64,000 nt of DNA from contig NZ_CP129235.1 of the NCBI RefSeq assembly GCF_030413635.1, forward strand, positions 3,472,001-3,536,000, in the 5' to 3' direction. Position 1 is the first letter of the stretch. Each line of letters starts with the position of its first letter. Origin of the DNA: Planococcus shenhongbingii. Lineage in GTDB: Bacteria > Bacillota > Bacilli > Bacillales_A > Planococcaceae. Below the pieces are notes generated by a model that saw nothing but the letters and a program-made list of their open reading frames with translations, ran no database searches and was not told the origin of the DNA. Shown in pieces: positions 1 through 64,000 of the stretch. Both the position numbers and the translations under genes were made by a program.

Positions 1-95
1 AGCGGCTGGGCTTTGCTATTTCCGAACCCTGGACCATTATTGGCGAGCCATTCCACCATATGGTTAAGAAAGTAAGCGCCACTGCTTTGATATAA
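1..95 (+). CDS. C-terminal end of an unidentified gene (partial)
   Basis: An open frame enters from the left edge in frame 3 and ends at TAA 93-95, giving about 30 residues with a tail around GEPFHHMVKKV. It ends just before a bidirectional terminator, as expected for a gene converging on mtnU. Too little is present to name the family, and the other two frames also stop within the first 75 bases, so the frame choice is tentative. Confidence 0.35.
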   Translation, partial: RLGFAISEPWTIIGEPFHHMVKKVSATALI

Positions 96-96
96 T

Positions 97-141
97 AAAA
101 CAACTGCCGCCTCCGTTTTTTCCCGGGGCGGCAGTTGTTTT
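97..141. terminator. Bidirectional terminator between partial gene and mtnU
   Basis: AACAACTGCCGCC pairs with GGCGGCAGTTGTT and is flanked by A and T runs on both sides, so it can end transcription of both converging genes. Confidence 0.85.
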
Positions 142-942
142 TTATTGTTTCTTTGATGGCTGAAAGCTGCTGTATAGCGCTTCACGGCGATCTGTAAATA
201 CCGGAATGCGCTTGCGCACTTCTTCCACTTCATCCAGATCAATGTCCGCGTAGCCGATGCCTTCTTGCATTGCCATATCCAAACGGAGTTCTCCCCATGG
301 GGCAATAACCATTGAACTTCCGCCAAAAGCATTTTTCGGATCGCTGCCGACACGATTGACGGCGACAATAAAGCACTGGTTTTCAATTGCCCGGGCTTGC
401 AATAAGATTTTCCAGTGATCAATACGGGCTTCTGGCCATTCAGCAGGAACGAAAATGACCTTAGCTCCGTTTAATGCCTGGGCACGGATCCACTCAGGGA
501 AACGGATGTCATAACAAATCACCCCGCCGCAAGTCACGCCTTCCAATTCAAAAGTGCCAAGCCCATTGCCTTCTTCCAAATGAATATGTTCATCCATCAG
601 CCCGAAACGGTGGGCTTTATCGTATTCAGATACCAGTTCTCCGTCTTTATTCACCACAAACATCGTATTATAAAAACCGCTGTCTTTTATGATTGAAACA
701 GACCCACCGACAATATTAACCTGATTGGCTTTCGCAAATTCCTTCAGAAAGTTGACTGTGCGGTTCGAGCCGTCCGCCAGTGTTTCCAATTTTGTCAAAG
801 CATAGCCAGTATTCCACATTTCTGGCAGTACGATTGTATCTGCCCCTTTTCTGGAAGCTTCTGCCAAGTACGCTGAAACTTGGTTAAAGTTGGCTTCCGG
901 TTCCCCAAATACAATATCCATCTGAACACAAGCAATTCTCAT
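142..942 (-). CDS. mtnU: Carbon-nitrogen hydrolase, MtnU/YkrU-like
   Basis: 266-residue single-domain nitrilase-superfamily amidase. The Glu-Lys-Cys triad is visible: Glu41 in LPEMWNTG, Lys109 in YDKAHRF and Cys143 in GVICYDIRFPE. The family hydrolyses the omega-amide of 2-oxo acids; next to the aminotransferase MtnE it probably removes the amide from the transamination by-product (2-oxoglutaramate-type) in methionine salvage. The protein is cytosolic, with no signal peptide. The ATG start at 942 follows GGAGGAG at good spacing. It is divergent from mtnE, with about 87 bp between starts. The B. subtilis ykrU-ykrV pair has the same partners. The family is certain; the exact substrate is inferred from the neighbour. 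Confidence 0.88.
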   Translation of the reverse strand: MRIACVQMDIVFGEPEANFNQVSAYLAEASRKGADTIVLPEMWNTGYALTKLETLADGSNRTVNFLKEFAKANQVNIVGGSVSIIKDSGFYNTMFVVNKDGELVSEYDKAHRFGLMDEHIHLEEGNGLGTFELEGVTCGGVICYDIRFPEWIRAQALNGAKVIFVPAEWPEARIDHWKILLQARAIENQCFIVAVNRVGSDPKNAFGGSSMVIAPWGELRLDMAMQEGIGYADIDLDEVEEVRKRIPVFTDRREALYSSFQPSKKQ

Positions 943-1029
943 ATTTTTCTCCTCCAGTAGACAATCCTACTTAAACTCTATAAGATTTGGAGTAGAAGTG
1001 CAATTATTTAGAAAATGAGGGACGCAATC

Positions 1030-2193
1030 ATGGAATTTTCAAATCGATTACAACAATTGCCGCCACAGTTCTTCTCGAAGCTTGCGGCGAAAACAAGCGA
1101 TGCATTGGCAGAAGGCCGTGACATTATCAATCTCGGACAAGGAAATCCTGATCAGCCAACGCCGTTACATATCATCAAAGCAATGCAGGAAGCAGTAGCG
1201 GACCCGAAAAATCATAAGTACTCGCCTTTTCGCGGCATTTCGGAAATGCGCCAAGCAGCTGCTGAATTCTATAAACGCGAATATGATGTTGATATCGACC
1301 CAAATACGGAAGTTGCAGTGCTTGCCGGCACAAAAATCGGCTTAGTTGAGCTGCCGCTCGCTTTTCTAAACCCCGGCGATTTGATGCTTCTTCCTGATCC
1401 CGGATATCCTGATTATTTATCCGGTGCTCCTTTAGCGGAAGCCCAGTTTGAAACGTTCCCTCTTAAAGCGGAAAATGGTTTTTTGCCAGACTTTGCAGAA
1501 ATGCCCGAATCGGCCAAAGAACAGGCGAAACTCATCTATTTAAACTACCCGAACAACCCGACAGGCGCTGTCGCCAATCCAAGCTTTTTCGATGATACGG
1601 TAGCTTTCGCGAAAGAAAACAATATTGCAGTCATTCATGACTTTGCTTACGGAGCTGTTGGATTTGACGGGATAAAACCGCCAAGTTTTCTGCAGTCCGA
1701 AGGCGCGAAAGAAGTAGGTGTCGAAATGTACACCTTGTCGAAGACATACAATATGGCCGGATGGCGCATCGGTTTTGCAGTAGGCAATCCGAAAATTATC
1801 GAAGCGCTGAACCTGATACAGGATCATCTTTTTGCCGGTCTTTCTCCAGCCCTCCAGCTGGCAGCGGCAGAAGCACTGACAGGCGATCAGCAATGCGTCA
1901 CCAGCCTGGTCGATACTTACGAAAAACGCCGGACTGTCCTTAAGAGAGAGTGTGAGCGCATAGGCTGGAAGATTGATGCCCCGAAAGGCTCTTTCTTTGC
2001 TTGGCTGCCTGTTCCTAAAGGCTTTACCAGTATCGAGTTTGCGGATTATCTATTGGAACACGCCAATATTTCAACAGCTGCTGGCAGCGGCTTTGGAGAA
2101 AGCGGCGAAGGTTATATCCGTGTCGGCCTATTGGTGGATGAAGCACGCATTGCAGAAGCTATTGCACGGATCGAGAAATTGAATTTGTTTTGA
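1030..2193 (+). CDS. mtnE: PLP-dependent aminotransferase, MtnE-like (methionine salvage)
   Basis: Class I/II aminotransferase of 387 residues that would transaminate 2-oxo-4-methylthiobutyrate to methionine, the last step of methionine salvage. It shows the N-terminal NLGQGNPDQPTP segment typical of MtnE/YkrV, the NYPNNPTG motif, and PLP-binding Lys238 in the SKTYNMAGWR motif. ATG 1030 is preferred over the in-frame ATG 1015 because AGGGA at 1018-1022 sits 7 bases before it and MEFSNRLQQLP is the family N-terminus. It is divergent from mtnU. Other salvage genes (mtnK, mtnA, mtnW) are not in the window, so the role rests on protein similarity and on the mtnU neighbour. Confidence 0.88.
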   Translation: MEFSNRLQQLPPQFFSKLAAKTSDALAEGRDIINLGQGNPDQPTPLHIIKAMQEAVADPKNHKYSPFRGISEMRQAAAEFYKREYDVDIDPNTEVAVLAGTKIGLVELPLAFLNPGDLMLLPDPGYPDYLSGAPLAEAQFETFPLKAENGFLPDFAEMPESAKEQAKLIYLNYPNNPTGAVANPSFFDDTVAFAKENNIAVIHDFAYGAVGFDGIKPPSFLQSEGAKEVGVEMYTLSKTYNMAGWRIGFAVGNPKIIEALNLIQDHLFAGLSPALQLAAAEALTGDQQCVTSLVDTYEKRRTVLKRECERIGWKIDAPKGSFFAWLPVPKGFTSIEFADYLLEHANISTAAGSGFGESGEGYIRVGLLVDEARIAEAIARIEKLNLF

Positions 2194-2372
2194 TGCCGGC
2201 TCTGTTCAACAGTATTAGAAAAAAGTATATTTATCATGCTAACGGAATAAACATCCCTCTTTTATTGGCGCAATGCCGGATCCTGGAGCAGGCTGGAATC
2301 CCAAGCGTCCTCGAGGAGCAATTGCTGCAGTTGAAGCCGTGTTTTGACATCATCGCCTTAATTCAAAAGTGA
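2190..2372 (+). CDS. Possible small ORF overlapping the end of mtnE
   Basis: A 60-codon frame begins inside the mtnE stop region and ends just before the GC-rich repeat. Its second half (residues 25-60) has ordinary codon use and a plausible amphipathic helix, but no recognisable domain and no clear ribosome binding site; coupling to the mtnE stop would be needed. It may be a real small protein, the remnant of a gene cut by the repeat, or chance. Confidence 0.25.
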   Translation: MMPALFNSIRKKYIYHANGINIPLLLAQCRILEQAGIPSVLEEQLLQLKPCFDIIALIQK

Positions 2373-2375
2373 AGC

Positions 2376-2612
2376 CCAACCGGGCCGGCCACGAAGACTC
2401 CTGTGGGAGCAGCGAAGCGACTCGAGCTGAAGACCCCGCAGGAAGCGAATTGTGCTTGCACGATTCGTTTGCGACGAAGCTAGCGCAGCGGCGGTTTTTT
2501 CTGCACCGAAGCTAGCGCAGCGATGCAGGTGCAATGCAGGAGCACCGGGTTTTCTAAGTGACGAGGAGGCTGAAGCCGAGCCCACGGAAAGCGAAGTGGC
2601 CGGCCCGGTTGG
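2376..2612. repeat. GC-rich dispersed repeat with 17-bp terminal inverted repeats
   Basis: A non-coding element bounded by CCAACCGGGCCGGCCAC (2376-2392) and its exact complement (2596-2612). It contains AGACCCCGCAGGAAGCG and ACGAGGAGGCTGAAGCCGAG blocks that recur, diverged, at 51281-51413 (opposite strand) and 51496-51600. Such elements are scattered in Bacillaceae/Planococcaceae genomes. It is much richer in GC than its surroundings and could fold into a long hairpin when transcribed. Confidence 0.75.
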
Positions 2613-2657
2613 TTTTATTCAACCATATTCATCAGCCTTTGACTTTGTCTACAGTCT

Positions 2658-2692
2658 AAAAAAGCTCAGCCTATAATCGGCCGAGCTTTTTT
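2658..2692 (+). terminator. Hairpin after mtnE/GC-rich repeat
   Basis: AAAGCTC-GCC pairs with GGC-GAGCTTT (one mismatch) followed by a T run. It is the first terminator downstream of mtnE. Confidence 0.65.
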
Positions 2693-2768
2693 ATTTCAGT
2701 CAACTATTTACGCCTTTTAAATGCCGCCGTTTGCAGTTGAAAAGATGAAAGATTCCTCTTTCCTCCAT

Positions 2769-2808
2769 AAAAAACGCCCAACAAATCACATTCATTTGTC
2801 GGGCGTTT
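2769..2808 (-). terminator. Terminator of the metallophosphatase gene
   Basis: AACGCCCaACAAAT pairs with ATTTGTcGGGCGTT (a single wobble). On the minus strand it is followed by a T run and lies about 60 bp after the stop at 2868. Confidence 0.8.
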
Positions 2809-2867
2809 CAGCTCGCTTCTGTTATCCAGCTTCTTCAAGCAAGGTACCAGTGACCGTAAGGGTTCGA

Positions 2868-5240
2868 TTATTCGTTTTTAGATTTTATTGCCGTTATTAA
2901 TTCCATATCCCAATACAGATCAGAACTTTGGGCATCGTCTTGGTGCACTTCTGCTGCCAGGACATTTCGTCCCTCCACCAGATGATCCAATTGGTTTTCA
3001 TCCAACCGAATTCTTTCCACTTTGCCTTCTTCAGACAGATTTTTATCAGCTACATCATATAAATAATCGTCAAAGGAGATATCGCCTTCAGGCAAATTGA
3101 AGCGCCCGATTTCCTGTCCGTTCAAGTAAAGGATTACACTGTCATCCACAGTAAAATCGATAAAGCCTAAATCCCCAATCGAATCTAAATCTTCCACTTC
3201 AAACTCGGTTCGGAAATAAGAGGTAGCGAATTTATCGGATTCTTTGGATCCATAGCCTATTTCCGTTTCAATTTTTCCAAATCGTTCATGTTCTTCATCT
3301 TCCGGATAACCTAAAGGAGCGTTTCCAGTGTCCCAGTCGCTGTCATCAAATTCTGGTTCTTTCCATTCCGTTCCTTGGTCAGAACCGTCATCGAGATAAG
3401 ACCATTCACTGTTTTTTTCAATGAACTGCTGTTCTTCCTGATCAACGATGGAAAGAGTGGTTTCTTCCGTTTTGAACGTCTCTCCTTCAATTGCCACTTC
3501 TGCCCAAACCTTGACTTCTCCTAGTTCTGCATTTTCAGCCAGAGAAACCTTGCCATCAGCTGCGAAAGAGACTTGCCCTTCCCGGTCTGCTTTGTATTCG
3601 ATTTGTTCCGGAAGGATATCATACTGCGCCCCTTCCACATTTGTCCCTTTCACTTTCAGCACTACTTCCGGGTAAAGGGAAATGGGTTTAACAGGCAATA
3701 CATTACCGGTAACTTCCAGCTCTACTTTCTCCAGCGCTGGAACCACTACGGGAATTGCAGGGTCCTTTATGATTTTATAGGAATCCACTGCCTCCATCGT
3801 ATCGGCGCGGTAAGTAGTGAACTCCAGGCTCGTTGCAGTAACCGCCACGTTCGTAAATGTGGTTGTTTCCAGCTGGTTCCTTACCGCTGCATACGGCTCA
3901 GGGTCGGGTTCGATTGCGTAATATTTACTGCCGCTCGATGAATTGGCTGTAAAATAAACCGTTCCTTCCGGATTCACGACACTGCCATTTTGAACCATGT
4001 GATTTTTCAGTGGCTGCAGCGCCTTCATCTGATAGGTGCGGACATAGCTATGGTCATGTCCCATCAATACAGCATCAATATCCAGCTCATCTATTGCCGG
4101 CACCAAACTTTCCCGCAATTTGATAACCTTTTCTGCATCAGAATGAGCGGCTGCACTGTAAATGGAATGATGGAATACGACAAACTTCCATTTGAAGTCC
4201 CGGTCAGCAGTTGCTTCGATTGTTTCATTCATAAACTGAATATGTTCTTCTGCTTTGTCATTGTTCGAATTTAAATTCATAATCAATGTGTCACCGTAAG
4301 TGAAATAATAATCTCCACCGGAGTTGTCATAATTCCCTAATTCAGGGTTCTGGTTTGGCACATTAAAATGGTATTCGTAATATTTATTGTAGTCATGGTT
4401 CCCAATGGTGGTGGCAGTCGGGTATTGCCGCAGGGCTTCAGGAGCAAAATAAGCAACAAATTCTTTTTCTGAGCTTCTGTAATCCACTTGGTCCCCCGCT
4501 GATTGAATAAAACTGGCATCCGGGAATTTTTCAATTGCTTTGTTCAATGTATTCTCCCAGCCTTGTCTGTCTTCCGCCACATCACCGGAAGCACCGATTT
4601 GCGGGTCACCCATTAACAGGAAATTATATGCATCTGCATTGCGTGTTTTGAAACTGTACATTTCCGACCATTTCCCTTTGCCGTCACCCAGCCTGTAAAC
4701 GTACTCGGAGGCCTGTTCAATGCCGGTGATTGTCGCTTCATGAGCAGCAAAACCAAATGATGCCTTGTCCAATGCAGCGGCTGCAACTTCAGCCTTTTCC
4801 GGAAATTCTGCAGGCACTCCTTCTGTAATTTTGGCGTATTGAATGACACCGGGAAAGTTGGTCTTTGGGGAGTACCAGGAAAAATTAAAGCTGGTTTCAT
4901 CCGCTCCAGGCGCAAATGCTATTGCTATTGCAGGATAAACGTCTGGATTGTTGTAATGGGCCAGAAATTCTTTGTCCCAGATTTTCAATGAACTATACAT
5001 TTTATCCTGATAAGTGCGCTTTTGTTCATCCACCAGTTTTCCGGCAAGGCCATACGTATTCATTACCGTGTCCTTCCGTAAATCTTGGCCGCTTACAGTG
5101 CTGATTGCTTTCGCTTCAGCCGCTCCATTTGCTGCTGCCGTACCGGTATTTGCACTCAAAGGAGAAAATGCTATAAAAAGCCCAATGGCCGCTAGAGATA
5201 AGTTCTTCCACGTTTTCGAGTTTCCCATTGAATGAGCCAT
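2868..5240 (-). CDS. Secreted purple-acid-phosphatase-like metallophosphoesterase
   Basis: 790 residues. The N-terminus is a signal peptide (MAHSMGNSKTWKN, then a hydrophobic stretch, cleavage near the Ala-rich segment). An N-terminal Fn3-like domain (about 85-195) is followed by a calcineurin-like phosphoesterase domain (about 200-450) with the metal-binding blocks GDPQIG, SAGDQVD, GNHDY, FHHSIYS and GHDHSYVRT, all complete. After it come an Ig-like region (about 500-610) and a beta-rich C-terminal domain (about 620-790) of carbohydrate-binding appearance. It likely releases phosphate outside the cell. Upstream ATGs exist; ATG 5240 sits 8 bases after GGGAG (5249-5253), which overlaps the longer reading's start. 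No sortase motif or S-layer repeat is seen, so it is probably soluble or wall-associated. Confidence 0.85.
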   Translation of the reverse strand: MAHSMGNSKTWKNLSLAAIGLFIAFSPLSANTGTAAANGAAEAKAISTVSGQDLRKDTVMNTYGLAGKLVDEQKRTYQDKMYSSLKIWDKEFLAHYNNPDVYPAIAIAFAPGADETSFNFSWYSPKTNFPGVIQYAKITEGVPAEFPEKAEVAAAALDKASFGFAAHEATITGIEQASEYVYRLGDGKGKWSEMYSFKTRNADAYNFLLMGDPQIGASGDVAEDRQGWENTLNKAIEKFPDASFIQSAGDQVDYRSSEKEFVAYFAPEALRQYPTATTIGNHDYNKYYEYHFNVPNQNPELGNYDNSGGDYYFTYGDTLIMNLNSNNDKAEEHIQFMNETIEATADRDFKWKFVVFHHSIYSAAAHSDAEKVIKLRESLVPAIDELDIDAVLMGHDHSYVRTYQMKALQPLKNHMVQNGSVVNPEGTVYFTANSSSGSKYYAIEPDPEPYAAVRNQLETTTFTNVAVTATSLEFTTYRADTMEAVDSYKIIKDPAIPVVVPALEKVELEVTGNVLPVKPISLYPEVVLKVKGTNVEGAQYDILPEQIEYKADREGQVSFAADGKVSLAENAELGEVKVWAEVAIEGETFKTEETTLSIVDQEEQQFIEKNSEWSYLDDGSDQGTEWKEPEFDDSDWDTGNAPLGYPEDEEHERFGKIETEIGYGSKESDKFATSYFRTEFEVEDLDSIGDLGFIDFTVDDSVILYLNGQEIGRFNLPEGDISFDDYLYDVADKNLSEEGKVERIRLDENQLDHLVEGRNVLAAEVHQDDAQSSDLYWDMELITAIKSKNE

Positions 5241-5695
5241 CATTATCACTCCCATACCTAATTCCTATTGTTTTGAAGCTTAAGATGCACCATACATCTT
5301 TTTCCCATGCAAGCTGTATAGAATTTCAGCTTCCTAAATCTTAAAAAGATTTCTGATTTTTCTTATTATACAGGAAAAACAGCAAAAAGAAAGCTGTAAA
5401 TAGGTTCCATGTACTACAATTTTTTTGACAAAACATGACAAAAGGGATGCTCTCAATCTATAGAGACAGAAATATTCAGCAGCATAAAAATAAGAAGCCC
5501 GGAATTATTCCGGGCTTCTTATTTTTATACTGCCTTGTTTCCTGCTTAGCTGTCCGCTTTACCTGCAAACGATTCCAGCCGAAGTATTTTTAATCCGTTT
5601 CTCACTGGAATTTCAAGCTCAATATATTTTGTTCCTATCAAGAATCGCTGCCTAAACTTTTAATTTCCAATCCGGTTCCAAATAGGCCGCTTCCC
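5241..5695. other. Intergenic region between metallophosphatase and signal peptidase
   Basis: About 455 bp. The left half is AT-rich and should hold the metallophosphatase promoter; no clear Pho box was found. A strong terminator lies at 5486-5526. On the minus strand 5546-5641 a 31-codon TTG-started frame (IGTKYIELEIPVRNG...) has coding-like composition but no convincing ribosome binding site. No RNA gene was recognised. Confidence 0.5.
5486..5526. terminator. Bidirectional terminator after signal peptidase gene
   Basis: GAAGCCCGGAA pairs exactly with TTCCGGGCTTC, with AAAATAA and TTATTTTT flanks on either side. It would stop transcription from the signal peptidase gene. Confidence 0.88.
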
Positions 5696-6229
5696 TTATT
5701 TGACGATGCCGATGTTCTCTACCGGCGACAAGCGGAACTTCACTTCCCCAATGACCGCTTCTTCTAAAATAAAACCAATCATCCGGGAATCGACGCTGTT
5801 TAACCGATTGTCCCCTAAAACAAAATAACAGTCCCCAGGCACTATAAATTCTCCAAAATCGGCTGTCAGTTCCGGATAGCCATTTTCTTTTGCCCATTTC
5901 CGGTTTTCTTCGAGGTAAGGTTCGGCAACCCGCTTTCCATTCAAGTACAATTGATCATCTTTCATCTCCACCCGGTCTCCCGGAATGCCAATCACGCGTT
6001 TGATGTAATTTTTCTGATCGGGTGCTACAAAAACAATCATATCGAAATTGTCAATCCGGCTGATTTTACTCAAGACTACTTTATCGTCTTCTTCAAAAGT
6101 CGGCATCATGGATTGCCCATGCACCGAAACCGGTTCAAACAAAAATTGGCGGGATACCAGAACAATGGCGGCAGTAAGAATAATAATTTTCATCCAATTA
6201 ATAAGGCCATTCAATGCTTCTTCATCCAC
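5696..6229 (-). CDS. lepB: Signal peptidase I (type I, SipS-like)
   Basis: 177-residue membrane-anchored serine protease that cleaves signal peptides of exported proteins outside the membrane. One N-terminal transmembrane helix (about 13-30) is followed by the catalytic Ser40 in HGQSMMP, Lys77 in YIKRVIGIPGD and the GDNR-NS-DSR box near residue 143. The start is a choice: ATG 6235 lies directly on the ribosome binding site AGAGGGGG, whereas GTG 6229 is 6 bases after it, so GTG 6229 is preferred. The small size matches Bacillus SipS/SipT rather than enterobacterial LepB. It is monocistronic and divergent from the acetamidase gene; no dedicated substrate is evident nearby. Confidence 0.9.
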   Translation of the reverse strand: MDEEALNGLINWMKIIILTAAIVLVSRQFLFEPVSVHGQSMMPTFEEDDKVVLSKISRIDNFDMIVFVAPDQKNYIKRVIGIPGDRVEMKDDQLYLNGKRVAEPYLEENRKWAKENGYPELTADFGEFIVPGDCYFVLGDNRLNSVDSRMIGFILEEAVIGEVKFRLSPVENIGIVK

Positions 6230-6361
6230 AGGCATCCCCCTCTTGCTATTTTTTCTCCATTCAATCTTACTACAGTGCCCGCCTGCTTGCACTTTGACTT
6301 TTGCTATTCCTTTATGGTCTTGCTACAATTATGTAAATATTCCGAAAAGGAGATGGAACTT

Positions 6362-7264
6362 TTGAAAACTTTGCCCGCTAAAGAGGTCATCTACAGTTTC
6401 TCCACCTTAAATCCGCCTGTGCTGCATATCCGTCCAGGGGATACTGTGGCAATTGAAACCTATGATTGCTTTAAAAACCAGATCCAGTCCGCCGATCAGG
6501 AAGTCGCTGCAATCGATTGGAATGAAATCAATCCTGCAACCGGACCGATTTTTATTGAAGGAGCGGAATATGGGGACCTTTTGAAAGTGACGATTGATGA
6601 ATTGGAAATCGGCACTCAAGGAGTTATGGTAACTGGACCGGAACTTGGTGTGATGGGTCACCGGCTCGAGCAAATGGAATCGAAGATTATTCCGATCAAA
6701 GACGGCAAAGCGATATTCAATGAACGCCTCCATCTGCCTTTGAATCCCATGATTGGCGTAATCGGAGTAGCCCCTGAAGGAAAACCTGTATCATGTGGTA
6801 CCCCCGGGCCGCATGGAGGCAATATGGATACAAAACTCATTACGAAAGGCGCGACGCTGTACTTTCCTGTCTTTACAGAAGGCGCTCTTTTTGCCTTAGG
6901 CGATTTTCATGCGGCGATGGGAGACGGAGAAGTCAGCGTTTCCGGAATTGAAGTTCCTGGGCGTGCCACCGTAACCTTTGATGTCATCAAAGGAAAGCAT
7001 TCCAAATTCCCGATTCTTCAAAACAGTGATGGATTCGCCATGCTTGTTTCGGCAATGACTCTTGATGAAGCGGTGAAGACGGCTGTCGAAGAAACAATTG
7101 ACTTGCTGCTTCCTTATACCGACATGAGTGTCAGTGAAATTACCATGCTGATGAGCGTAGCTGGTGAAACTCAAATCAGCCAAGTGGTGGATCCGCTTGT
7201 CACTGTCCGCTTTTTCGTGCCCCAGCATGTGCTGGATTCTTTGGACATTCAATTATTCAGTTGA
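6362..7264 (+). CDS. Acetamidase/formamidase family amidohydrolase
   Basis: 300-residue FmdA/AmdA-type amidase, predicted to hydrolyse short amides to the acid and ammonia in the cytosol. Family blocks include HIRPGDTVAIET near the N-terminus, GPIFIEGAEYGD, GVIGVAPEGK, CGTPGPHGGNMD and GDFHAAMGDGEVSVSG. The open frame continues upstream across the opposite-strand signal peptidase gene, but that part is antisense shadow. AAGGAG at 6347-6352 directly abuts ATG 6353 and stands 9 bases before TTG 6362, so the TTG start is favoured. The stop overlaps the ribosome binding site of the next gene, giving a tight two-gene operon with the acetyltransferase. Substrate unknown. Confidence 0.85.
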   Translation: MKTLPAKEVIYSFSTLNPPVLHIRPGDTVAIETYDCFKNQIQSADQEVAAIDWNEINPATGPIFIEGAEYGDLLKVTIDELEIGTQGVMVTGPELGVMGHRLEQMESKIIPIKDGKAIFNERLHLPLNPMIGVIGVAPEGKPVSCGTPGPHGGNMDTKLITKGATLYFPVFTEGALFALGDFHAAMGDGEVSVSGIEVPGRATVTFDVIKGKHSKFPILQNSDGFAMLVSAMTLDEAVKTAVEETIDLLLPYTDMSVSEITMLMSVAGETQISQVVDPLVTVRFFVPQHVLDSLDIQLFS

Positions 7265-7275
7265 AGGAGGCCATT

Positions 7276-7800
7276 ATGTTTAAAGGAGAAAAAGTTTGTT
7301 TAACGGCAATGCGTGCTGAAGATTTACCCGACTATCGAAAATGGAACGGCGAAGCGGGATTCGGCCGAAATTACAATTCCAGCCCGATCCGTGAAATTTC
7401 CGAGAAGCAGGCAAACGACTGGTTCCAGGAAAATACGGAGCGGGATTTTCGCTTTGCCATCCGTCCGGTCGGGCTCGATACCTTCATGGGCGTCTGCGCC
7501 ATTGAAGATATTGAGTGGCCACATAGGGTCGGCTGGTTGTCCATTGCGCTTGGCCCTGATTTCCAAGGCCATGGATACGGCACAGAAGCCATGGCTATAC
7601 TGATGAATTACGCCTGGAATGAATTGAACTTGCATCGGCTGCAGCTCACTGTTTTTGATTATAATCAGCCTGCAATCGCCATGTATGAGCGATTGGGTTT
7701 TCAAAAAGAAGGGGTTTATCGGGAATTTTTACAGCGTGACGGAAAGCGGCATGACATGTTTTTATACGGCAAATTGACGTCAGAATCGTCCGACTTTTGA
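7276..7800 (+). CDS. GNAT N-acetyltransferase (RimJ/RimL type)
   Basis: 174 residues covering one GNAT fold. The acetyl-CoA loop motif is GPDFQGHGYGTEAM, followed by the conserved LNLHRLQLTVFDYNQPAIAMYERLGFQKEG segment shared with RimJ, SpeG-like and YjcK-type enzymes. It probably acetylates an amino group of a small molecule or protein N-terminus; the substrate cannot be read from sequence. ATG 7276 follows GAAGGAGG by 6 bases; the frame extends to 7261 but without a ribosome binding site. It is translated from the same message as the acetamidase gene, whose stop lies inside its Shine-Dalgarno region. Confidence 0.82.
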   Translation: MFKGEKVCLTAMRAEDLPDYRKWNGEAGFGRNYNSSPIREISEKQANDWFQENTERDFRFAIRPVGLDTFMGVCAIEDIEWPHRVGWLSIALGPDFQGHGYGTEAMAILMNYAWNELNLHRLQLTVFDYNQPAIAMYERLGFQKEGVYREFLQRDGKRHDMFLYGKLTSESSDF

Positions 7801-7849
7801 GCGAAACGCCATTCTGTGTTACACTCAAGAAAAAATGTAGGTGATAAGA

Positions 7850-8869
7850 ATGGTAGGAAGAAATGATCCGTGCCCATGCGGCAGCGGCAAGAAATACAAA
7901 AAGTGTCACGGAAAACAACAATCCGTTTCCATTAATGACTTAGTGAATGACGAACTTTTCAAAGTTCGCCAGCAATTCTTTTCAGAAAACCCGAACCAGG
8001 AACAACTGCCGGATTTCCGTCAGCTTCAACAGGAATGGCAGCCTCAGTTAATGGAATCGATGGCAGAAAATGATGCGCAAGCATTTGTCATTGAAAACTT
8101 TTTGTTTATGAAAAAACCGGAATTGTGGCAGAATTTCTTAGTGAAGCATATTGAGCTTGCTCAACGCCCAACTACTAAAGAAGTTCTTGAAAATTGGAAG
8201 AACGTCCGGGTTTTCCTGGGACAATTCATCAAAGGCAATGAGGCATCCGCTCAGTTTAAAGATGCTTTCACCGGCGATATTTACGAAATGACTGACCAGC
8301 CTCCGACTGACATGCAGGATGGCCAAGGCTTATTGGCAATTTTGCTTCCCGATTCCCGCATTGGAGAAAAAGGCGCATTGTTCTTGAACGGCTACTTGAC
8401 CGTAGTCGGCGATTTCAATCCATTCTTTGAGCAATTGAAAGCCAAGATGGAAGCTGAAAAAGCTGCAGATGGCAACCAATATGTGCATGAGCATTATCTG
8501 GAAGTCGTTGAACAAATTGTGAAATATTCAACCGGTACCGTAGAAGAAAGCATTGAGCTTTCACCGGAACACGGTTCGGTTATGGCTGAGCTTAGCAAAC
8601 ACATCGAGCAAGCTGATTTTGATGATGAAACTGTAGACAACGTGACCAGCATCATGAACAGCTACCTGGTCAGCCAGCAGCCAACTGTCCAAAAACCGGA
8701 AGCACTTGTTGCAGGTTATTGGCGCTTCCTGCAGGACCATGAATTGATCAAAGGGCCAATGCTTGCTCCAAAAGACTTGAGCGAAAAGTTCAATGTTTCA
8801 TCGAGCACTATCTTGAAACGTTCAAAAGAATTCGGTTCTTATTTCGAAGAACTGCTAGCTAAAAATTAA
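7850..8869 (+). CDS. SEC-C motif protein of unknown function
   Basis: 339 residues. The N-terminus is a compact zinc-binding SEC-C motif ([19 protein letters not shown]), the same metal-binding tail found in SecA and YecA proteins, where it contacts ribosomes and SecB. The rest is an acidic, alpha-helical domain with no recognisable catalytic motif; its last 60 residues (around [11 protein letters not shown]) resemble a winged or helix-turn-helix end. ATG 7850 follows TAGGTGATAAG. It has its own terminator. The SEC-C motif suggests a role near the ribosome or export machinery, but that is inference. Confidence 0.75.
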
Positions 8870-8875
8870 ACCAAG

Positions 8876-8903
8876 AAAAAAGAGCAGCCGCGGCTGCTCT
8901 TTT
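8876..8903. terminator. Terminator after SEC-C gene
   Basis: AAAAAGAGCAGCCG pairs with CGGCTGCTCTTTTT as a perfect hairpin with almost no loop, followed by more T residues; symmetric, so it also serves the opposing small membrane-protein gene. Confidence 0.85.
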
Positions 8904-8947
8904 TCTTTTCATTTCAATAGAGAATGTCTCTACTGCATGACATCCTT

Positions 8948-9160
8948 CTACTCTCCTTTTCTTCTCCGGAACCGAATCAGTATATAAACCAGGATTCCAG
9001 TTACGGCCAAAAATAAATACAGCCGCAAAAAACGGATGGCCATCCACTCGCTTTCTGAAAATCCCAAACCATAATTAAAGAGAACCAAAACCGATAAAAT
9101 AATTCCTGCGGCAAAGAAAAGCAAGGAAATCCCTTTTATAAAATTAAGAAAAACTTCCAT
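8948..9160 (-). CDS. Small two-helix membrane protein
   Basis: 70 residues with two hydrophobic stretches (about 8-28 and 43-63) and a strongly basic tail (RFRRRKGE) that should stay in the cytoplasm. AAAGGAG lies 8 bases before ATG 9160, so translation is well supported. No family was recognised. It sits between the SEC-C gene and a DnaA-box cluster, and reads away from that cluster. Confidence 0.65.
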   Translation of the reverse strand: MEVFLNFIKGISLLFFAAGIILSVLVLFNYGLGFSESEWMAIRFLRLYLFLAVTGILVYILIRFRRRKGE

Positions 9161-9239
9161 CGTCTCAACTCCTTTATTACAGAAACACCCAAAATTTAAT
9201 CAACAGGCATTTATTGAAAAATAAAAATTTAATAGCAGT

Positions 9240-9341
9240 TTATGCACAAAATCAAAAAGTTATCCTTCTTTTCTGTGGACTACTAGTGAAAAAGATGTTT
9301 ATTCACATGTGGATAACTTTTCTGACTTCTTTTTATCCACA
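9240..9341. promoter_or_regulatory. DnaA-box cluster
   Basis: Four sites match TTATNCACA: TTATGCACA 9240-9248 (+), TTATTCACA 9299-9307 (+), TGTGGATAA 9308-9316 (minus-strand box) and TTATCCACA 9333-9341 (+). The last two carry the strongest E. coli/B. subtilis form. Two further near-matches lie between them. The flanks are AT-rich and non-coding. Clusters of this kind outside oriC are known in B. subtilis to bind DnaA and restrain initiation or control neighbouring genes. Confidence 0.75.
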
Positions 9342-9390
9342 GGTTAACATTTTTATCTTCTCTCAAAACCTTGAATACCTCATCCTTTTT

Positions 9391-9873
9391 TTAAGTCGTA
9401 CGAGGAGTTTTCACTCTCATTTTCCGATGCTCCCGCCGTGCTAGTGCTGAGTTGAAAAACAGTTTCTCTCCCTCAGATTCTGGAATCACTCCAGGAACCG
9501 GCACCGGTTTTCCATTATCGCCCATGGCCACCATTGTCAAAAATGATTCAGTAGTCAATTTTTCTTCACCGGTCTGCAGATTTTGAGATTTTACCCGGAC
9601 GTAGACTTCCATCGATGTGCGTCCTGTAGAAGTCACATTTGCTTCCAATTCCAGCACTTCCCCGACATGGGCTGAGGATAAGAAGTCGACAGAATCGATA
9701 GAAGCCGTGACCACGACATGGCGGCGTGAATGTTTCATGGCTGCGATGCCTGCTATTTCATCTATATACGCCAGTACCTTTCCGCCAAAAATCGAATTCA
9801 TGTGATTCGTATCCGGCGGCAGCACCAATTTCGTCTGGATTGTTCTGGATTCTTTCATTGGCTTTGCTTCCAT
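9391..9873 (-). CDS. ykhA: Acyl-CoA thioesterase, YkhA-like hotdog protein
   Basis: 160 residues of the acyl-CoA hydrolase (BFIT/YciA/YkhA) hotdog family, which cleaves long- or medium-chain acyl-CoA to the free acid and CoA. The hotdog core includes PPDTNHMNSIFGGKVLAYID and the second-strand segment SVDFLSSAHVGEVLEL; the Asn-His and Asp residues of the family are present. ATG 9873 lies 8 bases after AAAGGAG; six upstream codons are probably not translated. The promoter side faces the AAC(3)-like gene and the 3' end faces the DnaA-box cluster. Confidence 0.85.
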   Translation of the reverse strand: MEAKPMKESRTIQTKLVLPPDTNHMNSIFGGKVLAYIDEIAGIAAMKHSRRHVVVTASIDSVDFLSSAHVGEVLELEANVTSTGRTSMEVYVRVKSQNLQTGEEKLTTESFLTMVAMGDNGKPVPVPGVIPESEGEKLFFNSALARREHRKMRVKTPRTT

Positions 9874-9964
9874 TTTCAACACTCCTTTCAATTAATGCTA
9901 ACTTGTGAAAAGGAAAACGGCAAGCTTTGCTGCTATGGTATATTTACATCAAGGGGGCGTAAAG

Positions 9965-10777
9965 ATGACTGAATTTCTGCATATTTTAAACACACCGGAA
10001 TTCCAATCAAAAGAAACCTTAAAACAGCAACTCAAAACATTGGGCATAACAGCCGGAGACTCTCTTATGGTCCATTCATCGCTAAAATCGATGGGATGGA
10101 TAGCTGGAGGCGCTCAGGCCGTTGCAGAAGCCTTAATAGAGACCATAACGGCTAAAGGCACCCTGATTATGCCTTCACAGTCTACAGACAACTCTGATCC
10201 TGTTTACTGGATGAATCCGCCCATACCTGAAAACTGGCATCAGCCATTCCGTGAAAATTCGCCGGCTTATGATCCCCATCTAACTGAACTCCGGGGAATG
10301 GGAAAAATTGCGGAATGTTTTCATCGCTATCCTGATACCATTCGCAGCCCTCATCCCTCTCATTCATTTATGGCTTTAGGAAAACGAGCAGCCGAATGGA
10401 TGAGCGAACAGCCAATCGACGATTCGTTCGGAAAAAGCTCACCGCTTGGTAAAATGATGAAAGCGGATGTGAAGATTCTCTTTATTGGTACTGGTTTTGA
10501 TTCGTGTACGGCTTTGCATTACGCTGAATTTGTCCAGGAAACGCGGACCACTTCTCCGCAAGGCGCCGCAATGATGATTGATGGAAAACGCGTCTGGCAG
10601 ACTTACGACTGTATAGACATGGACTCTGACCGTTTTCCGGAACTGGCAAAAGACTATCCAGGCGAAATTATTGCCGGCACCCTCGGACAAGCGGAAGTGA
10701 AGCTGGTCGAAATGCGGCCGCTCGTCGAGTTTGGCATCGAATGGCTTCAGAACCATCCGGCACCGGTTGAAAAATAG
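9965..10777 (+). CDS. Aminoglycoside 3-N-acetyltransferase family protein (YokD-like)
   Basis: 270 residues of the AAC(3) fold. Conserved blocks include LMVHSSLKSMGWIAGGA near residue 30, the GTLIMPSQS loop, the RSPHPSHSFMALGK segment, DDSFGKSSPLGKM and the TALHYAE/E motif that binds acetyl-CoA and substrate. Related chromosomal proteins in Bacillus (YokD) resemble resistance enzymes, but many do not confer aminoglycoside resistance. ATG 9965 follows AAGGGGG by 6 bases. Base composition matches the neighbours and no mobile DNA is adjacent, so it appears native. Whether it acetylates an antibiotic is unknown. Confidence 0.82.
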   Translation: MTEFLHILNTPEFQSKETLKQQLKTLGITAGDSLMVHSSLKSMGWIAGGAQAVAEALIETITAKGTLIMPSQSTDNSDPVYWMNPPIPENWHQPFRENSPAYDPHLTELRGMGKIAECFHRYPDTIRSPHPSHSFMALGKRAAEWMSEQPIDDSFGKSSPLGKMMKADVKILFIGTGFDSCTALHYAEFVQETRTTSPQGAAMMIDGKRVWQTYDCIDMDSDRFPELAKDYPGEIIAGTLGQAEVKLVEMRPLVEFGIEWLQNHPAPVEK

Positions 10778-10781
10778 CATT

Positions 10782-10823
10782 AAGAAAAGCCGATCCCATT
10801 AATGAAGGGACCGGCTTTTCTTA
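10782..10823. terminator. Bidirectional terminator between AAC(3)-like gene and fic
   Basis: AAGAAAAGCCGATCCC pairs with GGGACCGGCTTTTCTT (one mismatch), with T residues on both strands. It lies between the two convergent genes. Confidence 0.85.
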
Positions 10824-11408
10824 AGAGATAATTTCATCCAGTAAATTTTCGAGCCTGTTATTATTAGCGTTAAATGAGTCCACGAAGGCATTAATGATTT
10901 CAGCAGGTCCCGGGATCTTTTCCCAGTCCAGCTGATAGCCTGCATTAATAGCCAGCTGTCTGGCAAATTCCCGGACGGTGCGCCCATTGCCTTCCCGAAA
11001 AGGATGAAGCGCATTTAATTCCGCTAAAAAATATGCGAGCCGCTGAATGAATCTTTCGCGCGGTAAATCTTTTAAATAGTCTTCAGCAGCCAGCTCTGCA
11101 AAAATCTTATGAAGTTCAGGCTCGATAAACTTCGGATGGGCAAAAGAGGAAGTTCCTTTTGAAATCATCTCTTTCCGCAACTCCCCTGCAAAGGGATACA
11201 CATCCTGAAGAATGTATTGATGTATCGCCAAAAAAGCTTCCATATCCACAGGATTTGCAGGCTTATTAATTTTCAGCTCAGAAAGACGGAAAAGCGTATA
11301 GACTTTCTCCAGCTCTTTCAATTTCTCATCATCCATCAAGTTAAAATGGTTGATCAATACGTCCGAATCCGGATAGCAGTACATCGAAGAGTGCTGATAT
11401 TTAGACAT
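10821..11408 (-). CDS. fic: Fic-domain AMP-transferase toxin (VbhT/class I type)
   Basis: 195-residue Fic protein. The active-site motif HPFREGNGRTVR (His135) is complete, so it should transfer AMP from ATP to a target hydroxyl; the flap region (KGTSSFAHP) is also present. It lacks an N-terminal self-inhibitory helix, as expected for class I Fic proteins that rely on a separate antitoxin. The ATG 11408 overlaps the antitoxin stop by 8 bases (ATGTCTAA), so translation is coupled. Class I Fic toxins such as VbhT can modify DNA gyrase and topoisomerase IV; the target here is unknown. Confidence 0.88.
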   Translation of the reverse strand: MSKYQHSSMYCYPDSDVLINHFNLMDDEKLKELEKVYTLFRLSELKINKPANPVDMEAFLAIHQYILQDVYPFAGELRKEMISKGTSSFAHPKFIEPELHKIFAELAAEDYLKDLPRERFIQRLAYFLAELNALHPFREGNGRTVREFARQLAINAGYQLDWEKIPGPAEIINAFVDSFNANNNRLENLLDEIIS

Positions 11409-11595
11409 TGTATTTCGTCTTAATGGCCCGGTGGAATTGCGCTTCCGTCTGTTCACCAGTCAAGACCGACCGAACAAAATTCCGATCCTCATTTGTCACG
11501 TTGAACCCTTCAGTGGCGAGAGAATGTGACGCATAGGAAATGGCACGGTTAGCTTGTTCATGGGTAACCCGGTTCACTAATTTCGTCAAAATCAT
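11401..11595 (-). CDS. VbhA-like antitoxin of the Fic protein
   Basis: About 64 residues, mostly helical. It contains the antitoxin signature S-x-x-x-E-G (SLATEG) in its first helix, whose Glu blocks ATP binding in Fic proteins, and a second helical part (EDRNFVRSVLTGEQT) as in VbhA. The gene sits directly upstream of fic and overlaps it. GGTGG lies 2-3 bases before ATG 11595 and about 8 before TTG 11589, so the exact start is uncertain. The pair is a complete toxin-antitoxin module. Confidence 0.82.
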   Translation of the reverse strand: MILTKLVNRVTHEQANRAISYASHSLATEGFNVTNEDRNFVRSVLTGEQTEAQFHRAIKTKYNV

Positions 11596-11699
11596 TACCA
11601 CCTTTCATTCTTTTATTATAGCATTTTCCCCCCTCTCTTTCCATTGTGAACCCAGGATTCAAACGTTTTTCAAGCTAAAAAATCCTATAAAAAAATAAG

Positions 11700-11730
11700 A
11701 AAAACCGGGTGTTTCAACACCCGGTTTTTC
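11700..11730 (-). terminator. Terminator of the DUF779-ALDH operon
   Basis: AAAACCGGGTG pairs with CACCCGGTTTT around a short loop. It overlaps the region just after the DUF779 stop and separates the operon from the fic module. Confidence 0.82.
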
Positions 11731-12093
11731 TTATACCTGCTGCTGTAATTCTTTTGTTTCTTCAGGAGTAAATGCCCTCGATCTTGTCAAAAACCGCTTG
11801 CCTTCCACTCCTTCAAGAGAAAACATGCCACCCCGTCCTGCGACTACATCAATCATCAGCTGCGTATGGCTCCAGTAGTCAAACTGGTTTTTATGCATAT
11901 AGAATTTGCTGCCGCCGATTTCACCGAGCAGCACATCCTGATCACCGATGAACAAATCACCTTCTGGGTAACACATAGGTGAACTGCCATCACAGCAGCC
12001 TCCTGACTGATGGAACATGACTGGCCCATGCTGTTGTTTCAGCAATTCTATCAGTTCCAGCGCTGCCTCAGTTGCCGTTACACGTTCGACCAT
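11731..12093 (-). CDS. DUF779 protein linked to aldehyde dehydrogenase
   Basis: 120 residues. DUF779 proteins carry a GGCCDGSSPMC segment, a cysteine-rich metal-site candidate, and a central YWSHTQLMIDV segment; both are here. The family is almost always encoded beside an acetaldehyde dehydrogenase, as in this operon, and is thought to assist it, but its activity is not established. ATG 12093 is chosen because GAAGGGAT lies 6-7 bases upstream; the longer frame runs through the intercistronic hairpin. It is the second gene of the operon. Confidence 0.82.
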   Translation of the reverse strand: MVERVTATEAALELIELLKQQHGPVMFHQSGGCCDGSSPMCYPEGDLFIGDQDVLLGEIGGSKFYMHKNQFDYWSHTQLMIDVVAGRGGMFSLEGVEGKRFLTRSRAFTPEETKELQQQV

Positions 12094-12126
12094 AGGTATC
12101 CCTTCTTTCCTGGTAAAGAGAAACTT

Positions 12127-12210
12127 AATCTGCAGGGGTTTCATCCTGCAGATTATTAGTTGATCCATTCGGGCTTTTACGGTCAGTTGATTTTCTTACT
12201 GACCGTTAAA
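12127..12210. promoter_or_regulatory. Two intercistronic hairpins between ALDH and DUF779 genes
   Basis: Hairpin 1 is AATCTGCAGG (12127-12136) with CCTGCAGATT (12145-12154), an exact 10-bp stem. Hairpin 2 pairs ACGGTCAGT (12179-12187) with ACTGACCGT (12198-12206). Neither has a T run on the minus strand, so they look more like mRNA-processing or stabilising structures than terminators. Confidence 0.6.
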
Positions 12211-12216
12211 GCGGAG

Positions 12217-13740
12217 TCAAAAGAATCCTTGTTTGTTGTCACTGTAGCTGACAAGCATATTCTTTGTCTGCTGGTAGTGGTCCAGCATCATTTTATGGTT
12301 CTCACGGCCGACGCCCGACATTTTGTAACCGCCGAATGCAGCATGAGCCGGATATTGATGGTAGCAGTTTGTCCAGATGCGACCTGCCTGAATGCCGCGG
12401 CCAAAACGATAAGCGGTATTCGTGTCGCGTGTCCAGATGCCCGCTCCTAATCCATACAAGGTGTCATTAGCGATTTCAAGTGCTTCTTCTTTTGTTTTAA
12501 ACGTTGTCACTGATACGACCGGCCCAAAAATTTCTTCCTGGAAAATCCTCATTTTGTTGTCGCCTTTGAAAACAGTTGGCTTGATGTAATAGCCTTCTGC
12601 CAAATCGCCTTCTAAAATGTTGCGGTCACCGCCGATCAATACTTCAGCGCCTTCCTGCTTTCCGATATCCAGATACGACATGATTTTTTCCATCTGTTCT
12701 TGTGAAGCCTGGGCACCCATCATTGTTTCAGGATCAAGCGGATTGCCGATTTTGATAGCTGCTACCCGTTTCAAGGCCCGCTCCATAAACTCTTCATATA
12801 TATCTTCCTGGATCAGCACACGTGAAGGACACGTACAAACTTCACCTTGGTTCAAAGCGAACATAACGAAACCTTCGATTGCTTTATCAAGGAATGCATC
12901 ATCCTGGTCCATAATATCTTTAAAGAAAATATTCGGTGATTTCCCACCCAGTTCCAATGTAACCGGAATCAGGTTCTGGGAAGCGTATTGCATGATCATA
13001 CGGCCCGTCGTTGTTTCGCCTGTAAAAGCTATTTTGCTGATGCGCGGGCTCGAAGCAAGCGGTTTTCCAGCTTCCAAGCCGAATCCGTTTACAATATTCA
13101 ATACGCCCGGCGGCAATAGATCTCCAACCAGCTCTGCCCAGACCAAAATACTGGCAGGTGTCTGCTCAGCCGGTTTCAACACAATACAGTTGCCCGCTGC
13201 CAAAGCCGGCGCCATTTTCCAAGTCGCCATAAGAAGCGGGAAGTTCCAAGGAATGATCTGCCCGACCACACCAAGCGGTTCGTGGAAATGATAAGCAACC
13301 GTGTCTTCGTCGATTTGGCTGATGGAACCTTCCTGTGCTCGGATGACTCCTGCAAAATAACGGAAATGATCAATCGCCAATGGCAAATCGGCATTCAGTG
13401 TTTCACGGACCGCTTTTCCGTTGTCCCATGTTTCTGCAACAGCCAGCATCTCCAAATTCTGTTCCATCCGGTCTGCAATTTGGAGCAGGATATTCGAACG
13501 TTCCGTGGTGGAAGTCTTGCCCCATGCTATTTTCGCCGCATGCGCCGCGTCGAGTGCCGCTTCTACATCTTCCGCTGTTGAACGGGCGATTTCCGTGAAT
13601 TTTTTTCCGTTTACCGGTGATACATTGTCAAAATACTGGCCTTTTGCCGGCGCCCGCCACTCACCATTTATATAATTTTCATATCTCTCTTTAAATCTGC
13701 TTTTTGCGCCTTCCGTGTTTGGAGCTGAATACAATACCAT
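12217..13740 (-). CDS. NAD-dependent aldehyde dehydrogenase (acetaldehyde type)
   Basis: 507-residue ALDH of the ExaC/AldB subgroup, oxidising acetaldehyde-like aldehydes to acids with NAD. Visible are [20 protein letters not shown], the catalytic Glu263 in LELGG and Cys302 in [11 protein letters not shown], and the C-terminal [13 protein letters not shown]. The N-terminus YINGEWRAP is typical. GGGAGG stands 7 bases before ATG 13740; 18 upstream codons are rejected. It is the first gene of an operon with DUF779. An imperfect cre (13773-13786) lies 33-46 bases upstream of the start. Confidence 0.9.
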
Positions 13741-13772
13741 TCTGTTTCCTCCCTTATCTTTTTTCGCCTCTA

Positions 13773-13786
13773 TGTATCCGCTTACA
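13773..13786. promoter_or_regulatory. cre-like site upstream of ALDH
   Basis: TGTATCCGCTTACA matches the CcpA consensus TGWAANCGNTNWCA in all but one position on either strand and is largely palindromic. It lies in the expected promoter or leader region of the aldehyde dehydrogenase gene. Confidence 0.5.
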
Positions 13787-13967
13787 TTATCCATGTCCAG
13801 CAGACCATTCCAAGAGACAGCTTCCCTTCTATATTGTCAAACTAATCTAAAAATTGCAACCCTTTTATTGTAAATTCTCTTCTCTTGCCTATCCTCCGTT
13901 TTGTTTAAGGTTTTATCAGGGTATAATAGGATATATCAATGAAATATACATTCGAAGGGATTTTTTT

Positions 13968-14675
13968 ATGAGAATCAATAAGTTTTTAAGTGAAACAGGC
14001 ATTACTTCAAGACGCGGTGCGGATAAATTTATAGAAGACGGACGGGTGACCATCAACGGCGAAAGGGCTGAACTTGGAAGCAAAGTGCAGCCTGGCGATG
14101 AAGTGCGGGTAGATGGCAATATCATTGAACAGCCGAAGCAGCAATACGTTTATATAGCACTCAATAAGCCCGTAGGCATCACCAGTACGACAGAACGCCA
14201 TATTGAAGGGAATATTGTCGATTTTGTTAACCATCCGCTTCGCATATTCCATGTCGGCCGGCTGGACAAAGATTCGGAAGGGTTGATTTTATTGACGAAT
14301 GATGGAGATATCGTCAACGAAATTCTGCGTGCAGAAAACGAACATGAGAAAGAGTACATCGTCAAAGTGGATATGCCGGTAACCGAATCTTTCCTTAAGA
14401 AAATGTCGGAAGGAGTAGAGATTCTTGATACGACGACGCTCCCTACGACAACCGAAAAATTATCCAAATACTCTTTCCGCATTATTTTGCGCCAAGGGCT
14501 GAACCGCCAAATCCGCCGCATGTGCAGCGCTTTGGGATACGAAGTACGCGGCTTAAAACGGATCCGTATCATGAACATTCAACTTGGAGATCTGTCCGTC
14601 GGGGAGTGGCGGGATTTGACCGATAAAGAACGGAACGAATTATTCGCTCAACTGGACTATAAACCGAAACGATAG
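13968..14675 (+). CDS. rluF: 23S rRNA pseudouridine synthase RluF-like
   Basis: 235-residue RsuA/RluB/E/F-family pseudouridine synthase. An N-terminal S4 RNA-binding domain (RINKFLSETGITSRRGADKFIEDGRVTING, residues 2-50) precedes the catalytic domain with nucleophilic Asp in GRLDKDSEGLILLTNDG, a KPVG motif and LRQGLNRQIRRMC near the end. RluF modifies U2604 in 23S rRNA of E. coli, and this protein is closest in architecture to RluF/YjbC. ATG 13968 lies 7 bases after GAAGGGA; an upstream open frame is not used. Only 11 bases separate it from the next gene, so the two are probably co-transcribed. Confidence 0.88.
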   Translation: MRINKFLSETGITSRRGADKFIEDGRVTINGERAELGSKVQPGDEVRVDGNIIEQPKQQYVYIALNKPVGITSTTERHIEGNIVDFVNHPLRIFHVGRLDKDSEGLILLTNDGDIVNEILRAENEHEKEYIVKVDMPVTESFLKKMSEGVEILDTTTLPTTTEKLSKYSFRIILRQGLNRQIRRMCSALGYEVRGLKRIRIMNIQLGDLSVGEWRDLTDKERNELFAQLDYKPKR

Positions 14676-14686
14676 GAGAATCAGGC

Positions 14687-15403
14687 ATGCTTACAATGAC
14701 GAATACTCCGAACCACACAGGCGTCAAAATCAGCGGCGATTACTTTGATTTAGATGAGCTAAATCAGGCTTTTTACTATGTAATCGGTGACGAAAACAAA
14801 TATTATGATTATGCAGGCGCACGTACGCGCATTCTCGGGATTTCCTATGAGCTCCGTCATGCTGCACAAGGAGACCGCAATGTCGAATCTGTTTTCAACG
14901 GCCTGCATGACCATATGAAAAAGCAGCATAGTTTTATCGCTCCAGACAAGAACATCTATTTTTCAACCGAAGTGCTATGGCCTGAAGTTCTGTATGCAGC
15001 TATCGCGCTGAAAGATTTTGTCCGGCTTCACCGGGAAGATGCCAAATTTCCGGACTGGGACGTCCATTTGCATGTCATTGCCCGGTTCCAGTCACTCGTG
15101 CTCGACTGCCTGCATGGACAAGTGCCTGAAGAGGAATATCAGCAGATTTTAAAAGCTTTTCAACAAGCGGTTCCAGGGGAAGAATACGCCATCCAATACA
15201 TTGATTTCTTAAATATAAAATATATAGACATGCCTAAAAAACAGCGCGAGAAAAGCTTGGGCGTCATCGCTTTGAAAATTGCTATGCAAGATAAAGATTA
15301 CGTCGCTTTCCGAAACCAGGTCCTGGCAGCGGCTACCCCCAACAAAGTGCCGATTCATGAAATCAGGCTGCAAACTGAGTACCCGGAGGAAATAGAGTGG
15401 TAG
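14687..15403 (+). CDS. Conserved hypothetical protein (238 aa), function unknown
   Basis: Soluble protein of 238 residues with no transmembrane segment. It starts with a SGDYFDLDELNQAFYYVIG segment followed by a DYAGARTRILGISYELRHA helix, then a long helical body (HMKKQHSFI, EVLWPEVLYAAIALKDF). I recognise it only as a conserved Bacillales family without a known role. ATG 14687 follows TAGGAG by 7 bases, and the gene is 11 bp behind rluF, so an RNA- or translation-linked role is possible but unsupported. It ends at a strong terminator. Confidence 0.7.
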   Translation: MLTMTNTPNHTGVKISGDYFDLDELNQAFYYVIGDENKYYDYAGARTRILGISYELRHAAQGDRNVESVFNGLHDHMKKQHSFIAPDKNIYFSTEVLWPEVLYAAIALKDFVRLHREDAKFPDWDVHLHVIARFQSLVLDCLHGQVPEEEYQQILKAFQQAVPGEEYAIQYIDFLNIKYIDMPKKQREKSLGVIALKIAMQDKDYVAFRNQVLAAATPNKVPIHEIRLQTEYPEEIEW

Positions 15404-15404
15404 T

Positions 15405-15446
15405 TAAAAAGCTGGCGCTTCGAATTCGAAGCGTCAGCTTTTTTAT
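15405..15446. terminator. Terminator shared by the rluF unit and the cupin gene
   Basis: AAAGCTGGCGCTTCG pairs with CGAAGCGTCAGCTTT (one mismatch) followed by T residues; it is placed between convergent genes and overlaps the cupin stop. Confidence 0.88.
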
Positions 15447-15742
15447 CGTTTAATTTGCATCACTATTAAGTCACTTGCTTCAATTGCGGTCAAGCTATGT
15501 TTTTCATGCGGAACCATGTAAAGAATGCGTTCAGTCGAGACTTCTGCTGGTTGTCCCTCGATAACAAATTTTACTCTTCCGCTTTTTACAATGATCACAA
15601 CGTCTGCATCAACTTCATGTTCCGGAATCGTCTCGCCTTGCCGCAACTGTATATTGATAATTTTCGTTTTTTCAAAGTTAAGCACTTGCTGAATATGTTT
15701 TGCCTTATCGTTTAAATAAAAAGAGGTCTTCATTAACTCCAT
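15443..15742 (-). CDS. Small cupin-domain protein
   Basis: 99-residue single cupin barrel. The first cupin motif survives partly (PEHEVDADVVIIVKSGRVKFVIEG), the second ends in MVPHEKHSLTA. One His of motif 1 (EHEVDAD) and the His-x-x-x-His of motif 2 are present, so a metal site is possible. Such short cupins act as sensors or isomerases; the substrate cannot be inferred. GAGGAG lies 6 bases upstream of ATG 15742. No operon partner is evident. Confidence 0.7.
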   Translation of the reverse strand: MELMKTSFYLNDKAKHIQQVLNFEKTKIINIQLRQGETIPEHEVDADVVIIVKSGRVKFVIEGQPAEVSTERILYMVPHEKHSLTAIEASDLIVMQIKR

Positions 15743-15937
15743 TTTTCTCGCTCCTCTTTCAAACAGTTTTATTCACTATACCCTTTAAGCCAAGCTGTAA
15801 ATCATTTACATTTTGGGTCTAGCATTAAGCTAGCCATGTGTTTTGTCTAAAGCGGAAGTTATTTCTGTTTAACCTATGCAGAGTGGAGGGTATATTTTAA
15901 CAAGACATCTTTTATTATGGTCGGGAGTTGATCTAGT

Positions 15938-16348
15938 ATGGTGAAAAAGTTAATCCCACTAATGCTCATTTTATGTTTGGCGGCTTGTGGAGGAAATGCG
16001 GAACTTACTGAGGAAGGCGAAACAGAAGTCACCGCTCCTGAAGGAGAACTTGATCCGACCGCTCCTGAAGCAGTAGATGAAGCGGAGCCCATCACATTCA
16101 CTACTTTAACGGATGGTGAAGTAGCTGAAGGAACTGCAGTCATTTTATCAGGAGAAGTGGAAGAATTGACAGATGACGGCGCTTTTCCTGCTTTCATCTT
16201 AACAGACGGGGAAAACCAGGTATTTATCCGCAATATGGCTGAAACTTTAGTTGAAGCAGGAGATTCTGTAGCTGTGCATGGCATCTATGACGGAGTAGCC
16301 GAAGAAGATCTGCCTCTTATTTCTGCATCTGTTATCGAAAAAGAATAA
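15938..16348 (+). CDS. Acidic lipoprotein with OB-fold-like domain
   Basis: 136 residues. The signal sequence LMLILCLAACGGNAE contains the lipobox LAAC, so the mature protein would be lipid-linked through Cys17 on the outer face of the membrane. A low-complexity acidic linker follows (about 20-50), then a small beta domain (about 52-134) resembling the OB/nucleic-acid-binding-type fold seen in other small bacterial lipoproteins. GGGAG stands 10 bases before ATG 15938. Function unknown. Confidence 0.72.
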   Translation: MVKKLIPLMLILCLAACGGNAELTEEGETEVTAPEGELDPTAPEAVDEAEPITFTTLTDGEVAEGTAVILSGEVEELTDDGAFPAFILTDGENQVFIRNMAETLVEAGDSVAVHGIYDGVAEEDLPLISASVIEKE

Positions 16349-16371
16349 CCTCTGTTATCCATTCTGGATAT

Positions 16372-16403
16372 AAAAAACCAGCTCTTTTGTGAGCTGGTTT
16401 TTT
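16372..16403. terminator. Terminator between lipoprotein and CBS gene
   Basis: AAAACCAGCTC pairs exactly with GAGCTGGTTTT with T runs on both strands; it separates the two convergent genes. Confidence 0.85.
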
Positions 16404-16419
16404 GCATGTTCCATAAAGT

Positions 16420-16845
16420 TCATCGTTCAGGTTCAGCTGGCTCAGATACATCATCCAATGCGATTTCTGCATTATCATAAGATTTGTCTTTCACCGCGAT
16501 ATCACCCAAAGAAACAATCCCTACGATTTTATCGCCTTCTACAACCGGCAGCCGCCGAATTTGATGCTGTGCCATTAAATTTGCGGCGTCTTCAACATCC
16601 ATATCCGTGCTCGCAGTCACTGGGTTGGATGAAAGAATGTCCGATACCGGGCTGTCCAATGATTTTTGTTCAGCTATTCCGCGTGTGACGATATCCCGAT
16701 CCGTTATGATGCCGACTAATTTATCATTATCCACGATAGGAATCGATCCGACATCCAAGTCTTTCATTTTTGCTGCAATTTCCTGCAAAGAAGTTTGAGT
16801 TGAGCAAGTATCCACATTGCTGGTCATAATTTCTGTAACTTTCAT
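16420..16845 (-). CDS. Two-CBS-domain protein
   Basis: 141 residues made of two CBS motifs (residues 1-65 and 70-128) and a short acidic tail. CBS pairs bind adenosyl nucleotides such as AMP, ATP or c-di-AMP; the GITDRDIVTRGIA and RLPVVEGDKIVGIVSLGDI segments are typical of the YhcV-type stand-alone CBS proteins in Bacillus. ACGGAGG stands 8 bases before ATG 16845. No catalytic partner is encoded nearby, so it is probably a stand-alone nucleotide sensor. Confidence 0.82.
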   Translation of the reverse strand: MKVTEIMTSNVDTCSTQTSLQEIAAKMKDLDVGSIPIVDNDKLVGIITDRDIVTRGIAEQKSLDSPVSDILSSNPVTASTDMDVEDAANLMAQHQIRRLPVVEGDKIVGIVSLGDIAVKDKSYDNAEIALDDVSEPAEPER

Positions 16846-17021
16846 GGTTTATTCCTCCGTTTTAGAAAAGTTATTTTGTTAACTTACAGTCTTAACGAAG
16901 CTTTATCCAATTTTCCTGATCTGCTACATTCAATCACTAATCCCCGTGGACTTGCCTCCTTTCAAAAGCGTCTACTACTCTTTAACCGATTTTTTGAATT
17001 AAAAACACCTTAATGGAAAAG

Positions 17022-17057
17022 AAAAAGGGATCCGATTCAAAAATCGGATCCCTTTTA
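17022..17057 (-). terminator. Terminator of the amino-acid ABC operon
   Basis: AAAAGGGATCCGATT pairs exactly with AATCGGATCCCTTTT, followed on the minus strand by T residues. It lies just after the ATPase stop at 17067. Confidence 0.88.
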
Positions 17058-17066
17058 GTCTTGCTA

Positions 17067-17789
17067 TCATTCCACCAGTTGAATAAATTGGCGTGTCCGT
17101 TCATGCTTCGGATTCTCAAAAAAGGTTTTTGGATCCGCTGATTCGACGATAACGCCTTTATCGAGCATAATTACCCGATCCGCCACTTCCTTGGCAAACT
17201 TCATTTCATGCGTGACGACTACCATCGTCATCCCTTCTTCAGCGAGCTGCTTCATAACTTGGAGCACTTCGCCCACCAGTTCCGGGTCAAGCGCCGATGT
17301 AGGCTCATCAAACAGCAGGACTTTCGGTTCCATCGCCAAGGCACGGGCAATAGCCACCCGCTGCTTTTGGCCGCCTGACAGCTTGCTTGGATAGACATTC
17401 GCTTTTTCCGCAAGCCCTACTTTTTCAAGAAGCGCCATGCCGAGCTGCTTCGCTTTTTCTTTATCCATCTTTTTCACAGTGACAGGTGCTTCGATGACGT
17501 TTTCCAGCGCTGTTTTATGCGGGAAAAGATTGAAATGCTGAAACACCATTCCCACTTCGGCACGGATATCCGCTAATTTATCCTTTTTAGGGTTAACGAC
17601 ATGGCCATCAATCGTGATTTTTCCGCTGTTCATTTCCTCCAAAAAGTTAAAGCAGCGTAAAAGCGTGCTTTTTCCCGATCCGCTGACGCCGACAAGCACC
17701 ACAACCTCTTGGGGTTTCACTTCTAAATCGATGCCTTTTAACACTTCCAAATCCCCAAAGGATTTGTGGATGTTTTCTCCAATGATCAT
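17067..17789 (-). CDS. Polar amino-acid ABC transporter ATP-binding protein
   Basis: 240-residue ABC ATPase. Walker A is GVSGSGKST, the signature [15 protein letters not shown] and Walker [14 protein letters not shown] are complete, followed by the switch His in VVVTHEM. The short, regulator-free form belongs to the GlnQ/ArtP/HisP group that drives polar amino-acid uptake. ATG 17789 follows AAGGGGGG by 6 bases. It is the last gene of an operon after the permease gene (14 bases gap) and the binding protein. Confidence 0.9.
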
Positions 17790-17802
17790 GATTTGTCCCC
17801 CC

Positions 17803-18468
17803 TTACGCTTTGTCTACATCCAGTCTGTTCTCATACCATCTGACGATATAAGTGAAAATCATAACCAGCACTAAATAATAGAAACCTACGACTATGAATG
17901 TCTCGAATTGTTTAAACGAGCTTGCCGCTGCCCGGTTCGCCACTGAAAACAATTCTGCTACTCCGATCATCCATACCAGAGATGAATCTTTTAGTGTGAT
18001 GATGAATTGGTTGCCAAGCGGCGGAATGGAACGGCGAAGCGCCTGCGGGAAAACAATTCTCCGCATGGTCTGGTTGTTCGTCATGCCGAGCGCCCGGCTC
18101 GCTTCTGTCTGTCCTTGGTCAATCCCTTGAATGGCACCGCGGAAAATCTCTGCGATGTAGGCCCCGTTATGAACCGCAAGGGCAATAGCTCCTGCCCAGA
18201 AATTATCCAGGACAATAATTTGTGTAATCCCGAAATACAGGAACATAATCTGTACCAATAATGGCGTTCCCCGGATAATTGTAATATAAAGATTCGCAAT
18301 GCCTTGCAGAATCTTGGATTTCGAAATTTTCATCAGTGCAAAGAATAGGCCCAGCACCGTACCGAGAATCACCGAAATTGCAGTCAATTGCAAGGTGATG
18401 ACAACGGCTTCCAAAAATCCCGGATATGTGGTTAGAAAAATATCAATTATCGTTCGAATACTCTCCAT
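17803..18468 (-). CDS. Polar amino-acid ABC transporter permease
   Basis: 221-residue HisM/GlnP-type permease with about five membrane helices. The cytoplasmic EAA loop ([19 protein letters not shown]), which docks on the ATPase, is intact. Only one permease gene is present, so the channel is a homodimer. GAGGGGAAT lies 5 bases before ATG 18468. It sits between the binding-protein and ATPase genes, with short gaps on both sides. The substrate is a polar amino acid or small derivative; its identity cannot be read from the sequence. Confidence 0.9.
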
Positions 18469-18488
18469 GGCGATTCCCCTCTCTCAGC

Positions 18489-19325
18489 TTAGCGCAGAAC
18501 TTCGATTCCTTCTGTCTCCACTTCGAGGAGGTTAGTACCGAACCATTTTTCAGAAATCTCCGCATAAGTTCCATTCTCAATGATGGCATCCAATGCTCTG
18601 TTGATTTCTTCTAGCAACGCTTTATCTTCCGGACGTACAGCAATTGCCGCTTCTTCAATCCATAAATTTTCGCCGATATCTTTAATTTCAAGGCCGGCCT
18701 TCTGCGCTTCAAAGCCAACAACATCAGCTGTGATAACTGCATCTACGCGTCCTGGCACTAATTCCTGCAAAGCTACAACATCACTATTATAATACTGGAT
18801 GTCGTCTGTAAACTCTTTTGCAGCCGGTTCATATGTTGTTTGGGCAACAATCCCGATTTTCTTGCCTTCAAGGTCAGCCGGTTCCTGAATTTCTGTATTT
18901 CCTTCAGCTACCCAAATTTTACCGCCCGATAGATAGTAAGGATCTGAGAACGCAACCGTTTTCGCACGTTCATCTGTAATTGCCATTGATCCGATAACCG
19001 CATCATACTTTTTGCCAATCAAGCCCTGGATAATTGTTTCAAACGGGTTGGTTACCGGATTATGTTCCAATCCCATTTCTTCCGCGAGGGCTGCACCGAT
19101 TTCAATATCAAAGCCTGTCAGTTTGCCGCCTTCTTCATAATTGAATGGTTTATAAAGTCCGCTGGCTGCAGTAGTGAATTTACCTTCCTCCAATAACCCC
19201 AGCTCATTTCCACCGCCTTCAGTGCTTGATCCTTCCGAACCGGTTGAGTCTTCTGATCCTCCGCAAGCTGCCAAAACCAAACCTGCTGACAAAATTACAC
19301 TTAAAAATGATAATTTCTTTTTCAT
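18489..19325 (-). CDS. Amino-acid-binding lipoprotein of the ABC transporter
   Basis: 278 residues of the SBP_bac_3 family, which captures a polar amino acid outside the cell. A lipobox (LAAC, about residues 18-21) ends the signal peptide, followed by a Ser/Gly-rich linker and the two lobes (GKFTTAASGLYKPF, GFDIEIGAALAEEMG, FSDPYYLSGG). The ligand-binding Arg/Asp residues are not decisive by eye. ATG 19325 lies behind GGGGAG; a longer frame from 19361 lacks a ribosome binding site. It is downstream of an RpiR regulator with no terminator between, so the regulator may be in the same transcript. Confidence 0.88.
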   Translation of the reverse strand: MKKKLSFLSVILSAGLVLAACGGSEDSTGSEGSSTEGGGNELGLLEEGKFTTAASGLYKPFNYEEGGKLTGFDIEIGAALAEEMGLEHNPVTNPFETIIQGLIGKKYDAVIGSMAITDERAKTVAFSDPYYLSGGKIWVAEGNTEIQEPADLEGKKIGIVAQTTYEPAAKEFTDDIQYYNSDVVALQELVPGRVDAVITADVVGFEAQKAGLEIKDIGENLWIEEAAIAVRPEDKALLEEINRALDAIIENGTYAEISEKWFGTNLLEVETEGIEVLR

Positions 19326-19404
19326 CTTATTCTCCCCTTTTCGATTTATATAATTGACCAAAGCGCAGAAGCGTTTCGGGACTTACCAGTAGTGTGAGCG
19401 CTTT

Positions 19405-20247
19405 TTAGTAAAAAATATTCTTCTCTTTATATACTTCTTCGATCCTCGCCAGGTTCTCTTTTACTTTGGCATGCTCTTTTACATATACAAACCGCATAAT
19501 CGAAGTCAAGAGTGCATGGACCGCTGTATACGAATCAATATTTAAGTTTGTGTTCAATGAGACTTTAATTGTGATATCAGCAGATGCTAAAGCTGGTGAT
19601 TCAAGTGAATCAGTTAACAAAATCACTTTTGCTCCCCGTTCTTTAGCAGATTGGACTGTTTCGACAACCATTCTAGTATAACGGGGAAACACAAATGCAA
19701 TAAGAGTATCTCCGGGCCCTATTTTGGATAACTGGCTGTAATAATGTCCATCTGCTGGATAAATCATTTCCGTAGAGCCAATTGTCATATCCAGCCATCC
19801 TGAAAACCAATGGGCCAGACCGTAATCAAAAAAATCACTGGCAATGTAGAGGTGCTTGGCAGAACTGATCAAATCAACAGCTTGCAGAAGATCGTCTTCA
19901 TTCATCGACTGCTTTAACTTTATGATGCTAGTGATTTCCGCATCAAGTAAGTTTTCTAAAAAAGATTGGTCGGCGTTCGGTTCCAGTGTTTTTTGTTCAG
20001 CCTGTTCAAACCGTTCTTCAGCCAGCTTCCGCTGAACTACTTGCTGAAATTCGGCATAACCTTTATAACCTAACTTCTGAGTCCAGCGAATGACGGTAGA
20101 TTCACTGACATTTACTCTTCTTCCCACCTCTAAGGCAGATGAAAATGCCAAAAAAATAGGTTCTCGGAAAAAAAGGTCTCCAACTTTCTTTTGTCCAGTA
20201 CTAAAACCCTTATACGCATCCGAAACACTTCGCAGTAAATCCTGCAT
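19405..20247 (-). CDS. RpiR/MurR-family transcriptional regulator
   Basis: 280 residues: an N-terminal HTH (about 1-75, with RRVNVSESTVIRWTQKLGYKGYAEFQ) and a C-terminal SIS domain (about 125-255) that normally binds a phosphosugar. RpiR proteins usually control sugar or amino-sugar use; here the next gene in the same direction encodes an amino-acid-type ABC transporter 79 bp away. GGAGGCG precedes ATG 20247. A promoter with a perfect 16-bp palindrome over its -35 lies 45-75 bp upstream, which suggests autoregulation. The ligand is unknown. Confidence 0.85.
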   Translation of the reverse strand: MQDLLRSVSDAYKGFSTGQKKVGDLFFREPIFLAFSSALEVGRRVNVSESTVIRWTQKLGYKGYAEFQQVVQRKLAEERFEQAEQKTLEPNADQSFLENLLDAEITSIIKLKQSMNEDDLLQAVDLISSAKHLYIASDFFDYGLAHWFSGWLDMTIGSTEMIYPADGHYYSQLSKIGPGDTLIAFVFPRYTRMVVETVQSAKERGAKVILLTDSLESPALASADITIKVSLNTNLNIDSYTAVHALLTSIMRFVYVKEHAKVKENLARIEEVYKEKNIFY

Positions 20248-20291
20248 CTATCACGCCTCCAAAACGAGAACTTACTCAAATACTTATAAAA

Positions 20292-20320
20292 AGTATACAT
20301 TTATGCAGGAATTCCTGCAA
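20292..20320 (-). promoter_or_regulatory. SigA promoter and palindromic operator of the RpiR-ABC unit
   Basis: On the minus strand TTGCAG (20315-20320) and TATACT (20292-20297) are separated by 17 bp. The perfect palindrome TGCAGGAATTCCTGCA (20304-20319) covers the -35 and spacer, where a bound repressor would block RNA polymerase. Confidence 0.7.
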
Positions 20321-20620
20321 TAGTTCTTTGAATTTTCTCCATAAATAATTACTTATAAATATTTCGAATATTTATTGCCTATTTTGGAATGCTTTATTTT
20401 TAATATGTATTTATAGGTTTCTTGCTCTTTCTCAACCTAAGTAAGTTTGTGTAATTTGGTAGATAAAAGACATAAAAAATTTTTCAAAGAAAAGGGAAAA
20501 GTGGAATTATACAGGATTTTCTTTAACAATATTAAAATATTCCCTAGTTCTTTATGCACTAAACGCTATTTTGAAACAATAATGAAATATTTTTCGTTTG
20601 TAAATATTCTGATTGTTTAA

Positions 20621-20646
20621 GTTTTTTTCTTTTTCTAAGGGGGTAT
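20621..20646 (+). promoter_or_regulatory. SigB-like promoter of the DUF378 gene
   Basis: GTTTTT (20621-20626), 14 bp, GGGTAT (20641-20646), close to the SigB consensus GTTTAA-N12-15-GGGTAT, 48 bases before the start codon. Confidence 0.5.
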
Positions 20647-20693
20647 TATTTAATTAACAACATCTGTAAATAAAGGGAAGGAGGAAAGAATCA

Positions 20694-20927
20694 ATGAAAG
20701 CCTTGAATTCTATTGCCCTTATTTTATTGATCATTGGAGGCGTAAACTGGCTGCTTGTCGGGTTATTCCAATTTGATTTAGTGGCAGCTATTTTCGGCGG
20801 AGAAGTTGGAACTAAATCGGCATTCTCCCGAATCATTTATGTTATCGTCGGCCTTTGCGCTCTTTATGCTTTAAGATTCTTGCCAATGGTAAACCATGAT
20901 CATCGGCACAGCGATGTACGCCGTTAA
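20694..20927 (+). CDS. DUF378 small membrane protein (YuzA-like)
   Basis: 77 residues with two transmembrane helices (about 5-28 and 45-63) and the DUF378 signature IGGVNWLLVGLFQFDLVAAIFG. Its tail is rich in His and Arg. GAAGGAGG lies 10 bases before ATG 20694. Members of this family are small membrane proteins of unknown function in Bacillales. A SigB-like promoter in front suggests stress induction. Confidence 0.85.
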   Translation: MKALNSIALILLIIGGVNWLLVGLFQFDLVAAIFGGEVGTKSAFSRIIYVIVGLCALYALRFLPMVNHDHRHSDVRR

Positions 20928-20965
20928 AAAAGCAGCCCACTGAAATGGAACTGGCTTATTAACCA

Positions 20966-21006
20966 CAAAAATCCTCCATGCAGAACTCGCTGCACGGAGG
21001 ATTTTC
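20966..21006. terminator. Terminator between DUF378 and LysM-3D genes
   Basis: AAAATCCTCCaTGCA pairs with TGCAcGGAGGATTTT, with T residues on both strands, between convergent genes. Confidence 0.85.
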
Positions 21007-21013
21007 TTTTGTT

Positions 21014-21580
21014 TTATTTTAATATTTTAATCTTCACGTTTTTTCTTCCCCATTTAAGGGCTGCGCTTTTTGTTGGAATGAATACATCGATTTTGTTGCC
21101 TTTGATGGCACCGCCAGTATCTCCAGCAATTGCATAACCATAGCCTTCAACATGGACTTTTGTCCCCAGTTTAATCACTCTTGGGTCTACTGCAATAACT
21201 TTTAATCCAGGATTTTTCTTCAGGTTAATGCCGGTTCTGGTGATTCCTGAACATCCTTTGCATGATGCTGTATAAGCTGTAGAGGAAACTGTAAATTCTT
21301 TGACTACTGATCCAGCGGATGACCGTGAGGGTGTTTTTGTTTTAGATGCCGGTTTCGCTTTAGCACCTGTAACTTTCAATTTTTGTTTCGGTTTGATGAC
21401 ATCGGACTTTAGCTTGTTCCATGACTTTAAATTGCTGACCGATACTTTATGCATTTTAGAAATTTTATATAAGGTGTCTCCACTTTTAACTGTGTATGTA
21501 CTTGCTGCTGCCGAGCTTTCAAGTGAGGTGCCAAGGAACAAAACCAGTGCAAAACTTAGAATAATCAATAGTTTTTTCAA
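21014..21580 (-). CDS. Secreted LysM-3D domain cell-wall protein (YocH-like)
   Basis: 188 residues. A signal peptide ends near SSAAA; a LysM domain (STYTVKSGDTLYKISKMHKV, about 27-72) binds peptidoglycan; after a basic Ser/Thr linker a 3D domain (about 93-185) follows with the three Asp residues in VIAVDPRVIKLG, GDTGGAIKG and IDVF. This is the architecture of the muralytic protein YocH, which in B. subtilis is controlled by WalRK. The start is TTG 21580 behind AAGGAGAG. A perfect WalR-type repeat lies 55-71 bp upstream. Confidence 0.88.
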   Translation of the reverse strand: MKKLLIILSFALVLFLGTSLESSAAASTYTVKSGDTLYKISKMHKVSVSNLKSWNKLKSDVIKPKQKLKVTGAKAKPASKTKTPSRSSAGSVVKEFTVSSTAYTASCKGCSGITRTGINLKKNPGLKVIAVDPRVIKLGTKVHVEGYGYAIAGDTGGAIKGNKIDVFIPTKSAALKWGRKNVKIKILK

Positions 21581-21618
21581 TCTGTTCTCTCCTTCGTTTG
21601 TGTTTTTTCAATACAAAC

Positions 21619-21651
21619 AAAATAGCACGATAACATTACAATCATGTAACA
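21619..21651 (-). promoter_or_regulatory. WalR box and promoter of the LysM-3D gene
   Basis: On the minus strand TGTTAC-ATGAT-TGTAAT (21635-21651) exactly matches the WalR consensus TGTWAH-N5-TGTWAH, and it is followed 10 bp later by a TATTTT -10 candidate (21619-21624). This is the activating arrangement seen at WalR-dependent autolysin genes. Confidence 0.7.
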
Positions 21652-21810
21652 TTCAGTGACCTGTTTCATTACAGTTTGACTGTTTTCTATGACATAGGTA
21701 CTTTTCTTTCGTAATAAACCTCCTCATAATGACTTACGTGAACACGACAAAAGTCATTACTTTTGTATGATAATTCCTTTTTTTCACTTCGGTTTTATCT
21801 CTTAAACGCA

Positions 21811-21846
21811 AAAAAGCGGATGCCATTTTACACGGCATCCGCTTTC
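21811..21846 (-). terminator. Terminator of dbpA
   Basis: AAAGCGGATGCC pairs exactly with GGCATCCGCTTT, overlapping the end of the dbpA unit. Confidence 0.82.
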
Positions 21847-21849
21847 AAA

Positions 21850-23295
21850 TCATTTATTTGCTTTGTGGACTTTCAAGGTTTTGCCCTTTATTGTCTTGTC
21901 TTTCATGGCTTTCAGCACCATGGGTCCTTTGCCATTTAAGATATCAATATAAGTAACGGTGTCCTGGATTTTAATAATCCCAATATCCTCCGCTGTAACT
22001 CCCGGAATGCTCGTTAAGGTGCCAACAAAATCAAAGGCCCGCAACTTCTTTTTCTTTCCGCCGTTGAAGTACAGTTTCATGATATCTTTATTCACTTGCT
22101 CGTTTTTATTCTTTTTCAGTTGGGGCAGGCTTTCCAGCTTTTCAACAAAAGCAGGTTCAGCAGCGCTTACTTCTTGTGCTGAAGGGGAAGTGTGCTGCGG
22201 AATTTCAAAGCCGATATAAGATTCAATTTCATTTAAAAATTTGTCTTCGTGCGGTGTTACAAAAGTGATGGCTTTCCCTTTTTTGCCGGCACGGCCTGTT
22301 CTTCCCGCCCGGTGCACATAACTTTCTTTCTCCAGTGGAATATCGAAATTGATGACATGAGTTATACTGTCAATGTCGATTCCCCGTGCCGCTACATCCG
22401 TCGCAACTAAATAACGGAACTCGCCTCGCTTGAATTCATTCATCACCGCAAAGCGGTCTTCCTGCATCATTCCACCGTGCAGTTTATCACAGGTATAATG
22501 ATGTTTTTCAAGTTGTTCTACCACAAAGTCAACATTGTCTTTCGTACGGCAGAAAATGATGCAGCTATCCGGATTTTCAACAACCGTCACATCACGCAGC
22601 AAAGAAAATTTCTTTTTTTCTTCAACTGTGTAGAGCGAATGTTCAATCCGGTCTGTCAAGGTCTCTGTTGAGGCAATTTCAATATGCTCTGGATTCTTCA
22701 TGTATTTGCGTTGAAGATTTTCTACATTTTCAGGCAATGTAGCGGAAAAAAGCATGGTTGTCCGCTGTTTTGGCAATTTGTTGATAATGGCTTCCACTTG
22801 TTCGATAAAGCCCATATTCAGCATTTCATCCGCTTCATCAAGCACCAGGTATTCAATGCGGCTCAAGTCTAGCGTTCCGCGTTCGATATGGTCAAACACA
22901 CGCCCTGGAGTTCCCACGACCACATGGCATTTCTGCTTTAGTTCCGCCTGCTGGTAGGCAAATGGCTGTTTGCCGTAAACTGCCGCTGCTTTAATGCGTT
23001 TAAAGCGGCCAATGTTTGTGATATCTTCTTTTACTTGATCTGCCAGTTCCCGTGTCGGTGTCAAAATAAGAGCCTGCGGTTTGTTTTCTTCCCAATCGAC
23101 CAATTCACAGATCGGTATCCCAAATGCTGCAGTTTTCCCGCTGCCTGTTTGTGACTTAACAGCAATGTCAGTCTTTGAAAGTGCTGCCGGAATCACTTTT
23201 TCCTGTACTTCAGTCGGCTTCGTATAGCCCAAACCTTCCAGCGCTCTTAAAATCGGTTCACTGATTTTATATTGTTTAAATTTTATTGTGTTCAT
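21850..23295 (-). CDS. dbpA: DEAD-box RNA helicase DbpA/YxiN
   Basis: 481-residue ATP-dependent RNA helicase acting in assembly of the large ribosomal subunit. Motifs: Q motif before QTGSGKTAA (motif I), [37 protein letters not shown] and [15 protein letters not shown]-terminal RNA-binding domain (about 404-478, with [19 protein letters not shown]) is the part that in DbpA/YxiN recognises hairpin 92 of 23S rRNA, which separates it from other DEAD proteins. AAGGAG precedes ATG 23295. It is monocistronic. Confidence 0.92.
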
Positions 23296-23397
23296 GTTCT
23301 TGCTCCTTCTCCGCTCAAAAAAATCTATACGTCGTTATATTATGCCATGGATGAGCCTATTTCTTCTATTAAACAATTATTAAGTTTTTATTTAATA

Positions 23398-23430
23398 AAA
23401 AAATCAGCGGAGAAATCACCGCTGATTTTC
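23398..23430 (-). terminator. Terminator of the ATP-grasp/alpha-E operon
   Basis: AAAATCAGCGG pairs exactly with CCGCTGATTTT just after the stop at 23438. Confidence 0.85.
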
Positions 23431-23437
23431 AAACAAG

Positions 23438-25321
23438 TTATTGATCCAACAAGCTGACAGAGACTTTGACGTCGAGCGATTGGCTGCCCCCTCTGTATAC
23501 ACCTTGCACAGGGCTGACGTCGTTGTAGTCACGGCCAACTCCAACGCGTATATGGTGTTCAAGAGCTTCTACATTATTTGTCGGATCAAGCCCTACCCAG
23601 CCGATCCCAGGCACCATTACTTCCACCCAGGCATGGCTGGCAGCATCACCGACAAGCGCCGAATTTTCTCCGACATATAAATAACCGCTGACATAGCGGG
23701 CTGGAATTTGATTGCCGCGCAAAATTCCGAGCATGACATGGGTGATATCCTGGCACACACCTTTCATCAGATCGTACGATTCCTCTGCTTTTGTTGAGAC
23801 CGTCGTCGACTCGCCGTCATAAGTAAAGCGGTCGTGCAGATACCCCATCACATCAATCGAGAATTGCACCGGATTCGTCATTTCGCCTAAGTCTCTTCCA
23901 ATCTGCTCGATTTGCTCAGAACTCAAATACGTATACGATGTATTGCTTAAGTAAGCCATATATTGCTCACTGAATAATTTGGAATGGAAAATGGCATTCA
24001 TTTCCGGCGAATACTCAATGCGGTGGATAAACGGGCTTTTCTGGATACTGACAATACTCGTCGTCTTAACTTCCAGGTTCTCATGGTGCTCTGCAATGAA
24101 AAACGTCTCTACATCATTTCCCCAGATATCGATATGCTCTTTCGTAAGTGTAGCCGGAGTGATGTCAGCCCGATAAGATAATAGGCGCTGCGTTTCATCT
24201 GTCTTCGGTTTCAATCGGATGGAATTCATGCTCTGGTCAACGATCGTTTCGTATTTGAATATATTCGCATGCTCGACTTTATACTTCATAGTGGTAATTC
24301 CCTTCGTACTATTAGATTGAAATTGAGTTTGGGTTTGGCTGTCGGCTGTTTCTTCCGTTGAAGGATCGATCAAATAATAAGTCTTTGAGAAAAGCTGGCC
24401 AATTTCATTGCAGCCATCCTGGAAATGATTTAAGAAATCCATCATTTCGTCGGCAGAAAGCTGGTCTATATCGATTTCATCAAATTCCGTCCTTACTTCA
24501 TCAAGCTTCGCAAAAAGCTCCCAAGAATAGTGTGAAACTTTCCCTTCTTCCAATTCATCCACCGCATCTCTTACGTGATCCAGACAGTAGCGGATTGAGC
24601 GTGGGAAAGACTTGTCGGAAATCAGGAAACTCAGAACCTGGCGCGGATCCATTTTAGGCAGATGGGCTTTTAAATAAGCTTCATAGCCTTTAGTCATCCT
24701 TAAAGCTGACAGCCAATAATAATAATCTTCAGTTTGTTCCTGCAGCTGCTGTTCATAAGTCCGCTCACAGACGACATTTAGTATTCGCGCTGTTTTTTCA
24801 GCTCGCTCCAGCCATTTGCCGATTTTGATAATCTGATACTCCACACCCCGCTGCATGGTGGATTCAATAATACCTTGTGAAGTCAGGGAAGTGGTTCTCA
24901 CCAAATCCAGAAACTCCCGGATCTCGCCTGTCAAACATTGTTGAGTATCAATGTTCTGCAACGCTAAATAACAGCTGTTCCAAACTTCCCAGTAATCATC
25001 CGTTATATGGTCTCTGCTGACCCGTGCATTTTCTCTTATTAACCGAACACAATTGGCAATCGAATTCCAGTTATTATCCGACATGGCCAAATAATGAATC
25101 AGTTGATCATCATTATAAGGCGACAAAGACTTGAGCTGATTCAACTCCTGCCACGACGAACAAATTTCATACGTCAGTTTCCAGTCACTTTCCCGGACCA
25201 GTTCTTCATCAGATGCTTCAATCATCTGCAGCAATTGTACATCCAGAATGCGGGCATTATTTTCAGCGCGTTCCGCATTTCGTGACATCCAATATAATGA
25301 GTTGGCTACACGGCTTAGCAT
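23438..25321 (-). CDS. Alpha-E domain fused to transglutaminase-like protease domain
   Basis: 627 residues joining two proteins normally encoded separately. Residues 1-320 are an alpha-E (DUF403) helical domain (MLSRVANSLYWMSRNAERAENNARILD at the start); residues 345-627 are a transglutaminase-like protein with its usual N-terminal beta domain (KYKVEHANIFKYETIV) and the Cys-His-Asp core (GVCQDITHVM, ASHAWVEV, LDPTNN). The join is a Ser/Thr/Gln-rich linker. Met345 (ATG 24289) is preceded by GAAGGGAATT, so a separate transglutaminase of 283 residues might also be made. Its ATG overlaps the stop of the ATP-grasp gene (TAATG). These families always travel together and are linked with an unknown peptide-modifying pathway. 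Confidence 0.85.
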   Translation of the reverse strand: MLSRVANSLYWMSRNAERAENNARILDVQLLQMIEASDEELVRESDWKLTYEICSSWQELNQLKSLSPYNDDQLIHYLAMSDNNWNSIANCVRLIRENARVSRDHITDDYWEVWNSCYLALQNIDTQQCLTGEIREFLDLVRTTSLTSQGIIESTMQRGVEYQIIKIGKWLERAEKTARILNVVCERTYEQQLQEQTEDYYYWLSALRMTKGYEAYLKAHLPKMDPRQVLSFLISDKSFPRSIRYCLDHVRDAVDELEEGKVSHYSWELFAKLDEVRTEFDEIDIDQLSADEMMDFLNHFQDGCNEIGQLFSKTYYLIDPSTEETADSQTQTQFQSNSTKGITTMKYKVEHANIFKYETIVDQSMNSIRLKPKTDETQRLLSYRADITPATLTKEHIDIWGNDVETFFIAEHHENLEVKTTSIVSIQKSPFIHRIEYSPEMNAIFHSKLFSEQYMAYLSNTSYTYLSSEQIEQIGRDLGEMTNPVQFSIDVMGYLHDRFTYDGESTTVSTKAEESYDLMKGVCQDITHVMLGILRGNQIPARYVSGYLYVGENSALVGDAASHAWVEVMVPGIGWVGLDPTNNVEALEHHIRVGVGRDYNDVSPVQGVYRGGSQSLDVKVSVSLLDQ

Positions 25322-26778
25322 TAAAGAGCCCCCCTCTCTTCTTTTTCTTTATATACCCAGGTATCTTTTCCGCCTCCGCCTTGAGAAGAGTTGACGACGA
25401 GCGAACCTTTTTTCAATGCAACACGGGACAACCCCCCTGGAAGCACTCGGGTTTCGGCTCCTCTCATCACAAAGACCCGCAAATCTACGTGGCAAGGATA
25501 AAATTCTTCTCCTTGATACGCCGGAGCTCTTGATAATTTAATGGTCGGCTGAGCAATATACTGGTGCGGGGCTTCTATGATTTTCTCCCGGAATTTTTCA
25601 ATAAGCTCTTGGGATGCATGTGGGCCAACAAGCATGTCATAGCCTCCGGATGCGCCGACATTCTTTACTACCAATTCTTCCAGATGTTCAAGCACCCATT
25701 CACGCTCTTCAGGATTATCTAGCAGATAAGTCTTCACATTGTCGATAATCGGTTCTTCTTTTAAATAGTAGCGGATCATTTCAGGAACATAGGCATAAAT
25801 CGCTTTATCGTCTGCAACTCCGTTGCCGATGCCGTTTAGAATAGCCACATTGCCGTGGCGGTAAGCCTTCACCAATCCTGGAACTCCAAGAGCAGAATCT
25901 TCCCGGAAAGCCTCTGGATCCAAAAAGTCATCATCAATGCGGCGATAAATAATATCTACCCGCTTCAGCCCCCGGATAGACTTCATATACACAATATTAT
26001 TTCTGACTATCAAATCCCGCCCTTCAACCAAATCGATGCCCATTTGCTGCGCTAAAAAAACATGGTCGTAATAGGCAGAATTGTACATTCCAGGAGTCAG
26101 CAGCACCGCAAAAGCTTTATCTCCCGTCGCTTTAGGCGCATGATCCAAAATTGCCTCATGTAAATGAGACAGCTGATGTTCAAGGGCATGGACCGAATGT
26201 TTGGAAAAGAATTCGGGATATACTTGGCGCATTACATAACGGTTCTGATAAACGTAGGACATCCCTGAAGGGTTCCGCAAATTGTCTTCGAGAACATGGT
26301 ATTTTCCATTCTCGTCGCGGATTAAATCGATGCCTGCTAAGAAGATGTGGTTTTTTAGTGGGATATCGATTCCTTTCACTTGCTTCGCATAATAATAAGG
26401 GTTTTCTTCGACCAGTCTTCGGGGAACCACGCCGTCTTCGAGGATTTGCTGATCGTGGTAAACATCGTCTAAAAAACGGTTGAGGGCTTCTGTCCGCTGA
26501 ATCATCCCTTTTTCAATCGTTTTCCATTCTTCAGGTGAAATGATAATCGGAACAAAATCGAAAGGCATCGTCCTCTCAGTGCCTACATTATTGTTGTACA
26601 CTGTAAACGTAATGCCTTGGCGCAAGAAGGAAAGTTGAGCCGTTTCATGTTTTTCTTTTAAATCATCTTTTGAAAATCGGGTAAGCATCTCATAAAATTT
26701 CTGATAATGGGGCTTCGGCAAACCTTCAGCCGTGAACATCTCATCAAAAAATGGTTTTACGTTATACGATTTAAACAT
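25321..26778 (-). CDS. Circularly permuted ATP-grasp type 2 protein (DUF404/407)
   Basis: 485 residues of the CP_ATPgrasp_2 family, peptide-ligase-like enzymes predicted to join an amino acid or peptide to another substrate using ATP. Characteristic segments include NPYYYAKQVKGIDIPLKNH, DLIRDENGKYHVLEDNLRNPSG, LTPGMYNSAYYDHVFLAQ, VDIIYRRIDDDFLDP, and the GGYDMLVG loop, followed by the C-terminal LRVFVMRG-SRVAL region. GGGAGGG precedes ATG 26778. It is the first gene of the operon and is translationally coupled to the alpha-E/transglutaminase gene. The product of the pathway is unknown in all organisms that carry it. Confidence 0.88.
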   Translation of the reverse strand: MFKSYNVKPFFDEMFTAEGLPKPHYQKFYEMLTRFSKDDLKEKHETAQLSFLRQGITFTVYNNNVGTERTMPFDFVPIIISPEEWKTIEKGMIQRTEALNRFLDDVYHDQQILEDGVVPRRLVEENPYYYAKQVKGIDIPLKNHIFLAGIDLIRDENGKYHVLEDNLRNPSGMSYVYQNRYVMRQVYPEFFSKHSVHALEHQLSHLHEAILDHAPKATGDKAFAVLLTPGMYNSAYYDHVFLAQQMGIDLVEGRDLIVRNNIVYMKSIRGLKRVDIIYRRIDDDFLDPEAFREDSALGVPGLVKAYRHGNVAILNGIGNGVADDKAIYAYVPEMIRYYLKEEPIIDNVKTYLLDNPEEREWVLEHLEELVVKNVGASGGYDMLVGPHASQELIEKFREKIIEAPHQYIAQPTIKLSRAPAYQGEEFYPCHVDLRVFVMRGAETRVLPGGLSRVALKKGSLVVNSSQGGGGKDTWVYKEKEERGAL

Positions 26779-26827
26779 GGAAACCCTCCCTCAGGTTTTT
26801 ATAATTTTCTGTTAATTTTAAAGTTAC

Positions 26828-26868
26828 AAAAAAGCTATGGCTCTGTCGCAAACGAGCAATAGCTTTTC
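26828..26868 (-). terminator. Hairpin after the YtxH-like gene
   Basis: AAAAGCTAT pairs with ATAGCTTTT around a long loop that contains a shorter GCTC/GAGC stem. It is weaker than the others, but it stands where the minus-strand gene ends. Confidence 0.6.
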
Positions 26869-26890
26869 CATGTTTTTATTTTAACTTATT

Positions 26891-27487
26891 TTATTTGTCA
26901 AATGTTGAATTGTTTGAAGATTTGCTTTTTGACGGATCGTCTTTGTCTAAATTCTTTTTCAGCGACTCGCTATACTCTGTGCTGCCGCCATAAATGCCGC
27001 CTGCCGGAGTAGAGTCGATAGCATCACTTCCACTTGTTGCTCCTGTTGAACCGGCACCTGTTGTTGAAGAGCCAGTTGTAGATCCTACAGACCCTGCTGA
27101 ACCACCTGCTGTGCCCGTCGTTCCTGTACTTGTCGAAGATGATCCGGTCGAACTTCCACCTGAAGTACTGCCCACTTCATCCTGCAAAGTCTGGTTCGCT
27201 TTGTCTAGCATATCCTTCTCTTTATCCATCATCTTTTGCTGGCTGTCGATGGCGCTTTTTACGCTTTCCACAGCTTTGTTGACAGTAGGTTTCACCTTGT
27301 CGACCATACCGCCTGACTGTTCATTGAACCGCTCTAGACCTTTTTTCACATTCTCTTTCAAGTTGCTTGCCTGGGATGTGGATGTGCCATCCGAATCTAC
27401 TTTTTTCTGAGTCATAGCTGCACCAATTACTGCTCCGACTCCCAATAATAACAATTTTCCGAATACTCCACCTGAACCTCTAGCCAT
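26891..27487 (-). CDS. YtxH-like protein with Gly/Ser/Thr-rich tail
   Basis: 198 residues. An N-terminal glycine-rich helix (GKLLLLGVGAVIGAAMTQK, about 10-28) matches the YtxH-type membrane-associated start. Residues 40-105 are a charged, amphipathic helical region rich in Lys and Glu. From about 106 to 165 the sequence is almost only Gly, Ser and Thr, followed by a short polar end. GAAGGAG lies 7 bases before ATG 27487. Proteins of this group are often stress-induced; function unknown. Confidence 0.72.
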   Translation of the reverse strand: MARGSGGVFGKLLLLGVGAVIGAAMTQKKVDSDGTSTSQASNLKENVKKGLERFNEQSGGMVDKVKPTVNKAVESVKSAIDSQQKMMDKEKDMLDKANQTLQDEVGSTSGGSSTGSSSTSTGTTGTAGGSAGSVGSTTGSSTTGAGSTGATSGSDAIDSTPAGGIYGGSTEYSESLKKNLDKDDPSKSKSSNNSTFDK

Positions 27488-27573
27488 ATTGATTCACTCC
27501 TTCTCAGTTTTAAAATATACTGTGCTCTTATTATTGACTAATTCAGCCATTTTCAAACCTTTCAGAAAAAAAT

Positions 27574-27605
27574 AAAAGACACCTTTTGGCATATTAGGTG
27601 TCTTA
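27574..27605 (-). terminator. Terminator of the HD-GYP gene
   Basis: AAAGACACC pairs with GGTGTCTT and is followed on the minus strand by a T-rich run, just after the stop at 27622. Confidence 0.75.
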
Positions 27606-27621
27606 ACGGTTAGATTCATTT

Positions 27622-28527
27622 TTAGGAAAGTCTGCCTTCTTCAAGCATCACCTGTTCAAATGCCTTTACAACTTCCGGATCGTATTGAATGCCGGCCAGC
27701 CGTTTGATTTCATCTATCGCATACTGCGCTGTAAAAGCTTTGCGGTATGCGCGGTCTTCGGTCATTGCATCAAAAGTATCACAAACACCGATAATTTTCG
27801 CTTCGACTAATATTTCTTCGCCTTTCAATCCGAAAGGATATCCCCGGCCATTTACCCGTTCATGATGCTGTTCCACAATATCTGCTAAATCAGCGTATGC
27901 CGTTTTACGTAACATGTCGGCTCCGTCACCTGGGTGCTTTTTAATTAATTCAAACTCTTCGTCTGTCAATTTATCGGGTTTTTTCAGTACCTCTTCCGGG
28001 ATATTGATTTTTCCGATGTCATGGAGGATTGAAGCGATAAAGAGGTTCTGAATTTGGGCTCTCCCTAAATTCATCATTGTAGCGGTTTTTACTGCATATT
28101 TTGACACTCGAGAACTATGTTTAAATGTATAGCGGTCTTTTTGTTCAACGATTTCCCCAATTTTACGTAATTCATTGATTTCGTTGCTAAGCGAGTGAAA
28201 TACTGGAGCCGTAGAAACTGACAAAAAAGTAACGTCTGTCTTAGCATAAAAATTAATTGCTTCCTTTAAGCCAGTGGCAGCAAAAAAGTCATCAGGACCA
28301 ATCTCTACTTTCTCTTCATCAACTTCAACCTCAAATGTACCACTCAATATATAGAAAAACTCCTGAACATTAGAGTCTTCTGCAGGAAAGAGAATTATTA
28401 ATTTGTCTTTTAATACAGTTTGCTTCATCAGCTCGACACCATCTCCACGGCCTAATAGACTCAGGGACGTAGAACCGTTTTTAACGGTTTCCAAGTACTT
28501 GTTCTTTAAAATGTTCAAGCCCTTCAC
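27622..28527 (-). CDS. Cupin-HD-GYP domain protein, putative c-di-GMP phosphodiesterase
   Basis: 301 residues. The N-terminal part (about 20-100) looks like a cupin-type sensory beta barrel (FFYILSGTFEVEVDEEKVEIGPDDFFAATG). The C-terminal HD domain (about 125-290) has the HD pair in SILHDIGKINIPEEVL and the HHERVNGRGYPFGLKG block with the GYP triad, as in active c-di-GMP phosphodiesterases. The best start is GTG 28527, because AAAGGT lies 9 bases upstream; TTG 28545 overlaps the ribosome binding site. It reads in the same direction as the secreted protein gene, 86 bp away. Confidence 0.85.
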   Translation of the reverse strand: MKGLNILKNKYLETVKNGSTSLSLLGRGDGVELMKQTVLKDKLIILFPAEDSNVQEFFYILSGTFEVEVDEEKVEIGPDDFFAATGLKEAINFYAKTDVTFLSVSTAPVFHSLSNEINELRKIGEIVEQKDRYTFKHSSRVSKYAVKTATMMNLGRAQIQNLFIASILHDIGKINIPEEVLKKPDKLTDEEFELIKKHPGDGADMLRKTAYADLADIVEQHHERVNGRGYPFGLKGEEILVEAKIIGVCDTFDAMTEDRAYRKAFTAQYAIDEIKRLAGIQYDPEVVKAFEQVMLEEGRLS

Positions 28528-28613
28528 AAACTCACTACCTTTCAAAAAAACTATGAAAATATAGGATTTCTATACTTTCATAGTACTCTATCGCTATACT
28601 TTTATACAACCAA

Positions 28614-29048
28614 TTACCAGTCAATTACCTTCATAGGATCAATCAATGCAACACGGTCTGGAAACTGTACAGGCACCCATTCAATTTCAACTGTAACTCC
28701 TGCTGCCGTAGCATCTTCGACTCCAAGGCGAGTCATTTCCCGTGTTTTCATATCCAACTCATGGATTAACGCCGTCACTTCTTCGTCATATTTAGCTGTC
28801 AGCGCTGCTTTAGTTTCAGCATCGTCAGCTGCATAGTAATCTGAACGGTATTGGTTATACATTTCTTGTGCTTCTTCTTGGGCTTTAGCAATTTCGGAAT
28901 AGATAGCAGCATTAACTGTCTCTATCTCTGTCAATGCTTGGGCTATTTCCGGGCTCATTGTTGTCTTTTCTGCGGCAAATGCTGAAGTGCTGATCATCAT
29001 GACAACCATAATAGCAACAAATGCGGCGATTAAACTTTTCTTAAACAT
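28614..29048 (-). CDS. Small secreted coiled-coil protein of unknown function
   Basis: 144 residues. The signal peptide MFKKSLIAAFVAIMVVMMISTSAFAAE ends at an AFA-A cleavage site. The mature part is acidic and helical (about 30-110, many Ala, Glu and Tyr) with no recognised domain. ATG 29048 follows AGGAGG by 7 bases; a longer frame lacks support. Unknown family; possibly an exported regulator or structural protein. Confidence 0.68.
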   Translation of the reverse strand: MFKKSLIAAFVAIMVVMMISTSAFAAEKTTMSPEIAQALTEIETVNAAIYSEIAKAQEEAQEMYNQYRSDYYAADDAETKAALTAKYDEEVTALIHELDMKTREMTRLGVEDATAAGVTVEIEWVPVQFPDRVALIDPMKVIDW

Positions 29049-29257
29049 TTTATTTCCTCCTGTCATTTTTTTATTATAGTGAAGAAAACAAACTTGAGAT
29101 GTACCGGCCAAAGACTCTCCTATTGTCTTCAAACTGTAAAAAAGTCTCAAAAAAGGCTACTTCACTTTATTTAGTATATACGAACTAGGCACTTGGTACA
29201 ACATAATTCTATTATTTTTAACAATTTAAGGAAATTAAATCATTCTAATTACTAAAA

Positions 29258-29288
29258 CAAAAAAGCCGAGGATTTATCCCCGACTTTT
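29258..29288 (-). terminator. Terminator of the glutamate synthase operon
   Basis: AAGTCGGGG pairs with CCTCGGCTT (two wobbles) followed by a T run on the minus strand, just after the stop of gltD at 29296. Confidence 0.8.
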
Positions 29289-29295
29289 CTCATCT

Positions 29296-30783
29296 TTATG
29301 GCAATACTGTAGATCCCATTAAAAAGCGGTCGCATTCTCTTGCTGCTTCCCGGCCTTCGTTGATTGCCCAGACTATTAAACTTTGCCCCCTGCGCATATC
29401 ACCTGCTGCAAATATGCCTTCTATATTGGTAGCATATTTGCCATATTCGGCTTTTACGGTGGAATTGGCTTTCGTTTCCACATCCAGCTTTTGAATCAGG
29501 TTTTGATCTGGTCCGCTAAAACCGATAGCGAGCAGCACCAAGTCCGCTTTCCATACTTTTTCTGTCCCTGGAATTTCTTCACGAATCCGCTTCCCGTCTT
29601 CCCCGATTTTCAGTTTAACGTTGACAGTATGGACTTCTTTTACATGCCCTTCTTCATTGCCGACAAATTTCTTTGTCATGACAGCATAAGCTCTTGGATC
29701 ATCACCAAATGCAGCAGCCGCTTCTTTTTGGCCGTATTCTACACGGTGAATACGCGGATATTGAGGCCATGGATTTCCGGCTTCGTCGCGGAGGGCTCCT
29801 TTTTTATCATATACATCGAATTGGACGAGGCTGTCGCAATTATGCCGGACGGCTGTTGCTAAACAGTCTGTCCCAGTATCTCCACCACCGATGACAATTA
29901 CATTCTTTCCTTCCGCCGAGATATACTGACCGTCTTCCAGATTGGAATCGAGCAGGCTTTTGGTATTGGCATGAAGAAAATCCATCGCATAATGGACTCC
30001 TTTCAGCTCTCTTCCTTCTACTTGAAGATCCCGATGAATGGTAGCGCCTGCACACATGATAACTGCATCAAAGTCTGAACGAAGCGCTGAAACCGGGTAA
30101 TCTTTTCCGACTTCGGTATTGGGGACGAATGTGATGCCTTCCTGCTCGAGAATGCGGACACGGCGCATGACCACGTCGTAAGATAATTTCATTTCAGGAA
30201 TGCCGTATGTCAAAAGACCGCCTACACGGTCGCTTCTTTCAAACACTGTCACCAGATGCCCCGCCTTGTTGAGCTGGGCAGCTGCCGCGAGCCCCGCAGG
30301 TCCTGAGCCGATGACTGCCACTTTTTTGCCAGTGCGTGTTTCTGGCGGTTCCGGAACAACCCAGCCTTCTGCAAAGCCGCGCTCAATAATGGAGCGCTCA
30401 ACCGTCCGGATGGCAACTGGCGGTTCGTTGATTCCCAGCACACAAGCTCCTTCGCATGGAGCCGGACAAGCGATGCCTGTAAATTCCGGGAAATTATTCA
30501 TGACATGTTCACGGCGTAATGCCTCTTTCCATTGCCCCCGGTAAACAAGATCGTTCCATTCGGGAATCAGGTGATAAACCGGGCAACCGGTTGTCACTCC
30601 GTTAAGCTCCATTCCCGACTGGCAAGTGGGCACGCCACAATCCATGCAGCGTGCGCCTTGCTTTCTCACTTCTTCATCTGACAACGGAATCGTGTAATCA
30701 GACCAGTCTTTCGTCCGCTCCGCTGGATTGCGTTCTTTCAGTGTCTGGCGGTTGTATTCCATAAATCCAGTCGCTTTTCCCAT
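29296..30783 (-). CDS. gltD: Glutamate synthase small subunit
   Basis: 495 residues. This NADPH-oxidising subunit passes electrons to the large subunit for glutamate synthesis from glutamine and 2-oxoglutarate. N-terminal cysteine clusters for [4Fe-4S] sites (CMDCGVPTCQ, CPVYHL, ACPAPCEGAC) are followed by the FAD site GSGPAGLAAAAQL (about 155) and the NADPH site GGGDTGTDCLATA (about 290), and the family end GQSLIVWAINEGREAA. It overlaps nothing but sits 18 bp behind gltB, so both are one operon. In B. subtilis naming this gene is gltB and the large one gltA. Confidence 0.93.
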   Translation of the reverse strand: MGKATGFMEYNRQTLKERNPAERTKDWSDYTIPLSDEEVRKQGARCMDCGVPTCQSGMELNGVTTGCPVYHLIPEWNDLVYRGQWKEALRREHVMNNFPEFTGIACPAPCEGACVLGINEPPVAIRTVERSIIERGFAEGWVVPEPPETRTGKKVAVIGSGPAGLAAAAQLNKAGHLVTVFERSDRVGGLLTYGIPEMKLSYDVVMRRVRILEQEGITFVPNTEVGKDYPVSALRSDFDAVIMCAGATIHRDLQVEGRELKGVHYAMDFLHANTKSLLDSNLEDGQYISAEGKNVIVIGGGDTGTDCLATAVRHNCDSLVQFDVYDKKGALRDEAGNPWPQYPRIHRVEYGQKEAAAAFGDDPRAYAVMTKKFVGNEEGHVKEVHTVNVKLKIGEDGKRIREEIPGTEKVWKADLVLLAIGFSGPDQNLIQKLDVETKANSTVKAEYGKYATNIEGIFAAGDMRRGQSLIVWAINEGREAARECDRFLMGSTVLP

Positions 30784-30801
30784 CGTATCCCCCCAATTCG
30801 C

Positions 30802-33800
30802 TTATTTTCCTGCTCCAGCCATTTTACTTTCTTCAAATGCCGCCATTTCAGCATCAAATTTAGACATGCCGCTGTTTTGCAGATTACTGATTCGTTCATT
30901 GATTTTAAGGTAAGCTTTTGGAATGACCCGCACAAACTTCGCCGAGTAAATATCCCAATTTGCCAAGAGGCGTTTGGCGTTCTTACTATTGGTATAACTG
31001 ACATGCTTCGTAATCATTTCACGCAGTTCTTCGATTTCTGCAGGATCGGCCATGGGCTGCAGGTGGACCATTTCTGCATTGCAGCGCTTTCCGAAAGTGC
31101 CTTCTTCGTCCAATACATAAGCGATCCCGCCGGACATCCCGGCAGCAAAGTTCTTGCCTGTCTTGCCGAGAATGGCAACACGGCCGCCGGTCATGTATTC
31201 GCAGCCGTGGTCGCCGACGCCTTCAACAACAATTTTCGCACCGCTGTTTCGAACGGCAAAACGTTCACCCGCTAATCCATATATATATGCTTCACCGGCA
31301 GAAGCACCGTAAAAGGCGACATTGCCGATAATAATATTATTTTCCGGCAGAAACGTCGAATCACTCGCAGGATATGTGATGATTTTGCCTCCGGATAAGC
31401 CTTTTCCGACAAAGTCGTTCGCGTCTCCAACCAATTTCAACGTCATCCCTTTTGGCGTAAACGCTCCAAAAGCTTGGCCCGCCGATCCCTTGAAATTCAA
31501 CTTGATGGTATCTTCCGGCAGTCCTTTTGCCCCGTATTTTTTGGATATGGCACTTCCGACAATTGTTCCAGTGGCGCGGTGAATATTGCGGATAGCAGTA
31601 GTCACTTCGACGCGTTCTCCGGTTTCGATCGCTTTTTCACAGCGCGGCAGCAATTCCTGGCAATCTAGAGTGTGCTCCAAACCATGGTTTTGTTTGATGG
31701 TTGCATAGCGCCCCACTTTTTCCGGCAGGTCCGGCTGATACAGCAATGCGGACAAATCAATGCCTTCCGCTTTCCAATGGTCAATCGCTTTATTGGCTTC
31801 AAGGACATCTGTGCGGCCAATCATTTCATTGATCGTACGGAATCCGAGCTCTGCCATCAATTCACGGGCTTCTCTTGCGATAAAGCGCATAAAGTTGGCA
31901 ACATGGTCAGGATCTCCCATATACTTTTTCCGAAGTTCCGGGTTTTGTGTCGCTATGCCAACCGGACATGTATCCAAATGGCATACGCGCATCATAATAC
32001 ACCCTAGAACGACAAGCGGCGCAGTGGAAAAGCCATATTCTTCTGCTCCCAATAGCGCTGCGATTACGACATCGCGGCCAGTCATCATTTTACCGTCGGT
32101 CTCAACGACAATCCGGTCACGCAAACCATTCAGCATCAATGTCTGATGCGTTTCCGCCAGTCCGATTTCCCAAGGCAGCCCGGTATGCTTTAAGCTGGTT
32201 TTCGGTGCTGCCCCCGTTCCTCCGTCATAGCCGCTGATCAGCACGAGATCTGCCCGTCCTTTGGCAACACCGGCTGCAATCGTCCCTACTCCAACAGCAG
32301 ATACAAGCTTGACGCTGATGCGGGCCGTCGGATTGGCGTTCTTCAAGTTAAAGATCAACTCCGCCAAATCTTCAATTGAGTAGATATCATGATGCGGCGG
32401 CGGAGAAATCAGTTCCACACCCGGTGTCGAGCCGCGTACTTCAGCAACCCACGGATAAACTTTTTTACCTGGCAAGTGGCCGCCTTCTCCGGGTTTCGCG
32501 CCTTGAGCTACTTTAATCTGAATTTCATCGGCATTGACCAAATAATGGCTCGTCACACCGAAACGGCCGGATGCTACTTGCTTGATGGCACTTCGGCGGT
32601 TGTCGCCGTTGGCATCCGGTATAAAGCGTGAAACTTGTTCGCCACCTTCTCCTGAATTGCTTCGGCCGCCAATCCGGTTCATGGCGATAGCCAATGCTTC
32701 ATGCGCTTCTTGGCTGATGGAACCAAATGACATAGCACCGGTTTTGAAGCGTGCACAGATTTCTTCGATCGACTCCACTTCCTCAATCGGCACAGGCGTC
32801 CGTTCTTTAAATGCCATCAAACCGCGAAGCGACTGGACATTCGAAGTTTCTTTCGTTAAAAGCCCTGTATACTTCTTGAAGACTTCATAGTTATTGGTGC
32901 GGCAGGCATGCTGCAATGTATGAATTGTAACCGGATTGTATTGGTGGGTCTCCCCGTTTGCCCGGTACTGAAATTCATCGCCTGTTTGCAGCGACTGGTC
33001 TCCTGCTTTGCGCTCCGGATAGCCCTGTTCATGGCGCATCAGCACTTCTTTGGCAATGATTTCAAGTCCGATGCCTCCAAGTCGTGAAGAAGTACGGGTG
33101 AAATAGCGGTCAATAACATCCATGTGAATGCCGACTGCTTCAAAGATCTGCGCTCCCCGGTAACTTTGAATCGTTGAGATCCCCATCTTCGAAAGCACTT
33201 TAATGATGCCATCCGTCACCGCATTGACATAGGTCTCTTCCGCTTCTTCGTAAGTGGTGCCCGCCATATCTTCTATTGCTATTAATTCTTTGATTGAGCG
33301 GAAAGCCAGATAAGGATTGATCCCTTCTGCGCCGTATCCTAATAGCGCTGCAAAATGGTGCACTTCACGCGGTTCCCCCGATTCGATTAAGAGGCTTAGT
33401 CTCGTCCGTGTACCTTGGCGGATCAGATGATGATGCAGCCCGGAAACCGCCAATAATGCCGGTATCGCTGCATATTCCTTATTAACGCCGCGGTCCGACA
33501 AAATCAGCAAAGTAGCCCCTTCTTCAAACGCCTGATCCGCTTTCAGGAACAATGCCTCCAGCTCTTGTTCCATCGCTGAAGGACCTCCTGATTTGGGAAA
33601 TACAATCGGAAGCGTCACTGCCTTGAATTCAGCATGCTTTTGCTGGAGCAGCTTTTCCAATTGAAGATTGGTCAAAATAGGTGTTTCCAAGCGGATATGC
33701 CGGCTGCTTTCCGGTACAGGCTGCACCAGGTTTCCTTCCGCTCCGATCGTCGTGCGGGCAGAAGTAATGATATGCTCCCGGATCGCATCGATCGGCGGGT

Positions 33801-35394
33801 TTGTCACTTGCGCAAACAGCTGTTTGAAATAGTTATATAAAAGCTGCGGCTTTTTGGATAAAACAGCCAAAGGAGAATCGTAGCCCATTGAACCAACCGG
33901 ATCTTTTCCTTCTGTAGCCAGTGGTTTAATGATTTTCTGCAGTTCTTCCGTTGTATAGCCGAAAGCCAATTGCTGTTCCAGCAACACGGACGCTAGGTCC
34001 GTGTTGTTATTCGCGTTCATGTCGGGTTCAGGCAGGTCATCCAGATTTACCATATTTTCTTCAAGCCAGTCTTTGTAAGGAAGCTCCGCTGCGATTTGCA
34101 GCTTAATTTCCTCATCCGGAATGATTTTTCCGGCTTCCAGATCTACTAAAAGCATTTTGCCCGGATGCAGCCGTTCTTTATAGATGATGTCATCCGCAAA
34201 AATATCCAGTGCCCCTACTTCAGAACCAAGGACGATCATGCCGCTTTTGGTGACATAGTAGCGGGCAGGCCGCAGTCCATTGCGGTCCAGACATGCCGCA
34301 ATCTGCCGCCCATCCGTAAAGACTAGAGCAGCCGGGCCGTCCCAAGGCTCCATTAGCGTACTGTGATATTCATAAAAATCCTTTTTCTCTTGCTTGATCG
34401 TCGGATCGTTCACCCAAGGCTCCGGAACCATCATCATGGCCGTGTGCGCAAGGGATCTGCCTGATAAATGCAAAAATTCAAAGCAATTGTCAAACATGGA
34501 CGAGTCACTTCCGGTTTCATCGATGACCGGCAATACTTTCTTCAAATCTTCTTCATTAAAGTACGGCGACGTGCAAAGCAGCTGGCGGGCCCGCATCCAA
34601 TTGACATTTCCTCTTAGCGTATTGAACTCGCCGTTGTGGATCGAGTACCGGTTTGGATGGGAACGCTGCCAGCTGGGGAATGTGTTCGTACTGAAACGGG
34701 AATGGACAAGTGCGACTGCCGATTTGAATTCCGGATGGTTGAGATCAATATAGAATGAATCCAGCTGCTCCGGAATCAGCATGCCTTTATAAACAATGGT
34801 ACTGGATGAAAGACTGCTGAAATACACATCTTTGTACTTTTCGTCATTGCCCATTTCCTGTTCAATGCGTTTGCGAATGATGTAAAGCCGGCGTTCCAAG
34901 TCCATCCGGTCTGTTAAATCTTCTGAAGCGCCGATAAATACTTGGCGAATGACCGGTTTTGTTTTAGATGCCACTTTACCGACGAATGAATCATTGACTG
35001 GAACTGGACGCCAACCTAGACAGTTTTGTCCTTCTTCTTTTACAATCCGAAGAATGATGTCTTTAATTTCCATACGTAGGTCGTAATCTTTTGGCATGAA
35101 CAACATACCAATTCCGTATTTTCCTTCATCCGGTAAAGTGATACCTTCTTTATCACATTGTTTCAGAAAAAATCTATGGGGGATTTGCGTAAGGATGCCT
35201 GCTCCATCTCCTGTACTTGTATCCGAAGATTGGCCGCCACGATGCTCAAGATTGCAAAGGATATTTATGGCATTTTGCACAATCGCATGCGATTTTTCAC
35301 CGTTGATATTGGCGATCATACCGATGCCGCATGCCTCATGCTCTTGATCGGGATGATAAAGCCCCTGTTGTGATGGATATTCTTTCATTCTCAT
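30802..35394 (-). CDS. gltB: Glutamate synthase large subunit
   Basis: 1530 residues. The N-terminal glutaminase has nucleophile Cys21 in HEACGIGM (the residues before it are a propeptide). The central region and FMN-binding synthase domain (about 790-1180) follow, with the iron-sulphur segment CIMMRVCHLDTCPVG, and the GXGXG beta-helix domain (about 1270-1460) closes the protein. Together with GltD it makes two glutamates from glutamine and 2-oxoglutarate. ATG 35394 has GGAGG 7 bases upstream. A TATAAT -10 (35439-35444) and a consensus cre (35523-35536) lie upstream. No gltC activator gene is adjacent, unlike in B. subtilis. Confidence 0.95.
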   Translation of the reverse strand: MRMKEYPSQQGLYHPDQEHEACGIGMIANINGEKSHAIVQNAINILCNLEHRGGQSSDTSTGDGAGILTQIPHRFFLKQCDKEGITLPDEGKYGIGMLFMPKDYDLRMEIKDIILRIVKEEGQNCLGWRPVPVNDSFVGKVASKTKPVIRQVFIGASEDLTDRMDLERRLYIIRKRIEQEMGNDEKYKDVYFSSLSSSTIVYKGMLIPEQLDSFYIDLNHPEFKSAVALVHSRFSTNTFPSWQRSHPNRYSIHNGEFNTLRGNVNWMRARQLLCTSPYFNEEDLKKVLPVIDETGSDSSMFDNCFEFLHLSGRSLAHTAMMMVPEPWVNDPTIKQEKKDFYEYHSTLMEPWDGPAALVFTDGRQIAACLDRNGLRPARYYVTKSGMIVLGSEVGALDIFADDIIYKERLHPGKMLLVDLEAGKIIPDEEIKLQIAAELPYKDWLEENMVNLDDLPEPDMNANNNTDLASVLLEQQLAFGYTTEELQKIIKPLATEGKDPVGSMGYDSPLAVLSKKPQLLYNYFKQLFAQVTNPPIDAIREHIITSARTTIGAEGNLVQPVPESSRHIRLETPILTNLQLEKLLQQKHAEFKAVTLPIVFPKSGGPSAMEQELEALFLKADQAFEEGATLLILSDRGVNKEYAAIPALLAVSGLHHHLIRQGTRTRLSLLIESGEPREVHHFAALLGYGAEGINPYLAFRSIKELIAIEDMAGTTYEEAEETYVNAVTDGIIKVLSKMGISTIQSYRGAQIFEAVGIHMDVIDRYFTRTSSRLGGIGLEIIAKEVLMRHEQGYPERKAGDQSLQTGDEFQYRANGETHQYNPVTIHTLQHACRTNNYEVFKKYTGLLTKETSNVQSLRGLMAFKERTPVPIEEVESIEEICARFKTGAMSFGSISQEAHEALAIAMNRIGGRSNSGEGGEQVSRFIPDANGDNRRSAIKQVASGRFGVTSHYLVNADEIQIKVAQGAKPGEGGHLPGKKVYPWVAEVRGSTPGVELISPPPHHDIYSIEDLAELIFNLKNANPTARISVKLVSAVGVGTIAAGVAKGRADLVLISGYDGGTGAAPKTSLKHTGLPWEIGLAETHQTLMLNGLRDRIVVETDGKMMTGRDVVIAALLGAEEYGFSTAPLVVLGCIMMRVCHLDTCPVGIATQNPELRKKYMGDPDHVANFMRFIAREARELMAELGFRTINEMIGRTDVLEANKAIDHWKAEGIDLSALLYQPDLPEKVGRYATIKQNHGLEHTLDCQELLPRCEKAIETGERVEVTTAIRNIHRATGTIVGSAISKKYGAKGLPEDTIKLNFKGSAGQAFGAFTPKGMTLKLVGDANDFVGKGLSGGKIITYPASDSTFLPENNIIIGNVAFYGASAGEAYIYGLAGERFAVRNSGAKIVVEGVGDHGCEYMTGGRVAILGKTGKNFAAGMSGGIAYVLDEEGTFGKRCNAEMVHLQPMADPAEIEELREMITKHVSYTNSKNAKRLLANWDIYSAKFVRVIPKAYLKINERISNLQNSGMSKFDAEMAAFEESKMAGAGK

Positions 35395-35438
35395 CAAATC
35401 GCCTCCTTCAACACATTAAAGTGTCGGAATGTCAGAAT

Positions 35439-35444
35439 ATTATA
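35439..35444 (-). promoter_or_regulatory. -10 element of gltB
   Basis: TATAAT on the minus strand, about 45 bases before the ATG. The hexamer 17 bp upstream (GTATAT) is a poor -35, which fits dependence on an activator, as GltC does in B. subtilis; a GltC-type site was not identified. Confidence 0.5.
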
Positions 35445-35522
35445 ACACAAGAGATGAATATATATACAACAAAAATAAGCATAAATTTCAAGGTTTTTTA
35501 TAAGAAATGTCAACGTAGTTGC

Positions 35523-35536
35523 TGTAAACGCTTTCA
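35523..35536. promoter_or_regulatory. cre (CcpA binding) site upstream of gltB
   Basis: TGTAAACGCTTTCA fits the CcpA consensus TGWAANCGNTNWCA at every position. It lies about 80-100 bp upstream of the gltB -10, a place from which CcpA usually activates rather than blocks. Confidence 0.65.
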
Positions 35537-35599
35537 AATCCATCTTCTGATCGGCTCTCTCTTTATCTAATTCACTGCATAATTATACATCTAGACAGC

Positions 35600-35633
35600 C
35601 AAAAGCCCCTGTCTATTGAAACAGGGGCTTTTC
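35600..35633 (-). terminator. Terminator of recQ
   Basis: AAAAGCCCCTGT pairs exactly with ACAGGGGCTTTT around a 9-base loop just after recQ. Confidence 0.85.
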
Positions 35634-35636
35634 AGT

Positions 35637-37418
35637 TTATCCTATTGAATTAGTGGTTGCTTCAAAAACACGGATCGCCTCAAGAAAAGCCTCTCCGTAT
35701 TTCTCTAGCTTATTGGCTCCGACTCCATTCACTTCCAGGAAGTCTTCAGCATTTTTTGGACGGCGCGCACACATATCCTGCAATGTTTTATCCGAAAAAA
35801 TAACGAACGGCGGCACTCCTCCTTTATCGGCCAGTTCTTTCCGGATTTTTCGGAGTTCTTCAAACAATGGATCGTTTTCTGCTATCCGCTTCGTTACAAC
35901 TGCACCTTTTCTCATTACTTTCCGCTTGCCAAGAAGCACATCCCGCCCACCGTCAGGCACATAGATTGTCGGGTATGCCCCTTGCTCTACTGCCAGCAGT
36001 TCCTGGGAAATCATAAATTCCATTAAGTTTGACACTTCTTTAGCGGACTGATGCTTTAGAATGCCGTAAGTCGATAATTTATCAAAGCCGAAATCTAGAA
36101 TTTTTTTATTGCGAGAGCCCGTCAGCACTTGCGCCGTCATCATCTTCCCGAATTTCTGGCCCATGCGAATGACGCAGGACAGCACCATCTGTACATCTTT
36201 TGTAACATCCATGCTTTCCCGCTCATCATTGCAGCTTCCGCAATGGCCGCATGGTTCAGCAGCTAAATCACCAAAATAATGAATGATGAATTGCTGCAGG
36301 CAGCTTTCAGTATGGCAATAATCGACCATTGCCTGCAGTTTCACCAATTCTCCGGGAATCCGGCTTGGATCTTGTGCTTGATCGATCAAAAAACGCTGGG
36401 TCTGGACGTCCTGTGAGGCATATAGAACCATACATTCACTTGGCAATCCGTCACGTCCAGCACGCCCGGCTTCCTGATAATAGCTCTCCATATTTTTTGG
36501 CAGCTGATAGTGGATAACATATCTTATATTGGATTTGTTTATACCCATTCCAAAGGCATTGGTAGCCACCATCACAGTCACTTCATCGTTCAGGAACTGC
36601 TCCTGCCCGTTTTTACGTTCTGCATCCGGCATTCCTGCATGGTACCTGGCTGCTTTCACACCTTTTTTCACCAGCATGTCGTAAACGGAATCGACTGTTT
36701 TCCGAGTAGCGGCATAAATGATTCCTGCTTCTTTATCATTCTTTTGCACATACTCTTTTACAAAACGTTCGCGGTCTTGTCCCTGAATCACCGAGAAAGT
36801 TAAATTAGAACGTTCAAATCCAGTCATAACGGTATGCTGTTCTTCAATATCTAAAATACGGCATATATCTTCCCGTACTTGCGGCGTTGCTGTCGCTGTC
36901 AGCGCAAGCACAGTCGGATTGTTCGGAAACAAGCCCGCCATGCGGCTGATCAAGCGGTAACTCGGGCGAAAATCATGTCCCCATTGTGAAATACAATGCG
37001 CTTCATCAACAGCGATCAGCGGCACATGAACGCCTTGCAATTCGTTCAGGAACATTTCGGAATCCAGGCGTTCCGGTGCAATATACAAAAGTTTCACCGC
37101 ACCTCGCTGGACGTCATACATAGTTTCCCGCACTTCATCAAAACCCAGGGAACTGTTTATATAAGCTGCTGGTATCCCGGCAGCCAAAAGTGAATCCACT
37201 TGATCCTTCATCAAAGAGATCAGCGGAGATATTACAATGGTCGTGCCTTCCATCACCAGCGCAGGAATCTGATAACACATCGATTTCCCTCCGCCAGTGG
37301 GCATGACACAAATCGAATTATGGCCTTCAAACACTTGTGTAATCGCTTGTTCTTGACCCTTCCGGAACGTCTCATACCCAAAATACGACTGCAATAATTT
37401 TCTTGCTTCTTCCAACAA
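35637..37418 (-). CDS. recQ: ATP-dependent DNA helicase RecQ
   Basis: 593-residue 3'-5' DNA helicase of recombination and repair. Walker A is MPTGGGKSMCYQIPAL, motif II AVDEAHCISQWGHDFRP, with GFERSNLTF, MGINKSNIRYV and QEAGRAGRDGLPS further on. The RQC zinc-binding cysteines (CHTESC, CGHCGSC, about 375-400) and a C-terminal HRDC domain (about 520-590) are present, the full RecQ form. The reading frame extends upstream, but the start is probably TTG 37418: GGGAG lies 9 bases before it and the protein then has the length of B. subtilis RecQ. Confidence 0.92.
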   Translation of the reverse strand: MLEEARKLLQSYFGYETFRKGQEQAITQVFEGHNSICVMPTGGGKSMCYQIPALVMEGTTIVISPLISLMKDQVDSLLAAGIPAAYINSSLGFDEVRETMYDVQRGAVKLLYIAPERLDSEMFLNELQGVHVPLIAVDEAHCISQWGHDFRPSYRLISRMAGLFPNNPTVLALTATATPQVREDICRILDIEEQHTVMTGFERSNLTFSVIQGQDRERFVKEYVQKNDKEAGIIYAATRKTVDSVYDMLVKKGVKAARYHAGMPDAERKNGQEQFLNDEVTVMVATNAFGMGINKSNIRYVIHYQLPKNMESYYQEAGRAGRDGLPSECMVLYASQDVQTQRFLIDQAQDPSRIPGELVKLQAMVDYCHTESCLQQFIIHYFGDLAAEPCGHCGSCNDERESMDVTKDVQMVLSCVIRMGQKFGKMMTAQVLTGSRNKKILDFGFDKLSTYGILKHQSAKEVSNLMEFMISQELLAVEQGAYPTIYVPDGGRDVLLGKRKVMRKGAVVTKRIAENDPLFEELRKIRKELADKGGVPPFVIFSDKTLQDMCARRPKNAEDFLEVNGVGANKLEKYGEAFLEAIRVFEATTNSIG

Positions 37419-37515
37419 AATTAAACACTCCCAAAACTCGTCTCGTACTGAGTAGCTTATCATATTTTCGGCTAATTTTTCTCTTTCCGAATTCACTGGC
37501 AGCGGTGAAATAAAA

Positions 37516-37552
37516 AAACTGTTCCAAAAGCCTATGCTTCTGAAACAGTTTC
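37516..37552 (-). terminator. Terminator overlapping the end of the GXWXG/DUF4334 gene
   Basis: AAACTGTTTCA and TGGAACAGTTT form a stem (one wobble) whose 5' arm lies inside the last codons of the upstream gene. Confidence 0.7.
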
Positions 37553-38029
37553 CACTTTTTCCAATACGAAAAAATAAGGTTCCTTATCGCCTTTGCGATC
37601 CATCATGCCCATTAACACCTGATTGTCCACTTTACGGAAATGGTCGATAATCGGTAAATTGTCATAGACCATTGCTGCGCTAGCCTTTCCGCGATGGGCC
37701 ACTTGCCGCATCCGGGCTTTGCCGCCTTCCGCTTTTATCAGTTTTCGCAAGTCCATAATTGGAACCGGATCGACGGCAAATATGTCTCCGTTTAACCCTC
37801 TGAACAATAAAGGATCTACATTTTCTGCATCATGAAATGCTTTGCCGTACCAATTTAGTTTCTTCAATACACCGTCCAGCGGATGCCCGGTGCGAAATTC
37901 GCTGCCTTCCCATGTACCAAGCAGCTCTTCGAGTCCTACTGGAGGAAGTTCATCAAAAATTCTGCAGGCAGTATGGGTGTCCGTTTCCCCGCGCTCTTTT
38001 ATCATCCAGAATTCTGCCGCAGCTTTCAT
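37532..38029 (-). CDS. GXWXG and DUF4334 domain protein
   Basis: 165 residues, soluble. The N-terminal half has the GXWXG motif in LLGTWEGSEFRTGHPLDG and the GKAFHDAENVDPLLF segment; the C-terminal half is DUF4334 (RQVAHRGKASAAMVYDNLPIIDHFRK ... LMGMMDRKG). This two-domain family occurs in Bacillales and Actinobacteria without a known role; the fold resembles lipocalin-like ligand binders. ATG 38029 lies 8 bases after AAAGGAG. No operon partner is seen. Confidence 0.82.
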   Translation of the reverse strand: MKAAAEFWMIKERGETDTHTACRIFDELPPVGLEELLGTWEGSEFRTGHPLDGVLKKLNWYGKAFHDAENVDPLLFRGLNGDIFAVDPVPIMDLRKLIKAEGGKARMRQVAHRGKASAAMVYDNLPIIDHFRKVDNQVLMGMMDRKGDKEPYFFVLEKVETVSEA

Positions 38030-38229
38030 CGAAGACACTCCTTTTTCATTTTTTAACAGCAGCCATAGAAAGAGGTTTGTAATGATTCCTTATACTGGTA
38101 ATTCTCTGATTTCCACTTTCTTTTTGAAGCGGCGACAGTAATTCATTGTTCGGCTTTCTTCTATAATATACATTCCGCAGCGATGTACTACCAAAAAGAG
38201 AGCGGCAAAGCCGGTAAAATAATTGCAGT

Positions 38230-38742
38230 TTACTTTCCCCAATCTTGATCATTGAAAAACCCAGTATACTTTTCGTACTTTGCAAGGGCATCTTTCAAAT
38301 CCTTCTCATTTTTAGCGAGCATTCGCTCTCGCGCTTTTTTGCGTTTGAACCGCATGCCATATGCTTGCTGAGCTGCATCGTTTGCCGCTTTTAAATGAGT
38401 GAATTCTACGGCCACTTCTTCATCCTGATCAGCTAATAAAGAAGCAAGCATTCCCGCTTTTCGATATAACTCTTCTGTCCCAAAACGTTCTTGTTCACGG
38501 TGAAGCAGGCCCGCCACAATGCAGCTAGGAAGATCTTGATCGACGCCTTTTGATAAATCGGTCAATAATTCAAGCATGCGGCGGCGGTTGCTTGAAAGGG
38601 ATAATACATAAAACACATGAGGAATCTCTTCAATCGGCTTTTCTGTTATATACTCATCAATTTTCTGGATTAAGTCTTCAGGCTTGATCAAATCAATCAG
38701 CATAGCCAGCCGGTATGTTTCATATAAAATGGTTCTGTCCAT
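38230..38742 (-). CDS. Conserved hypothetical helical protein
   Basis: 170 residues, all-helical and charged, with no membrane segment. It begins MDRTILYETYRLAMLIDLIKPEDLI and ends in a Lys/Arg-rich stretch (MRFKRKKARERMLAKNEKDLKDALAKYEKY). No domain recognised. The ribosome binding site (GCGGGCGATG) before ATG 38742 is weak, but the codon use and lack of alternative frames favour a real gene. Confidence 0.62.
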   Translation of the reverse strand: MDRTILYETYRLAMLIDLIKPEDLIQKIDEYITEKPIEEIPHVFYVLSLSSNRRRMLELLTDLSKGVDQDLPSCIVAGLLHREQERFGTEELYRKAGMLASLLADQDEEVAVEFTHLKAANDAAQQAYGMRFKRKKARERMLAKNEKDLKDALAKYEKYTGFFNDQDWGK

Positions 38743-38942
38743 AGCATCATCGCCCGCTTCACTTAAATTTCATACAATTTATGATTGTTTCTCTATCTAT
38801 ATAAATATCATACAAAACTTTTAAGCCAAGCAGTATCCCTGGACCCTTTTCTTGTCCTTTTTTTTATCTCCTGCTTCTTTTCTGCTTCTTCCATTATTAT
38901 AAGAAGGCTATTAAATAAAGTGTTAACAAGAAACTCCAAAAA

Positions 38943-38978
38943 ATAAAAGCCCATTCCTGAAGCGAATGGGCTTTTATC
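38943..38978 (-). terminator. Terminator of the XRE-family gene
   Basis: ATAAAAGCCCATTC pairs with GAATGGGCTTTTAT, with T residues on the minus strand. Confidence 0.85.
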
Positions 38979-39000
38979 ATAGTTTTTATAAAATAATAAA

Positions 39001-39342
39001 TTAAGAATTGACGGCTCCGTAACTTCCCATTCGGCGCTTCACTTGAATATATGACGCCGCTTCAGCAATTTCCGTTTCATCAAGCGGCTTATTGTCGAGC
39101 AATATTTTATAGTCATTTATAGTGGATAAATCAATGACTTTCTCAGTCCGATCCAGTAGACTGTCAACCGATACATCAAAGAAATCGGCAAGCATTGAAA
39201 GATGGCTAACAGAGATTTGCTTTTTCCCGCTTTCATAAGCCCAAACGGTGCTTTTTGCAAAACCGACTTTTTCAGCTAATTGTTCCGGGGATAGCTCTCT
39301 TGCTTCTCTTAAATCTCTGATTTTTTTCCCTAAATCTTTCAT
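39001..39342 (-). CDS. XRE-family transcriptional regulator
   Basis: 113 residues. The N-terminal HTH (about 5-60) has LSPEQLAEKVGFAKSTVWAYESGKKQIS, and a C-terminal part (about 70-113) with IDLSTINDYKILLDNKPLDETEIAEAASYIQ resembles the dimerisation helices of SinR- and Rok-type small repressors. AAAGGAG precedes ATG 39342. A promoter (TTGTAT-N17-TATATT) overlaps an inverted repeat, suggesting autoregulation. Its target may be the neighbouring divergent peptide transporter gene, but this is inference. Confidence 0.8.
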   Translation of the reverse strand: MKDLGKKIRDLREARELSPEQLAEKVGFAKSTVWAYESGKKQISVSHLSMLADFFDVSVDSLLDRTEKVIDLSTINDYKILLDNKPLDETEIAEAASYIQVKRRMGSYGAVNS

Positions 39343-39385
39343 TTTTCTTCCTGCTCCTTTTGTGGTTAAATTTCTAACTATTTAA

Positions 39386-39454
39386 AATATACTGTATCTT
39401 AGAATATTATACAATATATTTCTATAATATTCGACTAAATTTTCGATAATTTAG
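39386..39454 (-). promoter_or_regulatory. XRE gene promoter with two inverted repeats
   Basis: Minus strand TTGTAT (39409-39414), 17 bp, TATATT (39386-39391). The inverted repeat GAATATTATA-N11-TATAATATTC (39402-39432) covers the -35, and CTAAATT-N6-AATTTAG (39435-39454) follows upstream. Both are plausible operators for the encoded repressor. Confidence 0.5.
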
Positions 39455-39696
39455 TGAACAACTTCGACATATTTCGACCCCGGGTCCATTTAATGGTTAT
39501 TTGTTCTTGTTTTCATAGTTCTTCCAATTACCTAATACCTATATTTTCGGATAAATGGAAACAGAACCCATATAGCTCTACAGTTCTTCTTTTATGGTAG
39601 ACTATTATTCCAATCAAACTTTAACGAATATTCCATCTTTTGAAAACCTTATCCTCTTTTTATGCAGTGCCTATATTACTAATTTTTAAATTTATT

Positions 39697-39725
39697 TTGA
39701 TTTTCAACTTCAAAAAAAGTATTAT
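39697..39725 (+). promoter_or_regulatory. SigA-type promoter of the POT transporter
   Basis: TTGATT (39697-39702), 17 bp, TATTAT (39720-39725), 30 bp before the start codon. Confidence 0.6.
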
Positions 39726-39754
39726 AGTAACATACATAAAAAGGAGGTTGTAAG

Positions 39755-41251
39755 ATGTCTGACAAATACACTCGACAAGACATCGTAAATAGCGTGCCGC
39801 AAAAAGGTTTTTTTGGCCATCCTAAGGGGCTTTTTACATTATTCACTACAGAGTTTTGGGAGCGGTTCTCATATTACGGCATGAGAGCGATCCTTGTTTA
39901 CTATATGTACTACGAACTTTCACAAGGCGGATTAGGACTTGACCAGACCGTTGCGCTTTCCATCATGTCCATCTATGGTTCACTGGTGTACATGTCCGGC
40001 ATTATCGGAGGCTGGTTGGCCGATCGGATATTCGGTACATCAAAAGCCGTATTCTATGGCGGTATTCTGATCATGCTTGGACATATCGCACTTGCGATTC
40101 CAGGCAGCTTGCCTCTGTTCTTCGTCTCCATGGTTCTGATTGTACTTGGAACCGGTTTGTTAAAACCTAATGTCTCGAGTGTTGTCGGGGAGATTTACGC
40201 AGAAAATGACAATCGCCGGGATGCCGGTTTCAGCATCTTCTATATGGGCATCAACTTAGGAGCTTTCCTGGCTCCATTGATTGTTGGTACAGTCGGCATG
40301 AAAGTCAACTTCCATTTAGGGTTTAGTATTGCGGCAGTCGGGATGTTCCTCGGTTTAGTCCTTTTTGTTGCAACGAAAAAGAAAAACCTCGGCCTTGCCG
40401 GAACAATTGTTCCCAACCCTTTGTCTCCAACTGAAAAGTCACGGACTATAAAAATCTTCACGATTGCAGCTATAATCATCGCCGCAGTTGTTTACTTCGG
40501 ACTTGAATATGGATTCTTGACGTTCAACAGCTTTATCGCCACTGTCGGCATCTTCGGTTTGTTGATCCCGACAGCTTACTTCGTCGTCATGTACCGAAGC
40601 AAAAAAACGACCGAAGTGGAACGTTCACGCATTTTAGCGTATATTCCTTTGTTTATTGCATCTGTCATGTTCTGGGCAATCCAGGAACAAGGTTCTACCA
40701 TCTTGGCAGCATATGCAGACACACGGACTGACCTGGAATTTGCGGGAATCACCATTTCCCCTGCCTGGTTCCAGTCCTTGAACCCACTCTTTATCATTAC
40801 TTTAGCTCCGGTTTTTGCATGGTTATGGGTACGCTTAGGCAGCCGCCAGCCATCCGTTCCGCAAAAATTCTCTCTTGGCCTGTTATTTGCCGGGATTTCG
40901 TTCCTTGTAATTCTGCTGCCTGCTTATTTTGGCGGTACAGAAACATTGGTAAATCCATTATGGCTGGTTCTCAGCTATCTCATCGTTGTATTGGGTGAAT
41001 TGTGCTTATCGCCGGTCGGCTTATCAGCTACGACCAAACTGGCTCCTGCCGCATTCTCTGCACAAACCATGAGTTTATGGTTCTTGTCAAACGCAGCTGC
41101 ACAAGCAATCAACGCACAGCTCGTGAAATTCTATACAGTTGAAAACGAAATGATGTACTTCGGACTTATTGGTGGAGCATCCATCGTCCTGAGTATTATC
41201 CTGTTCCTTTTCGCTCCAACGATCCAGCGCTATATGAGAGGCGTAAGGTAA
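39755..41251 (+). CDS. Proton-dependent oligopeptide transporter (POT/PTR2, DtpT-like)
   Basis: 498 residues with about 12-14 transmembrane helices. The family signature FSYYGMRAILVYYM near residue 40 and the PTR2 motif FSIFYMGINLGAFLAPLI (about 165-182) are clear; the proton-coupling ExxER motif appears as FTTEFWERFSYYG. It imports di- and tripeptides with protons. AAAGGAGG stands 8 bases before ATG 39755. The gene is monocistronic and ends where a structured repeat begins. Confidence 0.92.
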   Translation: MSDKYTRQDIVNSVPQKGFFGHPKGLFTLFTTEFWERFSYYGMRAILVYYMYYELSQGGLGLDQTVALSIMSIYGSLVYMSGIIGGWLADRIFGTSKAVFYGGILIMLGHIALAIPGSLPLFFVSMVLIVLGTGLLKPNVSSVVGEIYAENDNRRDAGFSIFYMGINLGAFLAPLIVGTVGMKVNFHLGFSIAAVGMFLGLVLFVATKKKNLGLAGTIVPNPLSPTEKSRTIKIFTIAAIIIAAVVYFGLEYGFLTFNSFIATVGIFGLLIPTAYFVVMYRSKKTTEVERSRILAYIPLFIASVMFWAIQEQGSTILAAYADTRTDLEFAGITISPAWFQSLNPLFIITLAPVFAWLWVRLGSRQPSVPQKFSLGLLFAGISFLVILLPAYFGGTETLVNPLWLVLSYLIVVLGELCLSPVGLSATTKLAPAAFSAQTMSLWFLSNAAAQAINAQLVKFYTVENEMMYFGLIGGASIVLSIILFLFAPTIQRYMRGVR

Positions 41252-41261
41252 CATGAAAAGC

Positions 41262-41430
41262 GGAAGCGGCCGTTCAGATTCGACCGGCATAAGACAGACC
41301 AGCGAAGTGGCGCTCTTTGCCGCACAGCTGGGTTGGCTTATGACCCGAGAATCTGTCCGCTGCAGCTAGACACCTACGAAAAGCGGAAGCACCTGCTCAG
41401 CTCCGACAAGCGCTGGAGGAGCTAAGTGCT
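41262..41430. repeat. Structured dispersed repeat: two long hairpins
   Basis: After the POT stop, hairpin 1 nests AGATTC/GAATCT (41276-41281, 41349-41354), CATAAG/CTTATG (41288-41293, 41337-41342) and CCAGC/GCTGG (41299-41303, 41327-41331). Hairpin 2 nests AGCAC/GTGCT and AGCTCC/GGAGCT (41388-41430). AAAGCGGAAGC begins both units. This family is widespread in Bacillaceae/Planococcaceae intergenic DNA and its function is unknown. Confidence 0.72.
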
Positions 41431-41455
41431 GAAGCTAGAACACAATGAAAAATAG

Positions 41456-41493
41456 AAAGGCCCGGAAGCAAACTACTTCCGGGCCTTTTTTCT
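41456..41493. terminator. Terminator between POT repeat and pentapeptide gene
   Basis: AAAGGCCCGGAAG pairs exactly with CTTCCGGGCCTTT with long A and T runs. Confidence 0.88.
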
Positions 41494-41508
41494 TTCTATA
41501 TATATATA

Positions 41509-42153
41509 TCATCCTTCTTTAATCACAAGCCCCATCTGCCTCGCAAATGCCAGTGCCTGTTCGGTTGATACTTGGCAGCCTGCCAGTTTTTCTGTCGTCA
41601 CTTGGATGGTCTCGAACGAATTGCTGCTTAGATCGACGCCTTTTAAACTAGTTTCTACAAAATTCGCATCGTTCATATCGCATTTGCAGAATTCTATATT
41701 TTTCAGTTCCGCCTCATAAAAATCAGCATAGCGCAATGATGAATTTTCAAAGCGCGCCGTATTGCAAAGCGAAAAGCCGAATGTTGCATAATTGAGCACA
41801 CAATCTTTAAACAGTGTATGCCGGATTCCGGCTTCGGCAAAGTTAGTGCCGACTAATTTCGAATCATGGAATTCAGTCCGATGAAAAACCGCGCGGCTGA
41901 AATCTGCATTCGACAAATCACAATTAAGAAACAGCACATCGACAAACTCGCTGCGCGGCCATACCACTTCTAAGAAATTCACATTTTCAAAAACCACTTG
42001 ATCGATGTGCAGAGCCTCATCTCTCCCATAATCAATGGTTTCCTGCACAATCTTGCACTTGCTGATGTAAGTATCATCGACTGCCGAAAGGAACGGCTGG
42101 ATTTCCAGCTGTTTCGAAATTGACGGTGCTGCCCGATTCGTCTTTTTCATCAT
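41509..42153 (-). CDS. Pentapeptide-repeat protein
   Basis: 214 residues. From about residue 45 to 180 it consists of A(D/N)LXX-type pentapeptides (for example CDLSNADFSRAVFHRTEF), which fold into a right-handed quadrilateral beta helix that can mimic DNA. Related Qnr- and MfpA-like proteins shield gyrase from inhibitors; whether this one does is unknown, and it is more likely a housekeeping member. GGGAG lies 7-10 bases before ATG 42153/42150. Followed downstream by the POT region's shared terminator. Confidence 0.82.
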   Translation of the reverse strand: MMKKTNRAAPSISKQLEIQPFLSAVDDTYISKCKIVQETIDYGRDEALHIDQVVFENVNFLEVVWPRSEFVDVLFLNCDLSNADFSRAVFHRTEFHDSKLVGTNFAEAGIRHTLFKDCVLNYATFGFSLCNTARFENSSLRYADFYEAELKNIEFCKCDMNDANFVETSLKGVDLSSNSFETIQVTTEKLAGCQVSTEQALAFARQMGLVIKEG

Positions 42154-42177
42154 TCATTTCTCCCTTAATACAAGTAA

Positions 42178-42204
42178 ACGGCTGCTTTTTTAAAAAGCAG
42201 CCGC
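42178..42204 (-). terminator. Terminator of the USP-like gene
   Basis: CGGCTGCTTTTT pairs with AAAAAGCAGCCG, a 12-bp perfect stem with a very short loop. Confidence 0.8.
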
Positions 42205-42219
42205 TATTGCACAAATCTA

Positions 42220-42909
42220 TTATTTACTTACTAATTCTTTGCCCAGACATGAGCTGACAACTGTTGGCTGAGTAATGCGGTCGTCTGTCACTTCCACTTG
42301 GTACAATTTATTGTTATGCATGAATTTGAAAATCCCGTTATTGAAATCTGTCCCGATGTCTTTAAAGAAGATTCCCTCGTATTGGCATTCTTTCGTTTGT
42401 GAAAAATTGATTTTATAGGTCTCTCCGTCTCTCACTAAATAACAACGAACGCCTTTTTCAAATTCTTCATGGTCTTCCCCTTTGATGCTGCGATCTACTG
42501 AAACGACATGGAAATCGACAAATGGGATTTCACGCAACAGCGTGTTCATGAAGGAACCTTTTGTGATTTCTTCCCAGCGGCTTCTTGCCGTTTGACCGAC
42601 AATGATCTGCGTGATGTTTAACTCATGAGCCACTTCCGCAATGACTTTTGCCGAGGGGCGTCTTTCATTATCACGGATAATGAATTCCTCTGCTCCATAT
42701 TCTTCGGCCATTTCTTTCCAGCGCTCGACATAAGCAGATTTTTCCGCGTCAAACTCATCAAATGGAAGTGCATCCACTGTCAAGATATACAGGGGGCAAT
42801 CCAGCATGTTCGCGAGTTTATTGCCTCGGTTGATCAGGCGCTCACCATTCGGCCCGTAAAATACACAAACCAATATGCTTTCATCCATCCGACCTCTAAT
42901 TTTTTTCAT
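42220..42909 (-). CDS. KdpD-like universal stress domain protein
   Basis: 229 residues. Residues 8-150 resemble the USP-type domain of KdpD: ILVCVFYGPNGERLINRGNKLA, TVDALPFDEF, IIVGQTARSRWEEITKGSFMNTLLREI. No kinase, membrane part or KdpD N-terminal domain is present. The remaining residues form a C-terminal beta domain (about 155-229). GGAGGGG lies 7 bases before ATG 42909. A SigA promoter (TTGATT-N17-TATAAT, 42964-42992) is upstream. Its position beside the Mrp operon, divergent from it, suggests a cation or nucleotide sensing role (inference). Confidence 0.7.
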   Translation of the reverse strand: MKKIRGRMDESILVCVFYGPNGERLINRGNKLANMLDCPLYILTVDALPFDEFDAEKSAYVERWKEMAEEYGAEEFIIRDNERRPSAKVIAEVAHELNITQIIVGQTARSRWEEITKGSFMNTLLREIPFVDFHVVSVDRSIKGEDHEEFEKGVRCYLVRDGETYKINFSQTKECQYEGIFFKDIGTDFNNGIFKFMHNNKLYQVEVTDDRITQPTVVSSCLGKELVSK

Positions 42910-42963
42910 TGTATTACCCCTCCAGGGATTGTTATTCATAAGCCGTCATCTCAAAACTATGAA

Positions 42964-42992
42964 ATTATACTGCGGATTCCAGTAAAAATCAA
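42964..42992 (-). promoter_or_regulatory. SigA promoter of the USP-like gene
   Basis: Minus strand TTGATT (42987-42992), 17 bp, TATAAT (42964-42969). Confidence 0.65.
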
Positions 42993-43222
42993 GGAAATGA
43001 GACTTTCTATAGTTGCTTGCTGTATGATTTGAATTGCTTAATTTAGACCATAGCCGACTTCACAAGTGAAAGCAACCCTTTTTTACTGTATAATTTAATG
43101 TATATGTTTATGCTCTGATTTATTGAGCTTTTAGCTTTTTTTGCCGCACCGGATTGCAATTATTCTATCTATTATGTTATTCCCTTTTTATATTTTTCTA
43201 TTCTGATTCAGGAGGTCTTGCT

Positions 43223-45622
43223 GTGCATTTATTGATTTTAGCAATTTTAGTTCCATTTTTAGCTGCCGCTCTTATTCCTTTTATACATAGGCGCCTTGGG
43301 CCGGTGGACATCGGTTGGCTTGTTTTGGTGATACCATTTGTGCTGTTTGTAATTTTCGCGATGCAAATTCCGGTTATTTCCGCGGGAGATACTGTAACTG
43401 CAACGTTGAATTGGATTCCGTCTCTTGGCATCAATTTTACCATCTATTTAGACGGGCTTAGCCTGATTCTCGCTTTGCTGATTACGGGTATGGGAACGCT
43501 CGTAATTCTCTATTCCATCTATTATTTGTCTCCAGCGGATTCATTGCCGCATTTCTATGCTTATTTGCTCTTGTTCATGGGTGCAATGCTCGGCGTTGTG
43601 CTGTCAGATAATTTATTGGTTTTGTATGTTTTCTGGGAACTAACAAGCATTTCTTCATTCCTATTGATTGCTTTCTGGTTCCATCGGAAAAATTCACGCT
43701 ACGGGGCACAGAAGTCGTTATTGATCACGGTTTTCGGCGGCTTCGGGATGCTTGCCGGATTTTTGATGCTGCATACGATGACTGGCACATTCAGCGTCCG
43801 TGAAATCGTGTCAACAATTGGGCAATATTCAGACCATGCCCTGTTTTATCCTGCCATGTTCCTGGTACTGCTGGGAGCATTCACAAAATCTGCGCAATTT
43901 CCTTTCCACATTTGGCTTCCGGATGCAATGGAAGCTCCAACACCCGTTAGTGCTTATCTGCACTCCGCCACTATGGTAAAAGCCGGAATTTATCTGGTTG
44001 CACGTTTTACCCCAATATTCGGCGGCACTTCTGCCTGGTTCTGGACGGTTACACTGGTTGGTTTAATCACATTATTCTGGGGTTCTTTCTGCGCAGTTCG
44101 CCAAACAGATTTAAAAGCCCTGCTTGCCTACTCTACGGTCAGCCAGCTCGGTTTGATCATGAGCCTGTTCGGCATGGGATCTGCAGCCATCCATTTCGGA
44201 GATGGAAACGAAGGCGCTTTGTACGGCCTGGCATCTTTTGCCGCTTTGTTCCATTTAGTCAACCACTCGACTTTTAAAGGTGCTCTTTTCATGGTCGTAG
44301 GAATTGTGGATCACCAGGTTGGAACACGGGATATCCGCCGGCTCGGCGGTTTGATGGCGTTTTTGCCAATCACCTTCACTTTCGCAGTCATCGGAAGTTT
44401 TTCAATGGCCGGTTTGCCATTATTCAACGGGTTCTTGAGTAAGGAAATGTTCTTCACTGCTTCTCTCAATGCCGTCAGCCTTCCCATTTTTTCTGCAGAT
44501 ACCTGGGGATGGATTATTCCGGTAGTGGCCTGGACTGCCAGCGCTTTAACTTTCGTGTATTGCATGATCATTGTCTTTAAAACATTCTTCGGCAAGCATA
44601 AGCCGGAAAAGTTGGACAAAAGACCGGCGGAGCCTTCGATTGGCATGCTGATTCCACCAGCTATTTTATCTTTATTGATTGTCGGATTGTTCTTTTTCCC
44701 TAACTTGCTAGGAGATCACTTGCTGCGCCCTGCACTCAATGGCGTATTGCCTGGCATAACCGGCGCCGCGCCCCATATCACTGCATGGCACGGCTTTAAC
44801 ACTGAACTCTGGATGACAATTGGCATCGTCGTTGCCGGCTCGCTTCTCTTTATATTCCTGCGCCACTGGAAAAAGATCTATGCGCTATTGCCGGAGGATT
44901 GGACCTTCAATGTCTTTTACAATAAACTGCTGGAGTCGGTTGAAGACAACTCCAGCTTGCTGACAAATAGATATATGACGGGCTACCTGCCCCATTATTT
45001 TGCTTATATTTTCAGCTTTTTCATCTTGGTTGCTGGAGGAACATTGTTCCTGACAGGCGCATTTTCATTCGACTTTTCAACTGATGCAGCCATTCCAAGT
45101 TATGAGCTTATCCTGACCATCGTTATGGCAGTTGCAGCTGTGGGCATTTTGTTCGCAAAATCCCGCTTGACTTCAGTGTTGCTGAACGGAGTGCTCGGAT
45201 ACTCCATCGCCATTTTCTTTGTTTTATTCCGGGCTCCAGACTTGGCTTTGACACAGCTTGTTATCGAAACCGTAACGACGGCATTATTCCTGTTGTGCTT
45301 TTACTTCCTGCCGGAATGGAAACCTGAAAATTCTCCGAGAAACGTTAAAATCAGAAACGCGATGATCGCTGTCGCCGGAGGGGCGACTGTAACATTGATC
45401 GCTTTGTCTGTACGCTCCGGCAAATTATTTGAATCCATTTCCGGTTATTACGAAGATTCCTATGAACTGGCTGGCGGGAAAAATATCGTTAACGCTATTT
45501 TAGGAGATTTCCGCGGCTTTGATACCATGCTGGAATCGCTTGTCCTTTTCATTGCCGGCCTTGGCGTCTATACGTTAATCCGGATAAAAGGCGGAAAGGA
45601 GACACGAAAAAATGAAGATTAA
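43223..45622 (+). CDS. mrpA: Mrp antiporter subunit A
   Basis: 799 residues, about 20 membrane helices. The NuoL/ND5-like part carries the proton-channel Lys and Glu residues (YVFWELTSISSFLLI, DLKALLAYSTVSQLG, NHSTFKGALF), followed by the MrpA-specific C-terminal MrpB-like part (FRAPDLALTQLVIETV). It is the largest subunit of the Na+/H+ antiporter complex. Start is GTG 43223 with AGGAGG 7 bases upstream; ATG-free extension from 43154 has no ribosome binding site. It is the first gene of mrpABCDEFG. Confidence 0.94.
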   Translation: MHLLILAILVPFLAAALIPFIHRRLGPVDIGWLVLVIPFVLFVIFAMQIPVISAGDTVTATLNWIPSLGINFTIYLDGLSLILALLITGMGTLVILYSIYYLSPADSLPHFYAYLLLFMGAMLGVVLSDNLLVLYVFWELTSISSFLLIAFWFHRKNSRYGAQKSLLITVFGGFGMLAGFLMLHTMTGTFSVREIVSTIGQYSDHALFYPAMFLVLLGAFTKSAQFPFHIWLPDAMEAPTPVSAYLHSATMVKAGIYLVARFTPIFGGTSAWFWTVTLVGLITLFWGSFCAVRQTDLKALLAYSTVSQLGLIMSLFGMGSAAIHFGDGNEGALYGLASFAALFHLVNHSTFKGALFMVVGIVDHQVGTRDIRRLGGLMAFLPITFTFAVIGSFSMAGLPLFNGFLSKEMFFTASLNAVSLPIFSADTWGWIIPVVAWTASALTFVYCMIIVFKTFFGKHKPEKLDKRPAEPSIGMLIPPAILSLLIVGLFFFPNLLGDHLLRPALNGVLPGITGAAPHITAWHGFNTELWMTIGIVVAGSLLFIFLRHWKKIYALLPEDWTFNVFYNKLLESVEDNSSLLTNRYMTGYLPHYFAYIFSFFILVAGGTLFLTGAFSFDFSTDAAIPSYELILTIVMAVAAVGILFAKSRLTSVLLNGVLGYSIAIFFVLFRAPDLALTQLVIETVTTALFLLCFYFLPEWKPENSPRNVKIRNAMIAVAGGATVTLIALSVRSGKLFESISGYYEDSYELAGGKNIVNAILGDFRGFDTMLESLVLFIAGLGVYTLIRIKGGKETRKNED

Positions 45623-46034
45623 CGACGTGATTTTAAAAACGGTTTCTCAAGCCGGCGTGCTGATCATATTAACATTCGGCGTCTACCTTTTCTTATCTGG
45701 CCATAATCAGCCAGGTGGAGGATTTATCGGCGGTTTAGTTCTGGCTACGGCTTTCGTGCTGATGTTTTTAACATTTGACTCGGATACCGTCAACAAAGCC
45801 ATCCCATTCGATTTCAAAAAAATATCGGCCATCGGCGTTTTGCTGGCTTTCTCGAGCAGCACAGTTCCCATGTTTTTCGGGCAGCCTTTCATGAGCCAGT
45901 CATTCGGCTATTTTAATCTTCCGATTTTCGGCAAAACTGAATTGGCTACAGTGACAATTTTTGAAACCGGAGTGGCTCTGACGGTAATCGGGGTAGTCGT
46001 AAATATTATTACAAGTATAAGTGAGGATGAGTAG
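45612..46034 (+). CDS. mrpB: Mrp antiporter subunit B
   Basis: 140 residues, four membrane helices, with the family core LFLSGHNQPGGGFIGGLVLATAFVL (about 25-50) and MFFGQPFMSQSFGY. AAAGGAG lies before ATG 45612, and the gene overlaps mrpA by 11 bases. MrpB forms part of the antiporter complex with MrpA and MrpC. Confidence 0.94.
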   Translation: MKINDVILKTVSQAGVLIILTFGVYLFLSGHNQPGGGFIGGLVLATAFVLMFLTFDSDTVNKAIPFDFKKISAIGVLLAFSSSTVPMFFGQPFMSQSFGYFNLPIFGKTELATVTIFETGVALTVIGVVVNIITSISEDE

Positions 46035-46036
46035 CG

Positions 46037-46375
46037 ATGGAAACTATAATCATATTGTTGGTTGGCGTTCTCACATCAGTGGCCATCTACTTATTATTGG
46101 CTAAAAGCTTGATTCGCGTCATCCTCGGAACTGCTATTTTGTCGCATGCTGTGCATTTGCTGATTCTTACGATGGGCGGTTTAAAAGAAGGCACTGTTCC
46201 ACTGCTTGGCGAAGAGGCGGAAAGCTATGTTGATGCATTGCCGCAGGCGTTGATTTTGACAGCCATTGTCATCAGTTTTGCTGTTACAGCTTTCATTCTT
46301 GTTTTGGCATATCGTGCTTATCAAGAACTTGGCACAGATGACCTAAATGAAATGAGAGGTGTAAACGATGAATAA
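46037..46375 (+). CDS. mrpC: Mrp antiporter subunit C
   Basis: 112 residues, NuoK-like. Three membrane helices and the KSLIRVILGTAILSHAVHLLILTMGG segment with a conserved acidic tail (ALPQALILTAIVISFAVTA) identify MrpC. The gene starts 3 bases after mrpB ends and overlaps mrpD by 8 bases. Confidence 0.94.
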   Translation: METIIILLVGVLTSVAIYLLLAKSLIRVILGTAILSHAVHLLILTMGGLKEGTVPLLGEEAESYVDALPQALILTAIVISFAVTAFILVLAYRAYQELGTDDLNEMRGVNDE

Positions 46376-47855
46376 TATTATATTGCTTCCAGTTTTAATT
46401 CCCATTATGGTTGGAATTTTATTGATTTTCCTGCGCTATTTCGGAAGGACACAAGCCTGGTTCAGCATCGCTACCATGGCTCTGACAGCTGGAATCGCCT
46501 TTTATCTTTTGGAAAAAGTCCAGCATGAAGGAATCCAGCGGCTCGATTTTGGCGGCTGGGCGCCGCCTTTCGGCATTTCGTTTGTCGCCGATTCGTTTTC
46601 TCTTTTGCTGGTGCTGACCACTAGTATTGTAGCGCTCATCTGCTTGATGTATGCCTTGTTCTCTACTGGCAAGCTCCTGCAGTCGATGTATTATTACCCT
46701 TCCGTGCTGTTTTTGGTCGCCGGAGTAAATGGATCTTTTTTGACCGGCGACTTGTTCAATTTATTCGTTTGTTTTGAAGTAATGCTGCTCTCATCTTATG
46801 TTCTATTGACGCTCGGCGGCTCGAAAAGGCAGCTTCGTGAAGCCATTAAGTATGTTGTCATCAATATTGTTTCTTCCTGGTTCTTTTTAGTGGGCCTAGC
46901 TTATTTATACGGAGCTGTTGGAACATTGAATATGGCCCACCTTTCTGTCCGTGTAGCTGAAGCCGGACAAGGGCCGCTTCTTACGACAATCAGCATCGTC
47001 TTCATGATCGTTTTCAGTCTAAAAGCCGGCTTGCTGCTGTATTATTGGCTGCCAGGTTCCTACAGCACACCTCCTGCGGTAACTTCCGCTCTTTTTGGGG
47101 CCTTGCTGACGAAAGTCGGGATTTATGCCCTATTCCGGGTATTTTCTTTGATTTTCAACCAACAGCCCGAAATCACTCATACCATCATCAGTGTCATGGC
47201 TGCCTTAACACTGATCGGCGGAAGCCTGGGCGCTGTAGCCCATAATGATATCCGCAAAATCGCCGCCTACAATGTCGTCATTGCTGTCGGCTTTATCCTT
47301 GTTGGCCTTGCGGTTTCTACGCCGAATGCCATAGAAGGAGCGATTTACTATTTAATCCACGATATGGTCGCAAAAGCTCTGCTCTTCCTGGTAGTTGGAA
47401 CAGTGATAGCACTTACGGGCACCGCTCAGCTTAACAAAATGAGCGGGTTGATGAAGAACTATCCCCTGCTCGGCTGGTCATTCTTTATCACCATGCTGTC
47501 GCTGGCAGGAGTTCCGCCTCTCAGCGGGTTTATCGGAAAAGTTCTTATATCGGAAGGAGCTATTGAAAGCGGAGCTTATATGCTTTTAACATTGTCATTG
47601 CTGTCAAGCTTATTCGTGCTGTATTCACTGCTCCGCATCTTTAAAAATAGTTTCTGGGGAGAAACCATCATCAGCAAGGAAGATCAAGTGCCATTGAACA
47701 ACCGTTTCCTGGTTCCTTGTTTGCTGCTTGTGCTCCTCACTATCGCCATCGGCGTCGGAACGGAAGGGCTTTCTGTTTACGTCACAGATGCGGCGGAAAC
47801 TTTATTGAATCCTGATATTTACATTGATGCGGTACTGGAAGGTGCCCAGCCATGA
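46368..47855 (+). CDS. mrpD: Mrp antiporter subunit D
   Basis: 495 residues, about 14 membrane helices, NuoN/ND2-like. Channel residues lie in LFVCFEVMLLSSYVLL, LKAGLLLYYWLPGSY, HNDIRKIAAYNVV and the MSLAGVPPLSGFIGK motif. It overlaps mrpC. MrpD is the second proton-pumping-type subunit of the complex. Confidence 0.94.
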   Translation: MNNIILLPVLIPIMVGILLIFLRYFGRTQAWFSIATMALTAGIAFYLLEKVQHEGIQRLDFGGWAPPFGISFVADSFSLLLVLTTSIVALICLMYALFSTGKLLQSMYYYPSVLFLVAGVNGSFLTGDLFNLFVCFEVMLLSSYVLLTLGGSKRQLREAIKYVVINIVSSWFFLVGLAYLYGAVGTLNMAHLSVRVAEAGQGPLLTTISIVFMIVFSLKAGLLLYYWLPGSYSTPPAVTSALFGALLTKVGIYALFRVFSLIFNQQPEITHTIISVMAALTLIGGSLGAVAHNDIRKIAAYNVVIAVGFILVGLAVSTPNAIEGAIYYLIHDMVAKALLFLVVGTVIALTGTAQLNKMSGLMKNYPLLGWSFFITMLSLAGVPPLSGFIGKVLISEGAIESGAYMLLTLSLLSSLFVLYSLLRIFKNSFWGETIISKEDQVPLNNRFLVPCLLLVLLTIAIGVGTEGLSVYVTDAAETLLNPDIYIDAVLEGAQP

Positions 47856-47904
47856 ATCTTTATAAACTGCTCATAAACGGCAGCGAAGAAAGGAATGTTA
47901 GCTG

Positions 47905-48390
47905 ATGCCCGCCCAATTCCTGATAAATATAATGATTGCACTTCTTTGGACCTTGCTGATGGACGAAGATGCCTTTTACTTATCCACTTTCATTGGCGGT
48001 TACTTGATCGGTATCGGTATCTTGTTCATGATGCACCGTTTTTTCGGCACCAAGTTTTATTTGCTGAGAATTTATTCCACCATTAGATTGCTGTTTATTT
48101 TCATTTCAGAGCTGGCTCAATCCAGCTTGCTGATCATCAAACAAATTCTGAGCCCCCGGCTCAATATTAAGCCCGGGATTTTTACTTACGAACATAGCAT
48201 GCAAGGGCCTTATGAGCTGACGACTCTTGCTCTTTTATTAACCTTGACTCCGGGCTCTGTGGTCATGGAAGTATCACCGGACGGAAAAGTTTTTTACATC
48301 CATGCAATGGATGTTGAAGAGTCAAGAGATACCTTGCTGCGTTCTATAAAGGTTTTCGAAAAAGCAATCATGGAGGTGACAAGAGGATGA
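47905..48390 (+). CDS. mrpE: Mrp antiporter subunit E
   Basis: 161 residues with two or three N-terminal membrane helices (about 5-25 and 29-50) and a polar C-terminal part (TLALLLTLTPGSVVMEVSPDGKVFYIHAMDV). AAAGGAATG lies before ATG 47905, in the only gap of the operon (49 bases behind mrpD). It overlaps mrpF by 4 bases. Confidence 0.93.
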   Translation: MPAQFLINIMIALLWTLLMDEDAFYLSTFIGGYLIGIGILFMMHRFFGTKFYLLRIYSTIRLLFIFISELAQSSLLIIKQILSPRLNIKPGIFTYEHSMQGPYELTTLALLLTLTPGSVVMEVSPDGKVFYIHAMDVEESRDTLLRSIKVFEKAIMEVTRG

Positions 48391-48671
48391 TCAATATAAT
48401 ATTAACTATTTCCTTGTCCCTATTCTGCCTGGCCATTCTTCTGGCTCTTTACCGCATCATCAGAGGCCCTTCAATGCCGGACCGTGTCGTCGCACTTGAT
48501 ATGATTGGCGTTAACCTTATTTCAGGAGTTGCTGTATTTTCAGTAGTGCTCAACACTCACGCGTATCTTGAAGTAATTTTGATTGTCGGTATTCTGGCTT
48601 TTATCAGTACAATTGCCTTTGCCCGATTTGTTGAAAGGGGGGATATCGTTGAGCATAAGAGAGATTATTGA
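48387..48671 (+). CDS. mrpF: Mrp antiporter subunit F
   Basis: 94 residues, three membrane helices, with RIIRGPSMPDRVVALDMIGVNLISG, the MrpF signature. It starts in the end of mrpE and overlaps mrpG by 23 bases. Confidence 0.93.
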   Translation: MINIILTISLSLFCLAILLALYRIIRGPSMPDRVVALDMIGVNLISGVAVFSVVLNTHAYLEVILIVGILAFISTIAFARFVERGDIVEHKRDY

Positions 48672-49011
48672 ATGGGCAGGAGTTATTCTCATTTTACTCG
48701 GCTCCATTATGGCAGTTATCAGTGCTTTCGGTATCCTTCGCTTGCCTGATGTCTATACGCGTTCACATGCCGCCACTAAAAGTTCGACGCTCGCGGTTCT
48801 ATTATCCTTAAGCGGCACTTTCATCTATTTTTGGGCTACGGAAAACTTTATCAGCGTCCGGCTTTTCCTTGGAATCTCTTTCGTGTTCTTAACAGCGCCT
48901 GTTTCAGGCCATTTGATCACACGAGCCGCTTACCGCTCTAATGTAAAGCTTGCTGATATTTCTACCGAAGATGCATTAAAAGAGGTTATTCATAAAAAAG
49001 AGCAAGATTAA
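48649..49011 (+). CDS. mrpG: Mrp antiporter subunit G
   Basis: 120 residues, three membrane helices. The MrpG segments GSIMAVISAFGILRLPDVYTRSHAATKSSTLAVLL and FLTAPVSGHLITRAAYRS are intact. TTG 48649 is the start, with AAAGGGGGG 6-7 bases upstream; a longer frame upstream lies inside mrpF. Last gene of the operon, followed by a strong terminator. Confidence 0.93.
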   Translation: MSIREIIEWAGVILILLGSIMAVISAFGILRLPDVYTRSHAATKSSTLAVLLSLSGTFIYFWATENFISVRLFLGISFVFLTAPVSGHLITRAAYRSNVKLADISTEDALKEVIHKKEQD

Positions 49012-49013
49012 TC

Positions 49014-49057
49014 AAAAGGTGACAGAAAATTATTTAAATTTTCTGTCACCTTTTTTA
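49014..49057 (+). terminator. Terminator of the mrp operon
   Basis: AAAAGGTGACAGAAAATT pairs with AATTTTCTGTCACCTTTT and a T run follows; a perfect stem of 18 bp. Confidence 0.9.
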
Positions 49058-49122
49058 TTGTCAGGTTTATGTTAAAAATGCAAAGGGAATAGCAGGAAAA
49101 AAGCGGTTGAAGGAGTTTGGAG

Positions 49123-49818
49123 ATGGAAAACATCAAAGATACTTTCAAAGAAGTTGCCGCTGCTATCTTGCCTGTTACAATCGTAGTCATTATCCTCCAG
49201 GTGACGTTGATGCGCCTTCCCCTTGAAGCCCTGCTCCAGTTTCTAGTCGGCGTTGCTTTTGTCAGCATTGGATTTTTCCTGTTTCTTTTGGGAGTAACCG
49301 CAGGGCTGTTACCGGTTGGCGAATTGATCGGCAAACGGCTGCCCCAGACCAAAAAATCCTGGCTGATCATCGGAACCGGATTCCTTCTCGGTTTGGCGGT
49401 AACAATAGCGGAACCGGATGTCCGGGTGCTCGCCAAACAGATTGACCAAGTTTCCGGCGGAGAAATCAGCTCGGGCATACTGGTAATGGCCGTCGCTCTT
49501 GGATTAGCCATTTTCGTTGCCGCCGCAATGGTCCGTACAATCTTCAGTATTCCCATCCACTATATGCTGATTGGCGGCTATGCATTGGTCTTCATCTTAT
49601 CCATATTTGTCCCCGAAGATTTTGTATCGATTTCTTTTGATGCCGGAGGCGTTACTACAGGTCCAATGGCTGTACCTTTCATATTGGCTCTTGGCGTCGG
49701 GGTGGCTTCCGTGCTGCGTTCCCCAACCGCTGATTCCAGTGAAGGTTTCGGTTTAATCGGCCTTGCTTCTATTGGCCCCATCCTGGCCATTATGCTTTTA
49801 GGGGTGTTGTTCCAATGA
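49123..49818 (+). CDS. DUF1538 membrane protein, first copy
   Basis: 231 residues, about six membrane helices. The family core has the pair AEPDVRVLAKQIDQVSGG (about 92-109) and FDAGGVTTGPMAVPFILA (about 171-188), repeated almost unchanged in the next gene. The GGV-TTGPM loop looks like a re-entrant ion- or substrate-binding element. ATG 49123 lies 7 bases after GAAGGAG. First gene of an operon with a second DUF1538 protein and a double-PII protein; it likely forms a transporter or channel with the second copy. Confidence 0.8.
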   Translation: MENIKDTFKEVAAAILPVTIVVIILQVTLMRLPLEALLQFLVGVAFVSIGFFLFLLGVTAGLLPVGELIGKRLPQTKKSWLIIGTGFLLGLAVTIAEPDVRVLAKQIDQVSGGEISSGILVMAVALGLAIFVAAAMVRTIFSIPIHYMLIGGYALVFILSIFVPEDFVSISFDAGGVTTGPMAVPFILALGVGVASVLRSPTADSSEGFGLIGLASIGPILAIMLLGVLFQ

Positions 49819-50558
49819 ACATTCATGTGTTTGACGGTTTTTTGGATATCCTCCGCGAAGTCGGTGTTGCGCTCATCCCCTTGTTTATCTTCTTTGCTTT
49901 GTTCCAGGTTTTCATGCTTAAATTGCCCAGGCAACGGGTATTTCAAATACTACTTGGCTTTGTTTTAACATTTTTAGGATTGGCTTTTTTTCTTCAAGGA
50001 GTCCATGTCGGTTTTTTTCCAATCGGGCAAATGATGGGAGAAACGTTTGGGGAAATGTCTTTTCCATGGATCATCATCCCGATCGGTTTTGCACTTGGGT
50101 TTGTCGCCACTTTTGCGGAACCTGCCGTCAGCATTATGATTGACGAAGTGGACCGTGTGACAGGTGGTTATATTTCTGCAAAATTAATGCTGTACACCGT
50201 CTCCACAGGTGTGGGAATTTCGGTGGCGTTATCCATGTTCCGGATCCTTTTCGGGATTTCGCTTTGGTACTTCATCATCCCTGGTTATTTGCTTGCCTTT
50301 ATTTTGACCTTTTATTCGAGAGCCATCTTTATTGCTATAGCGTTCGATTCGGGAGGCGTTTCTACAGGCCCGATGACTGTAACTTTCATTTCCGCAATGG
50401 CTGTCGGGGTAGCCTCTGCTACAGCAGGACGTGACCCGCTGGCTGACGGTTTTGGCCTTATCGCATTAGTAGCACTGACTCCTATTCTCGCAGTGCTTAT
50501 ACTGGGGCTGATTTTCACAAGAAAAGGTGGGGCTGAAAACGATGAATCTGAATCATAG
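49815..50558 (+). CDS. DUF1538 membrane protein, second copy
   Basis: 247 residues, about six to seven membrane helices, paralogous to the preceding gene. The AEPAVSIMIDEVDRVTGG and FDSGGVSTGPMTVTFISAM blocks match the first copy position for position. Genes overlap by 4 bases, so the two are translated together and probably assemble as a heterodimer. The C-terminal tail is acidic and cytosolic. The family has no known substrate. Confidence 0.8.
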   Translation: MNIHVFDGFLDILREVGVALIPLFIFFALFQVFMLKLPRQRVFQILLGFVLTFLGLAFFLQGVHVGFFPIGQMMGETFGEMSFPWIIIPIGFALGFVATFAEPAVSIMIDEVDRVTGGYISAKLMLYTVSTGVGISVALSMFRILFGISLWYFIIPGYLLAFILTFYSRAIFIAIAFDSGGVSTGPMTVTFISAMAVGVASATAGRDPLADGFGLIALVALTPILAVLILGLIFTRKGGAENDESES

Positions 50559-51243
50559 ATTAATGATAGCCATTGTAAAACGCGGTCATTCGAGAGCGGT
50601 CATCGCGGAAGCTAAAAAAGCGGGGGCGGATGGTGCCACGATTCTTTATGCGGAAGGAATTGGCCGCAACGAGAAACCGACTTTTTTCGGCTTGCCCGCT
50701 ACGCATGAAAAAGATGTCGTGCTCATTGCCATTGACGGCAGTCTTGAAGATGCCGTCGCTGACGCTGTCTCCCGGGCTGGAAAATTAGGAATTCCAGGTC
50801 ATGGCCTTGGATTCACAGTCCATTTGAGTAAACTGCTAGGTGTTCGGCATCTATCCAATCGGATAAATTACGTTAAACCCAAGAAAGGGGAACGAGCTGT
50901 GAAACCGATCTCCGAACAATTCCAATTGATTGTTATTATTGTGAACAGCGGCGATTCAGAGAAAGTGGTCGCGGCCGCAGCAAAAGCTGGAGCAGAAGGC
51001 GGCACTATCCTGACCGGCAGAGGCACGGGGGTCAATGAACAGAAGAAGTTTATGAATTTCACGATTGATCCGGAGAAAGATATTGTTCTGACCCTAGTTC
51101 CTGAAAGCTATACGGATGCCGTTATCCAAAGCATTGAAGATGCCATCGACCTTTACGCTCCCGGCAGAGGCATCGCTTTTTTGATTGATGTGGAAAAAGT
51201 ATTCGGCGTCAACCATTCTTCTTTGAATCGGCATAATACGTAA
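50542..51243 (+). CDS. Tandem PII-like signalling protein
   Basis: 233 residues with two PII (GlnB-like) domains, about 5-110 and 125-230. Each has the AxxxGAxGATIL/GGTIL beta-alpha element, a short loop in place of the T-loop (AEGIGRNEKPTFFG and GRGTGVNEQKKFMN), an EKD-I/VLT strand and the GHGLGFTVHL / GRGIAFLIDV C-terminal pattern. PII proteins bind ATP or ADP and 2-oxoglutarate and gate transporters such as AmtB. ATG 50542 overlaps the end of the second DUF1538 gene by 17 bases. The T-loop Tyr used for uridylylation is absent. Confidence 0.82.
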   Translation: MNLNHRLMIAIVKRGHSRAVIAEAKKAGADGATILYAEGIGRNEKPTFFGLPATHEKDVVLIAIDGSLEDAVADAVSRAGKLGIPGHGLGFTVHLSKLLGVRHLSNRINYVKPKKGERAVKPISEQFQLIVIIVNSGDSEKVVAAAAKAGAEGGTILTGRGTGVNEQKKFMNFTIDPEKDIVLTLVPESYTDAVIQSIEDAIDLYAPGRGIAFLIDVEKVFGVNHSSLNRHNT

Positions 51244-51280
51244 AAGAAGTGCTGTCGAGAAACTCTTATTTTCTTTTTTC

Positions 51281-51413
51281 ATTTCGCTCCAGGGCGGACG
51301 CTTTTCGCGGGGGGGCGGCCTGAGCCTCCTCGCTCGCTGGCGCTCCCTGCGGGGTCTCAGGACTCGCCCTATTCCCGCAGAAGTCGCCGCCTTCCGCTGC
51401 ATTCAACTTTGTT
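51281..51413 (-). repeat. GC-rich dispersed repeat, minus orientation
   Basis: On the minus strand it shows the same CTGAGACCCCGCAGGGAGCG and GCGAGGAGGCTCAGGCCGCC blocks as the element at 2376-2612, so it is a diverged member of that family. Confidence 0.7.
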
Positions 51414-51495
51414 TTATCACCTTTTGTGATTCTCTAAAACCGGTGATTGTTTCAGAAAGCTCTCTATTCTTTGTTCTCGCTCTCCAGATATGGAG

Positions 51496-51600
51496 CCAAC
51501 CAGCGGAGACGCCTGCGGGAAAGCGAGACAGCCGAGACCCTGCAGGAGCGTAAGCGACGAAGCGGCTTGGCGCTCGCCCGCGGCAAGCGCAGCTGGTTGG
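51496..51600 (+). repeat. GC-rich dispersed repeat, plus orientation
   Basis: Terminal inverted repeats CCAACCAGC (51496-51504) and GCTGGTTGG (51592-51600) enclose GAGACCCTGCAGGAGCG and other blocks shared with the 2376-2612 element. It lies 80 bp from the oppositely oriented copy. Confidence 0.7.
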
Positions 51601-51810
51601 CGGAATATCGGTTAAGGGATGATCACCAATACAAGTTTTATCTTTCTCAAAAAGCTGAAGAAGTGCTGAAATCTTTCAATTCCAGCCCTTCTTTTATTTC
51701 TGTTTCCGTGAATGCAAAAATTTTCTTTATTTATTAAGGGAACGGATGAATGAGCTAACGCATTTCAAGAAAATAATATATTTCGAAATGCCTTGAAATT
51801 CTAGACTATA

Positions 51811-51848
51811 AAAAAATGCCGGCAAGCTTGTTCAGCTTGCCGGCATTC
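51811..51848 (-). terminator. Terminator of the catalase gene
   Basis: AATGCCGGCAAGC pairs exactly with GCTTGCCGGCATT and sits just after the stop. Confidence 0.88.
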
Positions 51849-51857
51849 CGGGTTTTA

Positions 51858-53474
51858 TCAATATGGTCCAGCTTCATGTCCTTTTGCAGCAGCACCTTGC
51901 GCCACTTTATTGGCAGCAGGCTTGCCGTATACTTTAGGATCGCTATCTTTCATTTCTTCATTCGCTTTAATCTTCTGCTCCATGTTTTCACGGACACGGC
52001 GGCCATAGTCTTCATCCGCCTGTGTGAAGTGGTAGATCATTTCTTCCTGGATTCTTGGATCACAAGCAGATAATGCATCTCCCAAGTTGTTGATCAGCTC
52101 TTCGCGTTCCCAATCTTCAAAGCTGCGGTAAGTCTCTCCGGCCTGGCCATAATTATTGGTACGGTCAATCGGCTCGCTGACCACTTTGGCATTATTATAT
52201 GCCGGTTCATGAGGCGGTGCGACCTTTTCTGCTTCCTTCACGCCGCCAAGAACAGATGGCTCGTAATTGATAGACGGGTTCGGCACATGTTCTGCTGGAC
52301 GATCCATCATACCGCCGTACTGGTTCGTCGCTACACGTTTTTTCGGTGCGTTGACCGGCAGCTGCAAATAGTTAGCCCCTACACGGTAGCGCTGCGTATC
52401 GGAATACGAGAACGTGCGACCTTGCAGCATCTTGTCGTCTGAGAAGTCAAGGCCGTCTACAAGAACCCCTGTACCGAATGCGGCCTGTTCAATTTCAGCA
52501 TGGTAGTTCTCCGGGTTGCGGTTCAATACCATTTTTCCGACAGGAAGGAATGGGAACTTGTCCTGCGGCCATAGTTTTGTATTATCCAATGGATCGAAAT
52601 CAAGTTCCGGATGCTCATCATCGCTCATAATCTGAACGAATAACTCCCATTCCGGATAGTCTCCGCGTTCAATCGATTCAAATAAATCCTGTGTAGCATG
52701 CCCAACGTTTTCCGCTTGGATTTCATTGGCTTCTGCCTGCGTCAAGTTGCGGATGCCCTGTTTTGGCTCCCAGTGGTATTTGACGAGAACTGCTTCGCCT
52801 TTATCGTTTACCCATTTATAAGTGTTTACGCCAGATCCTTGCATATGGCGATACGTTGCCGGGATGCCCCATGGTGAGAACAAGAACGTAATCATATGCG
52901 TCGCTTCCGGACTGCGGGCAACAAAGTCGAACATGCGCTGCGGATCCGGCACATTTGATACCGGGTCGTTTTTAAATGCATGGATCATATCCGGAAATTT
53001 CATCGCATCACGGATAAAGAAGATTTTAAGGTTGTTCCCTACTAAATCCCAGTTTCCGTCTTCCGTATACATTTTAATCGCAAATCCGCGCGGATCGCGT
53101 GCGGTTTCCGGAGAATGCCTTGAGCCCGCAACTGTCGAGAAGCGTGCCAGAAGCGGTGTCTGTTTACCGGCGCCTGAAAAGACTTTCGCGCGTGTAAATT
53201 TTTCTACCGGCTCGTCGCCGACTTTTCCGTAAGTTTCAAAATATCCAAATGCACCAGCGCCGCGTGCATGAACAATCCGTTCAGGAATTTCTTCACGGTC
53301 GAAATGCGAAATCTTTTCAATAAAATGGTAGTTTTCCAAAGTTGCTGGCCCGCGGTTACCAACCGTCCGTAAATTCTGGTTGTCTTTTACCGGATGCCCT
53401 TGGCGGGTCGTCAGCGTTTCTTCGCTTTCGCCTGTTCCCATTTTGTTTTTGAAGTCTTCATTTTTTCCAGTCAT
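51858..53474 (-). CDS. katA: Monofunctional haem catalase
   Basis: 538 residues. Catalase blocks are complete: [12 protein letters not shown] (catalytic His), [39 protein letters not shown] (catalytic Asn) and [14 protein letters not shown] with the haem-ligand Tyr. It detoxifies hydrogen peroxide in the cytosol. AAGGAGG lies 7 bases before ATG 53474. A SigB-like promoter stands about 40 bases upstream, while no PerR box was found, so stress-sigma control is likely rather than peroxide-specific control. The size fits small-subunit clade catalases. Confidence 0.93.
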
Positions 53475-53511
53475 GAATATCCTCCTTCACAATAGTCTAT
53501 CACCCTTTACT

Positions 53512-53536
53512 CTTCCCATTTTCCAAATAATTAAAC
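53512..53536 (-). promoter_or_regulatory. SigB-like promoter of catalase
   Basis: Minus strand GTTTAA (53531-53536), 13 bp, GGGAAG (53512-53517), close to the SigB consensus GTTTAA-N12-15-GGGTAT. Confidence 0.6.
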
Positions 53537-53604
53537 ATCTTTAACCTTCTATAAACAAAGAGAATCTTTAGTCTATTTTTCCAGATGGACAAAACCGGAA
53601 GAAT

Positions 53605-54837
53605 GTGAAAAACTTGAAGAAGGACTATATAGAGAAAGCAGGGCTTGGAATGAGTGTAACATTGAAAGAAAAAGGGAAACTGGACCCGTTAAAAGTGTTT
53701 TTGAAAGTAACTGCCGCTTTTTTGGTTTCTATCTTCTCTTTTAAAAAAGAACATAAAAAAATCGCACTGGTCGGAGGAAATCTCGGCGAGAAATACGAGG
53801 ATAACGCTGCTGTTTTCCACGCCTACCTGGTCAATAACCACCGAGATCAGGTAACCGCATACTGGATGTATGATCCGAAGACTTCCTATGCAAAAGATGG
53901 CAGCATCCCGAATGCTGTGCCGCTTGGCAGTTTCCGCAACTATCTTCTCTTTTTTAAAGCAGATTATACTTTCCACGGGCATTCATTAATGTATGACATC
54001 GCCCCTTCTGTTGATAAGTTTTTATTCCTCAACCGAAAAACCATCATCACCCATGTCAGCCATGGCATTGAAGGCTTCAAAAAAATTCTGATCCAAAAAG
54101 AAGACGTACCTTTGCTGAAACGGACAAATTACTTTAACTGTGCTTCTGAATATGAAAAAGAGTTGAAACTGAAAGAATGGAAGATTCCAGAACATAAATT
54201 GATCATTACTGGATTGCCTCGTTTTGACCGCTATGCGGAGAATAAGCCGGTCAAGAAAGTGAAAAAAATCCTGATGATGATGACCTGGCGGGAATGGCTG
54301 TTTGACTTGAGCGAGGAGGAGTTCGTCGAAAGCGCTTATTTCCTCAATACAATCGGCTTGATCAGCCATCCTGGAATCCGTGAATTGATCATCCGAAACG
54401 ATATGACGATGCAGATTACCCTCCATCCATTTATGAAGAAATTTAAAAAGCATTTTACCGGGCTGGCAGATCCGAAAAGCGGCATTGAATTTCTTTCTTC
54501 AACCAACCCGTCCATTACGCGGGCGATTGAAGAAAACGACATGCTGCTGACAGATATCACCAGTGTGTCATGGGATTTTCTCTATTTGAATAAACCCATC
54601 ATTTTCAATATGTTCGACCGGGAAGAGTACCTGGAAAAACGCGGCACTTATCTCAGCCTCGAAACGGACCTGTACGGCTATAAAGCAGATACCGTCGAAG
54701 AAGTGTATTTTTACTTGAAGAAAATTGTTGAAGAAAACATCACAACAAATGACTGGCATCCGAAAGCCACCCAATACATTGATTATTACGACCACCAGAA
54801 TTGCAAACGCCTGGCTGAAAAAGTGCTAGGGGTTTAA
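53605..54837 (+). CDS. CDP-glycerol glycerophosphotransferase family protein
   Basis: 410 residues of the TagB/TagF family (Glyphos_transf). Segments HVSHGIEGFKKI (catalytic His), TGLPRFDRY, MTWREWL and LTDITSVSWDFLYLNKPIIF are present, so it should use CDP-glycerol to extend a polyglycerol-phosphate teichoic acid at the inner face of the membrane. The N-terminal start is uncertain: GTG 53605, TTG 53614 or ATG 53650 could serve, none with a strong ribosome binding site. No other teichoic-acid genes are nearby, so it may be a stand-alone wall-polymer enzyme. Followed by a strong terminator. Confidence 0.8.
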   Translation: MKNLKKDYIEKAGLGMSVTLKEKGKLDPLKVFLKVTAAFLVSIFSFKKEHKKIALVGGNLGEKYEDNAAVFHAYLVNNHRDQVTAYWMYDPKTSYAKDGSIPNAVPLGSFRNYLLFFKADYTFHGHSLMYDIAPSVDKFLFLNRKTIITHVSHGIEGFKKILIQKEDVPLLKRTNYFNCASEYEKELKLKEWKIPEHKLIITGLPRFDRYAENKPVKKVKKILMMMTWREWLFDLSEEEFVESAYFLNTIGLISHPGIRELIIRNDMTMQITLHPFMKKFKKHFTGLADPKSGIEFLSSTNPSITRAIEENDMLLTDITSVSWDFLYLNKPIIFNMFDREEYLEKRGTYLSLETDLYGYKADTVEEVYFYLKKIVEENITTNDWHPKATQYIDYYDHQNCKRLAEKVLGV

Positions 54838-54845
54838 TCGCTTTG

Positions 54846-54887
54846 AAAAAGCACCCGCCCAAAATCATTTTTGGGCGGGTGCTTTTA
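54846..54887. terminator. Terminator between glycerophosphotransferase and threonine dehydratase
   Basis: AAAAGCACCCGCCCAAAA pairs exactly with TTTTGGGCGGGTGCTTTT; both strands have T runs. Confidence 0.88.
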
Positions 54888-54924
54888 TTTCAAATGCGCT
54901 ATTCGTATCTACGCCGTTCCAGTT

Positions 54925-55899
54925 TCAATAATTTTTTTCGTTATACTGCTGGATCAGTGATTGGTACAACTCAAAGCTGATATTTCCGCCGCTGACCATA
55001 ACAACTGTTTTTTTCCCTTTCAGCTTTATATTTCCGCTCAGCATGGCTGCCATTGCGGCAGCACCGGATGGCTCTACAACCAGTTTTGTCCGCTCTGCCA
55101 TAAACGCTACGCAATTAGCGATTGCCTCTTCCGAAACCAGCACCAAATCATCAACATAGCGCTGCGTATGCGCGAATGTCAGGTCTCCTGGTTTTTTCGC
55201 CATCAACCCGTCTGCAATCGTTTCCACTTTCTCTACTTCCATCGGCTTCCCGTGCTGCAAAGACATGTACATCGCCATAGCGCCTTCCGTATTCACACCG
55301 ATTACTTTCAGCGTCGGTTTGATTTCCTTTAAAGCTGCAGCCACCCCGGAAATCAATCCGCCTCCGCTAACCGGCACAATCACGGCTTCCGTTTCGGGCA
55401 AATCTTGCAAAATCTCCAGCCCAATCGTCCCTTGCCCGGCAATCACATACGGATCTTCGAATGGATGAATCATCGTCCGCCCTTCTGCACGATGAAGTTC
55501 GAGCGCTTTTTCATACATATCAATCGATGTGGTGCCGTATTCAATGGCTTTGGCTCCGTATTGCATGATGGCATTCTTTTTGCTCGCCACCGGATTTGTC
55601 GGCATGACTACTGTAGCGCTTATGCCAAGCCGCTGCGCTGCATAAGCTGTTCCTGCACCATGATTTCCCGCAGAAAATGCGACGATGCCATTTTCCTTTT
55701 CCTGTTCGGTCAGATTAACGATTTTATTGTAGGCGCCTCGGATTTTAAAAGATCCGGTTTTTTGGAGATTTTCAGTTTTCAAGTAAACGCCGTTTCCGGT
55801 CAGTTCAGAAAACGTACGGCTCTCCTGCAACGGAGTCGGGACAATCACTCCTGCCAGATTTGCTTTTGCTTGATGGATTTGCTGCAATGTGACGTACAT
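54925..55899 (-). CDS. tdcB: Catabolic threonine/serine dehydratase
   Basis: 324-residue PLP enzyme that deaminates threonine to 2-oxobutyrate (or serine to pyruvate). The PLP Lys lies in SFKIRGAYNKI, with SAGNHGAG for the phosphate and SGGGLISG for the pyridine ring. The C-terminal ACT-like regulatory domain of biosynthetic IlvA is absent, so it is the short catabolic (TdcB) form. AAGGGAG precedes ATG 55899. It is convergent with the glycerophosphotransferase. Confidence 0.88.
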   Translation of the reverse strand: MYVTLQQIHQAKANLAGVIVPTPLQESRTFSELTGNGVYLKTENLQKTGSFKIRGAYNKIVNLTEQEKENGIVAFSAGNHGAGTAYAAQRLGISATVVMPTNPVASKKNAIMQYGAKAIEYGTTSIDMYEKALELHRAEGRTMIHPFEDPYVIAGQGTIGLEILQDLPETEAVIVPVSGGGLISGVAAALKEIKPTLKVIGVNTEGAMAMYMSLQHGKPMEVEKVETIADGLMAKKPGDLTFAHTQRYVDDLVLVSEEAIANCVAFMAERTKLVVEPSGAAAMAAMLSGNIKLKGKKTVVMVSGGNISFELYQSLIQQYNEKNY

Positions 55900-56056
55900 G
55901 AGAGAACTCCCTTCTGGTTTAAGGTTTCTGCCTTCATTCTATGTCAAAACTTTCATTCAATTCAATATTTTTATGATATAGTGGCTTTAATGTTTAGAAA
56001 AAGAAGGCGGATAATCCGAACTCATTAAATCAGTCTTTAAGTAAAGGGTGGATAGG

Positions 56057-56767
56057 ATGACTAAAGAATTGTTCTTGGAAGACAGCTATTTGAAAACATG
56101 TGGGGCTGAAATAACTTCAATCGATGGAAACAAAGTGGCTTTGAACCGGACTATTTTCTATCCAGGAGGCGGCGGCCAGGAGGCGGATAGCGGTATATTG
56201 ATCCAAAACGGACAGGAAGTCCAAGTAACGAAGGTTAAAAAAGAAGGCAGAGAAATCTTCCATTATGTCAGCACTCCGGAAAAACTGGTTTTGGGGACAG
56301 TGACGGCGACAGTTGACTGGGAACGCCGAGAGAGTCTGATGAAGCACCACACTTTGCTGCATGTAATTTCTGCCGTTTTTCATCAACAGCAGAACTCCCT
56401 TTGCACCGGCAACCAAATTTATCCGGATAAAGCCCGAATCGACCTGACGGGCATCACTGACCTCAGCAGTGAAGAGCTTGATGCGCTGATTGCCAAGGCC
56501 AACGAAGAACTTGCACGAAATCATAAAGTGACCGTCCGGACCGTACCGCGGGAAGAAGCGGAAAACATCTCAGGCATGATTAAGACGATCGTCAATTTGA
56601 TTCCCGAATCGGTAAAGGATATCCGCCTGGTCAAAATCGGGGACATCGACGAGCAGGCCTGCGGCGGCACCCACGTCAATGAAACCGGGAGTGTCGGCCA
56701 ATTTGTGCTGGATAAAACGAAAAACAAAGGAAAAGGCATTACACGCCTTGAAGTGCATGTGATTTAA
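56057..56767 (+). CDS. AlaX-type alanyl-tRNA editing protein
   Basis: 236 residues. It is a free-standing editing domain related to the second half of alanyl-tRNA synthetase and removes Ser or Gly wrongly attached to tRNA-Ala. The zinc site appears as HHTLLHV and CGGTHVNETG, and the N-terminal part (FYPGGGGQEADSG) is the usual glycine-rich loop. ATG 56057 follows GGGTGGATAGG; the extended frame from 56048 has no better signal. The gene is monocistronic and faces exoA across a shared terminator. Confidence 0.85.
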   Translation: MTKELFLEDSYLKTCGAEITSIDGNKVALNRTIFYPGGGGQEADSGILIQNGQEVQVTKVKKEGREIFHYVSTPEKLVLGTVTATVDWERRESLMKHHTLLHVISAVFHQQQNSLCTGNQIYPDKARIDLTGITDLSSEELDALIAKANEELARNHKVTVRTVPREEAENISGMIKTIVNLIPESVKDIRLVKIGDIDEQACGGTHVNETGSVGQFVLDKTKNKGKGITRLEVHVI

Positions 56768-56776
56768 AGCGCAAAT

Positions 56777-56813
56777 AAAGCAAGCCCTCACCTATCGTGA
56801 GAGCTTGCTTTTG
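56777..56813. terminator. Terminator between alaX and exoA
   Basis: AAGCAAGC-CTCAC pairs with GTGAG-GCTTGCTT, with T residues on both strands. Confidence 0.82.
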
Positions 56814-56824
56814 ATTTTTTCAGG

Positions 56825-57580
56825 TTATATATGGAGCGTTAATTCAACCGGGCAATGATCGGAGCCCCAAATACCTGAATGGATTTTCGCATCCGCCAGT
56901 TTAGAAGCCAGTGTCCGGGACGCAATGAAGTAATCAATGCGCCATCCAATATTTTTCTCCCGGCAGTTTGACCGGTACGACCACCAGGAATAACTGCCAG
57001 TCTGTTCCGGATAAAAATGACGGAACGTGTCGACAAAACCGCTGTTCAAAAACTGTGTCATTTTGCCTCGTTCTTCCGGTGTAAACCCTGAATTCTTTAA
57101 ATTCGCTTTCGGATTTTTCAAATCGATTTCCTGATGGGCCACATTCAAGTCGCCGCATAAGATGACGGGCTTTTGCTGATCCAGACCTTTTATATAGGAC
57201 AGCAATGCTTCTTCCCAAAGCAGCCGGTAATCGAGGCGCAGCAGTCCATGCTGGGAATTCGGTGTGTAAACCGTCACCACGAAATGCGTTTCGTATTCCA
57301 ATGTGATGAGGCGCCCTTCCGTATCATGCTCCTCGATCCCCAGCCCGTACTGAACAGACAGCGGCTCTTTTTTCGTAAAAATTGCTGTACCGGAATACCC
57401 TTTTTTATGCGCATAATTCCAATAGGCATGATAACCCGGAAGATCTATTTCAATCTGGCCTTCCTGCAGTTTTATTTCCTGGAGGCAAAACACATCTGCA
57501 TCCACGGCTGCAAAAAATTCCATAAACCCTTTTTTCATAACGGCCCGCAAGCCGTTGACATTCCATGAGATAAGCTTCAA
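56825..57580 (-). CDS. exoA: Exodeoxyribonuclease III (ExoA)
   Basis: 251-residue AP endonuclease and 3'-repair exonuclease. Catalytic blocks: MKLISWNVNGLRA (Asn), LQEIKLQEGQ (Glu), LCGDLNVAHQEID (Asp, Asn), SWWSYRSNCREKNIGWRIDYF and GSDHCPVEL (Asp, His). It repairs abasic sites and oxidised ends. The start is TTG 57580 behind AGGGACAGG, since no upstream ATG is in frame. It reads toward alaX; the Mfs gene reads the other way. Confidence 0.92.
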   Translation of the reverse strand: MKLISWNVNGLRAVMKKGFMEFFAAVDADVFCLQEIKLQEGQIEIDLPGYHAYWNYAHKKGYSGTAIFTKKEPLSVQYGLGIEEHDTEGRLITLEYETHFVVTVYTPNSQHGLLRLDYRLLWEEALLSYIKGLDQQKPVILCGDLNVAHQEIDLKNPKANLKNSGFTPEERGKMTQFLNSGFVDTFRHFYPEQTGSYSWWSYRSNCREKNIGWRIDYFIASRTLASKLADAKIHSGIWGSDHCPVELTLHI

Positions 57581-57829
57581 AACCTGTCCCTACTTTCTAT
57601 CTGATAGCTTCAGTCTACTTGAAAATCCGGTTCTGCTCAAACAGAGCGGTCTGTTCCACTAGAATCGGCAAAAAAGCACTGGATGGATTCGGGGATAAAA
57701 AAGCCCACTTTCACTTTATTGCCATCCCTAAAAAATTATGTAAAATTTCAGTGAATTTTAAAAATACAGCATCATTTTTTCCGGTCTTCTTGTACAATGA
57801 ATTTATATGGCGCTTAAGGGGATAGAGAC

Positions 57830-59107
57830 ATGAAAAAATTCACGAAAGAAGAGAAAAGCTGGGCATTTTATGACTGGGGAAGCTCCGCCTATTCAATCAT
57901 CATCACAACAGCTGTTTTTCCGCTGTATTATAAAAATGCGGCGACTGAAGCCGGTGTCAGTTTGTCTGATTCCACCGCTTACCTGGGATATACCATCGCC
58001 ATTTTCACATTTATTCTGGCGTTGATCGGCCCTATTTTAGGGACGCTTGCCGATTACGAAGGCATGAAACGCAAATTTTTTACCGCATTCTTCTTGCTTG
58101 GCACTATTTCAACGGCGATGCTGGCTTTTGTTCCGAGCGATAATTGGCTGATGCTATTGGTATGCTTTACCTTTGCGGCTCTTGGTGCTACCGGTGCGAA
58201 CGTCTTTTACGATGCTTTTATCGTCGATGTGACGACGGAAAAACGGATGAACAATGTTTCCGCATTCGGATATGGCCTCGGTTATATCGGGTCGACAATC
58301 CCGTTCATCCTGGCGATTGCCATTATTCTGCTGGCAAGCAATGGCGTGTTGCCCATTTCCACCATCAACGCGAGCCGCATCGCATTTTTGATTACGGCCC
58401 TTTGGTGGGTATCGTTCTCGATTCCGCTGTTCCGCAATGTCCGCCAGCGCTATTTTATCGAGAAAGAACCGAACCCTGTTTCACAAAGCTTCAAGCGCTT
58501 AAGTAAAACGATAAGAGAAATTCGCCAGTACCGTGCGCTGTTCTTGTTTTTATTGGCTTATTTTTTCTATATTGACGGTGTCGGCACCATCATTTCGATG
58601 TCCACGGCTTACGGAACGGATCTCGGACTGTCATCAACCAGCCTGCTGATTGTGTTATTCGCCACTCAAGTGGTGGCCGCACCTTTTGCCATTTTATACG
58701 GCCGCTTGTCTGAACGATTCACTGGCAAAAAAATGCTGTATGTCGGTATCTGCGTGTACATCATTGTCTGCATTTACGCATTCTTTTTGGAGACCATTGT
58801 CGATTTCTGGATTCTGGCCATGCTGGTCGCCACCAGCCAAGGCGGCATCCAGGCACTCAGCCGGTCGTATTTTGGCAAGCTCGTGCCAAAAGAAAACTCC
58901 AACGAATTTTTCGGGTTCTACAATATCTTCGGCAAATTCGCCGCTATTCTGGGGCCGCTCCTTGTGGCCGTGACTTCCCAAGTGACAGGGAATTCGAGCA
59001 TGGGGGTTTTCAGCCTCGTCATCTTGTTCGTCATCGGCCTCATCATCTTGTCTCGGGTTCCTGAACCGGTGCCGCATGCTCCAGTAGACGAAGTAGCTCC
59101 TGAATAA
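57830..59107 (+). CDS. MFS transporter, UMF1/YxiO type
   Basis: 425 residues, 12 membrane helices. The N-terminus KKFTKEEKSWAFYDWGSSAYSIIITTAVFPLYYKN and the loop DYEGMKRKFF identify the UMF1 (Atg22/BtlA-like) family, to which the uncharacterised Bacillus YxiO protein belongs. It probably exports a small metabolite; the substrate is unknown. AAGGGGAT stands 7 bases before ATG 57830. It ends in front of a terminator and the first 21-bp repeat array. Confidence 0.85.
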   Translation: MKKFTKEEKSWAFYDWGSSAYSIIITTAVFPLYYKNAATEAGVSLSDSTAYLGYTIAIFTFILALIGPILGTLADYEGMKRKFFTAFFLLGTISTAMLAFVPSDNWLMLLVCFTFAALGATGANVFYDAFIVDVTTEKRMNNVSAFGYGLGYIGSTIPFILAIAIILLASNGVLPISTINASRIAFLITALWWVSFSIPLFRNVRQRYFIEKEPNPVSQSFKRLSKTIREIRQYRALFLFLLAYFFYIDGVGTIISMSTAYGTDLGLSSTSLLIVLFATQVVAAPFAILYGRLSERFTGKKMLYVGICVYIIVCIYAFFLETIVDFWILAMLVATSQGGIQALSRSYFGKLVPKENSNEFFGFYNIFGKFAAILGPLLVAVTSQVTGNSSMGVFSLVILFVIGLIILSRVPEPVPHAPVDEVAPE

Positions 59108-59110
59108 TTA

Positions 59111-59149
59111 AGAAAGCTGATCCGGCGGTTGCCAGGTCGGCTTTTTTGT
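59111..59149 (+). terminator. Terminator of the MFS gene
   Basis: AAGCTGATCC pairs with GGTCGGCTT (with wobbles) and a T run follows, about 4 bp before the repeat array. Confidence 0.75.
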
Positions 59150-59152
59150 TGG

Positions 59153-59245
59153 TTGGGCATATTGGGGCTGGAGTTGGGCATAACTTGGTGAAAGTTGGGC
59201 ATAAACTCCATTGAGTTGGGCATATTTTAAGATCACTTGGGCATA
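59153..59245 (+). repeat. Array A: five TTGGGCATA direct repeats at exact 21-bp spacing
   Basis: The core TTGGGCATA begins at 59153, 59174, 59195, 59216 and 59237, each exactly 21 bp from the last (two helical turns), usually preceded by AG; the 11-12 bp between cores vary. The array lies between the MFS terminator and the NERD gene. The core is related to that of array B (60322-60414), differing mainly in two bases. On the minus strand every core gives ATG CCC AA, so a heptad-repeat peptide is formally possible there. Confidence 0.88.
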
Positions 59246-59374
59246 AAGTAAATTCGTATCTTTCAAATCCCATATTTGCCGCTCCAGGCGGTTTTAAATA
59301 TTTATTATAGGAAGAAGTATAGCTAGACGGCATCTCGCGTGCTATGGTTTTACTTAAAAAATGGAGGAATGGCT

Positions 59375-60340
59375 TTGATACTGAAAACGAGAGGGACGTC
59401 GCTCGAAAGGGAGCGGCTTGAAGTGCTGCTCCGGCGGCTGCCAAGGACTCATGCTTTGTACAAAGAAGTAAAAGAGGATTTTTACAACGACTCCGCCGGA
59501 ATTGGCGGTGAACAGCGCTTTGACGATTACGTAGCCGCCAGCCGATTGCCGTTCCCTCATATTTTTCTGCACAATGTCTCTTTAAAATCGTTGCTGCCTT
59601 TCCAATTGGATTCCTTGATGATTACCCCTTGGTGCATTTATGTGTTCGAAGTCAAGAACATGTCGGGGCGCCTCCGTTTCGAACAATCGCCATTGCAGCT
59701 CATCCAAACCAAAGAAGACGGCACCATTATCGGGCGCAAAAGCCCCATCGAGCAAATCGACACCAACGAGTGGCTGCTCGAAGAATGGCTTCGCGCTTCA
59801 GGCGTTCATTTGCCTCTCCGCTCCGTTCTCGTGCTCTCCTACCTAAAACAAATCCCTGAAAATGTCCCTGCTACCCATACCGTCCTCTTTTCCCATCAGC
59901 TTCCAATGTTTCTTAATAAAATCAAAAGTGAAAAAGAAATTTTAGATTTTATTGAAATGACCGAGCTGGCAAATGAAATTCTTGCTGCTCATTCTTACTA
60001 TGTTCCAAAACCCATCTGTTCCAAACCCGCTTACCCGATTCAAGCCATGATCCGAGGCGTCTGGTGCGCCGCATGCGACCGGATCGGCATGAAAAGGAAA
60101 TACGGCACCTGGCATTGTCCAAATTGCGGTGAAATTGACAAGAATGCCCATATCCAGAGCATCAAGGATTGGCATCAGTTGACGGGGGAACCGATGACAA
60201 ATAAGATTTGCCGGAAGTTTTTGCAGATTGAGGATCGCCATTTGGCCAAAAGGCTTTTGGGCGGGATGGACTTGAAGAAACAAGGCGCATATAAAGGGGC
60301 AAATTACATTATAGAAGCCCGTTGCTCGTATTTGGTATGA
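59375..60340 (+). CDS. NERD-domain nuclease-like protein
   Basis: 321 residues. The NERD domain (about 45-180) has GGEQRFDDYVA, the D-x14-ExK-like active-site segment (LDSLMITPWCIYVFEVKN) and the LVLSYLKQIPENV helix region, so nuclease activity on DNA or RNA is likely. The C-terminal part has a zinc ribbon (CAACDRIGMKRKYGTWHCPNC, about 232-254) and a basic end. TTG 59375 lies 9 bases after GGAGG, which abuts ATG 59369, so TTG is preferred. The last codons run into array B. It is flanked by two 21-bp repeat arrays of related sequence. Cellular role unknown. Confidence 0.85.
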   Translation: MILKTRGTSLERERLEVLLRRLPRTHALYKEVKEDFYNDSAGIGGEQRFDDYVAASRLPFPHIFLHNVSLKSLLPFQLDSLMITPWCIYVFEVKNMSGRLRFEQSPLQLIQTKEDGTIIGRKSPIEQIDTNEWLLEEWLRASGVHLPLRSVLVLSYLKQIPENVPATHTVLFSHQLPMFLNKIKSEKEILDFIEMTELANEILAAHSYYVPKPICSKPAYPIQAMIRGVWCAACDRIGMKRKYGTWHCPNCGEIDKNAHIQSIKDWHQLTGEPMTNKICRKFLQIEDRHLAKRLLGGMDLKKQGAYKGANYIIEARCSYLV

Positions 60341-60414
60341 AGTTGCTCGAATATGACCCGAAGTTGCTCGAAAACTGGTAAAAGTTGCTCATATTCACCT
60401 TGAAGTCGCTCATA
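60322..60414 (+). repeat. Array B: five TTGCTC(G/A)(T/A)A repeats at exact 21-bp spacing
   Basis: Cores start at 60322 (TTGCTCGTA), 60343 (TTGCTCGAA), 60364 (TTGCTCGAA), 60385 (TTGCTCATA) and 60406 (TCGCTCATA), again exactly 21 bp apart, mostly preceded by AAG. The first copy lies within the last codons of the NERD gene. The 21-bp period and core are shared with array A on the other side of the gene. Confidence 0.88.
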
Positions 60415-60432
60415 AAAGAAATTATACCCAAT

Positions 60433-60475
60433 AAAAAAGCCAGACAGCCGTCGGATAACGGCTGTCTGGCTTTTA
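60433..60475. terminator. Terminator between array B and the UPF0180-YtxH gene
   Basis: AAAAGCCAGACAGCCGT pairs exactly with ACGGCTGTCTGGCTTTT, a 17-bp perfect stem. Confidence 0.9.
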
Positions 60476-60480
60476 ACTTC

Positions 60481-61266
60481 TTATTTATTGCTCTTATTCG
60501 TCTCTTTGGAAACAACTGTTGCTCCACCGGATGCATTTGTAATAACATCCGCTTCGCCCAATTCCACGACTTCAATAGAGCCTTTATCTTGAGCTGCTTC
60601 TTTTTCAGCTTTTTTCATTTCTTTTTCAGCTTGTTTTTCAGCTTTTTCATGCTCTTTTTGTGCTTTTTCTTCAGCTTTCGCTTCTTGCTTTACTGCTTTT
60701 TCCTGCTTTTTCAGCTCTTTGCTTTCCTGCATCTCTTGGCGTTTCGCTTTCAAACTATCTACTGTGCCACTGGTTTTTTCCTTTACCTGGTCCACTGTGC
60801 CGCTGGTTTTTTCTTTTACCTGGCCTAATGTGTCTTTTGCTTTTTCGGTTACGCCGCCAAGTTTTTCTTTCGTGCCGGAAGTTTTTTCTTTAACCACTGC
60901 CTGCATTTCTTTACCGCTCTTCGGAGTCAGTAAAAGCCCTGCAGCTGCGCCGACGATTGCGCCTGTTGCGGCACCTTTAATGAATGAGCTGCTGGTAATT
61001 CCGCCGCTTGGGGCTGGAGCAGGAATTTTGCCGCTTCGAACCAAACGTTCTTCTACTTCATCCACGATTTCTTCCAGCGTGCGCCCTTTTGCTTCAACGA
61101 GAGGGACATTCATGTGAAAATCCGCTAAATCTTCTTTGTCTCTGACCACTACACAGTCATAATCCATCGATTCTGTTTTGTCATCCAGCATTTCAGCTTC
61201 ATAGCCTCTTTTTTCAAGTGCGTCTTTTACGGATGTAAACGGTTCTTCTACTGCAATTTTCACCAT
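60481..61266 (-). CDS. UPF0180 domain fused to YtxH-like stress protein
   Basis: 261 residues. Residues 1-75 are a UPF0180 (YkuS-like) domain (KIAVEEPFTSVKDALEKRGYEAEML ... DYDCVVVR), the rest is YtxH-like: a Gly/Ala-rich helix (SSFIKGAATGAIVGAAAGLLLTPKSGKEM, about 97-125), then lysine/glutamate repeats (VKEKTSGTVDQ, about 130-165) and a long charged coiled coil. The combination in one protein is unusual. ATG 61266 has a better spaced GGGAG than GTG 61278. A SigB-like promoter lies upstream, fitting a general stress role. Confidence 0.78.
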   Translation of the reverse strand: MVKIAVEEPFTSVKDALEKRGYEAEMLDDKTESMDYDCVVVRDKEDLADFHMNVPLVEAKGRTLEEIVDEVEERLVRSGKIPAPAPSGGITSSSFIKGAATGAIVGAAAGLLLTPKSGKEMQAVVKEKTSGTKEKLGGVTEKAKDTLGQVKEKTSGTVDQVKEKTSGTVDSLKAKRQEMQESKELKKQEKAVKQEAKAEEKAQKEHEKAEKQAEKEMKKAEKEAAQDKGSIEVVELGEADVITNASGGATVVSKETNKSNK

Positions 61267-61307
61267 ATTCTTGTCCACTCCCTTTTCAAATTGTGTTTAT
61301 GTACTTA

Positions 61308-61334
61308 TTTCCCCTACTTTGACCCACAATAAAC
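61308..61334 (-). promoter_or_regulatory. SigB-like promoter of the UPF0180-YtxH gene
   Basis: Minus strand GTTTAT (61329-61334), 15 bp, GGGAAA (61308-61313), similar to the SigB consensus. Confidence 0.45.
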
Positions 61335-61357
61335 GCCGACTTGAGAATGAAATATTT

Positions 61358-61846
61358 TTAATGTGTTTGTAATATTCTTTTTTCTTTCTCCAATTTCCTG
61401 GCAATCACTGCTCCCAGTAAGGCGCCAGATAAACTGGAGACCAAAAATGGCGGCAAAAAGAAGAACGCGGCAAGGTCAGTGCCCATTAAAACATGAGCAT
61501 AAGGCACTGCCACAAATGAAGCGATGATGCCTGTGCCGATTATTTCTCCTATGGCTGCGAGCCATATTTTCCCGAATTTCGCATACATCAGCCCGGCAAC
61601 CAGCGCGCCAAACATGCCTCCAGGAAAAGCCAGCAATGACCCGGTCCCTATCAATATCCGGACAATCGCTGTTAGAAACGCTATCAACAATGCCGGACCT
61701 GGACCGAGCAGCACCGCTGCAATCACATTGATCGCATGCTGGATTGGGTAGGCGCGCGCAATGCCGGCAGGAAAAGAAACGAATGCGGAACCGGCAACAC
61801 ACAGGGCAACGAACATGGCGATCAGCATCATTTTGCGGGTTTTCAT
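61358..61846 (-). CDS. thiW: ThiW, S component of an ECF transporter for thiamine precursor
   Basis: 162 residues, five to six membrane helices. The ThiW family binds a thiazole precursor of thiamine and uses the shared ECF energy module; the N-terminal FPAGIARAYPIQHAINVIAAVLLGPG and AFPGGMFGALVAG segments are typical. It overlaps thiE by 4 bases (ATGA) and lies at the end of the operon thiM-thiD-thiE-thiW. No ATPase gene is in the window, as expected for ECF group II. Confidence 0.9.
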   Translation of the reverse strand: MKTRKMMLIAMFVALCVAGSAFVSFPAGIARAYPIQHAINVIAAVLLGPGPALLIAFLTAIVRILIGTGSLLAFPGGMFGALVAGLMYAKFGKIWLAAIGEIIGTGIIASFVAVPYAHVLMGTDLAAFFFLPPFLVSSLSGALLGAVIARKLEKEKRILQTH

Positions 61847-62499
61847 TTTCCGGCACCTGCCTTTAAATTGGTTTTAAAGCGAATAACTTGCGAGGCGATA
61901 TTTTCCGCTTGGGCAATTGAGGAAATCACTGCCACTCCGTCAGCTCCCGCCGACCATACGTGTGCCGCATTGTCCGGAGTGATGCCTCCGATTCCGATTA
62001 CCGGAAGTTCCGGATGCAGCTTTTTCACCGCTGCGATGCCGGATACTCCTGCCGGGCTTTTGGCATCCTCTTTTGTTTGGCTATTAAAGACCGGCCCCAT
62101 TCCCACATAGTCGGCACCGCTGTCTATGGCGTTCTTGGCTTCTGTCAATGAATGCACTGATACCCCAAGGATTTTATCCGCCCCCATTATGCGGCGGACC
62201 GCAGTTGCTGCCGCATCTTGCTGGCCGACATGGATTCCATCCGCATCAATCGCCTGTGCAAGTTCTATGTGGTCATTCACGATAAACGGCACGCCGTACT
62301 GGCGACAGAGCCATTTGCATTCAACCGCAAATTTCATTAACGCATCTCCCGTGAGTGCGCCCGATCCTTTTTCCCTCAACTGGAAATGATTGATTCCTCC
62401 AGCCAGTGCCTGTTCCAAAACCATCAGCGGTTCGCGGCCGGCTGTATTTTGCGTTCCCATAATGAAATAGATTGAAGGTTTATCGAACAACTTCGACAT
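61843..62499 (-). CDS. thiE: Thiamine-phosphate synthase
   Basis: 218 residues, a TIM barrel joining HMP-PP and the thiazole phosphate to thiamine phosphate. Family blocks: FQLREKG, FIVNDHIELAQAIDADGIHVGQQD, GVSVHS, YVGMGPVFNSQTKEDA and GIGGITPDNA. GGAGG stands 9 bases before ATG 62499; longer upstream frames overlap thiD. It overlaps thiD by 20 bases and thiW by 4. Confidence 0.93.
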   Translation of the reverse strand: MSKLFDKPSIYFIMGTQNTAGREPLMVLEQALAGGINHFQLREKGSGALTGDALMKFAVECKWLCRQYGVPFIVNDHIELAQAIDADGIHVGQQDAAATAVRRIMGADKILGVSVHSLTEAKNAIDSGADYVGMGPVFNSQTKEDAKSPAGVSGIAAVKKLHPELPVIGIGGITPDNAAHVWSAGADGVAVISSIAQAENIASQVIRFKTNLKAGAGK

Positions 62500-63319
62500 G
62501 ATGGACGCCTCCTTTTTGGCGCTGGCTCTTCTGATAAGCCGCATGATTGGTCGGTCCGTGTCCGGCACCAATGTGAAGTTCTTCACTGAGAGCAGCCTGG
62601 ATAAATTGTTTCGCTGTGTAAACCGCTTCCTCCAGTGACTCCCCTTTTGCCAATCCCGCTGTCAAAGCGGCCGCAAATGTGCAGCCGGTTCCATGCGTTT
62701 GGGCTGTAGAAATTCGAAGGGAACGGAAAAGAAGTTCTTCCCCATTTTGATTCAGATAAAAGTCTTCCGCCATATGGGGATCTGTGCCGTGGCCGCCCTT
62801 AATTACGACGGAATCAGCGCCAAATGACAAAATCTTTGCTGCCGCTTGCCGCCGCGAAACTGCATCTTCAACATCCATGCCGCTAATCATTTCCGCTTCT
62901 GGGATATTCGGCGTTACAATGAGCGCCAGCGGCAGTAAATGCTCTTTTAAGGCTTCAACCGCTGCCTGCTGTAGAAGACTTGCTCCTCCTTTGGCGATCA
63001 TCACCGGATCTACCACGACGTTTTTCCAGCCGAACTGGCGAATGCCGGATGCCGTCTCTCCAATGATATCCGCATCAAACAGCATGCCCGTTTTCAGTGC
63101 ACTGATATTGAAATCCAGGCCCACTGCAGAAAGCTGCGCCTTCAAAGCCCCAGGCGTCATCGGATAAATCTCCGAAACGCCAAGTGTATTCTGGGCAGTC
63201 ACCGCAGTAACCACTGATGTCGAATAAACCCCGAGTTCCTGAAATGTCTTAATATCGGCCTGGATGCCCGCCCCTCCTCCAGAATCAGAGCCGGCAATGG
63301 TCAATACTTGTGGAATCAT
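62480..63319 (-). CDS. thiD: Hydroxymethylpyrimidine/phosphomethylpyrimidine kinase
   Basis: 279 residues, ribokinase fold. ThiD phosphorylates HMP twice for thiamine synthesis. Motifs: TIAGSDSGGGAGIQADIKTFQELGVYSTSV, VVDPVMIAKGG, LIVTPNIPEAE and the C-terminal GTGCTFAAALTAGLAKG anion hole with catalytic Asp/Cys region. It overlaps the thiM stop by 4 bases and thiE by 20. Confidence 0.93.
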   Translation of the reverse strand: MIPQVLTIAGSDSGGGAGIQADIKTFQELGVYSTSVVTAVTAQNTLGVSEIYPMTPGALKAQLSAVGLDFNISALKTGMLFDADIIGETASGIRQFGWKNVVVDPVMIAKGGASLLQQAAVEALKEHLLPLALIVTPNIPEAEMISGMDVEDAVSRRQAAAKILSFGADSVVIKGGHGTDPHMAEDFYLNQNGEELLFRSLRISTAQTHGTGCTFAAALTAGLAKGESLEEAVYTAKQFIQAALSEELHIGAGHGPTNHAAYQKSQRQKGGVHHVEVVR

Positions 63320-64000
63320 CGTGGCACACCTTCCTTTTGACGGATTACATCGTCAATATCATTTTGTCCCATGGCATTCATTTGATTTAAGAAAGCGGTT
63401 TGGAAATCCCCTGGAAGCTCCGAGTGCGCGCTTGCCTGTTCACCGGCGATGGCATAATAGCGCATGGCTGCTGCCGCCGCTTCAAAGCTGTCTTCTGGAT
63501 GCACTGTGAGAAACGCCGCCACGACGCTGCTGAGCAAGCAGCCGGTTCCCGTGACGGAAGCCATGACCCTATGGCCGAACGGTATTTCAGCCAGCCGTTT
63601 TCCATCAGTGATAATATCCAGTTCCCCGGATACCGCAACAATCAATTTCAATCTCTTCGCTGTATTCCGGGCCAGTTCATGAATATCCGCTTCGCCTTCG
63701 CCGGCATCGACTCCTTTAGCCTGCCAGTCGGCTCCAGCAATAGCCGCTAGTTCACCGGCATTGCAGCGCAGAACCGCGACATTCACTTCAGTGAGGATTT
63801 TATTGGCCGCAGCTGCCCGGAACGCTGTTGCCCCCACTCCGACCGGGTCCAACACGACCGGCACTCCCAGCGCGTTGGCCTTTTTCCCGGCAATCAGCAT
63901 GCTGTTCAGGCTCTGGCTATTCAATGTTCCGATATTGAGCGACACGGCATCCGCCAAAGCAGCCAGCTCGGCAGCTTCTTCCGGCGCTTCTCCCATGATG
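63316..64000 (-). CDS. thiM: Hydroxyethylthiazole kinase, N-terminus cut by window end
   Basis: The gene runs off the right end; the visible 228 codons lack roughly the first 45 residues of a normal ThiM. The family blocks LNIGTLN, VVLDPVGVGATAFR, LRCNAGELAAIAG, VAVSGELDIITDG and TGTGCLLSSVVAAFL are present. ThiM phosphorylates the thiazole alcohol salvaged for thiamine. It is the upstream gene of the operon; a TPP riboswitch is expected beyond the window but cannot be seen. Confidence 0.9.
   Translation of the reverse strand, partial: IMGEAPEEAAELAALADAVSLNIGTLNSQSLNSMLIAGKKANALGVPVVLDPVGVGATAFRAAAANKILTEVNVAVLRCNAGELAAIAGADWQAKGVDAGEGEADIHELARNTAKRLKLIVAVSGELDIITDGKRLAEIPFGHRVMASVTGTGCLLSSVVAAFLTVHPEDSFEAAAAAMRYYAIAGEQASAHSELPGDFQTAFLNQMNAMGQNDIDDVIRQKEGVPR

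Follow-up and report, generated by a model that had tools for sequence, protein, structure and literature searches.

The operon at positions 49,123 to 51,243 of the window (the whole stretch of 64,000 nucleotides that was analysed) encodes two DUF1538 membrane proteins and a double-PII protein. From their sequences, these are probably the halves of a sodium/potassium-proton antiporter and a PII-type sensor. Our main reading, to which we assign a probability of about two in three, is an antiporter of two inverted seven-helix subunits that is gated by the cytoplasmic double PII. The protein families are identified by homology, and both the near-obligate partnership of DUF1538 with PII and the opposite charge bias of the membrane proteins are given by statistics.

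Operon layout

The features of the operon are as follows.

49014-49054 (+): probable terminator of the Mrp operon (18-pair stem and T-run), between mrpG and the operon
49110-49115 (+): Shine-Dalgarno sequence AAGGAG of gene A, read from the sequence
49123-49818 (+): umpA-like DUF1538 gene A, 231 aa, ATG start (sequence, Pfam)
49408-49416 (+): AEP motif of gene A (Ala96-Glu97-Pro98)
49636-49668 (+): FDAGGVTTGPM motif of gene A (Asp173)
49815-50558 (+): umpB-like DUF1538 gene B, 247 aa, with a 4-bp ATGA overlap with gene A
50115-50123 (+): AEP motif of gene B (Ala101-Glu102-Pro103)
50343-50375 (+): FDSGGVSTGPM motif of gene B (Asp178)
50542-51243 (+): double-PII gene, 233 aa, with a 17-bp overlap with gene B
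50554-50838 (+): PII domain N (residues 5-99), with EGIGRNE where the loop motif RGTGxxE is expected
50917-51207 (+): PII domain C (residues 126-222), with the loop motif GRGTGVNE followed by PEKD

We place the start of gene A at the ATG since the TTG of the listed open reading frame is too near to the Shine-Dalgarno sequence. The best named matches to the operon's proteins are from Planococcus. The original prediction of two overlapping paralogous DUF1538 genes followed by a double PII without the uridylylation Tyr agrees with the gene coordinates, the Pfam matches and the Tyr positions. The motifs it ascribed to both membrane proteins are indeed found in each, i.e., AEPxV and FDxGGV(T/S)TGPM. 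A promoter/terminator scan stays near shuffle level (5 vs. 3.3 and, for terminator-like sites, 4 vs. 3.9).

Two further observations concern the surrounding sequence. On the reverse strand, a long antisense frame (49008-49556) runs across gene A; relatives show similar frames, and it looks like a codon shadow of the membrane protein. Between the PII gene and a catalase-like gene, window positions 51280-51640 are GC-rich and, judged by eye, look as though a dispersed repeat were present there in several segments, some of them inverted.

Family assignment and probable antiporter activity

Both membrane proteins match Pfam PF07556 (DUF1538) above its curated cut-off of 22.6 bits, with E-values of 6.7e-73 (244.9 bits) and 2.3e-76 (256.3 bits). 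Against the NCBIfam models NF041627/NF041628 (UmpA/UmpB; cut-offs 490/500 bits) they score 106.7-134.3 bits, where the best values are 116.2 for gene A (UmpA model) as well as 112.8 (UmpB model) and 134.3 (UmpA model) for gene B. Because these scores are far below the cut-offs, we file the proteins as members of the DUF1538 family and not as UmpAB equivalogs. The overlapping homologous gene pair that marks UmpAB is nevertheless present, given the ATGA overlap and 94 identical residues in 227 aligned columns of the two products.

NCBIfam labels the family as Na,Li,K/H+ antiporter subunits UmpA/UmpB, based on a 2017 study of UmpAB from Halomonas zhaodongensis (PMC5484666). As described there, UmpAB rescues E. 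coli KNabc from salt and alkali, forms a hetero-dimer according to co-immunoprecipitation and exchanges Na+(Li+,K+) for H+ in a pH-dependent manner (PMC5484666). It also served as a control in PMC5996927. The earlier statement that the family has no assigned substrate is thus outdated, UmpAB being an antiporter (PMC5484666), and the suggested channel finds no support.

Cation/proton exchange may be confined to the branch around Halomonas or be no more than a side activity, such that the window's proteins form a PII-controlled transporter of something else, e.g., ammonium or some other ion, or else a small metabolite. We consider this unlikely. It draws on the facts that a single family member is assayed in the literature covered (PMC5484666), that the window's proteins are far from the Halomonas branch and that the best 80 named holders include many Clostridia, gut/rumen genomes and methanogens, which are not halophiles. 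On the other hand, the Glu of AEP and the Asp of FDxGGV never vary in alignment A1 and vary hardly or not at all in either half of alignment A4, and close relatives of the window's proteins include the halophile/alkaliphile genera Alkalihalophilus, Virgibacillus, Evansella and Marinococcus. Furthermore, the operon lies behind Mrp in half of the genus genomes, and DUF1538 is one of the features that a machine-learning study from 2026 ties to growth pH (PMC13255231). We retain cation/proton exchange as the probable activity.

PII partnership across genomes

DUF1538 is present in 101 of 299 genomes sampled evenly from the window's phylum (own genome included). The PII subtype was searched genome-wide with the A2 profile, a 17-row alignment whose rows themselves stem from DUF1538 neighbours. 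At E<1e-22 it is found in 100/101 DUF1538 genomes vs. 0/198 others (Fisher p ~4e-80, with kinship ignored). The weakest match within a DUF1538 genome has an E-value of 1.3e-26, while the best in a DUF1538-free genome reaches 9.2e-20 and is a truncated PII (G077). In the one DUF1538 genome without PII (G084), DUF1538 itself is decayed and broken by stops. This supports PII as a dedicated partner of DUF1538, as the original prediction had proposed, and the first part of its refuting case, that PII-lacking DUF1538 operons dominate, is rejected.

To count adjacency, i.e., a PII found downstream of DUF1538 inside the fetched locus, we used a family-trained PII profile, iterated on matches from the fetched loci. 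The phylum samples are named by the presumed taxonomy of the organism of their centre genome. Within the window's phylum, PII is located behind DUF1538 in 96/101 genomes; of the other five, three stop at contig edges, one has the pseudogene and one is G246. The phylum of a Pseudodesulfovibrio genome, which we take to be Desulfobacterota, has DUF1538 in 17/297 genomes and an adjoining PII in 15 of these, where one miss is a gene cut by the contig end and the other a DUF1538 fragment. In the phylum of Methanoculleus, 30/196 genomes are above the DUF1538 cut-off (a 31st is below) and 29 have an adjoining PII. The thirtieth has its PII at a distance of 2.7 kb with two frames between, one of which is presumably a TnpB transposase. 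Finally, all 7 DUF1538 genomes among the 198 from the phylum of a Balneolales genome carry PII. In total, PII is adjacent in 147/155 DUF1538 genomes from four phylum samples, archaea included.

Among the best 80 named loci, PII is found in 76. One exception (L055) stops at a contig edge, and its assembly holds no PII of this subtype either. In the other three, from Sutcliffiella (L047, L048) and Metabacillus (L066), the PII subtype is absent genome-wide; these form one clade (FastTree support 94). The four loci closest to Halomonas UmpA (L237-L240; 332-365 bits) carry PII directly 3' of umpB, such that the partnership extends, as seen in these relatives, to the family branch closest to the assayed antiporter. 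Nine plasmid records show a match, two of which, both alphaproteobacterial, were examined: a Methylocystis plasmid with a DUF1538 pair and PII, and a Chelativorans plasmid with PII behind an intact second gene and a first DUF1538 annotated as a 273-bp piece.

The text of PMC5484666 has no occurrence of PII or P-II, and the open-licence papers covered that name DUF1538 mention no PII protein (in PMC7221264, the letters 'PII' belong to a sequence motif). Papers on cable bacteria report UmpAB homologues, one at 56% identity, with PII unmentioned in the parts covered. Taken together, the counts suggest that DUF1538 transporters rarely occur without their own PII, i.e., a near-obligate partnership, and that a widespread and apparently undescribed antiporter is under PII control.

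Linkage could also reflect shared regulation, with PII as a co-transcribed sensor of another target (enzyme or regulator) that does not bind the transporter. PII proteins do have soluble targets as well (PMC11617674), and G246 encodes DUF1538 and PII on separate contigs. We nevertheless regard this as improbable: adjacency holds in both bacteria and archaea at the above rate, no other neighbour comes near PII's frequency, the genes overlap and losses coincide. In addition, AmtB-GlnK and SbtA-SbtB provide a precedent for an operon-linked PII that binds its transporter (PMC8352866). Direct control of the transporter by PII remains our preferred reading.

Two loci are recorded as side observations. 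The PII of G246 (L320:2895-3614) is a double PII of the DUF1538 subtype and is divergent from an unrelated transporter-like gene. Two operons of pair and PII stand in tandem within one genome in G165 and G131 (L144, L152).

Membrane topology

DUF1538 genes occur in solo, paired and fused form. For a fused protein (L068; 490 aa) the structure model (pLDDT 90, pTM 0.88) predicts seven helices per half and a linker without helix. Two helices per half are broken, one at the AEP motif and one inside the FDxGGVTTGP motif. Given the odd number of crossing helices and the plain linker, the two halves should be oppositely oriented. The DUF1538 fold has no trusted match, be it to NCX or to another transporter fold. 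Hydropathy scans mostly give 7 peaks and 8 in a minority, while solo proteins show 7 or 8 equally often.

The charge distribution is in accordance with opposed halves. The mean K+R bias (even minus odd loops) is +3.9 for UmpA and -6.3 for UmpB as well as +7.0 and -7.3 for the halves of fused proteins. As in dual-topology families, opposite signs are observed as expected, namely for 129/131 pairs and 76/77 fused proteins, which are related sequences and thus not independent trials. The count excludes edge loci and fused genes >600 aa, with only exact duplicates removed. The alternating loop pattern is the best among 70 balanced patterns, the averages keep their signs when loops are taken from the model, and a hydrophobic 19-residue stretch is found in only 3/77 fusion linkers. 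Based on charge bias, the product of gene A is predicted to have its N-terminus inside and its C-terminus outside, and that of gene B its N-terminus outside and its C-terminus inside.

Solo proteins (n=13, with the broken pair L118 outside the set) show a bias of -3 to +2 for hand-set loops and a mean of +2.15 for model-derived loops. Solo proteins fall between the two subunits with less certainty, and dual topology of the solo form is no more than likely. Overall, sequence and model suggest that UmpA/UmpB form an antiparallel transporter of the dual-topology type. The 'half-transporters' of the original prediction are thereby supported and sharpened by the opposite charge bias. The text of PMC5484666 contains none of the words topology, antiparallel and inverted.

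PII domains and ligand

PF00543 (PII) matches the third protein in two stretches (E 2e-15) above the profile cut-off, and the PII fold is present. The two halves are identical in 44/105 columns, while the canonical PII of the same genome is encoded elsewhere and has 23 residues identical with each half. In classical PII proteins, Tyr51 is the modification site, Gln39, Lys90 and Arg101 serve ATP/2-oxoglutarate binding, and Lys90 and Arg101 are the canonical phosphate ligands. None of these four residues is found in any of 321 PII domains of the family, which places them outside canonical GlnB/GlnK. Here, residue counts exclude 24 PII frames located >300 bases from the DUF1538 frame (mostly the second of neighbouring PII genes). 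The window's protein has Tyr at 36, 110, 190 and 205 only, so that position 51 carries another residue in both domains; Tyr36 sits just ahead of the N-domain loop. With these residues absent, GlnK-like gating by canonical ATP or 2-oxoglutarate is not supported, the latter of which had been put forward earlier.

What the domains sense instead is a close question. We give even odds to an adenine nucleotide as the PII ligand. Sensing of the transported ion, pH, c-di-AMP or another ligand in place of adenine mononucleotides is a serious contender, although we lean somewhat against it. It is favoured by the missing Lys90, Arg101 and Gln39, by an unconserved Arg103 (present in 15/96 N and 13/112 C domains, and in the window's N domain) and by a T-loop motif RGxGxx(D/E) of 62/82 single, 85/118 C and 3/121 N domains. 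Yet Gly27, Thr29 and Lys58 are mostly retained, as are the B-loop glycines, Arg103 does occur in some domains including the N domain of the window's protein, and the nearest folds are nucleotide-binding PII proteins, with AMP-bound CPII and SbtB also in the list. The c-di-AMP receptor PstA, moreover, is a separate family.

The PII chains of the family hold one, two or, it seems, three domains. Solo DUF1538 is accompanied by a single PII (11/11) and fused DUF1538 by two PII domains (39/40; 33/33 fused in the named set). We rejected this as proof of stoichiometry, since the tree provides only 3 independent pairs (sign test p 1). Several edge or long genes are mislabelled 'solo' in this tree analysis. 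Seemingly three PII-like domains per chain are encoded beside DUF1538 proteins of 626-713 aa at L318:2247-3386, L263:328-1434, L264:290-1432 and L266:1743-3122. Three profile matches are given for L318 only, and Pfam is weaker; the others are judged by length and layout.

Proposed mechanism and comparison with known systems

We infer antiport in the window's organism as well as docking, gating and ligand binding of PII along the following lines. UmpA and UmpB, as homologous seven-helix subunits inserted in opposite orientation, would assemble into a single transporter that is antiparallel and pseudo-symmetric. Its likely cation/proton site is given by the acidic residues of AEP and FDxGGV, at or beside the breaks of two helices per subunit. 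The double PII may dock from the cytoplasm to a face to which UmpA contributes its even loops and UmpB its odd loops together with its C-terminal tail. It would lower or release antiport in response to a small ligand bound in a cleft where PII domains meet, for which an adenine nucleotide distinct from canonical Mg-ATP is the most likely candidate. We consider PII regulatory and not structural because the Halomonas clone is active in E. coli without a described PII frame and because one clade lost PII. Locating the docking site from PII-less lineages was tried and abandoned: the positions changed in all three lineages include none in UmpB and a single, conservative one in UmpA (Leu55 to Phe).

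The operon resembles Halomonas UmpAB in its two overlapping homologous DUF1538 genes with 7 predicted helices each (PMC5484666), and the AEP and (F/Y)DxGGVTT motifs are also found in UmpAB's nearest relatives (L237-L240). It differs by sequences far below the NF041627/NF041628 cut-offs, and the text of PMC5484666 makes no mention of PII. The bicarbonate system SbtA-SbtB is likewise a secondary transporter whose helices are discontinuous, with a PII-type protein from the same operon on its cytoplasmic face (PMC8352866). SbtA, however, is one 10-helix chain from another family. SbtB consists of one PII domain only, its T-loop is extended, and some homologues carry a CGPxGC motif; in the window's PII there are two domains, the T-loop is shortened and Cys is absent, hence no CGPxGC. 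AmtB-GlnK likewise links a transporter gene to PII, where GlnK blocks transport from the cytoplasmic side (PMC3198391). In contrast, the operon is without Amt, and its PII has neither Tyr51 nor the long T-loop and is devoid of several residues that bind ATP/2-oxoglutarate. Solo, paired and fused genes are also known from the dual-topology families EmrE, YnfA, DUF606, YdgE/YdgF and YdgQ/YdgL. There, paired genes are oppositely K+R-biased and solo genes near zero (PMC3962082), but the five proposed cases are small four-helix proteins compared to the 7 helices per unit of DUF1538 (PMC3962082).

Significance

Few signal proteins have received as much study as PII proteins. Their well-known operon-linked transporter partners are ammonium and bicarbonate transporters (PMC8352866), such that a family-wide PII with a cation/proton antiporter, present in 101/299 genomes of the phylum and also in archaea, would be a third kind of partner. 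More broadly, DUF1538 may be a widespread antiporter class of two antiparallel seven-helix subunits (in solo form, one protein inserted both ways) that nearly always comes with its own PII subfamily. This PII would have given up classical nitrogen sensing and would evolve by domain multiplication, with one, two or three domains per chain, the last being a covalent pseudo-trimer. We propose this tentatively and put it just short of an even chance. If true, bacteria and archaea would have cation/proton homeostasis tied to their energy or nucleotide state. The partnership offers a direct test of what is sensed by this DUF1538-linked PII subtype. With its solo, paired and fused genes and seven-helix units, DUF1538 would also add a clean new example of how antiparallel transporters evolve.

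Genomic neighbourhood

The operon's position behind the Mrp antiporter had been taken as a hint at cation or ammonium/inorganic-ion physiology. The position itself stands, i.e., the operon follows mrpG with a probable terminator between, while the arrangement is not general. mrpG is located at most 1.5 kb upstream in 8/16 DUF1538-bearing genomes of the genus, counting the window's own, and the 25 commonest clusters around the 80 named loci include no Mrp cluster. We thus rejected Mrp as functional context. After DUF1538 and PII, the commonest clusters at these loci are antisense frames, judged by position and strand, followed by an ABC-type ATPase family (13 loci).

An antiporter gene is found near the operon in 5/80 named loci (L059, L074, L076, L090, L110), which we take to be KefB-like (CPA2). 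In two small archaeal genomes, a gene that is presumably an NAD synthetase lies 3' of solo DUF1538 and a single PII (L277:2522-3301, L278:2522-3301). PII control of NAD synthetase is the subject of PMC7196632.
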